NCBI RefSeq assembly: GCF_004209755.1
Contig: NZ_CP035913.1
Span: forward strand, 3,286,001 to 3,350,000
Reading direction: 5' to 3'
Source: Pseudoduganella lutea
GTDB lineage: Bacteria; Pseudomonadota; Gammaproteobacteria; Burkholderiales; Burkholderiaceae_D
Length of the DNA stretch: 64,000 nt
Shown one piece after another: positions 1 to 64,000 of the stretch. The notes under the pieces were generated by a model that worked only from the letters and a program-made list of their open reading frames with translations, searched no databases and was not told where the DNA came from. The stretch's first letter is position 1. Each line of letters starts with the position of its first letter. The translations under genes and the position numbers were made by a program.

Positions 1-1
1 A

Positions 2-2116
2 TTCAAGATCGATCCGTCGAAAGCAATCCCGCTGGAAGAAGTGGAACCCGCAAAAGAAATCGTCAAGCGTTTCGCCACCGGCGCCATGTCGATGGGCTCG
101 ATCTCCACCGAGGCGCACGCCACGCTGGCGATCGCGATGAACCGCATCGGCGGCAAGTCGAACACCGGCGAAGGCGGCGAGGATCCGGCGCGCTTCAACA
201 TGGAACTGAAGGGCATTCCGATCAAGTCCGGCTCGACGATGGCGGACATCATCGGCAAGGACCAGGTCGTCGTCGACATCCCGCTGCAGGATGGCGACTC
301 GCTGCGTTCGCGCATCAAGCAGGTCGCATCCGGCCGCTTCGGCGTGACGGCGGAATACCTGAACTCCGCGGACCAGATCCAGATCAAGATGGCGCAGGGC
401 GCCAAGCCGGGCGAAGGCGGCCAGCTGCCGGGCCACAAGGTCTCCGGCTACATCGCCACGCTGCGTTTCGCTGTGCCGGGCGTGGGCCTGATCTCGCCGC
501 CGCCGCACCACGACATCTACTCGATCGAAGATCTGGCACAGCTGATCCACGACCTGAAGAACGTCAACCCGCGCGCATCGATCTCGGTGAAGCTGGTGTC
601 GGAAGTGGGTATCGGCACCGTGGCCGCCGGCGTCTCGAAAGCCAAGGCCGACCACGTGGTGGTGGCCGGCCATGACGGCGGTACCGGTGCCTCCCCGCTG
701 TCGTCGGTGAAGCACGCCGGCACGCCGTGGGAGCTGGGCCTGGCCGAAACGCAGCAGACGCTGGTGCTGAACGGCCTGCGTAACCGGATCCGCGTGCAGG
801 CCGACGGCCAGATGCGCACCGGCCGCGACGTGGTCATCGCCGCGCTGCTGGGCGCCGACGAAATCGGCTTCGCCACGGCACCGCTGGTGGTGGAAGGCTG
901 CATCATGATGCGCAAGTGCCACCTGAACACGTGCCCGGTGGGCGTTGCCACCCAGGACCCGGTGCTGCGCGCCAAGTTCCAGGGCAAGCCGGAACACGTG
1001 GTGAACTACTTCTTCTTCGTGGCCGAAGAAGCGCGTCAACTGATGGCGCAGCTGGGTATTCGTACTTATGACGAACTGATCGGCCGTGCCGACCTGCTCG
1101 ACAAGTCGAAGGCGATCACGCACTGGAAGGCGCAGGGCCTGGACTTCTCGGCCATCTTCTACCAGCCGCGCGTCAACGAAGGCCTGTGCATGTACCACAA
1201 CGAGGAGCAGGAACACGGCCTCGAGAACGCGCTCGATCACAAGCTGATCGCGCAAGCCAAGGCCGCGCTGGAGAAGGGCGAGCGCGTCTCGTTCATCTCG
1301 CCGGTGAAGAACCGCAACCGTACCGTGGGCACGATGCTGTCGGGCGAAGTGGCGGCGCGCTACGGTCACGCCGGCCTGCCGGACGACACGATCCACATCC
1401 AGCTGCAAGGTACCGCCGGCCAGTCCGCCTGCGCGTTCCTGGCACACGGCATCACGATCGACCTGGTGGGCGAGGGCAACGACTACGTGGGCAAGGGCTT
1501 GTCGGGCGGCCGCATCATCGTGCGTCCGAACACCGAGTTCCGCGGCTGGGCCGTCAACAACATCATCATCGGCAACACGGTGCTGTATGGCGCGATTGCC
1601 GGCGAAGCGTTCTTCAACGGTGTCGCAGGCGAGCGTTTCGCGGTGCGTAACTCCGGTGCCACGGCAGTGGTCGAAGGCACCGGCGACCACGGTTGCGAAT
1701 ACATGACCGGCGGCACGGTGGTCGTGCTGGGCAACACCGGCCGCAACTTCGCGGCGGGCATGTCGGGCGGTATCGCCTACGTGTACGACCCGGACGGCGA
1801 CTTCGAAAAGCGCTGCAACCTGTCGATGGTCAGCCTGGAAACGGTGCTGCCGGCATCGGAACAGCACGTCGACAAGTCCACGTGGCACGCACAGCACCGC
1901 AACGGCACGCCGGAAGCGGACGAAACGATCCTGAAGCGCCTGATCGAACGTCACTTCAAGCACACGGGCAGCACCCGCGCCCGCCTGTTGCTGGACAACT
2001 GGGCGGAAAGCCGCGGCAAGTTCGTGAAGGTGTTCCCGAACGAATACAAGCGCGCTCTGATCGAGCTGGCCGATAACGCCGCGATCGAAGCTGAAACCCA
2101 GGCCATCGCCGCTTAA
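2..2116 (+). CDS. gltB: Glutamate synthase large subunit, 3' part
   Basis: This is the C-terminal 704 residues of the NADPH-dependent glutamate synthase alpha subunit, which makes glutamate from 2-oxoglutarate and glutamine. The frame is open from base 2, so the start lies upstream of the window. It shows the FMN/2-oxoglutarate barrel ([13 protein letters not shown]), the cysteine cluster of the 3Fe-4S centre (CHLNTCPVG) and the C-terminal glycine-repeat beta-helix ([19 protein letters not shown]). The protein ends in a normal TAA stop. gltD follows after 21 bases, so both subunits are probably translated from one mRNA. Confidence 0.97.
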
Positions 2117-2137
2117 GTCAGGTAAGGAATTAATAAA

Positions 2138-3601
2138 ATGGGAAAAATCACCGGTTTCATGGAATTCCAGCGCCAGGACGAAAGCTACCTGGCCCCGGAA
2201 TCGCGCCTGAAAAACTACAAAGAGTTCGTGCTGAAGCTCACGGACGAGCAGGCCAAGGTGCAGGGCGCACGCTGCATGGATTGCGGCATTCCGTTCTGTA
2301 ACACGGGCTGCCCGGTCAACAACATCATCCCGGACTGGAACGACCTGGTGTACCGCCACCACTACCGCCAGGCGCTGGACGTGCTGCACTCGACGAACAA
2401 CTTCCCCGAGTTCACCGGCCGCATCTGCCCGGCACCGTGCGAAAGCGCCTGCACGCTGGGCATCAACAACGACCCGGTGGGCATCAAGTCGATCGAGCAC
2501 AAGATCATCGACGAAGGCTGGGAAAACGGCTGGGTCAAGCCGCAGCCGGCCGACCACAAGACGGGCAAGAAAGTGGCCATCATCGGTTCCGGTCCCGCCG
2601 GCCTGGCGGCCGCCCAGCAGCTGGCCCGCGCCGGCCACGACGTGACCGTGTTCGAGAAATCGGACCGTGCCGGCGGCCTGCTGCGCTACGGTATCCCCGA
2701 CTTCAAGCTGGAAAAGTTCCACATCGACCGCCGCGTCGAACAGATGGAAGCGGAAGGCGTGAAGTTCCGCATGAACACGCTGGTGGGCAAGGATTTCCCG
2801 GCCAACGTGAACAACTGGGCCAAGGAAACCATCTTCCCCGAAGACCTGGAAAAGGAATTCGATGCCGTCGTCATCGCCGGTGGCGCGGAACAGCCGCGCG
2901 ACCTGCCGGTGCCGGGCCGTGAGCTGAAGGGCGTTCACTTCGCGATGGACTTCCTGCCGCAGCAGAACAAGATCAATGCCGGCGACAAGGTCAAGGACCA
3001 GATCAAGGCCACGGGCAAGCACGTGGTCGTGATCGGCGGCGGCGACACGGGTTCCGACTGCGTGGGCACGTCGAACCGCCACGGCGCCACGGCCATCACG
3101 CAGTTCGAACTGATGCCGATGCCGCCGGAGCAGGAAAACAAGCCGCTGGTGTGGCCGTACTGGCCGACGAAGCTGCGCACGTCCTCGTCGCACGAGGAAG
3201 GCTGCGAGCGCGACTGGGCGGTGGCCACCAAGCGCCTGGAAGGCAAGAACGGCAAGGTCGAGAAGCTGATCGCCTGCCGCGTCGAGTGGAAGGACGGCAA
3301 GATGGTCGAAGTGCCTGATTCGGAATTTGAAATGAAAGCCGACCTGGTATTGCTGGCGATGGGCTTCGTCTCGCCGGTGCAACAGGTGCTGGAAGCCTTC
3401 GGCATCGATAAAGACGGCCGCGGCAATGCCCGCGCCGCCACCGAAGGCAGCAATGCCTACGTCACCAGCAAGCCCGGCATCTTCGCCGCCGGCGACATCC
3501 GCCGCGGCCAGTCGCTGGTCGTGTGGGCCATCCGCGAAGGCCGCCAGTGCGCCCGCGCGGTGGACGAGTACCTGATGGGCCACTCCGTCCTGCCACGCTG
3601 A
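2138..3601 (+). CDS. gltD: Glutamate synthase small subunit
   Basis: The 487-aa beta subunit takes electrons from NADPH through FAD and passes them by 4Fe-4S clusters to GltB. The N-terminal cysteines C46, C49, C54, C58 and C97, C101, C105 match the two-cluster pattern of the family. GSGPAG at 150-155 is the FAD site, and a second GGGDTG site near residue 300 is for NADPH. An AAGGA ribosome site lies 9 bases before the ATG. Length is normal. A strong terminator follows the stop codon, so the gltBD unit ends here. Confidence 0.98.
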
Positions 3602-3617
3602 TCCACCTTGCTCCACG

Positions 3618-3653
3618 AAAGCCCGCCCGGTTCCGCCGCGGCGGGCTTTTTGT
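3618..3653 (+). terminator. Rho-independent terminator of gltBD
   Basis: Arms AAAGCCCGC and GCGGGCTTT enclose a short GC-rich loop and are followed by a run of T. It lies 17 bases after the gltD stop. Confidence 0.9.
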
Positions 3654-3748
3654 TGTAAAAAATTCGGGGACTGTCCCTCCGGGAGGGACAGTCCCCGAAT
3701 AATTTTGTTGTAAATCCACATCGGGGACAGTCCCCGATTTTCTACAAC
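3652..3748. repeat. Palindromic repeat element, GGGGACAGTCCCC type
   Basis: The left end GTTGTAAAAAATTCGGGGAC (3652-3671) and the right end, read on the minus strand as GTTGTAGAAAATCGGGGAC (3748-3730), are inverted copies of each other. Inside, 19-base arms 3662-3680 and 3682-3700 form an almost perfect palindrome, and a third GGGGACAGTCCCC core follows at 3723-3735. There is no gene inside. Similar shoulders and cores occur near 22.66, 49.5 and 61.37 kb. It looks like a short REP-type or MITE-type element between gltD and the lipoprotein gene. Confidence 0.75.
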
Positions 3749-3883
3749 ACGTCTTGGTGGCGCATTTTTTTGTCGGAGAATTTGTGGGAAATTGTAATTG
3801 CGACAATTCGTGAGAATTCAGGCGTTGTCTCCGTATTAAGATAGTTGCTTCGTCTTGACAAGCCAGCGCCGGCATCCAAATCC

Positions 3884-4804
3884 ATGAAAACCCCATTCTC
3901 CTTCCCGAACACGTCGAAGATCGCCGGCCAAGTGCTGGCACTTGGTGCACTGCTCACCCTGGCCGGCTGCGCCGGCACGGCTCCCCAGCTGGGCGGCGCG
4001 CCCACCGTGGCCACCGGTTCGGCTGGCGGTGCCACCGCGAACAACGCCAACACGGCGCTGGAAAAATGCGACCGTTCGCTGGGCACCTTGAGCGTCGTCG
4101 AAGATCAGGCTTCGTCGTGGTACATGCAGCTGTCGCAATACAAGCTGGGTTCGACCGTGCCGGTACTGCGCAAGCTGATCCAGCAGTCGAACTGCTTCGT
4201 CGTTGTCGAGCGGGGCGCCGCGATGAACAATGTGATGGCCGAGCGCGACCTGGCCGCCTCCGGCGAAATGCGCGCCGGCAGTAATTTCGGCAAGGGCCAG
4301 ATGGTGGCGGCGGACTACACGATGAGCCCGACCATCAACTTCAGCCAGAAGGGCACCCAGGGCATCGGCGGCGCGCTGGGCGGCTTCGGCCTGATCGGCA
4401 GCGTTGCCGGCATGGTGGCCGGCGGCATCAAGGCCAATGAAGCATCGACCACGCTGCTGATGGTGGACAACCGCTCCGGCGTGCAGCTGGCGGCCGCCGA
4501 GGGCAGCGCCAAGAACTTCGACTTCAATATGTTCGGCGGCATGTTCGGCGGCGGCGCCTTCGGTACCGGCGGCGCCTATTCGAATACGCCTGAAGGCAAG
4601 ATCCTGATCGCCGCCTTCATGGATTCGTACAACCAGCTGGTGCAGGCAGTGCGCAACTACAAGGCGCAGGAAGTGGCGGGCGGCCTGGGTACCGGCGGCG
4701 CGCTGGGCGTCCAGGGCGGCATCACCCCACCGGCCGCGCCGGCATTGGCGACGGCGCCGGCCCCGGCACCTGCCCAGGCGAAGAAATCCACGAAGAAGAA
4801 ATAA
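3884..4804 (+). CDS. CsgG-like outer-membrane lipoprotein
   Basis: This 306-aa protein begins with a lipoprotein signal peptide whose lipobox LAGC ends at C29. The ATG at 3884 is chosen because it starts that signal directly; an upstream TTG would add 13 residues. The body resembles the CsgG/HfaB group, with a conserved stretch like LRKLIQQSNCFVVVERG, a glycine-zipper segment (GGALGGFGLIGSVAGMVAGG) and a Lys-rich C terminus. CsgG proteins form outer-membrane secretion pores or act in envelope assembly. No curli-type partner gene is nearby, so the substrate is unknown. It has its own terminator. Confidence 0.75.
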   Translation: MKTPFSFPNTSKIAGQVLALGALLTLAGCAGTAPQLGGAPTVATGSAGGATANNANTALEKCDRSLGTLSVVEDQASSWYMQLSQYKLGSTVPVLRKLIQQSNCFVVVERGAAMNNVMAERDLAASGEMRAGSNFGKGQMVAADYTMSPTINFSQKGTQGIGGALGGFGLIGSVAGMVAGGIKANEASTTLLMVDNRSGVQLAAAEGSAKNFDFNMFGGMFGGGAFGTGGAYSNTPEGKILIAAFMDSYNQLVQAVRNYKAQEVAGGLGTGGALGVQGGITPPAAPALATAPAPAPAQAKKSTKKK

Positions 4805-4823
4805 TCACGCCAGCCGTACCGGG

Positions 4824-4848
4824 AAACGCCAGCAAGATGCTGGCGTTT
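4824..4848 (+). terminator. Hairpin after the lipoprotein gene
   Basis: Arms AAACGCCAGC (4824-4833) and GCTGGCGTTT (4839-4848) pair perfectly. The T run is short. Confidence 0.7.
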
Positions 4849-5128
4849 GTCATGCGTCCTGCATGGGACATTTCTGCGAATAAAAGTTGCTGCGAGCTGA
4901 GCACAGCTGCGACAAGCAACCTATCGCGCGTTATCACATGCGAAGAAGCATCAATGCTGCTTTGCACAAATTAACACCATTTGCCAAGTGTAAATTACTA
5001 ACCCGGCGGTCAGTGGTGTTGTATTATTCATCACTTATCCTTGTCATATAAGCCATTCACAAGCCCTCCGCAGCAGAGAATGGGCTTTCTGCACTACAAT
5101 ATGGCATTAAAAATAAAGACCCTCCGCC
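4849..5128. other. Intergenic region before mlaF
   Basis: The whole gap is 324 bases: the first 20 after the lipoprotein stop, the terminator, and this 280-base AT-richer stretch. It has no supportable gene. A TACAAT at 5095-5100 is a plausible -10 element for the mla operon, starting RNA near 5107, but I see no convincing -35 at the right distance. A weak hairpin AAGCCC/GGGCTT lies at 5061-5087. Confidence 0.5.
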
Positions 5129-5932
5129 GTGGCAAACCTTGTTGAAATCCGTGACTTGCACTTCTCGTATGGGAAGCGCCCCATCCTGGCCGGGCTCAAC
5201 ATGGACTTCCCAAAAGGGAAGGTGATTGCGGTCATGGGAGGCTCGGGCAGCGGCAAGACAACGGTGCTGCGCCTGATCGGCGGCCAGATCCGGCCCAGCA
5301 AGGGCCAGGTCAGCGTGGATGGCCAGGTCGTCCACAAGCTGAAGACGAAAGAGCTGTATTTGTTGCGCCGCAAGATGGGCATGTTGTTCCAGCATGGCGC
5401 GCTGTTTACCGACCTCACCGTGTTTGAAAACGTGGCGTTTCCGCTGCGCGAGCATACCGACCTGCCGGAAGAACTGATCCGCGACCTGGTGCTGATGAAG
5501 CTCAATGCGGTCGGCCTGCGCAACGCGGCGCCATTGAAACCGGGCGAGATTTCCGGCGGCATGGCGCGCCGGGTGGCGCTGGCCCGTTCGATCGCCCTCG
5601 ACCCGCAACTGATCATGTATGACGAACCGTTCGCCGGCCTCGACCCGATTTCAATGGGCGTCACCGCGAACCTGGTCCGCAACCTGAACGATGCGTTGGG
5701 TTCGACCACCATCCTCGTGTCGCACGACGTGAAGGAATCGTTCACGATCGCGGACTATGTCTATTTTCTGTCGCAGGGCAAGATCGTTGCCCACGGCACG
5801 CCTGCTGAAATGATGGTATCGACCGACCCGTACGTCAAACAATTCGTCCATGCGGAAGCGGATGGTCCGGTGCCGTTCCACTACCCCGGCAAGTCGCTGG
5901 CCGAGGATCTGGGCCTGGGAGCGCGCAAATGA
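5129..5932 (+). CDS. mlaF: Phospholipid ABC transporter ATPase MlaF
   Basis: The 267-aa cytoplasmic ATPase drives the MlaFEDB complex that moves phospholipids between the outer and inner membranes. Walker A GGSGSGKT is at 37-44, the family-typical signature SGGMARR starts at 142, and Walker B LIMYDE is at 161-166. Translation starts at a GTG with the conserved N terminus MANLVEIRDL. Its last four bases overlap mlaE. It is the first gene of a run that reaches murA, as in the Escherichia coli mlaFEDCB-ibaG-murA order. Confidence 0.96.
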   Translation: MANLVEIRDLHFSYGKRPILAGLNMDFPKGKVIAVMGGSGSGKTTVLRLIGGQIRPSKGQVSVDGQVVHKLKTKELYLLRRKMGMLFQHGALFTDLTVFENVAFPLREHTDLPEELIRDLVLMKLNAVGLRNAAPLKPGEISGGMARRVALARSIALDPQLIMYDEPFAGLDPISMGVTANLVRNLNDALGSTTILVSHDVKESFTIADYVYFLSQGKIVAHGTPAEMMVSTDPYVKQFVHAEADGPVPFHYPGKSLAEDLGLGARK

Positions 5933-6714
5933 TCGGCCGCCGCGTCCTTGCCGGTGTCGGCAACACCGTTCGCGATTACGTGGAAAGCGTCGGCTATGCC
6001 ACGCGCACGTTCTTCACGATGCTGGGCCTGTCGCCGGGCATGATGCGCCGGCCCCACCTCGTCATCGAGCAGTTGCACTTCATCGGCAATTATTCGCTGC
6101 TGATCATCACGCTGTCCGGCCTGTTCGTCGGCATGGTGCTTGGCCTGCAGGGGTATTACACGCTGAACAAGTACGGCGCTTCCGAGTCGCTGGGCCTGCT
6201 CGTGGCGCTGGGCTTGACGCGCGAACTGGGGCCCGTCATCACCGGCTTGCTGTTCGCGGGCCGCGCCGGCACGTCGCTGACGGCTGAAATCGGCCTGATG
6301 AAGGCGGGAGAACAACTGTCCGCCATGGAAATGATGGCCGTGAACCCGATCCAGCGCGTGCTGGCACCGCGGTTCTGGGCCGGCGTCATTGCCGTGCCGC
6401 TGCTGGCGTCGATCTTTTCCGCCGTCGGCATCCTGGGGGGCTACCTGGTCGGCGTGGGCCTGATCGGCGTCGATGCCGGTGCCTTCTGGTCGCAGATGCA
6501 GGGCGGCATCGACCTGTGGAAGGACGTGGGCAACGGCTTCGTCAAGAGCGTGGTGTTCGGCATTGCCATCACCTTCATCGCCCTGTATCAGGGTTACGAG
6601 ACGCGCCCCACGCCGGAAGACGTCGCCGGCGCCACCACCCGTACCGTGGTCGTGTCGTCGCTGATGATCTGGTGGCTCGACTTCATGCTGACAGCGCTGA
6701 TGTTCAGCAAGTAA
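5929..6714 (+). CDS. mlaE: Phospholipid ABC transporter permease MlaE
   Basis: The 261-aa inner-membrane permease has several hydrophobic helices and the conserved family segments ELGPVITGLLFAGRAGT and EIGLMKAGEQLSAMEMM. It overlaps mlaF by ATGA, so translation is coupled. Length matches the family. Its stop codon lies in the first unit of a 14-base tandem repeat (see 6705-6760), which separates it from mlaD by an unusual 108 bases. Confidence 0.96.
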   Translation: MIGRRVLAGVGNTVRDYVESVGYATRTFFTMLGLSPGMMRRPHLVIEQLHFIGNYSLLIITLSGLFVGMVLGLQGYYTLNKYGASESLGLLVALGLTRELGPVITGLLFAGRAGTSLTAEIGLMKAGEQLSAMEMMAVNPIQRVLAPRFWAGVIAVPLLASIFSAVGILGGYLVGVGLIGVDAGAFWSQMQGGIDLWKDVGNGFVKSVVFGIAITFIALYQGYETRPTPEDVAGATTRTVVVSSLMIWWLDFMLTALMFSK

Positions 6715-6760
6715 TAGTCACCAAGTAATAGTCAGCAAGTAATGTTCAGCAAATAATGCG
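6705..6760. repeat. Four 14-base tandem repeats at the mlaE 3' end
   Basis: The units are CAGCAAGTAATAGT, CACCAAGTAATAGT, CAGCAAGTAATGTT and CAGCAAATAATGCG. The first unit holds the last mlaE codons and its TAA stop. Because 14 is not a multiple of three, the copies place stop codons in more than one frame. Confidence 0.9.
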
Positions 6761-6822
6761 TAAATAATTGCATCGTGGAAATGCCCGGCGCGGTTACAGA
6801 AAAACAGATAGGATAAGTAAAA

Positions 6823-7287
6823 ATGCAACGCAAATCTCTGGATGTGTGGGTCGGCCTGTTCGTCGTGATCGGCGTGGCCGCGCTGATGTTCCTGGCCCTG
6901 AAGGCCGGCAACAACAGCACGTTCTCGCTCGCGAACACCTACGAAATCACCGCCAAGTTCGACAATATCGGCAGCCTGCGCCCACAGGCGGCCGTGAAGG
7001 CCTCGGGCGTGGTGGTGGGGCGCGTGGCGCGCATCGCGTTCGACGACAAGTCGTACAAGGCAGCCGTCACATTGGAGATGGATTCGACGTACAAGTTCCC
7101 GAAAGACAGCTCGGCCAAGATCCTGACAGCCGGGCTGTTGGGCGAGCAGTATGTGGGGATCGAGGCCGGTGGCGATGAAAACAACCTGGCCGAAGGCGAC
7201 AAGATCGCCCGTACGCAGTCCGCCGCGGTGCTGGAAGACCTGATCAACCAATTCATCTACAGCAAAGCCGCTGAAGGAAAGGACTGA
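6823..7287 (+). CDS. mlaD: MCE-domain lipid-binding protein MlaD
   Basis: This 154-aa protein has one N-terminal transmembrane helix (about 8-28) and a periplasmic MCE domain (about 39-117), with family features such as RPQAAVKASGVVVGRV and LTAGLLGEQYVGIE. MlaD forms a hexameric ring on the permease through which lipids pass. The start ATG gives the conserved MQRKSLDVWVGLFV. The next gene, mlaA, starts 5 bases after the stop. Confidence 0.95.
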   Translation: MQRKSLDVWVGLFVVIGVAALMFLALKAGNNSTFSLANTYEITAKFDNIGSLRPQAAVKASGVVVGRVARIAFDDKSYKAAVTLEMDSTYKFPKDSSAKILTAGLLGEQYVGIEAGGDENNLAEGDKIARTQSAAVLEDLINQFIYSKAAEGKD

Positions 7288-7292
7288 AACTG

Positions 7293-8057
7293 ATGCGCCG
7301 CACTACGACCCCTGTTCTACTGGCACTGGCCGCCGCGGCAACCCTGTCGGGCTGCGCCGTTGGGCCCGACAAGCGCGATCCGATGGAAAACTGGAACCGC
7401 GCGGTTTTCAATTTCAACGACAAGGTCGATACCTATGCGCTGAAGCCGGTCGCTACCGGCTACAAGAACGTCACGCCGACGTTCGTGCAGACCGGCGTCA
7501 ACAACTTCTTCGGCAACCTGCAGGATCTGTGGACCGGCGGTAATAATCTGCTGCAAGGCAAGGGCGGTGACGCCGTGTCCGACTTCGGCCGCTTCGCGCT
7601 CAATTCCACGTTCGGCGTGCTGGGTCTGTTCGACATCGCTTCCGAAGCCGGCCTGCGCAAGCACAAGGAAGATTTCGGCCAGACACTGGGCCGCTGGGGC
7701 GTGCAATCCGGCCCCTACGTGATGCTGCCGCTGCTGGGCCCATCGACCTTGCGCGATACCGTCGGCCTGCCGCTGGACTTCGTGGCCGATCCCTGGTCGT
7801 ACAAGGATCCCACGAATGTGCGCACCATCGGTGGCGTGATCCGCGTTGTCGACCAGCGCGCGTCGCTGCTCGATGCATCGAGCCTGCTCGAAGATGCCGC
7901 GCTGGACCGCTACGAGTTCGTCCGCGACGGTTTCCTGCAGCGTCGCCAGAGCCAGGTGTACGACGGCGACGTGCCGGAAACCAAGGCGGAAGAAAACGTG
8001 CCGGAACAGCCTTCGGTGAATCCGACGGGCGAAGGCACGGCGCAGCCGGCCACGTAA
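7293..8057 (+). CDS. mlaA: Outer-membrane lipoprotein MlaA (VacJ)
   Basis: This 254-aa lipoprotein has the lipobox LSGC ending at C21 and the VacJ signature DPMENWNRAVFNFND, followed by TPTFVQTGVNNFFGNLQDLW. MlaA sits in the outer membrane beside a porin and removes phospholipids from the outer leaflet. In E. coli mlaA lies apart from the other mla genes. Here it lies inside the cluster between mlaD and mlaC, an arrangement I associate with betaproteobacteria. The C-terminal tail is rich in Glu, Pro and Thr. Confidence 0.95.
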   Translation: MRRTTTPVLLALAAAATLSGCAVGPDKRDPMENWNRAVFNFNDKVDTYALKPVATGYKNVTPTFVQTGVNNFFGNLQDLWTGGNNLLQGKGGDAVSDFGRFALNSTFGVLGLFDIASEAGLRKHKEDFGQTLGRWGVQSGPYVMLPLLGPSTLRDTVGLPLDFVADPWSYKDPTNVRTIGGVIRVVDQRASLLDASSLLEDAALDRYEFVRDGFLQRRQSQVYDGDVPETKAEENVPEQPSVNPTGEGTAQPAT

Positions 8058-8116
8058 CGGATCGTAAGAGACAGTAAGCGGCGGTAACGGCCGGCATTGG
8101 CCCGGCCACCGGCCGC

Positions 8117-8122
8117 TATAAT
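8117..8122 (+). promoter_or_regulatory. Possible internal promoter before mlaC
   Basis: A perfect TATAAT lies 92 bases before the mlaC start in a 157-base gap. No good -35 is visible at 16-18 bases. The following leader repeats GTACAA three times. Confidence 0.35.
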
Positions 8123-8214
8123 GGCGCACCGGCCGGACAGTGAACCGGCCTGTTACCGCCGTACAACCACCGTGGGTACAAGCAACCCGGTACAACCAAT
8201 ATAGGTAAAACCAC

Positions 8215-8859
8215 ATGAAACTGATCAAGCAACTGCTCGCCGTCGCCACGATCGCGTTCGCCACCACCGGCTTCGCCGCGGCCCAGAGCGCGAACGAGGC
8301 ACCCGACCAGCTGGTCAAGCGCATCAGCTCCGAGGTGCTGAACACCGCCAAGGCCGACAAGGAAATCCAGGCCGGCAACACCCGCAAGGTGATCGACCTG
8401 GTGGAAACCAAGATCCTGCCCTACGTGGATTTCGAGCGCATGACCGCGCTGGCCGCCGGCCGCTACTGGCGCGAAGCCACGCCGGAACAGAAGCGGGCCC
8501 TGTCCACCGAGTTCCGCACCCTGCTGATCTACACGTACTCCGGCGCCCTGTCGCAGGTGCGTAACGAAACGGTTGAATTCAAGCCGCTGCGCGCTGACGC
8601 CACCGACACCGAAGTGGAAGTGCGTTCCCAGGTCAACATGACCCGCGGCGAACCGGTGCTGCTGAACTACCGCGTGGCCAAGACCCCGGCTGGCTGGAAG
8701 ATCTACGACATCAACGTGCTGGGCGCCTGGCTGGTGGAAACCTACAAGGGCACCTTCAACAGCGAGATCAGCAAGGGTGGCATCGATGGCCTGATCAAGA
8801 CGCTGGCCGCGAAGAACAAGCAGCTGGCAAACAAGCCGCTGGCAACCGCCAAGAAGTAA
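8215..8859 (+). CDS. mlaC: Periplasmic phospholipid shuttle MlaC
   Basis: This 214-aa protein has a Sec signal peptide (about 1-22, ending FAAAQ) and the MlaC/Ttg2D fold, with ETKILPYVDFERMTALAAG and the C-terminal YDINVLGAWLVETYKGTF. MlaC carries a phospholipid through the periplasm between MlaA and the MlaFEDB complex. It follows mlaA after 157 bases that contain a possible promoter, and mlaB follows closely. Confidence 0.95.
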   Translation: MKLIKQLLAVATIAFATTGFAAAQSANEAPDQLVKRISSEVLNTAKADKEIQAGNTRKVIDLVETKILPYVDFERMTALAAGRYWREATPEQKRALSTEFRTLLIYTYSGALSQVRNETVEFKPLRADATDTEVEVRSQVNMTRGEPVLLNYRVAKTPAGWKIYDINVLGAWLVETYKGTFNSEISKGGIDGLIKTLAAKNKQLANKPLATAKK

Positions 8860-8906
8860 TACCTCTCGGGCCGGCGGCAACGCCGGCCCTTCACTATTTG
8901 AAAATC

Positions 8907-9215
8907 ATGCCGGATTCTTCCAACAACATGCTGTCCCTGACCGCGCTGACCGTCGATAACGCCACGGCGGCGCTGGAACACGGCCTCGCGGCACTGCAGG
9001 CCGGCCAGGGCGAATTCGATATGCGCAACGTGGTGGCCGTCGATTCGGCCGCCGTTTCCGTGATGCTGGCGTGGCAGCGCGCCGCGCACGCGGCCGGCGT
9101 CACGCTGCGCCTCGTGAACCTGCCGCCGATGCTGCAAAGCCTGACCAAGCTGTATGGTGTCTGTTCCCTGGTATCGCCGGAGGCCTGCACGGCTGCCGAA
9201 CTGCATCACCATTGA
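8907..9215 (+). CDS. mlaB: STAS-domain protein MlaB
   Basis: This 102-aa protein is a STAS domain, as shown by the core DMRNVVAVDSAAVSVMLAW and NLPPMLQSLTKLYGV. MlaB binds MlaF in the cytoplasm and is needed for transporter activity. The start is uncertain: a TTG three codons upstream (8898) is also in frame, and neither has a clear ribosome site. I chose the ATG. Position after mlaC matches E. coli. Confidence 0.88.
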   Translation: MPDSSNNMLSLTALTVDNATAALEHGLAALQAGQGEFDMRNVVAVDSAAVSVMLAWQRAAHAAGVTLRLVNLPPMLQSLTKLYGVCSLVSPEACTAAELHHH

Positions 9216-9409
9216 CCCTGCCTTCCCCCCTCTCCGCTGTATTTCCGCCGGCCCGGGCGTGATCGGGTCGAAATTCCAATATAATTGACCGTTGCTCTTG
9301 CCAGAATGGCGCGAGCGCCCCCGTCCAAGGGGTTTCACGCGGTCCGCACGTCCGGCATGGCGCGGGCTGCCAGCGCAACGGTCGACGTTGCACAGAATAC
9401 AAACAAGGC

Positions 9410-10339
9410 ATGACAGCAATCCACATCAGCAATGTCCAGAAGCGCTACCAATCGCTGCAGGCGCTGGGCGGCGTGTCGCTCTCGATCGAGGAAGGCGAAT
9501 TTTTCGGGCTGCTCGGGCCGAACGGCGCCGGCAAGACCACGCTGATCTCGATCATCGCGGGCCTGATCCGCGCCGACGCCGGCAGCGTTTCCATCCACGG
9601 CCATGACGTGGTGACCGATTTCCGCGCAGCCCGCAGGAAGCTTGGCGTGGTGCCGCAGGAGCTGGTGTTCGACCCGTTCTTCACGGTGCGCGAAACGCTG
9701 CGGCTGCAGTCCGGCTATTTCGGCCTGCCGAACAACGACAAGTGGATCGACGAGGTGATGGAAAACCTCGACCTGACCAACAAGGCCGATACCAATATGC
9801 GCGCGCTGTCCGGCGGCATGAAGCGCCGCGTGCTGGTGGCGCAGGCGCTGGTGCACAAGCCGCCCGTGATCGTGCTCGATGAGCCCACGGCCGGTGTCGA
9901 CGTCGAACTGCGCCAGACGCTGTGGAAGTTCATCTCGCGCCTGAACCGCGAGGGCCACACCATCGTGCTGACGACCCACTACCTGGAAGAAGCGCAGGCG
10001 ATGTGCAAGCGCGTGGCCATGATGAAGCTGGGCAAGGTGGTGGCGCTCGATACGATGTCGTCGCTGATCCGCCGCATCTCCGGCTCGCAGCTGATCGTGC
10101 ACCTGAAGGCGGGCGACCTGCCGCCGGACCTGCAGCATCTGGTACTGCACGCCGAAACCGGCTCGCAGTTGTCCACCCTTGGCCGCAAGTACAGCCTGAA
10201 GGTCAACGAATACATGGAAGTGGAAACCATCCTGGCGCGGCTGCGCGAGAGCGGCGCCGTCATCGACGAGATGCAGCTGCAGCAGGCCGACCTCGAGGAT
10301 ATCTTCCTGGAGATCACCGGCACAGGAGCCCCGCAATGA
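9410..10339 (+). CDS. ABC-2 exporter ATPase (YadG-like)
   Basis: This 309-aa ATPase has Walker A GPNGAGKT, signature LSGGMKRRV and Walker B VIVLDEPTAGVD, followed by HYLEEAQAMCKRVAMM, as in ABC-2 type exporters such as YadG. The C-terminal third is the usual accessory region. It overlaps the permease gene by ATGA, so the two form one transporter. It sits between mlaB and ibaG, where E. coli has no gene. The substrate is unknown; an envelope or lipid-related role is suggested only by position. A TATAAT at 9280-9285 could be a local promoter. Confidence 0.9.
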   Translation: MTAIHISNVQKRYQSLQALGGVSLSIEEGEFFGLLGPNGAGKTTLISIIAGLIRADAGSVSIHGHDVVTDFRAARRKLGVVPQELVFDPFFTVRETLRLQSGYFGLPNNDKWIDEVMENLDLTNKADTNMRALSGGMKRRVLVAQALVHKPPVIVLDEPTAGVDVELRQTLWKFISRLNREGHTIVLTTHYLEEAQAMCKRVAMMKLGKVVALDTMSSLIRRISGSQLIVHLKAGDLPPDLQHLVLHAETGSQLSTLGRKYSLKVNEYMEVETILARLRESGAVIDEMQLQQADLEDIFLEITGTGAPQ

Positions 10340-11097
10340 TGTCGACGGGCTTCCGCACCCTGGTGTACAAGGAAACGCTGCGTTTCTACAAGGTGGCCAC
10401 GCAGACGATCGCCGCGCCGATCCTCACCGCCATGCTGTACCTGCTGATCTTCGGCCACGTGCTCGAAGGCCGCGTGCAGGTCTATGAAGGCGTGTCGTAC
10501 ACGTCGTTCCTGGTTCCCGGCCTGGTGATGATGAGCGTGCTGCAGAACTCGTTCGCCAATTCCTCGTCGTCGCTGATCCAGTCGAAGATCACCGGCAACC
10601 TGGTGTTCGTGCTGCTCACGCCCTTGTCGCACTGGGAAATCTTCTCGGCCTACACGATCGCCGCGATGGTGCGCGGCCTCGTCGTCGGCCTGGGCGTGTT
10701 CATCGCCACCGCCTGGTTCGCGCACATGTCGTTTGCCTGGCCGCTGTGGATCGTCGTGTTCGCGCTGCTGGGCGCCGCGATCCTCGGCACGATGGGCCTG
10801 ATCGCCGGCGTCTGGGCCGAGAAATTCGACCAGCTGGCCGCGTTCCAGAACTTCCTGATCATGCCGCTCACTTTCCTGTCCGGCGTGTTCTACTCGATCC
10901 ACTCGCTGCCGCCGTTCTGGCTGACCGTATCGCACCTGAACCCGTTCTTCTACATGATCGACGGCTTCCGCTACGGCTTCTTCGGCCAGTCCGACATCAA
11001 TCCCTGGACCAGCCTGGCCATCGTGTCCGCCTTCCTGGTGGTGCTTGCGCTGCTGGCCATCCGCCTGCTCAAGAGCGGCTACAGGCTCAGACACTGA
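10336..11097 (+). CDS. ABC-2 exporter permease (YadH-like)
   Basis: This 253-aa membrane protein has about six hydrophobic helices and the ABC-2 motif FLIMPLTFLSGVFYSIHSLP, then a C-terminal helix. The start ATG at 10336 overlaps the stop of the ATPase and gives MMSTGFRTLVYKETLRF, typical of YadH-like permeases. It pairs with the preceding ATPase. The small ibaG-like gene follows after 34 bases. Confidence 0.9.
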   Translation: MMSTGFRTLVYKETLRFYKVATQTIAAPILTAMLYLLIFGHVLEGRVQVYEGVSYTSFLVPGLVMMSVLQNSFANSSSSLIQSKITGNLVFVLLTPLSHWEIFSAYTIAAMVRGLVVGLGVFIATAWFAHMSFAWPLWIVVFALLGAAILGTMGLIAGVWAEKFDQLAAFQNFLIMPLTFLSGVFYSIHSLPPFWLTVSHLNPFFYMIDGFRYGFFGQSDINPWTSLAIVSAFLVVLALLAIRLLKSGYRLRH

Positions 11098-11131
11098 GCA
11101 GACATTCAAAGACATTGAAGAGGTACCCATC

Positions 11132-11374
11132 ATGACCACGACTCCCGAAGCAATCCACGGCTACATTGCCGCCGGCCTCGACTGCACCCACCTCGAAGTG
11201 GAGGGCGACGGCCAGCACTTCACGGCCATCATCGTTTCGCCGGCATTCGCCGGCAAGCGCCCGATCCAGCGCCACCAGATCGTGTACGCGGCGCTGGGCG
11301 ACCGCATGCGCGAGGAAATCCATGCGCTGTCGATGAAGACGCTGACCCCCGAAGAATTCGCGGCCAAGGCATAA
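11132..11374 (+). CDS. ibaG: BolA/IbaG family protein
   Basis: This 80-aa protein belongs to the BolA family, with the pattern [19 protein letters not shown] and [13 protein letters not shown] and an Ala/Lys-rich end. IbaG-type members work with monothiol glutaredoxins in iron-sulfur handling and acid stress. It lies just before murA, the position of ibaG (yrbA) in E. coli, which is why I use that symbol. The ATG at 11132 is chosen because upstream codons run into the permease gene. Confidence 0.85.
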
Positions 11375-11402
11375 CAGGAAATTCAGGATAACAAGGAAAA
11401 GC

Positions 11403-12653
11403 ATGGACAAACTGCTCATCACCGGCGGCAAGCGCCTGGTCGGCGACATCCAGATCTCCGGCGCCAAGAACGCGGCCCTGCCGATCCTGTGCGCGGGCCT
11501 GCTGACGGCAGGCGACCTGCAACTGGCGAACGTGCCGAACCTGCACGATGTGTCGACCATGCTCAAGCTGCTGCGCCAGACCGGCCTGACGGTGGCGCAG
11601 GACGGCGACAAGGTCACGCTGAACGGCGCGGGCATCAACAAGCTGGAAGCGCCGTATGAGCTGGTGAAGACGATGCGCGCGTCGATCCTCGTGCTCGGCC
11701 CGCTGCTGGCGCGCTTCGGCGAAGCCAAGGTATCGCTGCCGGGCGGTTGCGCGATCGGTTCGCGCCCCGTGGACCAGCACATCAAGGGCCTGCAGGCACT
11801 GGGCGCGGACATCTCGATCGATGCCGGCTACATCTATGCCAAGGCGAAAAAACTGAAAGGCACCCGCGTCGTCACCGACATGATCACGGTGACCGGCACG
11901 GAGAACCTCCTGATGGCGGCCACGCTGGCCGAAGGCGAAACGGTGCTGGACAACGCCGCCTGCGAGCCGGAAGTGACGGATCTCGCCAACCTGCTGGTGG
12001 CCATGGGCGCGAAGATCGACGGCATCGGCACCAGCCGCCTGGTGATCCAGGGCGTGCCTGCGCTGCACGGCGCATCGCACGCGGTGATCTCGGACCGCAT
12101 CGAAGCGGCCACGTTCCTGTGCGCCGTGGCAGCCGCCGGCGGCGACATCACGATCCGCAACACGCGCACCGATATCCTCGATGCCGCGCTGGAAAAGCTG
12201 CGCGAGATGGGCGTGCGCCTGACCGTGGGCGATACGTGGATCCGCGCCCAGATGGATGCGCGGCCCACGCCGGTATCGTTCCGCACGACCGAATACCCGG
12301 GCTTCCCGACCGACATGCAGGCCCAGTTCATGGCCGTCAACACGATCGCCGACGGCCAGAGCACCGTCACCGAAACGATCTTTGAAAACCGCTTCATGCA
12401 CGTGCAGGAAATGAACCGCCTGGGCGCGCGTATCCGGATCGACGGCAACACCTCCTTCATCGACGGCAGGCAGCAACTCATCGGCGCCCCGGTGATGGCC
12501 ACCGACCTGCGCGCTTCGGCGTCGCTCGTCATCGCCGGCCTGGCCGCGAAGGGCGAAACGCTGGTCGACCGGATCTATCACCTGGACCGTGGCTACGACC
12601 GCATGGAAGTGAAGCTTTCCGCCGTCGGCGCCAACATCACCCGTATCAAATAA
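11403..12653 (+). CDS. murA: UDP-GlcNAc enolpyruvyltransferase MurA
   Basis: MurA transfers enolpyruvate from PEP to UDP-N-acetylglucosamine, the first committed step of peptidoglycan synthesis. The 416-aa length is standard. K22 in SGAKNA binds substrate and C116 in [10 protein letters not shown] is the catalytic cysteine targeted by fosfomycin, so the enzyme should be of the sensitive type. An AAGGAAAA ribosome site precedes the ATG. hisG begins 3 bases after the stop, linking cell-wall and histidine genes in one run. Confidence 0.98.
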
Positions 12654-12656
12654 ACC

Positions 12657-13337
12657 ATGAGCACACTTCCTGCCCAGGCGACCGACCGCTCGCAACTGAT
12701 CCTTGCCCTGTCGAAGGGCCGCATCTTCGAGGACACGCTGCCGTTGCTGGCCGCCGCCGGCATCACCGTCACGGAAAACCCGGAAACCTCGCGCAAGCTG
12801 ATCCTGCCGACCAACGACCCGAACGTGCGCGTGCTGATCGTGCGCGCAACCGACGTGCCCACGTACGTGCAGCATGGCGCCGCCGACTTCGGCGTGGCCG
12901 GCAAGGACGTGCTGTTCGAGCATGGCGGCGAAGGCCTGTACCAGCCGATCGACCTGAACATCGCGCGTTGCCGCATGTCCGTCGCCGTGAAGGCCGGCTT
13001 CGACTACGAGACCGCGGTGCGCCAGGGCGCGCGCCTGCGGGTGGCGACGAAATTCACGGAAATGGCGCGCCAGCACTTCGCCAAGAAGGGCGTGCACGTC
13101 GACCTGATCAAGCTGTACGGCTCGATGGAGCTGGCGCCGCTGGTGGGCCTGTCCGATGCCATCGTCGACCTGGTCAGCACCGGCAGCACGCTGCGCGCCA
13201 ACAACCTGGTGGAAGTGGAAGAGATCTGCGACATCTCGTCCCGCCTGGTCGTCAACCAGGCCGCGCTGAAACTGAAGCGCGCCCGCCTGCAGCCGATTCT
13301 CGAAGCGTTCGAGAAAGCCTCGCAAGAAAACCAGTAA
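12657..13337 (+). CDS. hisG: ATP phosphoribosyltransferase, short form
   Basis: HisG joins ATP and PRPP in the first step of histidine synthesis. At 226 aa it is the short form, which lacks the C-terminal regulatory domain and normally works with the HisRS-like protein HisZ. hisZ is not in this window. Family motifs include [16 protein letters not shown] and [13 protein letters not shown] and the PRPP-binding stretch [14 protein letters not shown]. It starts 3 bases after murA and leads the his genes. Confidence 0.97.
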
Positions 13338-13371
13338 CACTGTAAAACCGTAGAACAGCAAAGCCGCCACC

Positions 13372-14688
13372 ATGATCCAGATCCGCAAGCTCGACTCCAC
13401 CGCCATCGACTTCCAGGAAACGCTCGACGCGCTGCTCGCGTTCGAAGCGGAAACCGATTTCGCCATCGAACAGGCCGTTACCGGGATCATCGCGCAGGTG
13501 CGCGCGCGCGGCGACGAAGCCGTGGTCGAGTACACGAACAAGTTCGACCGCATCCCGAACGGTGGCGCCGCCGACCTGCAGGCTTTCGAGATCGGCCAGG
13601 CCGAACTGGATGCCGCGCTGGCGGCGCTGCCGGACACGCAGCGCGCCGCGTTGCAGACGGCCGCCGAACGCATCCGTGTGTTCCACGAGCGCCAGAAGCA
13701 GGAGCTGCAGGGTTTCACCTATACCGAAGCGGATGGCACGATCCTCGGCCAGCGCATCACGCCGCTGGACCGCGTGGGCATCTACGTGCCGGGCGGGAAA
13801 GCCGCCTACCCGTCGTCCGTGCTGATGAACGCGATTCCCGCCAAGGTGGCCGGCGTCGGCGAGATCGTGATGGTCGTGCCGACACCGGATGGCATCAAGA
13901 ACCAGATGGTGCTGGCCGCCGCCGCGATCGCCGGCGTCGACCGCGTGATCGGCATCGGCGGTGCGCAGGCCGTGGCCGCACTGGCCTATGGCACCGAGTC
14001 GATCAAGCCGGTCGACAAGATCGTCGGCCCCGGCAACGCCTACGTGGCGGCGGCCAAGCGCCGCGTGTTCGGCGCCGTGGGCATCGACATGATCGCCGGC
14101 CCGTCGGAAATCCTGGTAGTCTGCGACGGCACCACGGACCCTGACTGGGTGGCGATGGACCTGTTCTCGCAGGCCGAGCACGACGAGCTCGCGCAGGCGA
14201 TCCTGCTGTGCCCGGACGCGGACTACATCGCGCAGGTCGAGGCGTCCATTCAAAAACTGCTGCCGACGATGCCGCGCCAGGAAACGATCCGCACCTCGCT
14301 GACCGACCGCGGCGCGCTGGTCAAGGTGCGCAGCATGGAAGAGGCATGCGAGATCGCCAACGCCATCGCCGCCGAGCACCTGGAAATTTCCGCCGAGGAG
14401 CCGCAGCAGTGGGCCGACAGGATCCGCCACGCGGGCGCCATGTTCCTGGGCCGCTTCTCGTCCGAATCGCTGGGCGACTATTGCTGCGGCCCGAACCACG
14501 TGCTGCCCACGTCGCGCACGGCGCGCTTCTCGTCGCCGCTGGGCGTGTACGATTTCCAGAAGCGCTCGTCGGTGATCCAGGTCAGCGAAGCCGGTGCCCA
14601 GACATTGGGTAAAATCGCCGCCGAGCTGGCATACGGCGAGGGCTTGCAGGCGCACGCGCGCAGCGCGGAGCTGCGGTTGAAACCATGA
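13372..14688 (+). CDS. hisD: Histidinol dehydrogenase
   Basis: HisD oxidises histidinol to histidine in two NAD-dependent steps. The 438-aa length and the motifs [42 protein letters not shown] and [11 protein letters not shown] are typical, including the Glu/His residues that bind zinc (SQAEHDE, AAEHLEI). The stop codon overlaps the start of a DNA methyltransferase gene (ATGA), so that gene is translated from the his message. Confidence 0.98.
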
Positions 14689-15677
14689 GTACCTGGCTCG
14701 ATCAGGTGTTCTGCGAGGATGCGCTGGCAGGTTTGCATCGCATCCCGGATGGCTCGATCGACCTGATCCTCACAGACCCGCCGTACAACCTGGGCAAGGA
14801 TTACGGCAATGCCTCCGACCAGCAGCCGGTGGACGATTTCCTGGCCTGGACCGAGCAATGGGTCGATGCCGCGCTGCCGAAGCTGAAGGAAAACGGCAGC
14901 CTGTATGTGTTCACGACGTGGCGCTCGGCGCCGGAAATCTTCGTGATGCTGAAACGGCGGATGACGATGATCAACGAGATCATCTGGGACCGCCGGGTGC
15001 CGTCGATGGGCGGCACCGTGCGCAGTTTTACGTCGGTGCACGACACGATCGGCTTTTTCGTGCGCCGCAAGGATTATTATTTCAACCTCGACGCCGTGCG
15101 CATCCCGTACGACGCCGAAACCAAGAAGGCCAGGTCGCGCTCGATCTTCGTGGGCGCGAAATGGCTGGAACAGGGCTACAACCCGAAAGACCTGTGGAGC
15201 GTATCGCGCTTGCACAGGCAACATGCGGAGCGGGTCGATCACCCCACGCAAAAGCCGCTCGAGATCATCGAACGGATGGTGAAGGCATCGTGCCCCCCGG
15301 GCGGCGTGGTGCTCGACCTGTTCATGGGCAGCGGCACCACGGCCGTCGCGGCGCGCAACACGGGCCGCCACTTCACCGGCTTTGAACTCAATCCCGACTA
15401 TTGCAGGATCCTCGCCGAACGCCTGGATCAACTGGCCGTCGAGCCACAGGAGCCTGACCCCAAGGTCCGTCCGAAACGCCCGGCATCACCACCGGCCGCC
15501 GGGCAGCAGGGGTCTGACCCCAAGGCCCGCGCCAAAGGCCGGGTCCGCGCCGCCGATCCGGGGTCCGACCCCGGTTTTCTGGTGACGCCGCCTGCGGCCC
15601 CGGCCAGGAAGCGGGCAACGAGGAAACCGAAGTCCAAGGTTGTCGCCGCGCCAACAAGCGTCGACAGCCCCGAATAA
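14685..15677 (+). CDS. Orphan beta-class DNA methyltransferase
   Basis: This 330-aa S-adenosylmethionine-dependent DNA methyltransferase carries the catalytic motif DPPY at 31-34, HPTQKP at 186-191 and the cofactor motif FMGSGT at 213-218. The order catalytic-then-cofactor marks the beta class, and DPPY suggests N6-adenine, although N4-cytosine cannot be excluded. The enzyme core ends near residue 252. The remaining 78 residues are a Pro/Lys/Arg-rich tail with a repeated GSDP motif that is encoded by palindromic repeats. The gene overlaps hisD by 4 bases and hisC follows after 21 bases. No restriction endonuclease is near, so it is probably an orphan regulator-type methylase. Its recognition site is unknown. 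Confidence 0.9.
15449..15572. repeat. Three palindromic repeat cores inside the methyltransferase gene
   Basis: GGAGCCTGACCCC at 15449-15461 is a degenerate copy, GGGGTCTGACCCC at 15509-15521 is a full core and GGGGTCCGACCCC at 15560-15572 is another. The last continues as CCGGTTTTCTGG, the shoulder seen beside intergenic copies. Read in frame they give the PDPK, GSDPK and GSDPG peptides of the tail. Confidence 0.8.
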
Positions 15678-15698
15678 CGAATTGGAGTATTGAATAGC

Positions 15699-16796
15699 AT
15701 GTCCCTCGACAGCCTGATCGCCAACACCATTCGCCCCGACGTGCGCAGCGACAAGAGCTACCACGTGCCGGATGCCAGCGGCTTCGTGAAGTTGGACGCG
15801 ATGGAAAACCCGTACCAGTTGCCGGAAGACCTGCGGCGCGAGCTGGGCAACCGGCTGGCCGAGGTGGCGCTGAACCGCTACCCGGCGGCCGCCTACGGCC
15901 CGCTGAAGGAACGCATCCGCGCGAAGCTCGGCATCCCGGCCGGCTACGACGTACTGCTGGGCAATGGCTCCGATGAGCTGATCGCCATCATGGCCGCCAC
16001 CTGCGCGTGGCAGGACCGCCGTGCCGTGATGCTGGCGCCGGTGCCCGCGTTCGTGATGTTCCAGCGCTCGGCCCAGGTGGCCGGCATGGATTTCGTCGGT
16101 GTGCCGCTGAAGGCGGACCTGACGCTCGACCTGCCGGCCATGCTGGCGGCGATCGAGCAGCACCGGCCCGCGCTGATCTTCCTGGCGTACCCGAACAATC
16201 CGACCGGCAACCTGTTCGACACGGCCGACATCGAAGCCATCCTGCGCGCGCAGGGCGACCGGGGCCTGGTCGTGGTCGACGAAGCCTACGAGCCGTTCGC
16301 ACAGCAGAGCTTCATGCCGCGCCTGCCGGAATTCGGCAACCTGATCGTGATGCGCACGCTGTCCAAGCTGGGCCTGGCCGGCATCCGCCTCGGCTACATG
16401 TCGGCGGCGCCCTCGCTGCTCGAGCAGTTCGAGAAAGTGCGGCCGCCCTACAACATCAACGTGATGACGCAGGCGGCGGCCGAATTCGCGCTCGACCATG
16501 TCGACGTGCTCAACGAGCAGGCCCGGCTGCTGCGGGAGCAGCGCACCGCGCTGGCTGCCGCGCTGGCCGGCGTGCCGGGCGTGCAGGTGTTCCCGTCGGC
16601 GGCCAATTTCATCACGATCCGTGTGCCGGATGCCGACAGCGTCCATGCCAAACTGGTAAGTCGTAAAATCCTGATTAAAAATTTGAGTAAAATGCACAGT
16701 GTGCTGACGAACTGCCTGCGTGTGACCGTCAGCACGCCGGACGAGAACGCCGCTTTCCTCGATGCGCTGCGCGCCTCGTTGGCGGACCGATCCTAA
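15699..16796 (+). CDS. hisC: Histidinol-phosphate aminotransferase
   Basis: This 365-aa PLP enzyme transfers an amino group from glutamate to imidazole acetol phosphate. The PLP lysine is K223 in [22 protein letters not shown] and VVDEAYEPF are the usual fold type I motifs. The ATG at 15699 gives the normal N terminus, with GGAG about 11 bases upstream; an in-frame TTG three codons earlier is less likely. It is separated from hisD only by the methyltransferase gene. Confidence 0.97.
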
Positions 16797-16812
16797 TACC
16801 CCAGAGCTTCCC

Positions 16813-17415
16813 ATGAATTCACCAGCCCCGCGCATTGCAGAAGTCATCCGCAACACCAACGAGACGCAGATCCGCGTCGCCCTGAACCTGGACGGCACCG
16901 GCGTGCAAAAGCTCGATACCGGCGTGCCCTTCCTGGACCACATGCTGGACCAGATCGCGCGTCACGGCCTGATCGACCTGGACATCAAGGCCACCGGCGA
17001 CACGCACATCGACAACCACCACACCGTCGAGGACGTGGGCATCACGCTGGGCATGGCGGTGGCCAAGGCCATCGGCGACCGCAAGGGCATCCGCCGCTAT
17101 GGCCACGCCTATGTGCCGCTGGACGAGGCGCTGTCGCGCGTCGTCATCGATTTCTCGGGCCGCCCGGGCATCGAATACCACATCCCGTTTACCCGCGCGA
17201 TGATCGGCACGTTCGACGTCGACCTGACGCTGGAATTCTTCCGCGGCTTCGTCAACCACGCCGGCATCTCGCTGCACATCGACAACCTGCGCGGCACCAA
17301 CGCCCACCACCAGTGCGAGACGGTGTTCAAGGCGTTCGGCCGTGCGCTGCGCATGGCCGCCGAGTTCGACGAGCGCGCCGCCGGCACGATTCCCTCCACC
17401 AAAGGAAGCCTGTAA
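16813..17415 (+). CDS. hisB: Imidazoleglycerol-phosphate dehydratase
   Basis: This 200-aa enzyme dehydrates imidazole glycerol phosphate. It is the dehydratase domain alone, without the N-terminal phosphatase of the E. coli bifunctional HisB, so histidinol-phosphate phosphatase must be encoded elsewhere. Metal-binding histidine motifs are [23 protein letters not shown] and [15 protein letters not shown]. The ATG at 16813 starts the conserved region directly. hisH follows after 21 bases. Confidence 0.97.
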
Positions 17416-17436
17416 ACAAAGGCCGGCTTTCACATC

Positions 17437-18075
17437 ATGAAAAAAATTGTAGTAGTTGACTACGGCATGGGTAACGTGCGCTCCGTTGCGCAGGCCCTGC
17501 GTGCCGTCGCGCCGGAAGCCGACGTGTCCATTTCCGGCATTCCCGCCGAGATCGACGCGGCCGACCGCATCGTCCTACCCGGCCAGGGCTCCATGCTCGA
17601 CTGCATGACGCACCTGCGCGAGTCGGGCGTGCACGATGCGCTGATGCGCGCCGCCGCAACGAAGCCGCTGATGGGCGTTTGCGTCGGCGAACAGATGCTG
17701 CTCGAGCGCAGCGAGGAACGCGATGCCCAAGGCCTGGGTCTGTTCCCGGGCTCGGTGGTGCGCTTCCAGCTCGACGGGCAATTGCAGGAAGACGGTTCCC
17801 GCTTCAAGGTGCCGCAGATCGGCTGGAACAAGGTGAAGCAGACCGCGCCGCATGCGATGTGGGAAGGCATTCCCGACGATGCGTATTTCTATTTCGTGCA
17901 CAGCTATTACGCGCGGCCGGAAAACCCGGCGCACAGCGTGGGCGAAACCGTGTATGGCGCACCGTTCTGCTGCGTGATCGCGCGCGACAACATTTTCGCC
18001 ACCCAGTTCCACCCGGAGAAAAGCGCGGCCACGGGCCTGCAGCTGTACAAGAATTTCGTCCACTGGAATCCCTGA
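17437..18075 (+). CDS. hisH: Imidazole glycerol phosphate synthase, glutaminase subunit
   Basis: HisH hydrolyses glutamine and passes ammonia to HisF. The 212-aa protein is a class I amidotransferase: the nucleophile is C82 in [10 protein letters not shown] and the His/Glu pair is in ATQFHPEKS. The nucleophile elbow reads GVCVGEQ rather than the commoner GVCLGMQ, but the catalytic residues are intact. hisA follows after 60 bases. Confidence 0.97.
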
Positions 18076-18135
18076 GCTCCGCCGCGTCCCACTGACAGCG
18101 TCCACCCACCCACTTACTCGAACCCTTATCACACC

Positions 18136-18957
18136 ATGCTGCTCATTCCCGCCATCGACCTCAAAGACGGTCACTGCGTTCGCCTGAAACAAGGCGACAT
18201 GGAACAGTCCACCGTGTTTTCCGACGACCCTGGTGCCATGGCGCGCCACTGGCTGGAGCAGGGCGCGCGCCGCCTGCACCTGGTGGACCTGAATGGTGCC
18301 TTCGCCGGCAAGCCGAAGAACGAAGGCGCCGTGAAGGCGATCCTGAAAACGGTGCAGGAGTTCGCCCTGGAACACGATATCGACGAGATCCCCGTGCAAC
18401 TGGGCGGCGGCATCCGCGACCTGGACACGATCGAACGCTACCTCGACGACGGTATCAGCTACATCATCATCGGCACCGCCGCGGTGAAGAGCCCCGGCTT
18501 CCTGCACGATGCGTGCGGCGCTTTCCCCGGCCACATCATCGTGGGCCTGGACGCCAAGGACGGCAAGGTGGCCACCGATGGCTGGAGCAAGATGTCCGGC
18601 CACGAAGTGATCGACCTGGCGCAGAAGTTCGAGCAGTACGGCGTGGAATCGATCGTCTACACCGACATCGGCCGCGACGGCATGATGGGCGGCGTGAACA
18701 TCGAAGCCACGGTGCGCCTGGCGCAGGCCGTGCGCATTCCGATCATCGCCTCGGGCGGCCTGCACAACCTGGCCGACGTGGAAGCGCTGTGCGCGGTGCA
18801 GGATGAAGGCATCGAAGGCGTGATCTGCGGCCGTTCGATCTACGAAGGCACGATCAACCTGAACGAGGCGCAACTGCGCGCCGATGAACTCAGTGGCGAC
18901 CTCCCCGGCGAATTCGCCGGCGAAGCCACGGACGAACCGTCCACCACGGAAAAATAA
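18136..18957 (+). CDS. hisA: ProFAR isomerase HisA
   Basis: HisA isomerises the ribosyl group of ProFAR. It is a (beta/alpha)8 barrel with catalytic D8 ([11 protein letters not shown]) and the second aspartate in [11 protein letters not shown]. At 273 aa it is longer than the usual 240-250 because of an acidic tail (about the last 20 residues, Gly/Glu/Thr-rich) encoded by a stretch with repeated CCGGCGAA. The hisF start lies one base after the stop, so the tail lengthens the reading frame up to hisF. Confidence 0.96.
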
Positions 18958-18958
18958 T

Positions 18959-19720
18959 ATGCTGGCCAAACGCATCATCCCTTGCCTGGACGTGACCGAC
19001 GGCCGCGTCGTCAAGGGCGTCAATTTCACCGAACTGCGCGATGCCGGCGATCCGGTCGAGATCGCCCGCCGCTACGACGAGCAGGGCGCCGACGAGCTGA
19101 CGTTCCTCGACATCACCGCCTCGTCCGACAATCGCGGCCTGATCCTGGACATCATCGAACGGGTCGCCGCGCAGGTCTTCATTCCGCTGACGGTCGGCGG
19201 CGGCGTGCGCAAGGTGGAAGACGTGCAGCGCCTGCTGAATGCGGGCGCGGACAAGATCAGCCTGAATACCTCGGCCGTCAGCAACCCGCAGCTGGTCTTC
19301 GACGCCTCGCAGAAGCACGGTTCCCAATGCATCGTGGTGGCCATCGACGCCAAGCAGGTCTCCCCAGGCAAGTGGCAGGTATTCACGCATGGCGGCCGCA
19401 ACGCCACCGGGCTCGATGCCGTCGAATGGGCGCAGAAAATGGCCTCGCTGGGCGCCGGCGAACTGCTGCTGACCAGCATGGACCGCGACGGTACCAAGAG
19501 CGGCTTCGACCTGGCGCTGACGCGCGCCGTGTCCGATGCCGTGGGCATTCCGGTGATCGCCTCGGGCGGCGTGGGCGGCTTGCAGGACCTGGCCGATGGC
19601 GTGACGAAAGGCCACGCCGACGCCGTTCTGGCCGCCAGTATCTTCCACTATGGGCAGCACACGGTGCAGGAAGCCAAGCGCTTCATGGCGCAGCAGGGCA
19701 TTCCGGTGCGCGAGGCCTGA
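18959..19720 (+). CDS. hisF: Imidazole glycerol phosphate synthase, cyclase subunit
   Basis: HisF uses ammonia from HisH to form imidazole glycerol phosphate and AICAR. This 253-aa barrel has catalytic D11 ([15 protein letters not shown]) and the second aspartate in [13 protein letters not shown]. Phosphate-binding loops [11 protein letters not shown] and IASGGVGGL are present. The ATG at 18959 gives the exact family N terminus [11 protein letters not shown]. hisI follows after 9 bases. Confidence 0.97.
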
Positions 19721-19729
19721 GAGAACAGC

Positions 19730-20170
19730 ATGAGTATTCCAACGACAACGCCTAGCGTAGCCAAGGCAAAATGGCTGAACCGCGTGCACTGGGACGAACA
19801 CGGCCTGGTGCCCGTGATCGTGCAGGAAAGCGGCAGCAACGACGTACTGATGTTCGCCTGGATGAACCGCGATGCACTGTTCAAGACGGTGGAACTGCGC
19901 GAAGCCGTGTACTGGAGCCGTTCGCGCAAGAAGCTGTGGCACAAGGGCGAGGAATCCGGGCATGTGCAGAAGGTGCTCGACATCCGTCTCGACTGCGACG
20001 AGGATGTGGTGCTGCTGAAGGTGGAGCAGGCCGGCGGCATCGCCTGCCACACGGGGCGCCATTCCTGCTTCTTCCAGCAGTTCGACGGCGACCCGAAGGA
20101 TGGCGACTGGCGGGACGTGGAACCGGTGCTGAAGGATCCGGAAACCATTTATACGGACAAGAAGAAATGA
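19730..20170 (+). CDS. hisI: Phosphoribosyl-AMP cyclohydrolase
   Basis: HisI opens the adenine ring of phosphoribosyl-AMP. The 146-aa protein has the family motifs [24 protein letters not shown] and the zinc-binding CHTGRHSC. It is the stand-alone form, not fused to HisE. It overlaps hisE by ATGA. Confidence 0.96.
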
Positions 20171-20520
20171 GCATCGAAGCAAACGAGGCCGCCGGCACGA
20201 TCCTGGACCGCGTGGCCGCCACGATCGAGTCGCGCAAGGGCGCCGATCCCGCCACGTCGTACGTGGCCAAGCTGTTCTCGAAAGGCGATGACGCGATCCT
20301 GAAAAAGATCGGCGAGGAAGCCACCGAGACCGTGATGGCCGCCAAGGATGCCCGCGTGACGGGCGATGGCGCGAAGGTGCTGTACGAAGTGGCCGATCTG
20401 TGGTTCCATTCGCTCGTGTTGCTGGCCCAGTTCGACCTGTCGCCACAGCAGGTGCTCGACGAGCTGGCGCGCCGCGAAGGCATGTCCGGCATTGCCGAAA
20501 AAGCCGCGCGCCCGGAATAA
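20167..20520 (+). CDS. hisE: Phosphoribosyl-ATP pyrophosphohydrolase
   Basis: HisE removes pyrophosphate from phosphoribosyl-ATP, the step before HisI. The 117-aa MazG-like all-alpha protein shows [15 protein letters not shown] and [15 protein letters not shown] with the acidic metal-binding residues. The start is set by the 4-base overlap with hisI. hinT begins 18 bases after the stop. Confidence 0.95.
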
Positions 20521-20538
20521 CTGAAAAAGGACTGACCC

Positions 20539-20910
20539 GTGGATAACTGCCTGTTCTGCAAGATCGCCGCCAAACAAGTGCCTGCAAGCGTCGTCTACGA
20601 AGACGACGAGCTGCTGGCATTCAAGGACATCAACCCGGCCGCGCCGGTGCACCTGCTGGTGATCCCGAAAAAGCATATTTCCACGCTGACCGAAGCGCAG
20701 CCGGAAGACACACTCTTGCTGGGCAAGATACTGGCCCTGGCACCGAAGCTGGCCGAGGAACATGGCGTGTCGGTGGTTTACGGCGAGGATGGCAGCCCCA
20801 CGCGTGGCTACAAGACGCTGATCAACAGCGGCCCGGACGGCGGGCAGGTGATTTATCACCTGCACATGCACCTGTACGGCGGCCCGCGGCCGTGGCGCGG
20901 CATGCACTGA
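20539..20910 (+). CDS. hinT: HIT-family purine nucleoside phosphoramidase
   Basis: This 123-aa HIT protein hydrolyses adenosine phosphoramidates. The histidine triad is H107, H109, H111 (YHLHMHLYGG). An N-terminal CLFC, common in bacterial HinT, is present. The start is GTG with AAAGGA upstream. Location after hisE is common in betaproteobacteria. Confidence 0.94.
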   Translation: MDNCLFCKIAAKQVPASVVYEDDELLAFKDINPAAPVHLLVIPKKHISTLTEAQPEDTLLLGKILALAPKLAEEHGVSVVYGEDGSPTRGYKTLINSGPDGGQVIYHLHMHLYGGPRPWRGMH

Positions 20911-21054
20911 TCCGGGCGGCACCGGATACCCCGATTAAGCAGGCGGAAGAGTTATTTCCGGCCGTTACTGTGACAGGCACATGACATCACAAGAGTCGTG
21001 TAAACTGTTTGTTCTTACCGAATTCGGGCATTACCGCCCTGCAAGGAGAATAGT

Positions 21055-21288
21055 ATGGGTTCCATGAGCATCTGGCATTGGGTGATCGTCCTGGTCGTCG
21101 TCATGCTGGTTTTCGGCACCAAGAAGCTGGGCAATATCGGCTCCGACCTGGGCAAGGCCGTCAAGGGTTTCAAGGATGGCGTGAAGACCGACGAGAAAGA
21201 TGCGGCCGAACAGCCTGCGCCGCCGCCCGCGCACGTGACCGACAAGGGCACGATCGAGGTCGACGCCAAGGAAAAGACCAAGCATTGA
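21055..21288 (+). CDS. tatA: Twin-arginine translocase subunit TatA
   Basis: This 77-aa protein has a short N-terminal transmembrane helix, the FGTKKL hinge and an amphipathic helix ([17 protein letters not shown]), then an acidic tail. TatA polymerises to form the Tat pore. AAGGAG lies 8 bases before the ATG; a second ATG three codons in (MSIWHW) is also possible. The 144-base gap after hinT suggests its own promoter. Confidence 0.96.
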
Positions 21289-21315
21289 GCGCATGCTGAT
21301 ACCGCAAGCTGATAC

Positions 21316-21828
21316 ATGATCGATCTCGGTCTTTCCAAACTGGCCATCATCGGCGTCGTTGCGCTGATCGTCATCGGTCCCGAAAAACTGCCGAAGGTGG
21401 CGCGCATGGCCGGCACGCTGTATGGCCGCGCCCAGCGCTACCTGCACGACGTGAAGAGCGAAGTCAGTCGCGAAATCGAGCTGGAAGAACTGCGCAACCT
21501 GCAAAAGAACGTGCAGGAACAGGCGCAGAACATCAAGGCCGATGTCGAGAATTCGATCCAGAAGAACATGGCCGAGGTGGAGGATGTCTTCAAGATAGAA
21601 GACACCGCCGACACCTATGCCAGCCCCGCGCCCGACTTCCATTCGGCCACGCTGGAAGACCAGTCGCGCAAGGCCAAGGAATTCCGCCGCAAGCGCCTCG
21701 TGCGCACCTCCGCCGTGCCGCAGTGGTACAAGCAGCGCACCGGCGGCCGCATGCACGTGGTGTCCGGCGCGGCGCGCGTGGCGCGCTTCCGTCCGCGCAA
21801 CGGTCAACCTCCCGCCTCCTTTTATTGA
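21316..21828 (+). CDS. tatB: Twin-arginine translocase subunit TatB
   Basis: This 170-aa protein has an N-terminal membrane helix (LSKLAIIGVVALIVIG), the GPEKLPKVARMAG hinge and a long charged helix. TatB binds twin-arginine signal peptides with TatC. Its stop overlaps the tatC start by one base. Confidence 0.96.
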   Translation: MIDLGLSKLAIIGVVALIVIGPEKLPKVARMAGTLYGRAQRYLHDVKSEVSREIELEELRNLQKNVQEQAQNIKADVENSIQKNMAEVEDVFKIEDTADTYASPAPDFHSATLEDQSRKAKEFRRKRLVRTSAVPQWYKQRTGGRMHVVSGAARVARFRPRNGQPPASFY

Positions 21829-22583
21829 TGAGCACTGAACAACCGGCCGAAGAAACCTTCATCAGCCATCTCGTAGAACTGCGTGACCGGCTGCTGAAAG
21901 CTTCCATCGGCGTCCTGATCGTCACGGCCCTGCTGATGGCGTGGCCAGGGCCCACCATGCTGTACGACTTCCTGGCCCAGCCGATGATCGATGCGCTGCC
22001 TGTCGGCGCGAAGATCATCGCCACCGGCGTGACCGCGCCGTTTCTCGTGCCGATGAAGGTCACGCTGATGCTGGGCATCATCCTGGCGTTGCCGTGGGTG
22101 CTGTACCAGGCGTGGGCGTTCGTCGCACCGGGCCTGTACACGCACGAAAAGCGCCTGGTGGCGCCGCTGGTGATTTCCTCCTCGCTGCTGTTCGTGGCCG
22201 GGGTGGCGTTCTGCTACTTCTTCGTGTTCGGGCGGGTCTTCCACTTCATCGCCACGTTCGCGCCATCGTCGATCGCCGTCACCCCCGACATCGAGAATTA
22301 CCTCGATTTCGTGATGTCGATGTGCCTGGCATTCGGCGCCGCGTTCGAAGTGCCGATCGTGGTGGTGATCCTGGTGCGGATGAACCTCGTCACGCTGGCC
22401 AAGCTGCGGGAGTGGCGGCCCTATGTGATCGTGGGCGCCTTCGTCATCGCCGCCATCGTCACGCCGCCGGACGTGGTCAGCCAGTTCGCCCTGGCCATCC
22501 CGATGTGGATGCTGTTCGAGCTGGGGCTGCTGGTCTCGCCGATGTTCGTCAAGATGACGCAGGCGCCGGAGAATCAGACTTAA
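21828..22583 (+). CDS. tatC: Twin-arginine translocase subunit TatC
   Basis: This 251-aa membrane protein has six hydrophobic helices and TatC motifs such as FISHLVELRDRLLKA, ALPWVLYQAWAFVAPGL and FGAAFEVPIVVVILV. TatC is the receptor for twin-arginine signals. The start ATG overlaps the tatB stop (TGATG). A terminator follows. Confidence 0.97.
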   Translation: MSTEQPAEETFISHLVELRDRLLKASIGVLIVTALLMAWPGPTMLYDFLAQPMIDALPVGAKIIATGVTAPFLVPMKVTLMLGIILALPWVLYQAWAFVAPGLYTHEKRLVAPLVISSSLLFVAGVAFCYFFVFGRVFHFIATFAPSSIAVTPDIENYLDFVMSMCLAFGAAFEVPIVVVILVRMNLVTLAKLREWRPYVIVGAFVIAAIVTPPDVVSQFALAIPMWMLFELGLLVSPMFVKMTQAPENQT

Positions 22584-22607
22584 GCGCCAGACGTAAATAC
22601 AGTCAGC

Positions 22608-22636
22608 AAAAAAAAGGAGCCTCGGCTCCTTTTTTA
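22608..22636 (+). terminator. Rho-independent terminator of tatABC
   Basis: GGAGCC and GGCTCC pair around a TC loop, flanked by an A run and a T run. It may work in both directions and so also end transcripts of the convergent minus-strand gene. Confidence 0.92.
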
Positions 22637-22655
22637 TTCGTTTGGGCTGCGCAAT

Positions 22656-22697
22656 GTTGCCAGAAAAATGGGGACGTACCCCATTTTTCGGGAAATC
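22656..22697. repeat. Palindromic repeat element, GGGGACGTACCCC type
   Basis: Shoulder GTTGCCAGAAAAATGGGGAC at 22656-22675 is followed by the mirror arm. GAAAAATGGGG (22663-22673) pairs with CCCCATTTTTC (22679-22689). It lies between the tatC terminator and the stop of the minus-strand peptidase gene. Confidence 0.7.
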
Positions 22698-22702
22698 TTT
22701 GT

Positions 22703-24580
22703 TTACTGCATCAGTTCGCGGATCACCTTCACCGGCGCGCTGCCGTAGCCGAGGAACTCCTCGTTGAACGCCTTTTGCGTGAACTTGCTGCCCAGCGCAG
22801 TGCGGCGCTGTTCGCGCAATTCCATGATTTCGCTGTAGCCGCTGAAGTAGGATGTCAGCTGCACGGAGGTGAGCGTGACGCGGCGCCATTTCTCGGCCGC
22901 TTCCTGCTGCGTCTGGAACGCCTGCCGGGTCAGCAGGTCGAGCGCCTGCTCCTGCTTCATGTCGAGCACGTGCACGCTGTAGTCGAGGATCGTGTTCGTC
23001 ACGCTGCGCAGGTTCCACTTCGAATACATCAGCCACATTTCGGGCGAGTTGTCATAGCCCGATTCGAGCATCATGCGCTCGCTGAACACGGCCCAGCCTT
23101 CGACCATGGCGCCATTGCCGAAGATCGACTTCACCAGGGAAGGCGACTTGTTCGCATAGACCAGCTGCGCATAGTGGCCGGGGATGGCCTCGTGCATGTT
23201 CAGGATCTGCAGGATCCAGTGGTTGTATTCGCGCAGGCTGCTTTCTGCCTGTTCCGGGGTGGCGCCGGTCAGCGGTGTCACGTTGTAGTAGGTACGGTCC
23301 TGCGGGCGGTAGGGGCCGGGCGCCTCGATGCTGGCGCCGGCCACGCCGCGCTGGTAGGCCGGGGTTTCACGCACGACCAGGGGCTTGTCCGCGTCGAGCG
23401 TGAGCAGGTCGTTCTTCGTCACCCACTCCTGCAGCTTCGGGATCTGCGCCTTGATCTCGTCGACGAAGCGCTCGGGCGCCACGTGGTTGGCCGAGAGCTT
23501 GTCGATCATCATGCCGATCTTGGCATAGCGGTCGGCCGGTTTGCGCACGTCGGCCAGGTACTTCGGCCACAGTTCGTCGCTGATGCGGTCCATGTTCGCC
23601 AGCAGCTCGTCGCGCGCCGTCAGCGCCTTCTGGTAAGTCTGCTCGCCCGTGCTGGCGGACTGGATGTCGAACGCGAACTTCTGTTCGTACAGCTCGCGGC
23701 CGATGCGGAACGAGCGCGCACCCTGCACGGCCAGCATCTTGTCCGTCTCGCCAAGCCAGGCCGCATAGGCCTGCACGGCCGTTTTCGCGGCGGCGATGCG
23801 CTGCCCGAACAGGCCCTTCTCGTTGGCGGCCAGCGACGACGCCTGCGCTTCCTTGTCCAGCTCGTCCAGCAGCGCGATCACGCCGGGCGCCTGCGCGATC
23901 GCGAGCTGCGTGTGTTCGCGCGTGGGCGTCGTGATGTTGTTGCGCGCCGCTTCATAGTAGGCCGGCACGTTGGCGATGCGCCGCAGCAGCGTGCGCAGCC
24001 GCTGCGACTTGGCCGCGTACTCGGTGTGCAGGATGTAGTCGATCGGGCCGGCGATGTTGTACAGCGCCGGGTTCCATTCGAATTCACGGAATGTCGTCAG
24101 GTACCAGCGATCCGACTTGAGCTTGTTGACGAGCAGCGCCATATCGGTACGCTGGCGTGCCGACAGCTGGCGCGCGTCGATCTTGCCGAAGCGGGCCAGC
24201 CAGCTGTCGATGAAGGCGATCTGCAGCTGGCGCGTGGCCAGGTCGGGCACCGTGAGCGTGGCGGCCGTATCGTACTTGCCAACCGTGATCGCGGTTTCCG
24301 GATCCATGCGCCACAGCGCATTGAGGAACTGGTTCGATTGCGAATTGAACGTGCGGTCGGCGCGGCTTTCGGACGATGCCGAAGCGGCTGAAGCTGCGGC
24401 CGCACCGGTGGCGACGGCGGCTGCTGCGCCGGCCTTCTTGGCAGTGGACTTCGATTTGGAGGATTTCTTGGCGGGGACGGTCTTGCTGGATTTTGCCTTC
24501 GACGGCTTTCTTGCCGCCTCGGCAGGCGTAAAGGCCAGCGCCAGCATCATGGCGGCCAGCGCGAGTTTTGTCTTGATCAT
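22703..24580 (-). CDS. DUF885 family metallopeptidase-like exported protein
   Basis: This 625-aa protein starts with a Sec signal peptide (about 1-22), followed by a Lys/Ser then Ala-rich low-complexity linker (about 24-70) and a DUF885 domain. The domain contains HEAIPGH near residues 463-469, a zinc-type HExxxGH motif, then EGWAVFSERMMLE. DUF885 proteins are thought to be peptidases or carboxypeptidases. The basic linker might bind peptidoglycan, DNA or the outer membrane surface; that is a guess. It is a single gene, convergent with tatABC. Confidence 0.85.
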   Translation of the reverse strand: MIKTKLALAAMMLALAFTPAEAARKPSKAKSSKTVPAKKSSKSKSTAKKAGAAAAVATGAAAASAASASSESRADRTFNSQSNQFLNALWRMDPETAITVGKYDTAATLTVPDLATRQLQIAFIDSWLARFGKIDARQLSARQRTDMALLVNKLKSDRWYLTTFREFEWNPALYNIAGPIDYILHTEYAAKSQRLRTLLRRIANVPAYYEAARNNITTPTREHTQLAIAQAPGVIALLDELDKEAQASSLAANEKGLFGQRIAAAKTAVQAYAAWLGETDKMLAVQGARSFRIGRELYEQKFAFDIQSASTGEQTYQKALTARDELLANMDRISDELWPKYLADVRKPADRYAKIGMMIDKLSANHVAPERFVDEIKAQIPKLQEWVTKNDLLTLDADKPLVVRETPAYQRGVAGASIEAPGPYRPQDRTYYNVTPLTGATPEQAESSLREYNHWILQILNMHEAIPGHYAQLVYANKSPSLVKSIFGNGAMVEGWAVFSERMMLESGYDNSPEMWLMYSKWNLRSVTNTILDYSVHVLDMKQEQALDLLTRQAFQTQQEAAEKWRRVTLTSVQLTSYFSGYSEIMELREQRRTALGSKFTQKAFNEEFLGYGSAPVKVIRELMQ

Positions 24581-24678
24581 CGTGTAACTTTCTCTTACCG
24601 GGGTCGAACAGGGGCGAGATTATCATTAATCAACTCGCCGGAACCCGGCATGTTACACGACGCTACAAAGCCGCCTCC

Positions 24679-25167
24679 TCAAGCCAGCCGGTCGTCCCGC
24701 AATGCCTGCTGGTGACGTTCGTTGATGAGCGCCACCGCTTCGCGCCCGCGCGCCATGTGGGTCAGCCTGATCTCGCTGGCCGGCGTGAACCGGTGCGCCA
24801 CGCGGATCGACCACGACCGCAGCAGCCAGCTGCCGAACGACTGCGCGTAGGACGCCTGGTCGAGATCGCGCCACTTGATGCCGCGGATGCCGCGTTGCCA
24901 GGGCAGCACGCCCGAATACAGCCAGACGCCGGCATCGTCGTAATACAGTTGCACGCTGCGGATCAGCAGCACGCGGTAGCCGATCAGCAGCGTGGAGGCG
25001 GCCAGCACGCCGGCGGCGGCCAGTTGCGAGTGGTTGAAGGCAAGCCGCAGCACGAATGTCATCACCACGGCCACCAGCAGGCAGCCGATATAGGCGGTCC
25101 AGGCCTTGCGGCACAGGGGGATGCCGTGCGTGGCGGCGGTGAGGTCACTTTCCTTGAGTCGTTCCAT
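24679..25167 (-). CDS. Two-helix membrane protein with PH-like domain
   Basis: This 162-aa protein has two adjacent membrane helices (about 27-68) followed by a region like bacterial PH domains (VQLYYDDAGVWLYSGVLPWQ, then IKWRDLDQASY). The layout is that of small YdbS-like or bPH proteins of unknown function. It is a single gene on the minus strand, 98 bases before the DUF885 gene. Confidence 0.65.
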   Translation of the reverse strand: MERLKESDLTAATHGIPLCRKAWTAYIGCLLVAVVMTFVLRLAFNHSQLAAAGVLAASTLLIGYRVLLIRSVQLYYDDAGVWLYSGVLPWQRGIRGIKWRDLDQASYAQSFGSWLLRSWSIRVAHRFTPASEIRLTHMARGREAVALINERHQQALRDDRLA

Positions 25168-25297
25168 GCCCGGATGATTGCATGGAATGGCCGTTCCGGG
25201 AAAGGGGAGCGGCCCGGGTTGGGCCCAAACCTGATGTCGTCAAGTCAGCGCTTGGCCGGCAAGTGAAATCGCATCCATAACCAAAAAGCGAACGTCT

Positions 25298-25324
25298 GGG
25301 GTCAGACCCGCCGGGTCTGACCCC
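25298..25324. repeat. Palindromic repeat, GGGGTCAGACCCC type
   Basis: GGGGTCAGACCCG (25298-25310) and CGGGTCTGACCCC (25312-25324) are perfect inverted copies around one base. It continues as GGCTTTTGCC. This is the same core type that occurs in the methyltransferase gene. The gap around it (25168-25366) holds no gene I can support. Confidence 0.8.
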
Positions 25325-25366
25325 GGCTTTTGCCTTTGGGGTGGGCTTATCTGAATGGCATCAGGC

Positions 25367-25726
25367 TTAGACCGGCCCCTGGCGGCTGTCCATCCGCTCG
25401 GCATGGTCGCGGCCCGCGAAACGGTCGAGGATGCCGGCGGCGCGCGTGCCGTCGCGATCGTTGTCCACTTCGACCTGCAGCAGGCAATTGCTGCGCTGGA
25501 CCGGGGTGCGCACTTCGCCGTTGGCGGACTGGCGGTTCGGGTTGTCGAACGATGGGGTGGGTTTCTCGGTCAGGTCGACCACGAAGTTGCCCTCGACGGG
25601 GCCTGCTTCATCTTCGTGGACGTTCATGGAAATGGCGGATGCGGCGATGCCGGACGCGATCAGCGCCTCGCGCGCCTGCTGCGCCACTTCCACGCTGTCG
25701 AATACGCGGAGGAGGGTGTCGGCCAT
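25367..25726 (-). CDS. Conserved hypothetical protein, 119 aa
   Basis: I do not recognise a named family. The N-terminal half (LLRVFDSVEVAQQAREALIA, then ISMNVHEDEAG) resembles a small ferredoxin-like or general-stress fold that appears in heat-induced and DUF1269-like proteins. The rest is polar. The start ATG at 25726 is well supported by AGGAG 6 bases upstream; earlier in-frame codons lack one. It is soluble and stands alone between the repeat and the helicase gene. Confidence 0.7.
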   Translation of the reverse strand: MADTLLRVFDSVEVAQQAREALIASGIAASAISMNVHEDEAGPVEGNFVVDLTEKPTPSFDNPNRQSANGEVRTPVQRSNCLLQVEVDNDRDGTRAAGILDRFAGRDHAERMDSRQGPV

Positions 25727-25824
25727 GATGTACTCCTGATGGGTATGGATGAATGCAACCATCATAGCGAAGGCGTGCCGGCGGCAGCGTCCCGTTAGCC
25801 TCAGGAAAAATCCTGCCGGGGCTT

Positions 25825-28800
25825 TCAGCGCCTGAGGCCTTCCTCCAGCATGGCCAGCATGTCCGCGGCATTCATCCGCGCCGCCATCTCGCTGCCGTCG
25901 AGCAGGCTATCGGCCAGTTCGCGCTTGTGCCCGTGCAGCTCGACGATGCCTTCCTCGATCGTGTGGCGCGCCACGAGGCGGTAGATCGTCACGGGGCGCT
26001 GCTGGCCCATCCGGTGCGCACGGTCCGATGCCTGGTCTTCCACGGCCGGGTTCCACCACGGGTCCATGTGGATCACGTAGTCGGCGGCCGTCAGGTTGAT
26101 GCCCACGCCACCGGCCTTCAGGCTGATCAGGAACACGTCGCCCTCGCCGGCCTGGAAGGCATCGACCCGTGCCTTGCGGGCAGCCGGTGGCGTGGCCCCA
26201 TCCAGGTACTGGTAGGCAATGCCTTGGCGGTCGAGGTGTTTGCGGATCAGGCCCAGGTGGTCGACGAACTGGCTGAACACCAGCACCTTGTGCCGGTTTT
26301 CCAGCAGGCTCGCCAGCAGATCGGCGAAGGCGGCAAGCTTGCTGCTGTCGAGTTTCAGTTCCGGTGCCACCAGGTTCGGGTTGCAGCAGGCGCGCCGCAG
26401 CTTCATGATCTCGGCCAGGATCTGGATCGACTTCTTGTCGGCCGGCGCATCGATGGATGCCAGCTTGTCCAGCGCTTCCCGGCGCAGCGATTCGTACAGC
26501 GCCGTCTCTTCCTTCGACAGGTCCACCTCCAGCACGATTTCCGTGCGCGCCGGCAGCTCGGCCAGCACCTGTGCCTTCGTGCGGCGCAGGATGAAGGGCC
26601 CGATCAGGCGGCGCAGCCGGTTGCGCGCACCCACTTCGGCCTTGCGGTCCTGCTGGCGCTCGATCGGGCCGGCAAAGCGCAGGTTGAACTGGTCGAGCGA
26701 TCCGAGCAGGCCCGGATTGATGAAGCGGAACAGGTTCCACAATTCGCCCAAGTGGTTTTCCAATGGCGTGCCCGTGCACGCCATGCGGAAGTCGCCCGAC
26801 AGCGCCATCACGGCCTGCGAGCGTTTGGTGGCCGCGTTCTTGATGGCCTGCGCCTCGTCGAGCACGATGGTATGCCAGCGCTGTTTGGTAAAACGTTCCG
26901 ATTCCAGCTGCAGCAGCCCATAGCTGGCGATGACCAGGTCGAACGGCCCGGCGCTGTCGATCATTTCGGCGCGATCGCCGGCGCCGAACAGCTTCACGTT
27001 CAGCGTGGGCGCGAAACGGGCCGCTTCGCTGGCCCAGTTCAGGCACACGGAAGTGGGCGCAACGACGAGCGCCGGGCCTTGCGGGGCGCGCAGCAGCAGC
27101 AGGGCCAGCGCCTGCACGGTCTTGCCCAGGCCCATGTCGTCCGCCAGGCAGGCGCCCACGCCCCAGTGCGCGAGCCGCGCCAGCCATTCAAAGCCTTCGC
27201 GCTGGTAGTCGCGCAGCTCGGCCTGCAGGGTGGAGGGAAGCTGCGGCTGGTACTCGGCCTGCGCGGCGATGCGGGCGATATGCTCGCGCCACAGCCGGTC
27301 CGCTTCGAGGCCGCCCACTTCGCCGGCCAGCTCCTCCAGCACGAAGGCCGCCAGCTGGTGGACCCTTGCGCCGGCATCGTCATCCTCGCCATAGGCATCG
27401 AGTTCCGACAGGCGCCGGTACAGTTCTTCGGACAGCGCCAGGAACTGCTTGTCCTTCAATTCGATGAAGCGGCTCTTGCCGGCGCGGATCAGGTCGAGCA
27501 GCGAGCGCAGGTCCATCACGCGGTCCTCGTCCACCTGCAACTGGCCGCTGACGGCGAACCAGTCCTTCTTGCTCTTGATCGACAGTTTCAGCTGCTTCGT
27601 GTGGATGGGCGGCGTGATCCGGAACTTTTCGCCGTCCGGCCAGCCGACCACCACGCGTTCCGGTCCCAGCTCCTGCAATTCGGCCAGCAGCTGCAGGCAC
27701 AGCGCGGGCTGGCCGAGCAGCCATTCGCCATGTTCCTGCTCGGCTCCTTCGAGCGCCGTGCATTTCAATACCAGCTGGCGCTCCGCGTCACGCTCGCCGG
27801 CCAGGTTGCGGCGCACCTGCACCGGCTTGCCGCCGACATCCGTGATGACGGTTTCGGCCCCCGCGCCGGGCGCATAGTAGGGGCCCGCGTCGGGCAAGGG
27901 GCGCACCTGCACTTGCATCCGCAAGCCTTGCTGGTAGGGCAGCAGGTGCACGTGCAGGCGGATATCGGGATCGACGGCGCCGGCGGCGGCCGTACCGCCG
28001 CCGATGTCCGACTGCACGGTGACGCTGGTGGCCACCGTGCCGATCGCTTTCAGTACCTGTTCCTTCGCATGCAGCGGCACCGTGAGGCCATCGCCGACGA
28101 TGGCGGCGATGCGCCGGTGCTCGTCGTTGACGGCCACCACGCGGATGCGGTTCGGCGCCTCGCGCAGCGCGACCGTCCGGTCGGCGGTCGAAAGATTCGG
28201 GTGCAGCGACAGGTGCAGCTTGCCCTTGCGTTCCTGTACCAGCAGTTCGGGCTCGCCGCCCGTGATTTCCACGCGCGTGTCCGGCGCATCCATCCAGAAC
28301 ACCAGCGGGTGGCCGACGAGCGCCGGCAGGGCGTCGGTCGGATCGATGTCGTAGCGCAGGCCGGACGAATAAGCCTGCCGCGACGGCGCGATGTGCGTGC
28401 TCAGGCGAATATCCTGCGGCGTCAGGAAATCCAGTTCCGCCGCATCCTCGGAGAGCCGCTTCAATGCGATGGGGCGGCCATTGCTCCACTGGCCCTTGGC
28501 GCTGCGCTTCTGTTCGCGCGGTTCGAGTTCGTTGATGCCCGACCGGTCGCTCCAGGTGATCATCCACACCAGGCGCGTCTCGCCCGCCGCGGCCGGTGCC
28601 TGCTGGTGCAGGTTGATCAGCGCATCGAGCTGGCGCTGCCAGCCTTCCTGCCGTTCGAACCACGTTGCCATGTCCGGCAGGCCGAGCGTTCCCAGCATGT
28701 CGTTGGCGCGCGCTTCGGCCCTTTCGTCGCCAAGGTGCCCGAGCAGGCTTTCCGCCTGCGCGGCGAGCAGGATGTAGCCGGCGGCACCGGCGTCCTGCGC

Positions 28801-29991
28801 CAGGTCCTGCAACTCGGCGCGGCGCTGTTCCAGCTGCGGCAGGCCGAGCCACCAGTACACGAGTGCCTGGAACAGCTGCGCCTGCAACGGCGTATCCCAG
28901 GCACGGGCTGCCACCACTTCCGCCTGCAGGGTGCCGGCGCGCACCTGGCGCAGCATCGACAGCATGGTGTAGGTGCCGCTGTCCGGGTTCTGCTGCGCAT
29001 GCACGGCGACATCGAGATAGCTCTCGGCCGTCTTCAGTGCTTTCGCATCGCCGGCGCGCAACAGCGCCAGCACGTACAGGTAGCCGCCGAAACCGGCGAA
29101 TACCTGCTTGCGCTTGCCGGTCTCGCGGCGGATCGATTTCAATGCCCCTTCGAAGCCGGATACCGCATCGGTGACATGGCCGCGCAGCAGCATCAGCGTG
29201 CTGGCGTAGAACAGCGCCCACGGGCTCTTTACCACTTCCAGGTAGGCGACGGCCTGGAGCAGGTTGCCGCACAGGATCGCATCCTCGCCCATCACCAGCC
29301 GTAATCCGTCCGATACGTCCTGCCGGCGCCGTTCGAAGTGCCGCTCCGCGGCGCCGCGCACGTGCGGTGCCAGCGCCGGTTCGCGCTGCGCATGCTGGAG
29401 CAGCATCATCAGGATGTCGTCCTGCATCGACGGGTGCACGAGCAGCAGCATGCCGGCCTCGAACGGCCGCGCGAAGATGTCGACGATCGGGTGCAGTTGC
29501 GCCGCTTCATACGAGCGCAGGCAGGCGGCCAGCAGCGGCGCCACGTCCTGCGGCGGCTGGCCGCGCAGCAGTGCCATGCGCAACCGCGCCACGCCGTGCC
29601 GGTAGCTGCGCGGTTCCGGCGTGCCATCCCAGCTGCGGCGCATTGGCGTGAGCGTGTCGTAAGCCGTGTAGATATCGTCCAGCATGTGCGCGCCGATCGC
29701 GGCGCGGATCGCCGGCCAGCGCAGTTTCGCATTGCAGACGAACCCGCGGCCAACGACAAGGCTCGTGAATGCCAGGCGCTCCAGGCGGGCCAGCAGCTCG
29801 TTGCTGCGCACGCTGTCGTAGGCGCGGCCCTCGTCGTCGCGCAGCCCGAGATTGACCACGTGGTCGTGCACCGCCGACTTGCCCATCGGCTCGCCCACCA
29901 GGGCGAGGAGCGCCAGCACGGTCTTTTCGTTCGGATGCAGCGCGTCGAACTGATCCTGCAATGACTGGTCCTGCAATGCCCGGTCGTTCAC
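25825..29991 (-). CDS. SNF2-family DEAD/DEAH helicase, 1388 aa
   Basis: The last ~480 residues are a SNF2/RapA-type ATPase: Walker A in DDMGLGKT near residue 954, DEAQ near 1042 and the motif VI region DRAHRMGQQRPV near 1324. Such enzymes move on double-stranded DNA to displace proteins. The first ~880 residues show no domain I can name; they are rich in Ala/Leu helices that could be TPR-like. The gene starts with a GTG that overlaps the stop of the upstream S9 peptidase gene (GTGA). No nuclease or methylase is beside it, so a defence role is not supported. Confidence 0.88.
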   Translation of the reverse strand: MNDRALQDQSLQDQFDALHPNEKTVLALLALVGEPMGKSAVHDHVVNLGLRDDEGRAYDSVRSNELLARLERLAFTSLVVGRGFVCNAKLRWPAIRAAIGAHMLDDIYTAYDTLTPMRRSWDGTPEPRSYRHGVARLRMALLRGQPPQDVAPLLAACLRSYEAAQLHPIVDIFARPFEAGMLLLVHPSMQDDILMMLLQHAQREPALAPHVRGAAERHFERRRQDVSDGLRLVMGEDAILCGNLLQAVAYLEVVKSPWALFYASTLMLLRGHVTDAVSGFEGALKSIRRETGKRKQVFAGFGGYLYVLALLRAGDAKALKTAESYLDVAVHAQQNPDSGTYTMLSMLRQVRAGTLQAEVVAARAWDTPLQAQLFQALVYWWLGLPQLEQRRAELQDLAQDAGAAGYILLAAQAESLLGHLGDERAEARANDMLGTLGLPDMATWFERQEGWQRQLDALINLHQQAPAAAGETRLVWMITWSDRSGINELEPREQKRSAKGQWSNGRPIALKRLSEDAAELDFLTPQDIRLSTHIAPSRQAYSSGLRYDIDPTDALPALVGHPLVFWMDAPDTRVEITGGEPELLVQERKGKLHLSLHPNLSTADRTVALREAPNRIRVVAVNDEHRRIAAIVGDGLTVPLHAKEQVLKAIGTVATSVTVQSDIGGGTAAAGAVDPDIRLHVHLLPYQQGLRMQVQVRPLPDAGPYYAPGAGAETVITDVGGKPVQVRRNLAGERDAERQLVLKCTALEGAEQEHGEWLLGQPALCLQLLAELQELGPERVVVGWPDGEKFRITPPIHTKQLKLSIKSKKDWFAVSGQLQVDEDRVMDLRSLLDLIRAGKSRFIELKDKQFLALSEELYRRLSELDAYGEDDDAGARVHQLAAFVLEELAGEVGGLEADRLWREHIARIAAQAEYQPQLPSTLQAELRDYQREGFEWLARLAHWGVGACLADDMGLGKTVQALALLLLRAPQGPALVVAPTSVCLNWASEAARFAPTLNVKLFGAGDRAEMIDSAGPFDLVIASYGLLQLESERFTKQRWHTIVLDEAQAIKNAATKRSQAVMALSGDFRMACTGTPLENHLGELWNLFRFINPGLLGSLDQFNLRFAGPIERQQDRKAEVGARNRLRRLIGPFILRRTKAQVLAELPARTEIVLEVDLSKEETALYESLRREALDKLASIDAPADKKSIQILAEIMKLRRACCNPNLVAPELKLDSSKLAAFADLLASLLENRHKVLVFSQFVDHLGLIRKHLDRQGIAYQYLDGATPPAARKARVDAFQAGEGDVFLISLKAGGVGINLTAADYVIHMDPWWNPAVEDQASDRAHRMGQQRPVTIYRLVARHTIEEGIVELHGHKRELADSLLDGSEMAARMNAADMLAMLEEGLRR

Positions 29992-31937
29992 GCGGCGTCG
30001 TCCAGATTATGGATGGCTACCGGTGCGGGAGCGGCAGCATCGTGCAGGCCGAACATGCGCTGGTAGAAATACAGCTCCGCTTCCAGCGTGCGCACGATCG
30101 ATTCGCCCTTCCTGAAGCCATGGCCTTCACCTTCGAGTTCCACGTAGGCGACCGGCACGCCACGCTGGCGCAGTGCCGTCACCATCGTTTCCGACTGCTG
30201 CGGCGGCACCACCTTGTCGTCCAGGCCCTGGAAGAAGATCATCGGGCAGGCCAGCTTGTCCACGTGGTGGCTGGGCGAGCGTTCCAGGTACACCTGTCGC
30301 GCCTGCGGCTGCGGCGCGATCAGGTATTCGTTGTAGTGCGATTCGAACTTGTGCGAATCGTCGTCCAGGCCCTGCAGGTCGGACACGCCGTAGTAGCTGG
30401 CGCCCAGCTTGAACACGTCATGGAACGCCAGCGCGCACAGCGTGGTGTAACCGCCGGCGCTGCTGCCGCGGATGATCAGGCGCTCGCCGTCGGCACGGCC
30501 CTGCTCGACGAGCCAGCGCGCGCCGGCCACGCAATCCTCCACGTCGACCACGCCCCATTGCCCTTTCAGCGCGTCGCGGTAGGCGCGGCCGAAGCCGGTG
30601 CTGCCGCCGTAGTTCACGTCCAGCACGCCGAAACCGCGGCTGGTCCAGAACTGCGTGGCCAGCTTCAGCGTGCTGGCGGCCATGCCGGTCGGGCCGCCAT
30701 GGCCGATCACGATCACCGGCGGCTTTTCATCGGCCGGCGCGGTCACGTCACGGTTGCACGGCGGGTAGAAGAACGCATGCGCGGTGCGGCCGTTGGCACT
30801 GGGGTAGCTGATGCTTTCGGGGGTGGACAGATAGCCATCGTCCGGCAGTGTCGTGATCGAGCGGACCAGTACCTGCAGTTCGCCGTTGGCCAGGTCGATG
30901 CGGGCGATTTCCGCCGGGATCGTGGGGCTGCCGCCCAGCAGCGCAATGAAGCCGTCGCCCGTGCGCAGCTCGCGGATCTCGTCATAGGGATTCGGGATCG
31001 CCTCGAGCCTGGCGCTGCCGATCACCAGCCGGGCCAGCTTGCTGACGCCCTTGTCGATATACGTGCAGGCGATTTCGTTGGCGGACAGGAAGCCGTACAT
31101 CGAATTGCCGAAGGTCCAGTGGGGGCCGGCGAATTCCGCTTCCAGCGGGCAGATCGCCTGGCTCACGTCGCCGTGGCGGTACAGGTTCCACCAGCCGCTG
31201 CGGTCGGAAACGAAATACAGCCGGCCGTCCGGCGACCATTCGGGCTGGCAGATCGATTCTTCCGGCCCGCCCGCCACCAGGGCGGGCGCGGCGAGGCTGC
31301 CGTCGTCGCCGATGGCGGCCAGCCACAGTTCGGTGCCCTGCCATGGCATGCGCGGGTGGTCCCACGTCAGCCAGGCCAGTTGCCGGCCATCCGGCGACAG
31401 CCGTGGCGACGAGTAAAAGTCGTGGCCCTGCGCGAGCACGGTTTCGCTGCCATCGAAGCCGATCGCGCACAGGGTGTTTTCCGGCTGGGCGTGGGAGGCG
31501 GGATCGTCCGGATGCCGCTCGCGCACGGCGACCAGCCGGTTGCGGGCGCGGTCGACGATGAAATCGGCAAAACGCTGCCTGCCCTCGGCCGTGAACGCCA
31601 CGGGCGGCGCGTCGCCATCCTTCCGGTACAGCCGGTTGTCGCCCGCATGGGAAAAGAACACCGTATCGCCCTCCACGGCGTAGGCGCCACCACCGTATTC
31701 ATGCACGCGCGTGCGCACGTTCAGCGGCAGGGGCGTCAGTTCGTCCACCCGTTCGGTTCGCAGCCGCTGCAAGGTGGTGCGGCCTGCTTCGCTGGCCCGG
31801 CCGGCCAGCCACAGGATATCCGTGCCGGCGATCGCCAGCGATGAAAGCGGGGTGGCGCCGGCGGCCACCATCGAGGCGCTGACCGGCGAAGGCCAGGTAC
31901 CGTGGGAAGCGGTTTGCAAGGAGGTTTGAGCGGTCAT
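29988..31937 (-). CDS. S9-family prolyl oligopeptidase-like peptidase
   Basis: This 649-aa protein has an N-terminal beta-propeller (WD40-like repeats such as SPDGRQLAWLTWDHP and WSPDGRLYFVSDRSG) and a C-terminal alpha/beta hydrolase. The nucleophile is in GSSAGG near residue 490, the acid in GLDDKVVP and the His in EGEGHGF. No signal peptide is visible, so it is likely cytoplasmic. The ATG at 31937 is chosen because upstream sequence holds the hemE promoter. The stop overlaps the helicase start. Confidence 0.9.
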   Translation of the reverse strand: MTAQTSLQTASHGTWPSPVSASMVAAGATPLSSLAIAGTDILWLAGRASEAGRTTLQRLRTERVDELTPLPLNVRTRVHEYGGGAYAVEGDTVFFSHAGDNRLYRKDGDAPPVAFTAEGRQRFADFIVDRARNRLVAVRERHPDDPASHAQPENTLCAIGFDGSETVLAQGHDFYSSPRLSPDGRQLAWLTWDHPRMPWQGTELWLAAIGDDGSLAAPALVAGGPEESICQPEWSPDGRLYFVSDRSGWWNLYRHGDVSQAICPLEAEFAGPHWTFGNSMYGFLSANEIACTYIDKGVSKLARLVIGSARLEAIPNPYDEIRELRTGDGFIALLGGSPTIPAEIARIDLANGELQVLVRSITTLPDDGYLSTPESISYPSANGRTAHAFFYPPCNRDVTAPADEKPPVIVIGHGGPTGMAASTLKLATQFWTSRGFGVLDVNYGGSTGFGRAYRDALKGQWGVVDVEDCVAGARWLVEQGRADGERLIIRGSSAGGYTTLCALAFHDVFKLGASYYGVSDLQGLDDDSHKFESHYNEYLIAPQPQARQVYLERSPSHHVDKLACPMIFFQGLDDKVVPPQQSETMVTALRQRGVPVAYVELEGEGHGFRKGESIVRTLEAELYFYQRMFGLHDAAAPAPVAIHNLDDAA

Positions 31938-31966
31938 TTCGGGGGCGAGTGAAAAGAACGGGGGGA

Positions 31967-31975
31967 TGCGATAAT
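31967..31975 (+). promoter_or_regulatory. Extended -10 promoter of hemE
   Basis: TGCGATAAT is an extended -10 element 33 bases before the hemE ATG, in the short gap between divergent genes. Confidence 0.5.
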
Positions 31976-32007
31976 ACCCGCTTTCGTCCCGCATTTCATT
32001 GCCAGCC

Positions 32008-33087
32008 ATGCCACAATTCGCCCCGCTCCAGAACGACACCTTCCTGCGTGCGCTCCTGCGCCAGCCGACCGATTACACCCCCGTGTGGCTGATGCGCCAG
32101 GCGGGCCGTTACTTGCCGGAATACAAGGCCACGCGGGCAAAAGCCGGCTCGTTCATGGGCCTTGCCACGAATCCCGATCTCGCCACGGAAGTCACGCTGC
32201 AGCCGATCGACCGCTACCCGCTGGATGCGGCAATCCTGTTTTCCGACATCCTGACGGTGCCCGACGCCATGGGCCTGGGCCTGTATTTCGTCGAGGGCGA
32301 AGGACCGAAATTCGAACGCCCCTTGCGCACCGAAGCCGACGTGCAGGCATTGCGCCTGCCCGAGCCCGGCTCGCTCGACTACGTCTTCAAGGCCGTGACA
32401 CAGATCCGCACCACGCTGAACGGCCGCGTGCCGCTGATCGGCTTTTCCGGCAGTCCCTGGACGCTGGCGTGCTACATGGTGGAAGGGCAGGGCTCGCGCG
32501 AGTTCCACACGATCAAGAAAATGCTCTACAGCCGGCCAGACCTGATGCACCACATCCTCGATGTGAACGCGCGCGCGGTGGCCGAATACCTGAATGCGCA
32601 GATCGACGCCGGCGCCCAGGCGGTGATGATCTTCGATTCGTGGGGCGGCGCGCTGGCCGACGGGGCCTATCAACAGTTTTCGCTGCACTACATGCAGCGG
32701 GTGGTCGCGCAGCTCAAGCGCGAGCATGACGGCGCGCGGATCCCGGCGATCGTCTTCACGAAAGGCGGCGCGCACTGGGCGGAAGAAATCGCCGCCATCG
32801 GTGCCGATGCGATCGGGCTGGACTGGACGGCCGATATCGGCAAGGTACGTGCCGCGGTGGGCGACAAGGTCGCGCTGCAAGGCAATCTCGACCCGGCCAT
32901 CCTGTTTGCCGGCGCCGAGCAGATCCAGGCCGAAGTGCGCCGCGTGCTCGATGCCTATGGCCCCCATACGACCGGCCATGTCTTCAACCTGGGCCACGGA
33001 ATTTCCCAGTTCACGCCGCCCGAATCGGTGGCCGTGATGGTCGATACGGTGCATTCGCACAGCCGCAAGCTGCGTATCGGCGGCTGA
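32008..33087 (+). CDS. hemE: Uroporphyrinogen decarboxylase
   Basis: HemE removes four carboxyl groups from uroporphyrinogen III to give coproporphyrinogen III in haem synthesis. The 359-aa length and motifs [30 protein letters not shown] and [13 protein letters not shown] are typical. ATG at 32008 is preferred over an in-frame TTG three codons upstream. The gene is followed by the 675-base DnaA-box region. Confidence 0.98.
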
Positions 33088-33762
33088 CGCCCGCAAATCC
33101 TGCGGCCATGGTGTGGAAACGGTTCACTTCCGCCGCGGCAAAGGGCTATCAGGCGCCTGACCCGCCATGGCCTGCACAGGCAAACCCGACTTATGCACAA
33201 TTTTTCTGATTGCCAAAGCAAAAGGCAATCAGGAAAGCGTGGTAGTGGAAAAAAATCCAAGTGCTTGATTTGATTGGGTAAAATCCATCCTGAAAGTTAG
33301 GATGCTTTGCGATAAGTAAACCTTATCCCCCGCTCTGGCCGAGGTTGCGACATCATTCTCCACAAAGTTATCCACAAAAACTGTGGAAAAAAGGCAAAAG
33401 CGCTTAGTAAACCGCGACTTACCTTTTGTTCTGCTGCATTGCACGAATTTTAGGCAGGCAATAAGTTTTACTACAGCCGAGTCTGCTTGGTAAAATAACC
33501 GGTTCCGCGTGCCCCGGCGATCCCTTTCTGGGCCGATCAGGCAGATGAGCGAAGGCGACTTATGCACAGCAAGATTCCAAACTCGCGCGATTTCGCCGCT
33601 CTCGGAAGCTATTTTCAAGTCATTGATTTTAAAAAGAAAAAATTGTGAAATTTGGCGTTTCCATGCCTCATTATTGGGTTCGGAATGCGAGTTTCCGGCA
33701 ATTACGGGTCCAATGTCCACAAAGTTATCCCCAGAATTTGTGGATAGTTCGCGGGTAATTTG
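33088..33762. other. 675-base non-coding region with DnaA boxes
   Basis: No convincing gene lies here. Perfect DnaA boxes of form TTATNCACA occur at 33191-33199, 33368-33376 and 33560-33568, all on the plus strand. One-mismatch boxes are TTCTCCACA at 33356-33364, the minus-strand TTTTCCACA at 33390-33382, TTATCCCCA at 33725-33733 and the minus-strand CTATCCACA at 33747-33739. An AT-rich tract (about 33610-33655) lies between the third perfect box and the last pair. This resembles a replication origin, a DnaA-titration site or a DnaA-controlled promoter for priA. The dnaA, dnaN, rpmH or gidA genes usually found at origins are not in the window. Confidence 0.7.
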
Positions 33763-35796
33763 ATGCCTCATTGCATACTTCGTATCGCCCTCGACACGCC
33801 ACTGCATGCCGTGTTCGATTACCGCTGGTCTGGCGCGGAAGCGGAACGGCCGCAGGTGGGTCACCTGGCCCTGGTGCCGTTCGGCACGCGCGAAGTGGTG
33901 GGCATCATCGTGGCCATCAGCGAAGCGTCCGAAGTCGCCGAGGAAAAACTCAAGGATGCGCTGGCGGTGCGCACGCAACTGGCACCGCTGCCGGCGCAAT
34001 GGCTGGCACTGGCCGGCTTTGCGGCCGAGTATTACCAGCGCCCGCTGGGCGAAGTGGCGCTGCCGGGCGTCCCCAAGAATCTGCGGCTGTCCACCACCGT
34101 GGCGCTGGACCGGGCGATCAAGAAGCTGGCAAAGACAACCATCGGGCATGACCCGGTACCCGTCGGCATGCCGGTCCTGAATGCTGAACAGCAACAGGCG
34201 GCCGATGCGATCGGCGGCGCCGAAGGGTTCGCGCCGATGCTGCTGTATGGCGTGACGGGCAGCGGCAAGACGGAGGTCTACCTGCAAGCGTGCGCCCAGG
34301 TACTGGCGCGCGAGCCGGACGGTCAGATCCTCGTGCTCGTGCCTGAAATTAACCTGACGCCTCAGCTGGAAGGAAACATTCGTGCCCGTTTCCCCGGCGT
34401 CATGCTGGCCACCCTGCACAGCAGCCTTGCCGAAGGCGAGCGCATGCTGCACTGGCTGGCCGCCCACCAGGGCCAGGCCCGCATCGTGCTCGGCACGCGG
34501 CTGGCGATCCTCGCCTCGCTGCCGCAATTGAAGCTGATCGTCATCGACGAGGAGCACGACCCATCGTACAAGCAGCAGGAAGGCCTGCGCTATTCGGCGC
34601 GCGACCTGGCTGTGTGGCGTGCCTGGCAATTGAAGATTCCTGTCGTGCTGGGCTCGGCCACGCCATCGCTGGAAAGCTGGCACCACGCGCAATCGGGCCG
34701 CTACCGCAAGCTGGAACTGCGGGAACGGGCCGTGAAGCAGGCCGTGCTGCCGGCCGTCAAGCTCGTCAACATGGAACATGACAAGCCCGATGGCGGCGTG
34801 ACGATGCAGTTGAAGGCCGCACTGCGCCAGCGGCTCGAACGGGGCGAGCAATCGCTGCTGTTCCTGAACCGGCGCGGCTATGCCCCGGTGATCTGCTGCG
34901 AGGCCTGCGGCTGGGTCAGCGATTGCCAGCGCTGCACGGCATTCATGGTGCTGCACAAGGGCGAGTTCAAGCTGCGTTGCCACCATTGCAGCCTGGAGAT
35001 GCGCATCCCGCGCCATTGCCCCACGTGCGGCAACGTCGACCTGCAACCGCTGGGCCGCGGCACCCAGCGCATCGAGGAAAACCTGCGCGAGTGGTTCCCC
35101 GCGGCGCGCATCCTGCGCATCGATGCCGACTCCACCCGCCGCAAGGGCAGTGCCCAGGAAGCATTCGACACCGTGCACCGCGGCGACGTCGACATCCTGA
35201 TCGGCACGCAAATGGTCGCCAAGGGGCATGACTTCAAGAAGCTCACCCTGGTCGGCATCCTGAACCCGGATACGGCGTTGTTCTCGCAGGATTACCGCGC
35301 CAGCGAGCGGCTGTTCGCGCAACTGATGCAGGTGGCGGGCCGTGCCGGCCGCACCGCGCAGGCCGAAGGCGGCAGCGCCAGCGAGGTGCTGGTGCAAACG
35401 CGTTATCCGGAGCACCCGCTGTACGGCGCGCTGGTCAGGCACGATTACGACCGCTTCGCCGGCGCATTGCTGGCCGAGCGCGGGCAGGCCGGCCTGCCGC
35501 CTTACCTGTACCAGGCGATGCTGCGCGCCGAGGCACCGGAACTGGCGAAGGCGATCGGCTTCCTGCAGGCGGCGCGCGACTGCATGCAGGCGGACACCAT
35601 TGCGGAAGGCATCACGATCAATGAACCGATCCCGATGAGCATGACACGGGTCTACAACGTGGACCGCGCGCAATTGCTGGTGGAATCGCCCTCGCGGCCT
35701 GCCTTGCAGGCGTTCCTGAAGGAGTGGATGGCCCGGTTGCGCGACATGAAGTCGCGTGTCAAATGGTCGCTGGAAGTGGATCCGGTCGATATCTGA
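33763..35796 (+). CDS. priA: Primosomal replication helicase PriA
   Basis: PriA restarts stalled replication forks by loading the replicative helicase. The 677-aa protein shows an N-terminal DNA-binding domain, Walker A GVTGSGKTEVY, the DEEHD box (VIDEEHDPSYKQQEGLRYS) and two zinc-binding cysteine groups (CEACGWVSDCQRC and CHHCSLEMRIPRHCPTCG). The ATG at 33763 follows an in-frame TTG directly. A DnaA-box pair lies 16-38 bases upstream, which would place DnaA at or next to its promoter. Confidence 0.97.
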   Translation: MPHCILRIALDTPLHAVFDYRWSGAEAERPQVGHLALVPFGTREVVGIIVAISEASEVAEEKLKDALAVRTQLAPLPAQWLALAGFAAEYYQRPLGEVALPGVPKNLRLSTTVALDRAIKKLAKTTIGHDPVPVGMPVLNAEQQQAADAIGGAEGFAPMLLYGVTGSGKTEVYLQACAQVLAREPDGQILVLVPEINLTPQLEGNIRARFPGVMLATLHSSLAEGERMLHWLAAHQGQARIVLGTRLAILASLPQLKLIVIDEEHDPSYKQQEGLRYSARDLAVWRAWQLKIPVVLGSATPSLESWHHAQSGRYRKLELRERAVKQAVLPAVKLVNMEHDKPDGGVTMQLKAALRQRLERGEQSLLFLNRRGYAPVICCEACGWVSDCQRCTAFMVLHKGEFKLRCHHCSLEMRIPRHCPTCGNVDLQPLGRGTQRIEENLREWFPAARILRIDADSTRRKGSAQEAFDTVHRGDVDILIGTQMVAKGHDFKKLTLVGILNPDTALFSQDYRASERLFAQLMQVAGRAGRTAQAEGGSASEVLVQTRYPEHPLYGALVRHDYDRFAGALLAERGQAGLPPYLYQAMLRAEAPELAKAIGFLQAARDCMQADTIAEGITINEPIPMSMTRVYNVDRAQLLVESPSRPALQAFLKEWMARLRDMKSRVKWSLEVDPVDI

Positions 35797-35854
35797 CCTT
35801 CTTCACCGGGGCGGCTTGTGGTGTACGATGCCGTCAGATTTCCTGGAGAACATC

Positions 35855-37300
35855 ATGAACACGATTCGTTGCGACGTGGCCGTCATCGGCGCGGGCACGG
35901 CCGGCCTGTCCGCCTACCGCGCCGCCCGCGCGGCCGGCAAGCACGCGGTGCTGATCGAAGGCGGGCCGTATGGCACCACCTGTGCAAGGGTGGGCTGCAT
36001 GCCCAGCAAGCTGCTGATCTCCGCGGCCGAGGCCGCGCACGCGCTGCATGCGGCGCCAGGTTTTGGCGTGCATCCCGGCGCTGTGCGCATCGACGGCCCG
36101 GCCGTGATGGACCGCGTGCGCCGCGAGCGCGACCGCTTCGCCGGTTTCGTCGTCGAGAATGTCGAAGGCTTGCCGGCGGCGGACAAGATCCGCGGCTACG
36201 CGCGCTTCGCCGCGCCGGACCGCCTGCTGGTGGACGACCATACCGAGGTGCATGCCGAACGCATCGTCATCGCCACCGGGTCGACGCCGATCGTGCCCGA
36301 GGAATGGGCGCTGGCCGGGCCGCGCGTGATCCACAGCGATGCCGTGTTCGAATGGACCGACCTGCCGGCATCGGTGGCCGTCATCGGTACCGGCGTGATT
36401 GGCCTGGAACTGGGCCAGGCGCTGCACCGGCTCGGCGTGCGCGTGGCGTTGTACGCGCGCGGCAACAGCGTGGCGCAACTGAGCGACCCGGCCGTGCTGG
36501 CCGAGGCAAGCAGTGTGCTGAAGCGGGAGCTCGACATCCGCTTCCAGTCGCAGGTCGTGTCGGTGCGGCCGGATGGCGAGCAACTGGCGCTGACCACCCG
36601 CGATGGCGCCGGGAACGAGCAGCAGGAGCACTACGATTACGTGCTGGTGGCGATCGGCCGCGTGCCGAACGTGCAGGCGTTGAAGCTGGACCTGGCCGGC
36701 ATCGAGCGCGACCGCCGCGGCGTGCCGCTGTACGACCGCACCACGATGCAGTGCGGCACCAGCCCGATCTTCATCGCCGGCGATGCCAACGATGAACTGC
36801 CGCTGCTGCCGGAAGCGGCCGACCAGGGCAAGATCGCCGGTCACAATGCCGCGCTGTACCCCGACGTGCAGCCCGGCCTGCGTCGCACCCCGCTGGCGAT
36901 CGCGTTCACCGAACCGCAGATCGCCACGCCGGGGGCCGGCTGGCGCGCATTGGCCCACAGCCACGAAGGCCGCTTCGCGGTCGGCGAGGTATCGTTCGGT
37001 AACCAGGGCCGCAGCCGGGTCATGTTGCAGAACCAGGGCATGCTGCGCGTGTACGGCGAATACGGCAGTGGCCGCTTCCTGGGTGCCGAGATGATCGGCC
37101 CACGTGCCGAGCACATCGGCCACCTGCTGGCGTGGGCCGTGCAGGCCGGGCTGACGGTGTCCGCCATGCTCGACATGCCGTTCTACCACCCGGTGGTCGA
37201 AGAAGGCGTGCGCACCGCGCTGCGCGATCTGGCCGAGGCATTGAAACACCCGCCGCCCGAGCCGGCACAGCCATGCCCCGACTGCACGCCGGGCACCTGA
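35855..37300 (+). CDS. Dihydrolipoyl dehydrogenase-type oxidoreductase
   Basis: This 481-aa flavoprotein belongs to the class I pyridine nucleotide-disulfide oxidoreductases. FAD-binding GAGTAG is near residue 12, the redox-active pair is C43/C48 (TTCARVGCMPSK) and a second nucleotide site GTGVIGLELGQ follows. The C-terminal catalytic His is in YHPVVEEG. It resembles Lpd-like enzymes that lie outside the 2-oxoacid dehydrogenase operons. No dehydrogenase subunit is adjacent, so the partner is unknown. GGAG lies 8 bases before the chosen ATG; an earlier in-frame ATG at 35828 is weaker. Confidence 0.88.
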   Translation: MNTIRCDVAVIGAGTAGLSAYRAARAAGKHAVLIEGGPYGTTCARVGCMPSKLLISAAEAAHALHAAPGFGVHPGAVRIDGPAVMDRVRRERDRFAGFVVENVEGLPAADKIRGYARFAAPDRLLVDDHTEVHAERIVIATGSTPIVPEEWALAGPRVIHSDAVFEWTDLPASVAVIGTGVIGLELGQALHRLGVRVALYARGNSVAQLSDPAVLAEASSVLKRELDIRFQSQVVSVRPDGEQLALTTRDGAGNEQQEHYDYVLVAIGRVPNVQALKLDLAGIERDRRGVPLYDRTTMQCGTSPIFIAGDANDELPLLPEAADQGKIAGHNAALYPDVQPGLRRTPLAIAFTEPQIATPGAGWRALAHSHEGRFAVGEVSFGNQGRSRVMLQNQGMLRVYGEYGSGRFLGAEMIGPRAEHIGHLLAWAVQAGLTVSAMLDMPFYHPVVEEGVRTALRDLAEALKHPPPEPAQPCPDCTPGT

Positions 37301-37346
37301 TGGACTGGATTTAAAAACAACATGGTTTGATTTTCCCCAAAAGCAA

Positions 37347-37375
37347 TTGCCGTTGCCTTGCCGTCTTGCTATAAA
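37347..37375 (+). promoter_or_regulatory. Sigma-70 promoter of the HD-GYP-like gene
   Basis: -35 TTGCCG (37347-37352), a 17-base spacer and an extended -10 TGCTATAAA (37367-37375). RNA should start near 37382. Confidence 0.7.
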
Positions 37376-37448
37376 CTATTGATATAAAGCAAAAGCAGAC
37401 GGGCGTATGGCGTCTAAATTCATACGCGCAGGCAATATTGGGGGACAT

Positions 37449-38558
37449 ATGACGATTCGGCGACTGACCAGGAGCGATCTCCACGCTGGCGAAGCGCTCG
37501 CCTGGGATGTGTTCGGCGAAAATGGCGCGCTGCTGGTGCGCAAGGGTTACGTGCCCGTGTCGCAAACACAGGTGGACAGCCTCGCCGAGCGCGGCTTCGT
37601 CGACGGCGCGGCGCTGCACGGCACGGATGCGGCCGCCCCGCCGCCGTCGGTGCTGCGCCTGCTCAATCACGCGGTCGCCGAACTGGAACCGCTGCTGCAC
37701 CGGATCGCCGCCGGCGGGGGCGGCGTGCAGGCCGAGCTGGAACAGGTTGCGCTGCTCGTCGCGCAAGCCGTGGAACTCAGTCCCGAAGTGGCTGCCGCCT
37801 GCATCCTGCATAACCAGCGCGCAGCGTCGTATGCGGTGCGGCATTGCATCGACACGGCCGTGGTGGCGCAGATCCTGGCCCGTGCGGTCAAGCGGCCGGC
37901 CGCCGAAATGCTGTCGATGACGCTGGCCGCGCTGACGATGAACGTGGCGCTGCTGCGCCTGCAGGACGAGCGCGGCACTCTCTCCGACGAGGAAAAGGCG
38001 CTCGTGCGCAGTCACCCGGAACGGGGCGTGGCGCTGCTGCGCCAGGCCGGCATCGGTGATCCTTTATGGCTCGATTGCGTGCTGTCGCACCATGAAAACG
38101 AGAATGGCAGCGGTTATCCGTGCGCGCTGGTGGGCGATGCGATCGCGGTGCCCGCCAAGCTGCTCGCGCTGGCCGACCGGTTCTGCGCCCGCGTGTCGGA
38201 CCGGCCATTCCGCAAGCCGATGCTGCCGAACGCGGCGCTGCGCGACATCCTGCTCGATGCCCGGCATGCGCTCGATGCCCAGCTGGGCGCCGTGCTGATC
38301 CGCGAACTGGGCATTTATCCTGTCGGCACCTTCGTGCGCTTGCTGAACGGCGAAGTCGGCGTGGTCTCGCGCCGTGGCCTGAATTCGACCACGCCCTATG
38401 TGCAGACCTTCATCGGCCCGCGCGGCGCTCCGCTCGACGTGTTCCTGCAGCGTGACACGCGCGCCGACCTGTCCGCCATCCGCGACGTGCTCAGCGCCGA
38501 CCAGGTCGATACCACGATCCGCATGGACCAGGTATGGGGCAGGGCGGCGCTGCCGTAG
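37449..38558 (+). CDS. Degenerate HD-GYP domain protein
   Basis: This 369-aa protein has the N-terminal region common in HD-GYP cyclic-di-GMP phosphodiesterases (LHAGEALAWDVFGENGALLVRKG in meaning, about 10-35) and an HD-GYP domain. The GYP end is recognisable (HHENENGSGYP), but the HD pair is lost: where the family has LLHDIGK this protein reads TMNVALL. It is probably inactive as a phosphodiesterase and may be a c-di-GMP or protein-binding regulator. An earlier ATG at 37407 would add 14 residues; 37449 is chosen because GGGGGA lies just before it. Confidence 0.78.
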   Translation: MTIRRLTRSDLHAGEALAWDVFGENGALLVRKGYVPVSQTQVDSLAERGFVDGAALHGTDAAAPPPSVLRLLNHAVAELEPLLHRIAAGGGGVQAELEQVALLVAQAVELSPEVAAACILHNQRAASYAVRHCIDTAVVAQILARAVKRPAAEMLSMTLAALTMNVALLRLQDERGTLSDEEKALVRSHPERGVALLRQAGIGDPLWLDCVLSHHENENGSGYPCALVGDAIAVPAKLLALADRFCARVSDRPFRKPMLPNAALRDILLDARHALDAQLGAVLIRELGIYPVGTFVRLLNGEVGVVSRRGLNSTTPYVQTFIGPRGAPLDVFLQRDTRADLSAIRDVLSADQVDTTIRMDQVWGRAALP

Positions 38559-38570
38559 ACTCCTGATGCG

Positions 38571-39053
38571 TCAGTTCAACGTGGCATCGAGCCGGCCTTC
38601 CTCGGCCAGCTCGCGCAGCACGCGGATCGTGTCGATATCCGATTCCTGGTAGGCGGAGCGGCGGAACTCGTCGAACATGGCGTTTTCCTCGTCTTCGCGC
38701 GCATTGTGCGCATCCTCGTATTCGAAGCGCACGAACAGGTGGTCCTGCCCATGCGATTCGATCGTCATCGTCAGGCTCGACTTGCTGATTTCGCCCTGCG
38801 CGGCCACTTCGTAGCGGATGCGGTTCGGGTATTCCAGCACCACGGTATCCTCGATCACCAGGTCCCCATAGCGCTGGGTACGCTTGAAGCCCTTGTCGCT
38901 GCGTTCACCGATGCGCACTTCGTCGAGATGCGGCACGAACAGCTTCGGCGACTCGGCGCGCAGCACCAGGCCACGCCAGAGCTGCTCGTGGGTGAGGGAG
39001 TCGATCAGCGGGTTCAGCGGATCGTTGATTTCTATCAGATGTTCGAATTTCAT
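38571..39053 (-). CDS. DUF1857 SRPBCC-fold protein
   Basis: This 160-aa protein is a START/SRPBCC-like small protein of the DUF1857 (AtaL-like) family, with KFEHLIEINDPLNPLIDSLT at the start and LWRGLVLRAESPKLFVPHLD following. SRPBCC folds bind hydrophobic ligands; none is known for this group. The ATG at 39053 is set by the conserved start. It is divergent from rep and convergent with the HD-GYP-like gene, 12 bases away. Confidence 0.8.
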   Translation of the reverse strand: MKFEHLIEINDPLNPLIDSLTHEQLWRGLVLRAESPKLFVPHLDEVRIGERSDKGFKRTQRYGDLVIEDTVVLEYPNRIRYEVAAQGEISKSSLTMTIESHGQDHLFVRFEYEDAHNAREDEENAMFDEFRRSAYQESDIDTIRVLRELAEEGRLDATLN

Positions 39054-39125
39054 AGGTGCGCAAAAATGTCGTGAGCCGGATGCCACTATATTCCTCCAAA
39101 GCGGGAAATATCAATGCCGAGGCGG

Positions 39126-39131
39126 TACAAT
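39126..39131 (+). promoter_or_regulatory. Possible -10 of rep
   Basis: TACAAT in GCGGTACAATGG lies 58 bases before the rep ATG. No strong -35 is visible. Confidence 0.4.
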
Positions 39132-39189
39132 GGTCGGCTGTGCCTGCCCCATCCGCACTTTCACACCTGCTTTCAATCCTCTCTTCACC

Positions 39190-41262
39190 ATGTCCAATGC
39201 ACCCAGATTCGGCCTGAACGGGCCGCAAAGCGAAGCCGTGCTGTATCTCGACGGTCCTGCCCTCGTGCTGGCCGGCGCCGGTTCGGGCAAGACACGCGTG
39301 ATCACGCAAAAGATCACGTACATGATCGAGGAACGGGGCTACGATCCCCGCACCATCGCCGCCCTCACGTTCACCAACAAGGCCGCGCTCGAGATGCAGG
39401 AGCGCGTTGCCAAGCTGCTCAAGCAGCCCAAGCAGGCCAAGCAGCTCACCGTGTCCACCTTCCACTCGCTGGGCGTGAAGATCCTGCGCCAGGAAGCGAA
39501 CCACCTGGGCCTGAAGGACCGCTTTTCCATCATGGACAGCGACGATTGCTATTCGCTGGTGCAGGACATGGCGCTTACCACCGACAAGGGATTGATCCGC
39601 CGCATCCAGAACGACATCTCGCTGTGGAAGAACGGCCTGGTGACGCCGGAACTGGCGATCCGCAACGCCAAGGATGAAGACGAGGCGCAGTCGGCGCGCA
39701 TCTACGCCAGCTATGTGAGCACGCTGTCGGCCTACCAGGCGGTCGATTTCGACGACCTGATCCGACTGCCGGTGGAACTGTTCCGCGACAATGACCAGGT
39801 GCGCGACAAGTGGCAGCGCCGGCTGCGCTACCTGCTGGTCGACGAATACCAGGACACCAACACCTGCCAGTACGAGCTGCTGAAACTGATGGTCACCGGG
39901 ATCGGCAAGAAACCCATGTTTACCGCGGTGGGCGACGATGACCAGGCGATCTACGCGTGGCGCGGCGCCTCGGTGGAAAACCTCGCCAACCTGCAGGTCG
40001 ATTTCCCCGATCTCCGCCTGATCAAGCTGGAGCAGAATTACCGCTCCACCACGCGCATCCTGCAGGCGGCCAATGCCGTCATCGCGAACAACCCGAAGCT
40101 GTTTGAAAAGGCGCTGTGGTCCGAGCACGGCCTGGGCGAGCCGATCAAGGTGCACGCGATGGCCAACGACGAGCAGGAAGCCGACCAGGTGGCGATCATG
40201 ATCTCGGCCGACCATTTCGAGCGCCGCAACAAGTGGTCCGATTACGCGATCCTGTACCGCGGCAACCACCAGGCCCGCATCATCGAGCAGGCGCTGCGCA
40301 ACCAGCGCATTCCGTACACGATCTCGGGAGGCCAGAGCTTCTTCGACAAGGCCGAGATCAAGGACATCATCGCCTACCTGCGCCTGCTGGCGAACCAGGA
40401 TGACGACCCCGCCTTCATCCGCGCCGTGACCACGCCGCGCCGCGGCATCGGCCAGTCCACGCTGGAAGTGCTGGGCGCGTTCTCCGGCCAGTGGCAATGC
40501 TCGCTGTTCGAAGCCGTGTTCAAGGGCGGTATCGAGGCAAAGCTGACGGACCGCCAGTTGCAGCCGCTGCGCGACTTCTGCAACTTCATCAACGACCTGG
40601 AATCGCGCGCAAGCCGCCCGGGCCAGGCCGGTAGCGGCGACAATGCCGCCCAGGTGCTGGACGACATGATGGAGGCGATCCACTACGAGCACTACCTGTA
40701 CGACACGCTCGAGGAACGGGCAGCGCAGAGCCGGTGGCAGAACGTGCTCGATTTCATGGGTTGGCTGAAGGACCGTGGCCGCGGCGGCAAGGACCGCGAT
40801 GGCGAGGAAAAGAACGTGCTCGAGCTGACGCAGATGGTGGCGCTGATGTCGATGCTGGAGGGGAAGGACGAAGACCTGGATTCGATCCGCATGTCCACGC
40901 TGCACGCGTCGAAAGGCCTGGAGTATCCGCACGTGTTCCTGGTCGGGGTGGAAGAAGGCATCCTGCCGCACAAGGGCGACCCGGACGCGCCCGTGGAAAC
41001 CCTGGCCCAGCGCATCGAGGAAGAACGGCGGTTGATGTATGTGGGCATCACGCGGGCGCAGCGCACGCTGCAGCTCACATGGTGCAAGAAAAGAAAGCGC
41101 GCCGGCGAGCAGGTGCATTGCGACGTTTCCCGCTTCATCGCCGAGATGCAGCTCGACGTGGGCGATGCGCCACCAAAGGAAAGCGAAGTGATCTCGCCGC
41201 GCGAACGCCTGGCCCGCATGAAGGAATTGCTGGCCACCCCGAAAACAAAGGAAATCACGTGA
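39190..41262 (+). CDS. rep: ATP-dependent DNA helicase Rep
   Basis: This 690-aa UvrD/Rep superfamily 1 helicase unwinds DNA 3'-5' and helps forks pass proteins. GAGSGKT is at 29-35. The other motifs are TFTNKAALEMQ, VDEYQDTN, GDDDQAIYAWRGA, LEQNYRST, STLHASKGLEY and YVGITRAQ. Length and absence of the UvrD C-terminal tail favour Rep. The ATG at 39190 is chosen because it begins the conserved domain. slyX overlaps its stop. Confidence 0.95.
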   Translation: MSNAPRFGLNGPQSEAVLYLDGPALVLAGAGSGKTRVITQKITYMIEERGYDPRTIAALTFTNKAALEMQERVAKLLKQPKQAKQLTVSTFHSLGVKILRQEANHLGLKDRFSIMDSDDCYSLVQDMALTTDKGLIRRIQNDISLWKNGLVTPELAIRNAKDEDEAQSARIYASYVSTLSAYQAVDFDDLIRLPVELFRDNDQVRDKWQRRLRYLLVDEYQDTNTCQYELLKLMVTGIGKKPMFTAVGDDDQAIYAWRGASVENLANLQVDFPDLRLIKLEQNYRSTTRILQAANAVIANNPKLFEKALWSEHGLGEPIKVHAMANDEQEADQVAIMISADHFERRNKWSDYAILYRGNHQARIIEQALRNQRIPYTISGGQSFFDKAEIKDIIAYLRLLANQDDDPAFIRAVTTPRRGIGQSTLEVLGAFSGQWQCSLFEAVFKGGIEAKLTDRQLQPLRDFCNFINDLESRASRPGQAGSGDNAAQVLDDMMEAIHYEHYLYDTLEERAAQSRWQNVLDFMGWLKDRGRGGKDRDGEEKNVLELTQMVALMSMLEGKDEDLDSIRMSTLHASKGLEYPHVFLVGVEEGILPHKGDPDAPVETLAQRIEEERRLMYVGITRAQRTLQLTWCKKRKRAGEQVHCDVSRFIAEMQLDVGDAPPKESEVISPRERLARMKELLATPKTKEIT

Positions 41263-41471
41263 ACACCGAAGAACAGATCGACGCGCGTTTCGTCGACATC
41301 GAAATCAAGCTGGCCCACCAGGAAGACCTCGTCGAATCGCTGAACGCGCGCATCTACGAGCAGCAAAAGCAGATCGACCAGCTCGAGGCGATGGTTGCCC
41401 GGCTGATCGAACACATGCGCACGCGCGATACGACGCAGGCTCCGGTCAACGAACGGCCACCGCATTACTGA
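41259..41471 (+). CDS. slyX: SlyX family protein
   Basis: This 70-aa protein is one coiled coil (IEIKLAHQEDLVESLNARI, then QKQIDQLEAMVARLIEHMR) with a short Pro-rich tail ending PPHY, as in SlyX. Function is unknown. The start is a GTG that overlaps the rep stop (GTGA), and its stop overlaps the next ATG, so three genes are translated as one string. Confidence 0.88.
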   Translation: MNTEEQIDARFVDIEIKLAHQEDLVESLNARIYEQQKQIDQLEAMVARLIEHMRTRDTTQAPVNERPPHY

Positions 41472-42070
41472 TGGAGTCCGTCTCGATGGAGCGCTATCTC
41501 GCTTCCTCGGCGTGGATCGATGTCGACCACCCGCTGGTCAAGGCCCGGGCCGACGCGCTGGCGCACGGGAGTACCGGCATCGAAGACACGGTGCGCCGCT
41601 GCTTCGAGTTCGTGCGCGACGAGATCCGCCACAGCTGGGACTACAAACAAAACCCGGTTACCTGCCGCGCCTCGGACGTGCTGGCGCACGGCACCGGCTA
41701 CTGCTACGCCAAGAGCCACCTGCTGGCCGCGCTGCTGCGCGCGAACGGCATCCCGGCGGGGCTGTGCTACCAGCGCCTCGCGGTCGGCACCGAAGGGCCG
41801 CCATTCTGCCTGCATGGCCTGAATGCGGTCTGGCTGCCCGAGCATGGGTGGTACCGCATCGATGCGCGCGGCAACAAGCAAGGCGTCGATGCCCGCTTCT
41901 CCCCGCCGGTCGAGCGGCTGGCGTTTCCCATCCTGGCGCGCGAGGAGCGCGACCTGCCCGAGATCTGGGCCGAACCGCTCGATGTGATCGTGGCTGCGCT
42001 GACCGGCCATGCCACCGTGGCGGACGTGGCGGCCAACCTGCCCGACATCGAACTGCTGCCGTCGCGGTAA
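41471..42070 (+). CDS. Transglutaminase-like cysteine protein
   Basis: This 199-aa protein has the transglutaminase-fold triad C78 (GYCYAKS), H115 (CLHGLNAVWL) and D131 (YRIDARGN). These small bacterial members are predicted proteases or amidases. There is no signal peptide. The start ATG overlaps the slyX stop; a second ATG at codon 6 (MERYL) is possible. Confidence 0.87.
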   Translation: MESVSMERYLASSAWIDVDHPLVKARADALAHGSTGIEDTVRRCFEFVRDEIRHSWDYKQNPVTCRASDVLAHGTGYCYAKSHLLAALLRANGIPAGLCYQRLAVGTEGPPFCLHGLNAVWLPEHGWYRIDARGNKQGVDARFSPPVERLAFPILAREERDLPEIWAEPLDVIVAALTGHATVADVAANLPDIELLPSR

Positions 42071-42345
42071 CGCTTCGAAACCCGGCGCCAGTGCCATTTC
42101 CTACACTTGCGCAGCGATGCCGGCAACTGGCGGGCGTTCAGCCCCGTGAAGTATGTGCGCATTGTCGCAATGGCAATGGGAAAGCGCATTGTAGTGCGCG
42201 TCCGTAGCGGGCGAAGCAAAACATGCTTCGCCATGATGCATCGATGCCCGGCCACGATCTGCCTGCGGCAGGCGTTCCGCAAACAATGATCATCGGCCAG
42301 CATCCCGCTTCCGTCGCGGGCGTGGGCACGCGTGGATCAAGCGGC
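42071..42345. other. Convergent intergenic region with hairpins
   Basis: No supportable gene. GGCGAAGCA (42210-42218) pairs perfectly with TGCTTCGCC (42224-42232) around a 5-base loop. GCGCA/TGCGC at 42184-42199 is a second, weaker hairpin. Without T runs these are doubtful terminators for the converging genes. Confidence 0.5.
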
Positions 42346-43674
42346 TCAGGCGGCTGACCGCTCCGCGGCGGCCAGTTGCCGTCCCAGCCGCCGGCCCAGG
42401 CACAGCAGCGTGAGCGTGGGCGGCAAGCCCCAGGGCGCCGGCAGCACGGCGGCGTCGCACACATACAGGCCCGGCGTGCGGGTTTGCAGGCCGGTGTCGA
42501 CCACGGTGCCGATCGGCGCGGTGCCGCCCGGGTGCGCGGCGAAGTGATGGCTGCTGAACACGTGCTTCGCACCGGCATGCCGCAGGACGTCGCGCGCGAT
42601 GTCCACGCCGCGGCGCAGCTTTGCCTTGTCGGCCGCCGTCAGCGTCTTGTCCACCCAGCGCGGGCCCACGGCACCGCCGGCATCGTCGGCGATCTTGACC
42701 ATGATCGACAGCGTGCGCGCGTGGGCGTGCAGCCGGTCGATACGGCCGACCTGCGCGGCAAAGGCGCTGTACATGGGCCGCGGCAGCGTGAGGTCGGCGA
42801 ACGCGATGCCTTCGCCTGGCAGGGCCATCCCGGCGGCCATCGGCACTTCGGCGCCACCATCGAGATCGCCCACGCTGCCCATCACGGCCACCACCGGATC
42901 GCTGAAGAACGGCATCGTTTGCGGCGCCAGCCCCGAGTTGTGCAGCAGGCGCGGACTGCCGATGCCACCCGCGGCCAGCACCACGACCGGCGCGCGCACC
43001 GTGTGCGCCACGCCATCCACCGTGACTTCCACGCCGGCGGCGCTGCCCTGTTCCACGAGTACCCGTTCCACGCGGGCGTCCGCCACCATGTGCGCACCGT
43101 GCCGGCAGGCTTCGTCCAGGAAGTCGCGCGCGGTCCACTTGGCGCCGAACGGGCAGCCATACACGCAACGCCAGCAACCGGTGCGGCAGATGGCCGGCCG
43201 GATCATCTTGTCCAGCTTGTGCCAGCCCAGGCCGGCGCCCAGCGCGGCCGCCATGATGCGCTGCGCCATCGGCCCGATGAGCTCGTCGGGCAGGGGGCCG
43301 AGCGGCAACTCGGCGCGCAGTGCCCGTTCATCGTCGGCCAGGTCGATGCCGAGCTGGGCGATCGATGGGGGCGGCGACGCGGCGGTGGCGAAGTTGATCG
43401 TGGAACTGCCGCCCGCCGTGATGCCGCGCACCAGCAGCGATGCGTCGCGATGGAAGAACGCGCCCTTGCCGGGAACGGCCGCCATCGCCGCCATCTGCGT
43501 GAGCGTGCCGGCGACGGGCGCGGCGCCACCCCGTTCCAGAATCAGCACGCGCGCCCCGGCCGCGGCGAGCGTGCGCGCCGTGCTGGCGCCGCCGGGGCCG
43601 CTGCCGACGACGATTGCATCACAGCTTGCAGGTATGGTGGGAGGCATGGAGGGGTCCGGGAAAAGGACCGTCAT
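42346..43674 (-). CDS. GMC-family FAD oxidoreductase
   Basis: This 442-aa flavoprotein has the FAD site GSGPGG at 24-29 and a C-terminal GMC_oxred_C region with HHFAAHPGGTAPIG and the final VCDAAVLPAPWGLPPTLT. A cysteine group C163, C167, C170, C174 (CRTGCWRCVYGCPFGAK) resembles the segment in long-chain alcohol oxidases and may bind a metal or cluster. The substrate is not known. An inner ATG at 43647 (MPPTIP) could be the true start. It is a single gene divergent from the J-domain-like gene. Confidence 0.87.
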   Translation of the reverse strand: MTVLFPDPSMPPTIPASCDAIVVGSGPGGASTARTLAAAGARVLILERGGAAPVAGTLTQMAAMAAVPGKGAFFHRDASLLVRGITAGGSSTINFATAASPPPSIAQLGIDLADDERALRAELPLGPLPDELIGPMAQRIMAAALGAGLGWHKLDKMIRPAICRTGCWRCVYGCPFGAKWTARDFLDEACRHGAHMVADARVERVLVEQGSAAGVEVTVDGVAHTVRAPVVVLAAGGIGSPRLLHNSGLAPQTMPFFSDPVVAVMGSVGDLDGGAEVPMAAGMALPGEGIAFADLTLPRPMYSAFAAQVGRIDRLHAHARTLSIMVKIADDAGGAVGPRWVDKTLTAADKAKLRRGVDIARDVLRHAGAKHVFSSHHFAAHPGGTAPIGTVVDTGLQTRTPGLYVCDAAVLPAPWGLPPTLTLLCLGRRLGRQLAAAERSAA

Positions 43675-43766
43675 GGTAGCACCCGCTGATAATGGTGGCT
43701 ATTACCACAACGGCAATTTAAATTTCCTGTTGGTATATGATGGCGCCTGACAGGAGCAGCCCCATC

Positions 43767-45020
43767 ATGAACCAGACCCTTCCGTTTCTGCAGCGGCTCG
43801 GCGTGGACGCCACGACCGACGAGCGTGCCATTCGCCGTGCCTATGCACGCGCACTGAAGCAGATCGACCAGGAACGCGATATCGAAGGATTCCAGCAATT
43901 ACGCGAATCCTACGAGGCCGCGCTGGATTGGATCCGGCAGCCACATACCGCGCCCGAAGCACCAGACCCGTCTGTCCGGCCCAGTTACGGGCCGGTGCCG
44001 GTCGCCGTCGTCCAGCGCATGCCGCAGTCCGCCGCGCCGGATGAGGTACCGGCTGCGCTGTCATGCTTCGATACCGCTTTCGACCGCCTGTGCGCGGCCG
44101 GCATGCCGGTGCTCGAGGCCGTCGTCGACCTGTTGCGCGGCAGCCTCGCGGACGAGGCGCTTGAAAGCCTGGCGGCGCGCGATCGCTTCGAAGGGCACAT
44201 GGTGCGCCGGCTGGCGGCAGGCTGGCAGTCCGGCCATGAAGTGTTGTTCCCCGCCGCGTGCACGGTGTTCGGCTGGTCCGGCGATCCCGGCCGGCTGCGC
44301 CAGTTCGGAAACGAGGGACGTTTCCTGGATCAGGCCATCGAACAGCGCATGGCGTTCGACACACAGGATACGGTGGCCATTCGCACCCAGCGCCAGCTCA
44401 TCGCGCGCATGCGCGAGCCTGGGTTGCCGGACAAGACCGATATGCTGCATTTCTTCGCCAGCTTCGAGCGCCTGTCGTTCTATCTGCCAGCGTGGCTGCA
44501 TATCGTGGCACCGCGCGACAGCGTGCCGCGCTGGCGTCAGTGTTACGACAGCCTGGGCAGGGAGCCTGGCAGCTCGTTCGCCATCGAACCGCGTATCGAT
44601 GGCGTCAAGAAGAGCAGTTTCAGCTGGCTGTGGCTGCTGCTGGTGCCGGTACTGATCAAGATATTCATGGGGATGCTGGCGCCGGAGAGATACGAGGCAC
44701 CGTTCGCCGCGCCGCCGTTCGCCGCGTCGGGCACCCGGTCGGACACCCGGCTGGACGACGATTTCAGGGAGCGGATCCGCCAGCGCATCGATTACCACGT
44801 GCGGCCCGGTACGGTGCCGGTGTCCTTCGACGTCCACCTCGATGGCTTGGGCCGGGTGCGCAGGATCAGCATCATCCAGGCATCGGGCGATCCCGGATTC
44901 GACCACGCCGCCGAACAGGCGATCCACGATACGCCGCCATTCCCTGCCGGCGTCGCATCACCCGCCTACGTGTTCCTGGAGCCTCCAGCGCCCGTCCGGG
45001 GCAAACGGCCCGGTGGGTGA
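43767..45020 (+). CDS. J-domain-like membrane protein with TonB-type C terminus
   Basis: This 417-aa protein begins with a DnaJ-like helical segment (LGVDATTDERAIRRAYARAL, then DIEGFQQLRESYEAAL) in which the HPD tripeptide needed to stimulate Hsp70 is absent. The middle (about 95-275) is unassigned. One membrane helix lies near 283-303, and the C-terminal ~90 residues resemble the TonB C-terminal fold (FDVHLDGLGRVRRISIIQAS). The topology suggests a cytoplasmic J-like part and a periplasmic TonB-like part. AGGAG lies before the ATG. Function is not known. The M3 peptidase gene follows 113 bases later. Confidence 0.75.
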   Translation: MNQTLPFLQRLGVDATTDERAIRRAYARALKQIDQERDIEGFQQLRESYEAALDWIRQPHTAPEAPDPSVRPSYGPVPVAVVQRMPQSAAPDEVPAALSCFDTAFDRLCAAGMPVLEAVVDLLRGSLADEALESLAARDRFEGHMVRRLAAGWQSGHEVLFPAACTVFGWSGDPGRLRQFGNEGRFLDQAIEQRMAFDTQDTVAIRTQRQLIARMREPGLPDKTDMLHFFASFERLSFYLPAWLHIVAPRDSVPRWRQCYDSLGREPGSSFAIEPRIDGVKKSSFSWLWLLLVPVLIKIFMGMLAPERYEAPFAAPPFAASGTRSDTRLDDDFRERIRQRIDYHVRPGTVPVSFDVHLDGLGRVRRISIIQASGDPGFDHAAEQAIHDTPPFPAGVASPAYVFLEPPAPVRGKRPGG

Positions 45021-45133
45021 CGCGGGCTCGGGCGCCTGCTAATATCCGCGTTCCCGCCCGCCATCCGACCGGCGTTCCCGCAACGAAGCCGGCGACGATC
45101 TCGCCGGCGGCGACCGGTTATTCGAAAGAGGAT

Positions 45134-47278
45134 ATGACCCCACCACGAATGCTCGTTCTCGCGGCCAGCCTTGCGCTGGCCCTCATCCCCGCAGTGCACG
45201 CCGCGCCGGCCGCGCAAGCCGCCGCTCCCGAGGTGACCACGATGAATCCCCTGCTCAAAGCCAGCACGCTGCCGCTGCACTATCCACGGTTCGACCAGAT
45301 CCGCAACGAGCATTTCCTGCCCGCGTTCCAGGCCGGCATGGCCGAACAGTTGAAGGAAATCGACCGCATCGCCGGCAACAAGGCGGCCCCCACGTTCGAG
45401 AACACGATCGTGGCGATGGAAAAGAGCGGCCAGCTGCTGCACCGCGTGCACAGCACGTTCTCGAACCTGGTGGGTGCGAACACGAACGACACGCTCGATG
45501 CCGTCGACCGCGAAATGTCACCGAAACTGGCCGCGCACAGCGATGCGATCCACCTGAACCCGCAACTGTTCAAGCGTGTCGACACCCTGTACGCGCAGCG
45601 CGGCAAGCTGGGCCTGGACGCCGAATCGACCTACCTGGTCGAGCGCTATCACGAGGACTTCGTGCTGGCCGGCGCGAAGCTGTCGGCGCAGGACAAGGAA
45701 AAACTGAAACGCCTGAATGGCGAGATCGCCTCGTTGCAGACAACGTTCACGCAGAACGTGCTGAAGGAAATCAACGCTTCCGCACTGGTGGTCGATACGC
45801 GCGAGGAACTGGCGGGCATGTCGGAAGCGGCCATCAATGCCGCCGCCAAGGCCGCTGAAGAGAAGGGCCACAAGGGCAAATTCCTGCTGGCGCTGCAGAA
45901 CACCACCGGCCAGGCGCAACTGGCCGAGCTGACGAATCCGCAAGTGCGCGCACGCCTGATGGCGGCATCGCTGGCGCGCGGCAGCCGCGGCGGCGAGTTC
46001 GACAACCGCGAAGTCGTCAAGAAACTGGCCCGCCTGCGCGCCGAACAGGCCCGCCTGCTGGGCTATGAGAACTTTGCCGCCTATTCGCTGGCGAACCAGA
46101 CGGCCAAGAACACGGCCAACGTCAACAAGCTGCTGGCCGAGCTGGCGAAACCGGCCGTCGACAACGCGCGCCGCGAAGGCGCCGACCTGGCGGCGATCGC
46201 CGGCACGTCCGTCACTGCCGCCGACTGGGATTTCTATACCGATAAAGTGCGCGCCCAGCGCTTTGCCTTCGACGAAAAACAGCTCAAGCCCTATTTCGAG
46301 CTGAACAGCGTGCTGGTCAACGGCGTGTTCCATGCGGCCACGAAGCTGTATGGCATCACGTTCAAGGAACGCAAGGACCTGCCCGTATATGACCCGGACG
46401 TGCGCGTGTTCGACGTGATCGATGCCGACGGCAAGCCGCTGGCGATCTTCCTGGCCGACCTGTATGCCCGCCCCAACAAGCAGGGTGGCGCTTGGATGAA
46501 CGAATACGTGTCGCAATCGTCGCTGCTGGGCGAAAAGCCGGTGGTGGGCAACCACCAGAGCATTCCCAAGCCGCCGGCCGGCGAACCGACGCTGCTGACG
46601 TTCGACGAAGTAACGACGCTGTTCCACGAATTCGGCCATGCGCTGCACGGCATGTTCTCGAACGTGAAATACCCGCGCTTCTCGGGCACCAGCGTGCCGC
46701 GCGACTTCGTCGAATACCCGTCGCAGGTCAACGAGATGTGGGCCGTGTGGCCGGAAATCCTGGCCAACTACGCGAAGCACCACGAGACCGGCGCGGCGAT
46801 GCCGAAGCAATTGCTGGACAAGATCACCGCGTCGCGCAAGTTCAACAAGGGCTTTGCCACCACCGAATACCTGGCCGCTTCGCTGCTGGACCAGAAATGG
46901 CACCAGTTGCAGCCCGACCAGGTGCCGGACGACGTGCTTGCGTTCGAAGCGGCCGCGCTGAAGGAAGCCGGCGTCGATTACGCCCTGGTCCCGCCGCGCT
47001 ACCGCACCACCTACTTCTCGCACAGCTTCTCCGGCGGTTATTCGGCCGGCTACTACGCCTACCTTTGGGCCGAAAAGCTCGATGCCGAAAGCGTGTTGTG
47101 GTTCAAGGAAAACGGTGGCCTGCTGCGCAAGAACGGCGACTGGTTCCGCAAGACGCTGCTGTCGCGCGGCGGTACCGCCGATGCGATGGAACTGTTCCGT
47201 AACTTCCGCGGCCGCGATGCCGCCATCGGCCCGCTGCTGGAACGCCGCGGCCTGAATGTCCAGCCAACCAAGGAATGA
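45134..47278 (+). CDS. Exported M3-family zinc metallopeptidase (first copy)
   Basis: This 714-aa enzyme is related to oligopeptidase A/Dcp, with the zinc motif HEFGH at 498-502 and the family segment SQVNEMW. It starts with a Sec signal peptide (LVLAASLALALIPAVHAA), so it should act in the periplasm rather than the cytosol. The ATG at 45134 begins that signal directly. Its last four bases overlap the next gene, a close paralogue. Confidence 0.92.
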   Translation: MTPPRMLVLAASLALALIPAVHAAPAAQAAAPEVTTMNPLLKASTLPLHYPRFDQIRNEHFLPAFQAGMAEQLKEIDRIAGNKAAPTFENTIVAMEKSGQLLHRVHSTFSNLVGANTNDTLDAVDREMSPKLAAHSDAIHLNPQLFKRVDTLYAQRGKLGLDAESTYLVERYHEDFVLAGAKLSAQDKEKLKRLNGEIASLQTTFTQNVLKEINASALVVDTREELAGMSEAAINAAAKAAEEKGHKGKFLLALQNTTGQAQLAELTNPQVRARLMAASLARGSRGGEFDNREVVKKLARLRAEQARLLGYENFAAYSLANQTAKNTANVNKLLAELAKPAVDNARREGADLAAIAGTSVTAADWDFYTDKVRAQRFAFDEKQLKPYFELNSVLVNGVFHAATKLYGITFKERKDLPVYDPDVRVFDVIDADGKPLAIFLADLYARPNKQGGAWMNEYVSQSSLLGEKPVVGNHQSIPKPPAGEPTLLTFDEVTTLFHEFGHALHGMFSNVKYPRFSGTSVPRDFVEYPSQVNEMWAVWPEILANYAKHHETGAAMPKQLLDKITASRKFNKGFATTEYLAASLLDQKWHQLQPDQVPDDVLAFEAAALKEAGVDYALVPPRYRTTYFSHSFSGGYSAGYYAYLWAEKLDAESVLWFKENGGLLRKNGDWFRKTLLSRGGTADAMELFRNFRGRDAAIGPLLERRGLNVQPTKE

Positions 47279-49407
47279 TGTTGAACTATCCGAAAATGAT
47301 GATCTTGGCTGCGAGCCTCGCGGTCGCCGGCCTGGCACAGGCCGCGCTGCCTGCCACGAACCCGTTCGCCGCACCGAGCCCGCTGCCGCTGCATTACCCG
47401 CCATTCGACAGGATCGGCGACGCCGACTACGCGCCGGCGTTCGACGAGGGCATGAAGGAGCAGGCCGCCGAGATCGAAAGGATCGCCAGCAACAAGGCCG
47501 CGCCCACGTTCGAGAACACGATCGTGGCGATGGAGCGCACCGGCCGCCTGCTCAATCGCGTGTCGACCGTGTTCTACAGCCTGAACGGCGCGAACACGAA
47601 CGACACGCTGCAGGCACTGGACCGTACGCTGGCACCGAAGCTTGCCGCCCACAGCGACGCAATGCTGTTGAACGCGAGAATGTACGCGCGCATCAAGGCG
47701 CTGTACGACAAGCGCGACAAGCTGAAACTCGACCCGGAATCGAAGTACCTGCTCGAGCGTTACCACACCGACTATGTGCGCGCCGGCGCGAAACTGTCGG
47801 CGGCGGACAAGGAAAAGCTCAAGGCGTACAACGCGAAGCTGGCCGGACTGCAGACGGCGTTTGCCCAGAACGTGCTGAAGGAAATGAACGCTTCCGCGCT
47901 CGTCGTCGACACGAAGGAAGAGCTGGACGGCATGTCCGACGCGGCCATCGTCAAGGCGGCCAATGACGCGAAGGCGCGCGGACTGGAAGGCAAGTACGCG
48001 ATCCCGGTCGTGAACACCACCGGCCAGGCGCCGCTGTCGGTGCTGAAGAACCGCACCACGCGCGAGCGCCTGCTGGCCGCGTCGATGGCGCGCGGCAGCC
48101 GCGGCGGCGATTTCGACAACCGCGACCTGGTGCTGCAACTGGCGAAACTGCGCGCCGAACGGGCCGCGCTGCTGGGCTACGCCAGCCATGCCGCCTACCA
48201 CCTGGAAGACCAGACGGCCAAGGACACCACGGCCGTGAATGCGCTGCTGGCCGAGTTCGCGCAGCCGGCGGTGCGCAACGCGCGCCGCGAAGCGGCCGAC
48301 ATCCAGAAGGTGATCGACGCTGAGCAGAAAGATAAGGACGGAGGCGGGTTCCAGCTGGCCGCGCACGACTGGCAGTTCTACGCGGACAAGGTCAGCAAGG
48401 AGCGCTATGCCTTCGACCAGAACGAGCTGAAACCGTATTTCGAGTTGAACAGCGTGCTGGAAAACGGCGTGTTCTTTGCCGCCAACAAGGTGTTCGGGCT
48501 GACGTTCAAGGAACGCAAGGACCTGCCCGTGTACCAGGCGGACGTGCGCGTGTGGGACGTGTTCGATGCCGACGGCAAGCAGCTCGCCATCTTCATCGGC
48601 GACTTCTATGCCCGCGGCAACAAACGCGGCGGCGCATGGATGAATGCCTATGTGGGCCAGAACAAGCTGCTCGGCACGCAGCCGGTCGTGGCCAACCACC
48701 TGAACATTCCCAAGCCGGCCAATGGCGAACCCACGCTGCTCACGTACGACGAGGTGCGCACGGCGTTCCATGAATTCGGCCACGCGCTGCATGGCATGTT
48801 CTCGAACGTGAAATACCCGCGCTTCTCGGGCACCCGCGTGCCGCGCGACTTCGTGGAATTCCCGTCGCAGGTCAACGAGATGTGGGCCACCTGGCCGGAC
48901 ATCCTGAACAACTACGCGCGGCACTACCAGAGCGGCGCGCCGATGCCGAAGGAATTGCTGGACAAGGTGCTGGCGGCGCAGAAGTTCAACGAAGGCCACC
49001 GCACCACCGAGTACCTGGCGGCTGCGATCCTCGACCAGAAATGGCACCAGCTGCAAGCCGGCCAGGTGCCCGCCGACGTGCTGGCGTTCGAAGCCCAGGC
49101 GCTCAAGGATGCCGGCGTCGACTTCGCCCCGGTGCCGCCGCGCTACCGTACCACGTACTTCTCGCACGTGTTCTCGGGCGGCTATTCGGCCGGCTACTAC
49201 GGCTACCTGTGGGCCGAAAAGCTCGACGCCGACACCGTGAACTGGTTCAAGGAAAACGGCGGCCTGTCGCGCAAGAACGGCGACTGGTTCCGCCAGAAGC
49301 TGCTGTCGAAAGGCGGCACCATGGACGCGATGCAGATGTTCCGCGAATTCCGCGGCCGCGACGCGAAAGTCGAGCCGCTGCTCGAACGGCGCGGCCTGAA
49401 CGACTAA
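47275..49407 (+). CDS. Exported M3-family zinc metallopeptidase (second copy)
   Basis: This 710-aa paralogue of the preceding gene has HEFGH at 499-503 and shares long identical blocks with it (for example HALHGMFSNVKYPRFSGT). It too has a signal peptide (MMILAASLAVAGLAQAA). Two in-frame ATGs (47275 and 47278) lie at the stop of copy one, and AAGGA sits just before them. The pair looks like a tandem duplication kept as a translationally coupled unit. A terminator follows. Confidence 0.92.
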   Translation: MMLNYPKMMILAASLAVAGLAQAALPATNPFAAPSPLPLHYPPFDRIGDADYAPAFDEGMKEQAAEIERIASNKAAPTFENTIVAMERTGRLLNRVSTVFYSLNGANTNDTLQALDRTLAPKLAAHSDAMLLNARMYARIKALYDKRDKLKLDPESKYLLERYHTDYVRAGAKLSAADKEKLKAYNAKLAGLQTAFAQNVLKEMNASALVVDTKEELDGMSDAAIVKAANDAKARGLEGKYAIPVVNTTGQAPLSVLKNRTTRERLLAASMARGSRGGDFDNRDLVLQLAKLRAERAALLGYASHAAYHLEDQTAKDTTAVNALLAEFAQPAVRNARREAADIQKVIDAEQKDKDGGGFQLAAHDWQFYADKVSKERYAFDQNELKPYFELNSVLENGVFFAANKVFGLTFKERKDLPVYQADVRVWDVFDADGKQLAIFIGDFYARGNKRGGAWMNAYVGQNKLLGTQPVVANHLNIPKPANGEPTLLTYDEVRTAFHEFGHALHGMFSNVKYPRFSGTRVPRDFVEFPSQVNEMWATWPDILNNYARHYQSGAPMPKELLDKVLAAQKFNEGHRTTEYLAAAILDQKWHQLQAGQVPADVLAFEAQALKDAGVDFAPVPPRYRTTYFSHVFSGGYSAGYYGYLWAEKLDADTVNWFKENGGLSRKNGDWFRQKLLSKGGTMDAMQMFREFRGRDAKVEPLLERRGLND

Positions 49408-49416
49408 TCCCCAACG

Positions 49417-49446
49417 AAAACCGCGCCTCTCCAGCGCGGTTTTTTA
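49417..49446 (+). terminator. Rho-independent terminator after the M3 pair
   Basis: AAAACCGCGC pairs with GCGCGGTTTT, followed by a T run. Confidence 0.9.
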
Positions 49447-49495
49447 CGTCCTCTGCAACTGCTGAGCTGGTCGCTTTACAACACCTGTCAACCCA

Positions 49496-49632
49496 GGGAC
49501 TGTCCCCTTTTTTGGGCAACTTTTCCCGGAAACGAGAGGCGCTCAATGCCGCGTGCCTTATCGCAGCACCAGACCATCTCATTTTCGGGAAGTGTTGCCA
49601 AAAAACGGGGACAGTCCCCGAATTTTGGCAAC
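49496..49632. repeat. Long inverted palindromic element, GGGGACAGTCCCC type
   Basis: Left arm GGGACTGTCCCC followed by TTTTTTGGGCAAC starts at 49496. The right part (about 49583-49619) is its inverted copy with a few indels, reading GTTGCCAAAAAACGGGGAC at 49594-49612 and closing with a mirror shoulder at 49614-49632. About 50 bases lie between the arms. The layout (two inverted palindromes around a spacer) is like a REPIN. It sits between the M3 terminator and the phoD stop. Confidence 0.75.
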
Positions 49633-49663
49633 ACCGAACTTCGGCAACACTTATGGGCCGGTG

Positions 49664-51346
49664 TCAGCCGGCCACGATCTTCCGGTTCGCGGCGCCCGGC
49701 AGCATGCGCAGGACCTTGCCGACCGATGCCGAATATGTCTTCGACTTGATGGTGTCGACGTAGCGGTATTCGGCGCGGGTTTCGGTGGGCGTGACCGTCA
49801 GTACCACGAAGCCGCGCGAGGCCGTTTCGGCGTATTGCAATGGGCCGATCAGCTGTTCCATGCCGGCGGCCACCATGGCCGGGGCGGCGGTGGGGAAGTA
49901 GCCCTCGAAGCCCGGCGACGTGACGGATGGCACGCCGAATTCCACGCCGACCGCCTGGCCGGTTGCATCGGCCAGGTCGCTGGCCCAGGCGTTGTGCGTG
50001 TCGCCAGCCAGCACGACAAGGTTCTTGTTCAGCGACCGCGCCATGTTCAATACGGTTTCGCGCGCGGCAGCGTAGCCGTCCCACGCGTCGAGGTTGTAGG
50101 GTACCGGCGCGGCGGCGAGCTGCTGCTGTTCCGTTTCGGAGAGCGCCACGCCGGCCTGCACCTTGGCTGCGATGGCGAAGTAGGCGGCGTAGCCCACGGT
50201 GCCCAGCACCATCGGGGCCGGCAGCATCATCCGCGCCATCAGCACCTGCTGGCCGAGGATTTGCCAGGTCGCCGTCGATTTCGACAGCTGGCCCTGCAGC
50301 CACGCGGTCTGCTCGGTGCCCATCAGCTGGCGCGCCGGATTCGTCACGTCCGCCGTGAACGCGGCACTGTTGAAGCTGCGGTCGGTGCCCACGTAGCCGG
50401 CATAGGCCAGCTGCTTGTCGCGGCCGATCACGCGCGTGTCGAGCATGTGCAGCGACAGCAGGTTGCCGAAGTCGAACGAGCGGTAGATGCGCTCGGGCCG
50501 TGCCGCGTCCGGCTGGCGGATCGGCATCCACTCGTGGTAAGCCTGGATCGCCATCTGGCGCCGCGCGGCCCACAGGCCCTCGGTGGCCGGATCGTGGTTT
50601 TCCGCACCGTCGCGCCACGTGTCGTTGGTCAGCTCATGGTCGTCCCACACGGTGATGAAGGGCATCTGCGCGTGCACGGCCTGCAGGTCCGGATCGGTGC
50701 GGTATTGCTGGTAGCGGCGGCGGTAATCGGTGAGGGTGATGATCTCGGTGGCCGGCTGCGACACGCGGCCCATCGCGGCGGCGTTCTGCGACGCATAACC
50801 GCCGGCCGCGTATTCGTAGATGTAGTCGCCCAGGTGCAGCCCCACGTCGATGTCGTCGAACTTCGCCGCGTCGCCGTAGACGTTGAAATAGCCGGCCGGG
50901 TAGTTCGAGCAGCTGAACACGGCGAATCGCGCCTGCGTGACGGAACCGGTCGGCAGCGTCTTCGTGCGGCCCACCGGCGAATCGATGCCCTGGCAGCGGA
51001 AGCGATAGTAATAGCGGCGGTTGGCGGACAGGCCTGTCGCGTCCACTTTCACCGTGAAGTCGCGCGCCGCGCCAGTGCGCGCGGTGCCGGACGCCACGAC
51101 CTTCGCGAAGTCGCTGTCTTCCGCCACGGTCCAGCCCACGTCCAGGTCGTCCGCGCCGGCAGGCGCCGAGATACGCGTCCACAGGATCACGCGGTCGGTC
51201 AGCGGATCGCCGCTGGCCACGCCATGCGCATAGGTAATGCCCTCATGGGACGGATCGTCGTCGCCGCCACAGGCGCTCAGCGGGATGGCGGACAGGGCAA
51301 TGGAGAAATTGCGGATGAACTTGCGACGTGCATTCGATTGGGTCAT
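49664..51346 (-). CDS. phoD: PhoD-like alkaline phosphatase/phosphodiesterase
   Basis: This 560-aa protein has a twin-arginine signal (ARRKFIRNFS) that also ends in a lipobox LSAC, so it should be Tat-exported and lipid-anchored. The PhoD domain follows, with GDPLTDRVILWTRIS, FSCSNYPAG, LHLGDYIYEYA, TVWDDHELTND and VVLAGDTHNAWASDL, which supply the metal ligands. PhoD releases phosphate from phosphodiesters and usually responds to phosphate starvation; no Pho box was recognised. The tatABC genes for its export are in the same window. Confidence 0.92.
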   Translation of the reverse strand: MTQSNARRKFIRNFSIALSAIPLSACGGDDDPSHEGITYAHGVASGDPLTDRVILWTRISAPAGADDLDVGWTVAEDSDFAKVVASGTARTGAARDFTVKVDATGLSANRRYYYRFRCQGIDSPVGRTKTLPTGSVTQARFAVFSCSNYPAGYFNVYGDAAKFDDIDVGLHLGDYIYEYAAGGYASQNAAAMGRVSQPATEIITLTDYRRRYQQYRTDPDLQAVHAQMPFITVWDDHELTNDTWRDGAENHDPATEGLWAARRQMAIQAYHEWMPIRQPDAARPERIYRSFDFGNLLSLHMLDTRVIGRDKQLAYAGYVGTDRSFNSAAFTADVTNPARQLMGTEQTAWLQGQLSKSTATWQILGQQVLMARMMLPAPMVLGTVGYAAYFAIAAKVQAGVALSETEQQQLAAAPVPYNLDAWDGYAAARETVLNMARSLNKNLVVLAGDTHNAWASDLADATGQAVGVEFGVPSVTSPGFEGYFPTAAPAMVAAGMEQLIGPLQYAETASRGFVVLTVTPTETRAEYRYVDTIKSKTYSASVGKVLRMLPGAANRKIVAG

Positions 51347-51511
51347 GGATGGCCATTGCCGAAAGTGAAAGACGGCGCATCTTAATTTGACAACATTACC
51401 CTCTCATGACATGCGATGTGCATGGCGGTGCGTACGGCTGAGCGGACGGTGTAGCGGCGGAAGAGCGAAACAGTGTATAAGTTCGCATCAGCGTCATTCG
51501 AGGAGAGAGGC

Positions 51512-51796
51512 ATGGACAACAACCTGAAAGCATCGCTGCGCGAAGTGCATGCGGCCCTGGCAAGCGGGGCACCGGTGGACGAGGAGTTGCAGGACTTGCT
51601 GCGCCAGCTCGACGGCGATATCGAGCGCGTGCTGGAACAGCGCGCGGCGGACGGCGCCGTCAGCGACGAAGGCACTACCACCTACGGCCTGGCCGAGCGC
51701 ACGCAGGAAATTTCGGCGAAGTTCGCGGCACGACACCCGGCGCTCGAGCCGACATTGCGCGAGCTCGGCCGTATCCTGGGCAATATGGGGATCTGA
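51512..51796 (+). CDS. DUF4404 family protein
   Basis: This 94-aa acidic protein matches small DUF4404 proteins: LKASLREVHAAL, then LRQLDGDIERVLEQ and a C-terminal HPALEPTLRELGRILGNMGI. It is helical and soluble. Function is unknown. GAGGAGAGAG precedes the ATG, which decides the start. Confidence 0.82.
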   Translation: MDNNLKASLREVHAALASGAPVDEELQDLLRQLDGDIERVLEQRAADGAVSDEGTTTYGLAERTQEISAKFAARHPALEPTLRELGRILGNMGI

Positions 51797-51816
51797 CGGA
51801 TCGACGGGGGATGAAA

Positions 51817-51840
51817 CCCGGGCCCACTAGTGGGCCCGGG
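51817..51840. terminator. 24-base perfect palindrome between convergent genes
   Basis: The sequence is its own reverse complement: CCCGGGCCCACT followed by AGTGGGCCCGGG. It lies between the stops of two convergent genes and may end both transcripts, but no long T run follows. Confidence 0.6.
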
Positions 51841-51849
51841 CAGGCAACG

Positions 51850-52362
51850 TTACGGAAACGCCACCATGGGCGGCTCTTCGCCGCCAAAATTGAAGTCGGG
51901 GTGCCGGTCGGCGATCATCGCTTCGACTTCGCGCACGCGCCGCACGGGCACGTCGACGATCATGAGCACCTGCCCCTGCTGCACGCGGTCCGTGAACTGT
52001 TCCAGGCGCTTGTTCGGGATCGCGCAACCATTCATGCCGGAAGCCCAGGCGCCGAACAGCGCGCCGCCCAGTGCCATCAGCAGGATCGTGGCCGTTCGCA
52101 TCGACAATCCTTCCGGGGGCATCAGCACGAGGATGATGCCGGCCACGAGGCCGACGATGCCGCCGATCAGCGTGCCCACCTGCGCACCGTGGACCAGATC
52201 GGTTTTCAACATGAAATTGCAGCCGGGCATATCGTCCGGCAAGGCGCCCTCGCGGGCCAGGAAACGGATGTGCCGCTCCTCGATGCGTGCCAGCAGGAGT
52301 TCATCGAGCATCGCACGTGCGGATGGCATGTCGGGCAGCATGTAGTAGAGACGTCTTCGCAT
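51850..52362 (-). CDS. DUF1269-like glycine-zipper membrane protein
   Basis: This 170-aa protein has a basic N terminus (MRRRLYYMLPD), a glycine-rich pair of membrane helices (GTLIGGIVGLVAGIILVLM and LMALGGALFGAWASG) and soluble ends, as in DUF1269-type proteins. The start ATG at 52362 is fixed by a strong AGGAGGAGG site 6 bases upstream. It is divergent from ygiQ. The function is unknown. Confidence 0.75.
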   Translation of the reverse strand: MRRRLYYMLPDMPSARAMLDELLLARIEERHIRFLAREGALPDDMPGCNFMLKTDLVHGAQVGTLIGGIVGLVAGIILVLMPPEGLSMRTATILLMALGGALFGAWASGMNGCAIPNKRLEQFTDRVQQGQVLMIVDVPVRRVREVEAMIADRHPDFNFGGEEPPMVAFP

Positions 52363-52530
52363 ATTTTTCCTCCTCCTCACTGCTCCTTTCGTTATAGGCC
52401 GCTGCGGACGCATTGCAATGGCACACCGGATACTTTCCCGATAATTCCCTCTCTTACAACACAAGTTATTGAATAATAAAAGCTTTTTCAGTTTGAAATA
52501 ATGGCGTGGTGCGCGCTGCGGCACGCTTTT

Positions 52531-52539
52531 TGGTACAAT
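52531..52539 (+). promoter_or_regulatory. Extended -10 element at the ygiQ start
   Basis: TGGTACAAT places RNA start near 52546, only a few bases from the ATG at 52548. The transcript may be leaderless, or translation may begin at an inner ATG (52560). Confidence 0.5.
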
Positions 52540-52547
52540 CCCGCCTT

Positions 52548-54863
52548 ATGAACGCCCCCATGAACCTCTTCGCGACCGTGCCCAAGCGGTCTGCCCGCGC
52601 CCCTGTCGCGCCTTTCCTGCCCATGACCCGCGCCGAAATGGACAAGCTGGGCTGGGACGAGTGCGACGTCATCCTCGTCACGGGCGACGCCTATATCGAC
52701 CACCCCAGCTTCGGCATGGCCCTGGTTGGCCGGCTGCTGGAAGCCCAGGGATTCCGGGTAGGCATCATCAGCCAGCCGGACTGGCAATCGGCCGATGCGT
52801 TCCGCGCGCTGGGCAAGCCACGCCTGTATTTCGGCATCACGGCCGGCAACATGGATTCGATGGTCAACCGCTACACGTCCGACCGCAAGATCCGTTCGGA
52901 CGACGCGTACACGCCGAATGGCGAGCCGAACAAGCGCCCGGACCGTGCGGTGAGCGTGTATGCGCACCGCGCCCGCGAAGCGTTCCCCGGCACGCCGGTG
53001 ATCATCGGCAGCATCGAGGCTTCGCTGCGCCGCATCGCCCACTACGACTACTGGTCGGACAAGGTGCGCAAGTCGGTGCTGATCGATTCGAAGGCCGACC
53101 TGCTGATCTTCGGTAACGCCGAGCGCGCGCTGGTGGACCTCACGCACCGCATGGCGGCGGGCGAGGACATCAAGTCGATCAAGGACCTGCGCGGCACCGC
53201 GTTCCTGGTGCCGCAGGGCTGGCTGCCGTCGGAGGACTGGGGCGTGCACAACTCGACCCGCGTGGACGTGCCCGGCCGGATCGATGCGCATCCCGATCCG
53301 TATGCGATGGCCAAGGAAGACAAGGAAGCGTGCGCCACCGAGAACGCGGCGCCCGAACCCACCGTCAAGCCGATCCGCATCATGAGCCGCGAAGAGCGCC
53401 AGGCCATGGCGAAGGAAAAGCACAACCGCACCGTGGTGCGGCTGCCGTCGTACGACACCGTGAGCACCGATCCGGTGATGTACGCGCACGCGTCGCGCGT
53501 GTTCCACCTGGAGTCGAATCCCGGCAACGCCCGCGCGCTGGTCCAGCAGCACGGCGACCGGGATGTGTGGATCAACCCGCCGCCGCTGCCGCTGGCGATG
53601 GACGAAATGGACGGCGTGTACGACATGAACTACGCCCGTGCGCCGCACCCGGCCTACGGCAATGCCCGCATCCCCGCCTGGGAAATGATCCGCTTCTCCG
53701 TGAACATCATGCGCGGCTGCTTCGGCGGGTGCACGTTCTGCTCGATCACGGAACACGAAGGCCGCATCATCCAGAGCCGTTCGGAACCGTCGATCCTGCG
53801 CGAGATCGAGCACATCCGCGACAAGACCAAGGGCTTCACGGGCACCATTTCCGACCTGGGCGGCCCCACGGCGAACATGTACCGGCTCGCCTGCAAGGAA
53901 AAGACGATCGAGGAATCGTGCCGCCGCCTGTCGTGCGTGTATCCGTCGATCTGTTCCAACCTGGGCACCGACCACAGCAAGCTGATCCAGCTGTACCGCA
54001 AGGCGCGCGCGATTCCCGGCGTGAAGAAGATCCTGATCGGGTCCGGCCTGCGCTATGACCTGGCCGTGCGCTCGCCCGAATACGTGAAAGAGCTCGTCAC
54101 GCACCACGTCGGCGGCCTGCTGAAGATCGCGCCGGAGCACACGGAAACGAACGTGCTGTCGAAGATGATGAAGCCGGGCATCGGCGCCTACGACGAATTC
54201 AAGGCGATGTTCGAGAAGTTCTCGCTCGAAGCGGGCAAGAAGCAGTACCTGATCCCGTATTTCATCGCTGCCCACCCCGGCACGTCGGACGAGGACATGC
54301 TGAACCTGGCGCTGTGGCTGAAGAAGAACAACTTCCGCCTCGACCAGGTGCAGACGTTCATGCCCACGCCGATGGCGATGGCCACCACCATGTACCACAG
54401 CCGCCGCAATCCGCTGAAGAAAGTCACCGACACGTCGGAAGTGGTGGAAACGCCGCGCACGGCCAAGGTGCGCAAGGCGCACAAGGCGTTCCTGCGGTAT
54501 TACGACCCCGCCAACTGGCCGATCCTGCGCGAAACGCTGAAGGCGATGGGCCGCGGCGACCTGATCGGCAATGGCGAAAAGCACCTGATCCCGGCATGGA
54601 CGCCGGGCGAGGAAAACATGACGGCGGCACCGGAAGGCAAGCGCGCAATGCCCACGCTGGCGCCCGGTGCGCAGCGTGGCGCACGGCCGGGTCAGCCGGG
54701 CGCCGGCCGTTCCGCCGCCCCGCGTGGCGGCCGCCCGAATGCGCTCACCGGTTCGATGACGGCGCGCGAAACCGTCGAAACAAAGGCGCGGCCGTCGATC
54801 CTCGACACCATCAAGGTCAAGCCGAAGGCCGCCGCGAAGCCGGCACCCAAGGGCCGCCGATAG
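52548..54863 (+). CDS. ygiQ: YgiQ family radical SAM protein
   Basis: This 771-aa protein has the UPF0313 N-terminal domain ([18 protein letters not shown]) and a radical SAM core with C391, C395 and C398 ([10 protein letters not shown]), which bind a 4Fe-4S cluster. The C-terminal extension ends in a Pro/Ala/Arg-rich tail. The biochemical reaction is not known. The ATG at 52548 is very near the predicted promoter. Confidence 0.93.
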
Positions 54864-55034
54864 GCAGCCATCAAGTCGTCGCCGGGTAGTCCTGGTGTAG
54901 CCTCTCGCCCGGCCGGCTGGCAGTTCCGACAACTTGTTGTCGGCTCGATCAGCCGGCCGGCGCAATTGCGGCGCGGATACCACACCTGTGCCATCGCGCG
55001 CTTGCTCAGCCATGGAGTGCGCGGTCAACGGCGT

Positions 55035-55040
55035 TACAAT
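55035..55040 (+). promoter_or_regulatory. Possible -10 for the NMT1-GGDEF-EAL gene
   Basis: TACAAT 61 bases before the proposed GTG start; RNA would begin near 55047. No clear -35. Confidence 0.35.
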
Positions 55041-55101
55041 CGGGCAGTCCAGCGGCCACGGGCCGCCCCTTGAATGTAGTGCGACTGTACTGCGACCGCC
55101 C

Positions 55102-57909
55102 GTGTTCTCCGCCCTCATCCTGTTCCTTCCTGCCCGTCGCGCCTGTGCCAGCCTTCTGCTGGCGCTGGGTGCCGTCACGCTGGGTCTCGTCACGCCCTTC
55201 GTGCAGGCCGAGGACCGGGTGGTGCTCCAGCTGAAGCATACCCACCAGTTCCAGTTTGCCGGCTATTACGCGGCGGTGGAAAAAGGCTATTACCGCGATG
55301 CGGGGCTCGACGTGCAGATCGTCGAAGGCAGCGATGGCGAAGCGCCGCTGCGCGAAGTGCTGGCCGGCCGCGCCCAGTACGGCACCGGCAGCAGTTCCCT
55401 GCTGCTGGCGCGGCTGTCCGGCAAACCCGTGGTCGTGCTCGGCGTGATCTTCCAGCATTCGCCGTATGCGCTGGCGATGCGGCAGCAGGGCGCCACACCC
55501 GATATCCGCCGCCTGGCCGGCAAGCGTGTGATGCTGGGGCCGCTCTCGGCACCGCTGAACCATGCCGATGAACTGTCCGCCTACCTGAAGCGTGAAGGGG
55601 TGTTGCCGGACCAGCTGCAACGCGTGGAGCATACCTATGATCCGGGTGACCTGATCAACGGCCGCGTCGAGGCCATGTCGATCCACACGACGAATGAAAC
55701 GGATTACCTCGACCGCGCCGGCTTCCCGTACGACATCCACAACCCGCGCGCCGCCGGTGTGGATTTCTATGGCGACAACCTGTTCACCAGCGAGCACGAG
55801 CTCAACGGCAATCCGGAGCGTGTAAAAGCGTTCCGCGCCGCCAGCCTGCGCGGCTGGCAATACGCGATGAGCCACCAGGAAGAGATCGCCGACCTGATCC
55901 TGGCAAAGTATTCACGCCGGCACGACCGCCAGCACCTGCTCTACGAAGCGCGCCAGATGGTGCCGCTCGTGCAGCCGGTGCTGGTCGAGATCGGCTACAT
56001 GAACCCGGAGCGCTGGCAGCACATTGCCGATGTCTATACCGACCTCGGCTTGCTGCCGAAGGGCGTCACGTTCCATGGTTTCCTGTACAACGCCGAGCCG
56101 GGCACCAACCTGGCATGGTTGTACCGCATCGGCGGTGCCGCGGCGGCCCTGCTGCTGCTGGGCGCCGCGATCCACTTCGCGCTGCTGGCGCGCGAACGGC
56201 GCCGCTCCGCCGATGCGATCCGTGCCGGCGAGGAACGCTTCCGCACGATGTTCGAAGCCTCGCCGATGGGCATTGCGCTGATCGATGGGGTCAGCGGCGC
56301 CTTTTCCGACGTCAATCCGCGCTATCGTGAAATCGCCGGCCGCTCGGAAGATGCGTTCGCCTCGCACAGCTGGCTCGATTTCGTGCACCCCGACGACGTG
56401 GCCGGGTGGACGCTGCAAATGGCGCGCCTGGCGGCCGGTGAAGTACCGGAACTGAGCACCACGCTGCGCCTGGTGCGTTCGGACGGCTCGGTCGTGTGGG
56501 TGGAGGCGTCCGTGGTGCCCTTGCAGGCCGGCGCGCACCTGAAGCTGTGCATGATCGAGGATGTCACCGACAAGAAGAAGAGCGAGGCGCTGATCTGGCA
56601 GCAGGCCAATTTCGATCCGCTCACGCAGTTGCCGAACCGCCGCATGTTCCTCGACCGGCTGCGCCACGACGTGGTCAAGAGCCGGCGCGACGGCAGCCGC
56701 ATCGCGATCCTGTTCATCGACCTCGACCACTTCAAGGAAGTCAACGACACGCTGGGCCACGACCAGGGCGATGTGCTGCTCGTGGAGGCGGCGCGCCGCA
56801 TCATCGGCTGCGTGCGCGAATCCGACACGGTGGCACGCCTGGGCGGCGACGAATTCACGGTGATCCTGACCGAGCTGCAACTGACCGACCGGGTCGATGC
56901 GATCGCGCAGAACATCATCGACAGCCTGCTGGCGCCATTCCCGCTGGGCCAGGAACAGGCATTCATTTCCGCCAGCATCGGCATCACGCTGTACCCGGAC
57001 GACGCGGCCAGCGTGGAAGACCTGCTCAAGCACGCCGACCAGGCGATGTACGCGGCGAAGGGCGCCGGCCGCAACCGCTTCAGCTACTTCACGCCGGCGC
57101 TGCAGGTGGCGGCGCTGAACCGCATGCGCCTGACGAACGACCTGCGCAGCGCCATCAAGGGCGACCAGCTGAAGCTGTATTTCCAGCCGATCGTGCACCT
57201 GAAGACGGGCCGCATCGTCAAGGCCGAGGCGCTGCTGCGCTGGCAGCACCCGCAGCGCGGCCTCGTCAGCCCGCTGGAATTCATTCCACTGGCGGAAAGC
57301 TCGGGCCTGATCGTCGACATCGGCCAGTGGGTGTTCAATGAATCGATCCGCTGGGTGCAGCGCTGGCGCCGCGGCGTGCATCCTGAATTCCAGGTGAGCC
57401 TGAACCAGTCGCCGGTCGAATTCCAGCGCGAGGGCGGCAGCTACGACGTGTGGCTGCGCGCACTGCGCCAGCTGGACGTGCCGGGCCAGGCCATCGTGGT
57501 CGAGATCACCGAAGGCCTGCTGCTCGATGCCAGCACGATGGTCACCGACAAGCTGCTGCAGCTGCGCGACGCGGGCATCCAGGTGGCGCTGGACGATTTC
57601 GGCACCGGCTATTCGTCGCTGTCGTACCTGAACAAGTTCGACATCGATTACCTGAAGATCGACCGCAGCTTCGTGCGCAACCTGGCGCCGGATTCAAGCG
57701 ACATGGCGCTGTCCGAAGCCATCATCGTGATGGCCCACAAGCTGGGCCTGCACGTGATCGCCGAAGGCGTGGAAACGGCGCAGCAGCGCGACCTGCTGGC
57801 TGCCGCCGGCTGCGATTACGGCCAGGGCTACCTGTTCGACAAGCCGCTGCCGGCCGAGGAATTCGATGCGCTGCTGCACGCCCGGTCGGCCGTGCTGGCG
57901 GTGCAGTAG
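55102..57909 (+). CDS. NMT1/THI5-type sensor with PAS, GGDEF and EAL domains
   Basis: This ~935-aa inner-membrane protein joins a signal peptide, a periplasmic NMT1/THI5-like substrate-binding domain (about 35-320, with FQFAGYYAAVEKGYYRDAGL), a membrane helix (about 338-358), a PAS domain (about 375-490), a GGDEF domain with intact RLGGDEF near 581 and an EAL domain with KAEALLRW near 708 and DDFGTGYSSL. It should make and/or break cyclic-di-GMP in response to a small ligand, perhaps a pyrimidine or similar. The start is uncertain: GTG at 55102 is chosen because it begins the signal peptide, but in-frame ATGs lie upstream. Confidence 0.85.
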   Translation: MFSALILFLPARRACASLLLALGAVTLGLVTPFVQAEDRVVLQLKHTHQFQFAGYYAAVEKGYYRDAGLDVQIVEGSDGEAPLREVLAGRAQYGTGSSSLLLARLSGKPVVVLGVIFQHSPYALAMRQQGATPDIRRLAGKRVMLGPLSAPLNHADELSAYLKREGVLPDQLQRVEHTYDPGDLINGRVEAMSIHTTNETDYLDRAGFPYDIHNPRAAGVDFYGDNLFTSEHELNGNPERVKAFRAASLRGWQYAMSHQEEIADLILAKYSRRHDRQHLLYEARQMVPLVQPVLVEIGYMNPERWQHIADVYTDLGLLPKGVTFHGFLYNAEPGTNLAWLYRIGGAAAALLLLGAAIHFALLARERRRSADAIRAGEERFRTMFEASPMGIALIDGVSGAFSDVNPRYREIAGRSEDAFASHSWLDFVHPDDVAGWTLQMARLAAGEVPELSTTLRLVRSDGSVVWVEASVVPLQAGAHLKLCMIEDVTDKKKSEALIWQQANFDPLTQLPNRRMFLDRLRHDVVKSRRDGSRIAILFIDLDHFKEVNDTLGHDQGDVLLVEAARRIIGCVRESDTVARLGGDEFTVILTELQLTDRVDAIAQNIIDSLLAPFPLGQEQAFISASIGITLYPDDAASVEDLLKHADQAMYAAKGAGRNRFSYFTPALQVAALNRMRLTNDLRSAIKGDQLKLYFQPIVHLKTGRIVKAEALLRWQHPQRGLVSPLEFIPLAESSGLIVDIGQWVFNESIRWVQRWRRGVHPEFQVSLNQSPVEFQREGGSYDVWLRALRQLDVPGQAIVVEITEGLLLDASTMVTDKLLQLRDAGIQVALDDFGTGYSSLSYLNKFDIDYLKIDRSFVRNLAPDSSDMALSEAIIVMAHKLGLHVIAEGVETAQQRDLLAAAGCDYGQGYLFDKPLPAEEFDALLHARSAVLAVQ

Positions 57910-58008
57910 GCGCGCGCACCTGGCCGACGCAATCGGGTTTTCAGCACGTGCAGCAGGCATGAAGGCAGGATCACTCAAGCCATCCCACGCCGGTAACAAA
58001 GCGCATAC

Positions 58009-58812
58009 ATGACCCATTCCACTTTCAACCATCATTTCGGACCGAACCAGATCTGGGGAGCCATTGGATTAGGCGCAATCACGGTGTGCAGCGGCGCGGT
58101 CATCGGGCTCGAGTCGATGGGGGAAGAGGTAGCATGGATGTCCTTTTATGCTGGCGCAGCCTCGCTGGCTGCCGGTGTCATCGGTATGGGGATCCTGCAA
58201 AGCTGGGCACGGCGGCGGGCATTCGTCTATCCACTGCATACGGCCCTCGTCTGGTGCCTCCTCATCGTCACGGTCCCGCTCTCCTTGCTGGGCCCTCTCT
58301 TCCTGTGGCCGAGCAGCGGTTCCATCATTGGATGGATACTGCTGGAATATTTCATCGTGGCCTTGGGTTACCAGATGTGGAACACCTGGCGCTTTTTTAA
58401 TGCCCAGTGGAGCAGCCGCCAGGATGCACTCCTGGCACGATGCTTCGACCCGGACAGGTCAATGCTGGCAGTAACGACATTAGCGCGCGACCTTGACGTG
58501 CACGAGTCGTTATTTTTTCCGTACTGGCACGAACGTGCGGTGGCGGGGATGTCGGTTTTGCTGATTGCCGCAATGATTCTGGCCTTCATCCTGTATGGCA
58601 TCTTTTTCGAGTTTGCCTTGCTGGCCGGGGGGATCGTGACGCTGACTTGTATTACCTATCTCGTCCAGTCCAGTTTCGCTTCGCTGCTGCTTGCCTTCAA
58701 GGTCCGCCAGCTGGAGCGTTCGCACGGCTGCCGGATCGGTCTCATGGATGATGCCGGTGTCGATCGTATCAAGGCTGCCCACCGCCGGGCGAAGCGGCGC
58801 AGCAAGCGATAA
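58009..58812 (+). CDS. Unknown membrane protein, 267 aa
   Basis: I do not recognise this protein. It has about six hydrophobic segments (near 18-36, 44-64, 77-100, 105-122, 185-205 and 207-228), a polar loop rich in Trp/Arg (WNTWRFFNAQWSSRQ) and a very basic C terminus ending RRAKRRSKR. By eye its codons use more A/T at third positions than neighbours. It is a single gene with no clear operon partner. Confidence 0.7.
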   Translation: MTHSTFNHHFGPNQIWGAIGLGAITVCSGAVIGLESMGEEVAWMSFYAGAASLAAGVIGMGILQSWARRRAFVYPLHTALVWCLLIVTVPLSLLGPLFLWPSSGSIIGWILLEYFIVALGYQMWNTWRFFNAQWSSRQDALLARCFDPDRSMLAVTTLARDLDVHESLFFPYWHERAVAGMSVLLIAAMILAFILYGIFFEFALLAGGIVTLTCITYLVQSSFASLLLAFKVRQLERSHGCRIGLMDDAGVDRIKAAHRRAKRRSKR

Positions 58813-58980
58813 CATCCGATGCAGCGGTGCTCCCTGTCCTCTGGTGGCTGACGGGCTCGAACACCCATGGAACCCGATCGATCCTCCTCTACCTTGGTCT
58901 GCACCGCGCCATTGCGGTCTAGTCAATCTTCACGATTTGGCAGGAACGACGATAATACCGGGTCTCGTCACGCTGTACCG

Positions 58981-59017
58981 ATAGCTAGATTCAATCGAAA
59001 GTATTGGCACAATCAAT
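58981..59017 (+). promoter_or_regulatory. OxyR-like operator upstream of ahpC
   Basis: Four tetranucleotides spaced exactly 11 bases apart, ATAG, CAAT, ATTG, CAAT, with starts at 58981, 58992, 59003 and 59014, match the layout of an OxyR site (ATAG-N7-CTAT-N7-ATAG-N7-CTAT). It ends beside a possible -35 TTTTCA (59018-59023) with -10 TAAACT (59041-59046). Confidence 0.6.
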
Positions 59018-59086
59018 TTTTCATATAGACGAGATCTCGCTAAACTAGCATCTCATTGATTCACAACCCTCACGAGGAAAACGCAA

Positions 59087-59650
59087 ATGTCTCTGATCAA
59101 CACCCAAGTCAAACCGTTCAAGGCAACTGCTTACCACAATGGCAAGTTCGTTGATCTGACCGAAGAATCCCTGAAGGGCAAGTGGTCGGTATTCGTGTTC
59201 TACCCGGCCGACTTCACCTTCGTCTGCCCGACCGAACTGGAAGACCTGGCTGACAACTACGCAGAATTCTCGAAGCTGGGCGTGGAAGTGTACGGTATCT
59301 CCACCGACACCCACTTCGCGCACAAGGCATGGCACGACACGTCGGACGCCATCAAGAAAGTGAACTACCCGCTGATCGGCGACCCGACCGGCCTGCTGTC
59401 CCGTAACTTCCAGGTCATGATCGAAGAAGAAGGCCTGGCACTGCGCGGCACCTTCGTGATCAATCCGGAAGGCTTCATCAAGGTGCTGGAAGTCCATGAC
59501 AACGGCATCGGCCGCGACGCATCGGAACTGCTGCGCAAAGTGAAGGCTGCCCAGTACGTTGCTTCCCACCCGGGCGAAGTGTGCCCGGCCAAGTGGTCCG
59601 AAGGCGCCGCAACCCTGACCCCGTCGCTGGACCTGGTCGGCAAAATCTAA
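59087..59650 (+). CDS. ahpC: Alkyl hydroperoxide reductase peroxiredoxin AhpC
   Basis: This 187-aa typical 2-Cys peroxiredoxin reduces hydrogen peroxide and organic peroxides. The peroxidatic cysteine is C47 (FVCPTE) and the resolving cysteine is C166 (EVCPAKW). The OxyR-like site and promoter are 41-106 bases upstream. ahpF follows after 70 bases. Confidence 0.98.
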
Positions 59651-59720
59651 GCAGTAAGCAGTCATTGAGCAGTACCGCTGCCGGGCATGTGCCCGGCAGC
59701 GAACAAGAAAGGAAAACGTC

Positions 59721-61313
59721 ATGCTGGATGCAAATCTCAAAACCCAACTGAAAGCCTATCTGGAAAAAGTGGTGCAGCCGATTGAGATCGTCGCATCGCT
59801 GGATGACTCCGCGAAAGCGCGGGAAATGAAGGAACTGCTCGCCGATATCGATGGCTTGAGCGACAAGATTACCCTGGTCGAGGACAACGCCGCCAACGTG
59901 CGCAAGCCGTCGTTCTCGATCAACCGTGCCGGCACCGACATTGGCGTGCGTTTCGCCGGCATCCCGATGGGCCATGAATTCACCTCGCTGGTGCTGGCCC
60001 TGCTGCAGGTGGGCGGCCACACGATCAAGCTCGACGAAGCCGTGATCGAACAGATCCGCAACCTGGAAGGCGATTTCGAATTCGAGACCTTCATCTCGCT
60101 GTCGTGCCATAACTGCCCGGAAGTGGTGCAGGCACTGAACGCGATGGCGGTCATCAACCCGCGCATCAAGGTCACCACGATCGATGGCGGCGTGTTCCAG
60201 AAAGAAGTCGAAGAGCGCCAGATCATGGCGGTACCGATGATGTTCCTGAACGGCCAGCACTTCGGCCAGGGCCGCACGAACGTGGAAGAAATCCTCGCCA
60301 AGCTGGACACCAATGCCGGTGCCCGCCAGGCGGCTGAACTGAACAAGAAAGACGTGTTCGACGTGCTCGTCGTCGGTGGTGGCCCCGCCGGTGCGGCGTC
60401 GGCGATCTACGCGGCCCGCAAGGGTATCCAGACCGGCGTGCTGGCCGAGCGTTTCGGTGGCCAGGTGCTCGATACGCTGTCGATCGAGAACTTCATCTCG
60501 ATCAAGGAAACCGACGGCCCGAAATTCGCCGTGGCGCTGGAGCAGCACGTCAAGGAATACGAAGTCGACATCATGAACACCCAGCGCGCCGTGAAACTGG
60601 TGCCGGGCAAGCTGACCGAAGTGCATACCGCCACCGGCGCGGTGCTGAAGGCCAAGACCGTGATCCTGTCGACGGGTGCCCGCTGGCGCGAGATCAACGT
60701 GCCGGGCGAGAAGGAATACCGGAACCACGGCGTGGCGTACTGCCCGCACTGCGATGGCCCGCTGTTCAAGGGCAAGCGCGTGTCGGTGATCGGTGGCGGC
60801 AACTCCGGCGTGGAAGCGGCGATCGACCTGGCCGGCATCGTGCAGCACGTCACGCTGATCGAATTCGGCAATGAACTGCGTGCGGACGCGGTCCTGCAGC
60901 GCAAGCTGCGCTCGCTGCCGAACGTGAAGATCATCCTGTCGGCGCAGACGACCGAGATCCATGGCGACGGCAAGAAGGTGAACGGTCTGTCGTACAAGGA
61001 CCGCAACACGAACGAGCTGCACCGCGTGGACCTGGAAGGCGTGTTCGTGCAGATCGGCCTGGTGCCGAACACGGAGTGGCTGAAGGGCACCGTGGCACTG
61101 TCGAAGCATGGCGAGATCGAGATCGATGCGAAGGGCCAGACGTCGGTGCCGGGCGTGTTCGCCGCCGGCGACGTGACCACCGTGCCGTACAAGCAGATCG
61201 TGATCGCCGTGGGTGCCGGCGCAACGGCCGCGCTGTCCGCCTTCGACCACCTGATCCGCTCGGGCGACGATGAGGTGGAAGCCGAGCAGGCCGCCATCGC
61301 CGCTGTCGCATAA
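59721..61313 (+). CDS. ahpF: Alkyl hydroperoxide reductase subunit AhpF
   Basis: This 530-aa flavoprotein recharges AhpC with electrons from NADH. It has an N-terminal glutaredoxin-like domain with C129/C132 (SCHNCPE), FAD site GGGPAG 219-224, the redox pair C341/C344 (CPHCDG) and NADH site GGGNSG 358-363. AAGGAAAA precedes the ATG. A terminator follows. Confidence 0.98.
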
Positions 61314-61334
61314 GGCATCGCATCAGCCAACAAG

Positions 61335-61359
61335 AAAGGGAGCTTCGGCTCCCTTTTTT
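61335..61359 (+). terminator. Rho-independent terminator of ahpCF
   Basis: AAAGGGAGC and GCTCCCTTT pair around a TTCG tetraloop, then TTT. Confidence 0.93.
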
Positions 61360-61361
61360 GT

Positions 61362-61450
61362 TTCCAGAAAAATCCGGGACGGACCCTGTTTTTGAGGAAA
61401 TTTCTTTGAAAACAGGGTCCGTCCCTATTTATTTCGTCCCTATTTATTTC
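61362..61450. repeat. Palindromic repeat element, GGGACGGACCC type, with a 15-base tandem copy
   Basis: Shoulder TTCCAGAAAAATCCGGGAC (61362-61380), arm GGGACGGACCCTGTTTT (61376-61392) and its perfect inverted copy (61409-61425). GTCCCTATTTATTTC then occurs twice in tandem (61421-61435 and 61436-61450). The second copy includes the stop codon of the AI-2E transporter gene. Confidence 0.8.
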
Positions 61451-62559
61451 AAATCGATGCTGGCCTGTTTGACCCGCAGGGAGCGGGCGTAGCGGTGCCG
61501 GGCTTGCAGACGGGCGTCGGTGATCAGCACGCCGATGGTTTCGCCGACCACCATCACCACGCCCAGCAGCGGCAGCACGAGCATCAGGCCGGTCACGCCG
61601 GCCAGCGCGCCGCCCACGAACAGCATCACCACCGTGACCAGCGGGTGCATGCGCAGGCTGCGGCCCAGTGTCATCGGCATGAAGATGAAGTCGTCCAGCA
61701 GGCGGGCGATGATGAACACGAACATGGCGCTGTAGGCCGCGGCGTTGTTGTCCGGCGCATCGGCCGAGGCTACCAGCACCACCAGCAGGCAGCCGGCGAT
61801 CGAGCCCACGTAAGGCACCCACGCCAGCATGGCGGCGATGAAGCCGAGCAGCAGCGGCGATGGCAGGCCGATCGCCCACAGGCCGAATGCCAGCACGACG
61901 GTATCGATGGCGGTGAGCTTGAGCATGCCGTGGAAGTAGCGGCGCGCGGTCTGGTCGACTTCATGCAGCAGGAACAGCGTTTTTTCAAAGAACGCGTTCG
62001 GCACGGCGCGGGCCAGGAAGCGCTTGAAGCGGCGGCCGTCGCGCAGGAAGAAGAAGGCCAGGAACGGCGCCAGCAGCAGCGACGGTACCCAGGCGGCAGT
62101 CGTGACCAGCACGCCGCCCAGGTGGCGCTGGAAGAATTCGCGCGAGTACTCGGCCAGGTTCAGGTTCACCGAATCGCCCAGGCGGGCCGGCCGCAGGAAC
62201 GGGAATTGCCGTTCCAGCGCACTCAGCATGTTGCGCAGGAAGCGTATGCCCGCGTCGAGGTAGCGGGCCGGCATGTCCTGCCAGTCGGTGGCCGGCGCGG
62301 GTATCCACACGAAGGCCACCAGGAAGGCAAGCAGCATGCTCAGCACGAACGCGGCGCCGACCAGCATGGCTGCCGTGTTGCGCGTGAAGCCCATGCGCAG
62401 CAGGCGCTGGAACGGCGACAGCAGCACGTAATACAGGATGATCGCGAGCAGGAAGGGAATCGACAGCCACAGCACGCGCTGCAACAGGTACAACAGCACG
62501 CAGGTCGCGGCGATGATGCCGCACCAGACGATGGGCCCGGACTGCTGCCGGTCGGCCAT
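61444..62559 (-). CDS. AI-2E family transporter
   Basis: This 371-aa protein has seven or eight membrane helices and AI-2E/PerM family features (FLAFFFLRDGRRFKRFLAR; GLPSPLLLGFIAAMLAWVPY). Members export small molecules or ions. The ATG at 62559 overlaps the stop of the upstream cyclic-nucleotide gene by one base; a GTG one codon earlier is possible. Its stop codon lies in a dispersed repeat. Confidence 0.9.
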   Translation of the reverse strand: MADRQQSGPIVWCGIIAATCVLLYLLQRVLWLSIPFLLAIILYYVLLSPFQRLLRMGFTRNTAAMLVGAAFVLSMLLAFLVAFVWIPAPATDWQDMPARYLDAGIRFLRNMLSALERQFPFLRPARLGDSVNLNLAEYSREFFQRHLGGVLVTTAAWVPSLLLAPFLAFFFLRDGRRFKRFLARAVPNAFFEKTLFLLHEVDQTARRYFHGMLKLTAIDTVVLAFGLWAIGLPSPLLLGFIAAMLAWVPYVGSIAGCLLVVLVASADAPDNNAAAYSAMFVFIIARLLDDFIFMPMTLGRSLRMHPLVTVVMLFVGGALAGVTGLMLVLPLLGVVMVVGETIGVLITDARLQARHRYARSLRVKQASIDLK

Positions 62560-63044
62560 CACAGTACCTCGACGTGCGGCGAATCGATCGACATCCGCTC
62601 GCGCAGCCGGGCGCCGATATGGCGCGCCAGCGCCAGCGAGATCTTGTAGCCGATGACGGCATCCGTTTCCATCAGGCTCATGAAATCGGCGCGGAAGAAC
62701 ACCGCCAGTTCGCAGTCGTCCCAGGCCCGGGCCTGCGCGGTGCGGGGCGAGTTGTCCAGCAGCGCCAGGTCGCCGAAGAATGCGCCGGGGGACAGCTCGG
62801 TAATGATCTCGGGCATGCCGTTGATGTTACGGTTGATTTGCACGTGGCCCGATGTGATCAGGTAGAGCGCCTGGCCTTCCTCGCCTTCGTCGAAAATGAT
62901 CTCGCCCGCCAGGTAGCGCCGTTCATGCATCAGGCCGTCCACGATCTTCAGTTCCAGCGGCGTCAGCGAATTGAGGAGGACGGTTTCGCGCAGCCTGGCC
63001 AGGCGTGGCGAGAGGGCGGGCGGCTTCAGAAAACCGAAAATCAC
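62559..63044 (-). CDS. Cyclic nucleotide-binding domain protein
   Basis: This 161-aa protein is mainly one cNMP-binding fold: GEIIFDEGEEGQALYLITSG, then FFGDLALLDNSPRTAQARA, a phosphate-binding cassette with the Arg. The usual FGE is FGD here. There is no DNA-binding or kinase domain, so it may regulate the coupled transporter. The start is a GTG at 63044 with CTGGAG 8 bases upstream; a longer upstream frame is non-coding in character. Confidence 0.82.
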   Translation of the reverse strand: MIFGFLKPPALSPRLARLRETVLLNSLTPLELKIVDGLMHERRYLAGEIIFDEGEEGQALYLITSGHVQINRNINGMPEIITELSPGAFFGDLALLDNSPRTAQARAWDDCELAVFFRADFMSLMETDAVIGYKISLALARHIGARLRERMSIDSPHVEVL

Positions 63045-63476
63045 GTAGGGCTCCAGGGAAGGGGTGGTTGCGCTGTCATTGTCGCCGGTTTTGTGGGGGC
63101 GGTGGTGTTGTGGGACGCACACAGCGGAGAGAAAGCGGAAAAGCGCGGCGGAGCGTGTTTTTTGGGATGCTGCCTGTGCAGATGGGGGAGAGTTGCGCGT
63201 GGAGGGGGGATTTCGGCGAAGCGGGGGGCGGAGTAGAAGGGCTGCGGGGATTTCAAGCGAAGCAGCGCTTCGCGCGTGCCGTGCCTTTGCAAGGCACGGC
63301 GGAATAATGAGCTGGCAGTGAAAAGCCCGGCGAGCCGGGCCGATTTTCACTGGCAGCTTCGGAGCGGACGGGCTCGCCGACATCCTGCCGGCCGCGGAAT
63401 CGCTGGTAGGCGATTCCCTTCGATCCCCGCCGTGCTTCCCGCAGGGGAAGCACTCCGCTGCGCCAGCATCAGACGC
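63045..63476. other. Intergenic region with G-rich runs, an inverted repeat and a tRNA fragment
   Basis: No gene is supportable. G runs at 63184-63188, 63204-63209 and 63223-63228 give strong strand bias. Arms AGCTGGCAGTGAAAA (63310-63324) and TTTTCACTGGCAGCT (63344-63358) pair with one mismatch around GCCCGG...CCGGGC. Directly after, GGAGCGGACGGGCTCG (63361-63376) matches the 3' end of the nearby tRNA-Asp genes with one base missing. Confidence 0.6.
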
Positions 63477-63504
63477 AAAAAAGCCCGGCAAGCCGGGCTT
63501 TTTT
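63477..63504 (-). terminator. Terminator after tRNA-Asp (proximal copy)
   Basis: GCCCGGC and GCCGGGC pair, flanked by A6 and T6. Confidence 0.9.
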
Positions 63505-63512
63505 ACTGATGC

Positions 63513-63589
63513 TGGCGGAGCGGACGGGGCTCGAACCCGCGACCCCCGGCGTGACAGGCCGGTATTCTAACCAACTGAACTACCGCTCC
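63513..63589 (-). tRNA. tRNA-Asp (GTC)
   Basis: A 77-base tRNA with encoded CCA. The acceptor stem GGAGCGG pairs with CCGCTCC, the anticodon loop CTGTCAC gives GTC, and the T arm has GGTTCGA. It is the downstream copy of two near-identical genes. Confidence 0.98.
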
Positions 63590-63645
63590 AATCAGCGCTT
63601 GCGTAAGCAAGTACTGAAAAAAACTGCGTCGCTGCTGCGACAAGA

Positions 63646-63668
63646 AAAAAGCCCGGTATGTCGGGCTC
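63646..63668 (-). terminator. Hairpin between the two tRNA-Asp genes
   Basis: Read on the minus strand, AGCCCG and CGGGCT pair and are followed by T6. It may end part of the tRNA transcripts or serve in processing. Confidence 0.6.
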
Positions 63669-63680
63669 TCTTCAGAATCC

Positions 63681-63757
63681 TGGCGGAGCGGACGGGGCTC
63701 GAACCCGCGACCCCCGGCGTGACAGGCCGGTATTCTAACCAACTGAACTACCGCTCC
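63681..63757 (-). tRNA. tRNA-Asp (GTC), second copy
   Basis: Identical to the gene at 63513-63589 over its length, with the same anticodon GTC and encoded CCA. The two genes lie 91 bases apart. Confidence 0.98.
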
Positions 63758-63778
63758 AGGTCTTCAACATCGACTGCG

Positions 63779-63854
63779 TGGTGGGCGCTGAGAGGCTCGA
63801 ACTCCCGACCTAATCCTTGTAAGGGATCCGCTCTACCAACTGAGCTAAGCGCCC
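63779..63854 (-). tRNA. tRNA-Val (TAC)
   Basis: A 76-base tRNA with encoded CCA. The acceptor stem GGGCGCT is matched by AGCGCCC, and the anticodon loop CTTACAA gives TAC. It is the first gene of the minus-strand tRNA array. Confidence 0.97.
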
Positions 63855-63908
63855 TCATCATCACCTTCGATGCTTCGAACGTTTGTCACAACGTTCAGAA
63901 GAGGCCGT

Positions 63909-63938
63909 ATTCTACTGCGCAGTTTTGAGATTTCGCAA
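63909..63938 (-). promoter_or_regulatory. Promoter of the tRNA array
   Basis: On the minus strand, -35 TTGCGA (63938-63933), an 18-base spacer and -10 TAGAAT (63914-63909), about 55 bases before tRNA-Val. Confidence 0.7.
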
Positions 63939-64000
63939 GGACTTTCGCGAAAATATTTCCAGCCGGCCTCGTCTCGTGGGCACCGGCGATGCTACGCTGC

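Follow-up and report, generated by a model that had tools for sequence, protein, structure and literature searches.

The 675-bp gap between hemE and priA of Pseudoduganella lutea probably holds a tandem DnaA-IHF control element of the class to which DARS and datA of Escherichia coli belong, and is probably not the chromosomal origin oriC, judging by its box arrangement and conservation. The gap lies within the window, the whole 64,000-nucleotide stretch of DNA analyzed here (genome positions 3286001-3350000), and has a GC content of 47.9%, compared with 64.3% in the window. It is organized as two tandem modules (33191-33390 and 33560-33747; Table 1), each composed of a DnaA box, an exact IHF-consensus site 63-74 bp further on and, about 90 bp later, a core with the layout box-N3-box-N5-inverted box. 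The core of module 2 is weaker than that of module 1 (4 versus 1 triplet mismatches). An earlier note on this DNA had named hemE and priA as the flanking genes, with which the Pfam matches agree, and had described three perfect boxes in one direction, at least four one-mismatch boxes, an AT-rich tract toward the priA end and a box pair 16-38 bases ahead of the priA start, all of which we recovered. New beyond that description are the two exact IHF-consensus sites, the modular repeat and the two-mismatch box at 33713. A minus-strand open frame of 814 codons (window 33229-35673) runs opposite priA and much of the gap; it is likely a chance frame in GC-rich DNA.

Table 1. The hemE-priA gap of P. 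lutea and its flanking genes (window coordinates; mismatches are to the DnaA-box consensus).
Feature	Position	Strand	Remarks
hemE, uroporphyrinogen decarboxylase	31999..33087	+	Pfam URO-D 9e-138
Module 1 upstream DnaA box TTATGCACA, perfect	33191..33199	+	position of datA box 2
Module 1 predicted IHF site, exact consensus (CAAGTGCTTGATT on +)	33258..33270	-	
Module 1 core box a TTCTCCACA, 1 mismatch	33356..33364	+	position of DARS box III / datA box 3
Module 1 core box b TTATCCACA, perfect	33368..33376	+	position of DARS box II
Module 1 inverted core box TTTTCCACA, 1 mismatch	33382..33390	-	position of DARS box I
Module 2 upstream DnaA box TTATGCACA, perfect	33560..33568	+	
AT-rich tract, 17.5% GC	33610..33649	.	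overlaps second IHF site
Module 2 predicted IHF site, exact consensus (CAAGTCATTGATT on +)	33616..33628	-	
Module 2 weak core box ATGTCCACA, 2 mismatches	33713..33721	+	
Module 2 core box TTATCCCCA, 1 mismatch	33725..33733	+	
Module 2 inverted core box CTATCCACA, 1 mismatch	33739..33747	-	
priA, primosomal helicase	33763..35796	+	Pfam PriA_3primeBD, PriA_C, Zn_ribbon_PriA

Perfect DnaA boxes (TTATNCACA) number 33 in the whole genome (7,504,849 bp, or 7.50 Mb, in one contig), which is one per ~227 kb, and 3 of these 33 lie in the gap. Three in 675 bp is therefore far from chance (Poisson about 4e-9, uncorrected for the choice of this gap), and when the whole window was shuffled 100 times, three perfect boxes arose in 1 shuffle. 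Together, the seven boxes with 0-1 mismatch form the densest group within 280 kb of contiguous sequence from this genome.

The arrangement is conserved across the family. A PriA match was present in all 145 family genomes drawn, and we examined 50 stretches upstream of priA (30 loci returned by searches, with the P. lutea genome among them, and 20 chosen for diversity). hemE adjoins priA in 45 of the 50. Among the remaining five (L041, L078, L079, L080, and L085), four retain boxes near priA, none of them perfect in L078, and the family genome at L041 has neither a DnaA box nor hemE in the 1500 bp before priA. Boxes are kept in every one of the 45 hemE-priA gaps, each with at least four boxes of 0-1 mismatch and at least one perfect box. 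An exact IHF consensus occurs in 44 of the 45 gaps, with 73 sites against 2.0 expected from mononucleotide shuffles, and the orientation is the same in 72 of the 73. These 72 sites anchor 72 modules in 43 of the 45 gaps, which represent 15 genera; the count of 72 overstates the evidence because related genomes are not independent. All 72 modules contain an upstream plus-oriented box (0-1 mismatch) as well as a plus-oriented box near +90 or +102, with both of the latter present in 66. An inverted box near +116 (0-1 mismatch) is found in 49 of the 72, as it is in both window modules, and the inverted slot has three or more mismatches in 20. Control slots placed 45 nt upstream held boxes with 0-1 mismatch in 0, 4, and 0 of the 72 modules. 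Counted by IHF sites, the gaps contain no module (2 gaps), one (15), two (27), or three (1). The offsets of the upstream box cluster at -63/-64, -73 to -75, or -82 to -85 (70 of 73; the others are -66, -76, and -94). Successive clusters are thus about one helical turn apart (R, the mean vector length, is 0.90 at 10.5 bp). On the strength of this conservation and fixed geometry, the prediction that the gap is a genuine DnaA-binding control locus is supported.

The many predicted high-affinity boxes would also suit a passive DnaA titration cluster, an option raised in the earlier note, and priA lies 26-55 kb from the parS-linked oriC-like locus described below in the genomes that look least rearranged. 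However, titration needs no fixed geometry, IHF sites, or helical phasing, and the fixed box-IHF-box geometry suggests a built complex rather than a passive sink. Titration may thus be part of the function, but as the whole explanation we consider it improbable.

We compared the modules with the E. coli K-12 stretches containing datA, the mutH region with DARS2, oriC, and DARS1. Excerpts of the E. coli literature describe DARS as a core of three DnaA boxes, with box I opposite to boxes II and III and a spacing common to DARS1 and DARS2, and datA as box 2, an IHF site, and box 3 in one direction at set spacing (PMC5742627, PMC8682772, PMC10380432). According to the same excerpts, IHF bending joins DnaA molecules at datA and DARS2, head-to-head DnaA on DARS boxes I and II leads to ADP release, and head-to-tail DnaA on datA boxes 2 and 3 leads to ATP hydrolysis (PMC5742627, PMC8682772, PMC10380432). 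The gap shares with DARS1 and DARS2 the three-box core, its N3/N5 spacing, and its relative orientation: the triplet at 33356-33390 has 1 mismatch in all, compared with 3 in DARS2 (core upstream of mutH) and 2 in DARS1 (upstream of uvrB). When we scored this layout (box-N3-box-N5-inverted box) by its total mismatches, the sole match within 3 mismatches in control family DNA was the window gap. A triplet within 4 mismatches was found in 25 of the 45 gaps, versus 1 of 30 oriC-like loci and 0 of 28 dnaA loci, in a scan that required the middle box to end NCAC before the last A and that loses gaps with TTATCAACA; the best full triplet exceeds 4 mismatches in 20 of the 45 gaps. As in DARS2, the IHF site is on the box III side of the core, but the IHF-core distances, computed by hand, are 80/92/106 in DARS2 and 90/102/116 here, a difference of 10 bp, or about one helical turn. 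Beyond the IHF site the gap has an extra direct DnaA box, whereas DARS2 has Fis sites there, as stated in an excerpt of PMC4245941. Furthermore, the gap modules are in tandem and beside priA, unlike DARS1 and DARS2, which lie beside uvrB and mutH.

The upstream arm of the modules resembles datA. A detector that requires an exact IHF site with boxes of 0-1 mismatch both upstream and downstream has a single hit in the window, at module 1 (offsets -74/+91); module 2 escapes it because its first core box has 2 mismatches. Within 2.41 Mb of sampled family DNA (overlaps counted), in which the window's own was the only hemE-priA gap, the detector fired at that gap alone. Of four E. coli pieces (datA, the mutH region with DARS2, oriC, and a uvrB-moaA stretch without DARS1) it found only datA, at -72/+90, so that box 2, the orientation of the IHF site, and the direction of box 3 agree with the gap, and the spacing does so to within 2 bp. 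The two differ downstream, as datA has an inverted box at +102 where the modules have a direct box, followed by an inverted one near +116. They also differ in neighborhood (glyVXY-queG for datA, priA for the gap). By eye, no box-like 9-mer lies 12 bp before 33191 or 33560, where a counterpart of the low-affinity datA box 7 (next to box 2) would be placed.

We propose that a bend introduced into the spacer by IHF would bring DnaA at the upstream box into contact with DnaA at the core; the upstream-box offsets, being helically phased, support a loop of this kind. The most likely outcome would be ADP release from DnaA, that is, DARS2-like reactivation, given that DARS1 and DARS2 share this three-box core geometry. 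This DARS-type activity carries the larger share of our confidence in the class and is, taken singly, a tentative assignment. The main alternative within the class is datA-type activity, in which ATP hydrolysis would inactivate DnaA, since the upstream arm, absent at that place in E. coli DARS2, matches datA and the upstream box is constant; the 20 of 72 modules with three or more mismatches in the inverted slot could only be of this type. It takes the smaller share and is possible, if doubtful, as an assignment of its own. A more speculative and rather unlikely proposal is that the module is an older bifunctional DnaA switch, in which an IHF-gated loop would join a datA-type arm to a DARS-type core. 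If so, it would carry out either ATP hydrolysis on DnaA or ADP exchange depending on the state of the cell cycle, would occur in one to three copies retained ahead of priA across Beta- and Gammaproteobacteria, and E. coli datA and DARS2 would each represent one half of the older module after it had split.

To describe how far the DARS/datA-like arrangement extends, we scanned a sequence collection with the pattern TTGAT N82-96 CCACA N3 TTATCCACA, which matched at least 115 stretches, 80 of them listed; because the pattern was derived from the element itself, its matches speak to spread and not to frequency. Among the 80 listed loci, 43 have an exact IHF site and an upstream box, 22 of them with an inverted box as well. 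By hand count, 19 of the 80 have the pattern upstream of priA at a distance of up to about 450 bp, and 14 of these 19 have hemE on the other side. Four of these priA-linked loci are from Duganella, Janthinobacterium (twice), and Noviherbaspirillum, which we take to belong to the window's family. The other 15 are outside the close relatives and include Comamonas, Pelomonas, Methylibium, Polynucleobacter, Lampropedia, Paucibacter, a Rhodocyclaceae MAG, Stenotrophomonas, Frateuria, and a Chromatiales MAG, so that the priA-linked loci among the 80 listed span Beta- and some Gammaproteobacteria. The best triplet is within 4 mismatches in 12 of the 19 and above 4 in 7. The rest of the 80 have mixed neighbors, and some of these loci are probably chance matches, given that Clostridia and Nostoc occur among them. 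We also scanned 32 of the 80 for tRNA genes, which were present in 2. A search of a plasmid collection with the gap returned no DNA match, and the hemE and priA matches in that collection are far relatives.

Two groups of loci in the scan have other recurrent neighbors, named by eye from translations. In eight (L236, L240, L241, L255, L269, L272, L313, and L314), from Paraburkholderia and Comamonadaceae-like records, the pattern lies beside an xseA-like gene (exodeoxyribonuclease VII large subunit), mostly with an lpxK-, exbB-, or exbD-like gene opposite; an exact IHF consensus is present in 3 of the 8 and an upstream box in 0 of the 8. Two Paraburkholderia/Burkholderia records (L257 and L306) have a similar pattern with an upstream box and an inexact IHF consensus beside a ComM/YifB-type Mg-chelatase ATPase-like gene.

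The earlier note had further suggested that DnaA controls priA. The wide link to priA agrees with this, and one could extend it to a reading in which the gap is mainly a DnaA- and IHF-controlled promoter region of priA, setting restart capacity, with no role in the DnaA nucleotide cycle: priA is the neighbor in those 19 of the 80 listed loci, and many genera have no more than about 70 bp between the end of the last module and priA. Yet the distance between the last module and priA varies (e.g. -38, -102, and -178) while the internal spacing is fixed, which argues that promoter control is not the main constraint, and related patterns occur at other genes. We therefore regard a purely promoter-related function as quite improbable.

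A further reading, and the first that the earlier note had listed, is that the gap is the chromosomal origin, in which case the parS-linked locus would be an accessory DnaA site. The position of Caulobacter oriC next to hemE, which had been cited as a parallel, is an analogy only. The gap shares DnaA boxes, IHF sites, and AT-rich DNA with E. coli oriC, and its density of boxes and AT-rich tract fit an origin. However, the R1-IHF spacing and the convergent R1/R4 layout of E. coli oriC are absent from the gap and are found at a different locus. The corresponding pattern (TGTGGATAA N146-153 TTATCCACA) occurs in 101 of the 145 family genomes, with 1-3 strict matches in each of the 101 and 0 in a reversed control. 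At 30 loci, 110 strand-wise matches represent 55 modules, and in 51 of the 110 an IHF-like site with 0-1 mismatch lies at +27 relative to the first box, the place at which E. coli oriC has one with 2 mismatches. In P. lutea this locus (3046597-3047226) is 0.27 Mb from the gap, consists of tandem modules, and lies ~11 kb from three parS sites (3035695-3035838), which have mnmG beside them; in E. coli terms it would be a duplicated oriC core. parS sites were found in 14 of 14 family genomes searched, with the oriC-like locus 6-12 kb away in the 8 genomes for which both positions are available. The proximity to parS and the E. coli R1-IHF spacing make this locus a better oriC candidate than the gap. 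Moreover, the DARS/datA-like pattern also precedes priA in Stenotrophomonas and Frateuria, whose oriC is at dnaA. By description, the oric1 region of Burkholderia cenocepacia is similar in having two DnaA-box groups in one origin region, the exact origin being left open by its authors, and differs in that the second group is near nucleotide 1 and the GC-skew minimum (excerpt of PMC4948915).

The polarity of the chromosomes gives a mixed picture. Whole-genome GC skew, proposed in the earlier note as a way to locate the origin, is weak in P. lutea and has no clear minimum, so we used KOPS and parS instead. The KOPS-like 8-mer (GGGCAGGG) was picked for strand bias in self-drawn arms of family genome G024 and of P. 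lutea, which makes its use slightly circular. In P. lutea the best switch (3.12-3.24 Mb, 8-mer) is at neither the gap nor the oriC-like locus. The losses relative to this switch are 10.2 log units for the gap, 17.9 for the oriC-like locus, and 30.6 for dnaA, which places the gap ahead of the oriC-like locus by 7.7 (8-mer) or 5.4 (7-mer) log units and ahead of dnaA by 20. G037 likewise favors the gap, which in this genome is located at 107 kb, with the parS-linked locus following at 363 kb; of the first 100 of the 367 plus-strand sites, 1 lies in 0-107 kb, 19 in 107-363 kb, and 80 in 363-1472 kb, so that the plus sites, the only ones considered, start just after the gap and continue unchanged through the oriC-like locus. 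GC skew in six 10-kb pieces of this genome shows no switch at the gap. The best switch in G001 (5.70-5.72 Mb) is 25-45 kb from the gap, although all three candidates tie with the 8-mer and the gap scores slightly worst with the 7-mer. G114 leans slightly toward the gap, with the 7-mer only. Against an origin in the gap, the best switch of G020 (0.06-0.30 Mb) leaves the gap inside the left arm, and the best range of G024 (0.36-0.60 Mb) contains dnaA and excludes the gap; the GC skew of G024 turns in the interval 268-350 kb, beside the parS-linked locus, which is at 278 kb. An origin at priA found no support in two genomes with hemE apart from priA (G057 and G086); the minus KOPS sites of G086 continue at least about 50 kb past priA. 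Taken together, an origin in the gap seems unlikely to us.

An origin at dnaA was rejected. For 17 of the 28 dnaA loci, 500 bp or more of upstream sequence was available; these 17 have 0-2 perfect boxes within 700 bp, and KOPS polarity in P. lutea disfavors dnaA most; that of G024 is compatible with it. As a separate observation, the KOPS switch, the parS-linked locus, and dnaA do not coincide in P. lutea, G037, G020, and G024, and their arrangement differs within one family; inversions around the origin would be a likely cause of the conflict between genomes. We also noted a sharp reversal of GGGCAGGG orientation in G057 (C1:1379812-1382030, at 1.380-1.382 Mb), a likely dif position.

Excerpts of earlier reports differ in the range that they give for related elements: DARS1- and DARS2-like sequences are described as conserved in many proteobacteria (PMC10380432), DARS2 as present in beta- or gammaproteobacteria proximal to E. 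coli (PMC5742627), and the DARS2 core as limited to gammaproteobacteria near E. coli (PMC4245941). None of the titles and abstract openings that we searched names a DnaA element between hemE and priA, and the literature listings searched contained neither the position before priA, nor tandem repeats, nor the combination of a datA-like arm with a DARS-like core. The gap element may thus be a variant of the DARS/datA kind, a putative member of either family by its layout. It also calls for caution, in that the densest cluster of DnaA boxes need not equal the origin. The elements of the DnaA nucleotide cycle have been worked out mainly in E. coli, and a compact, conserved element before priA would offer a ready system for studying how DnaA is reset in Betaproteobacteria. 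Such an element could be used to test whether DARS and datA share a common ancestry and whether the restart of replication is coupled to the initiation cycle.
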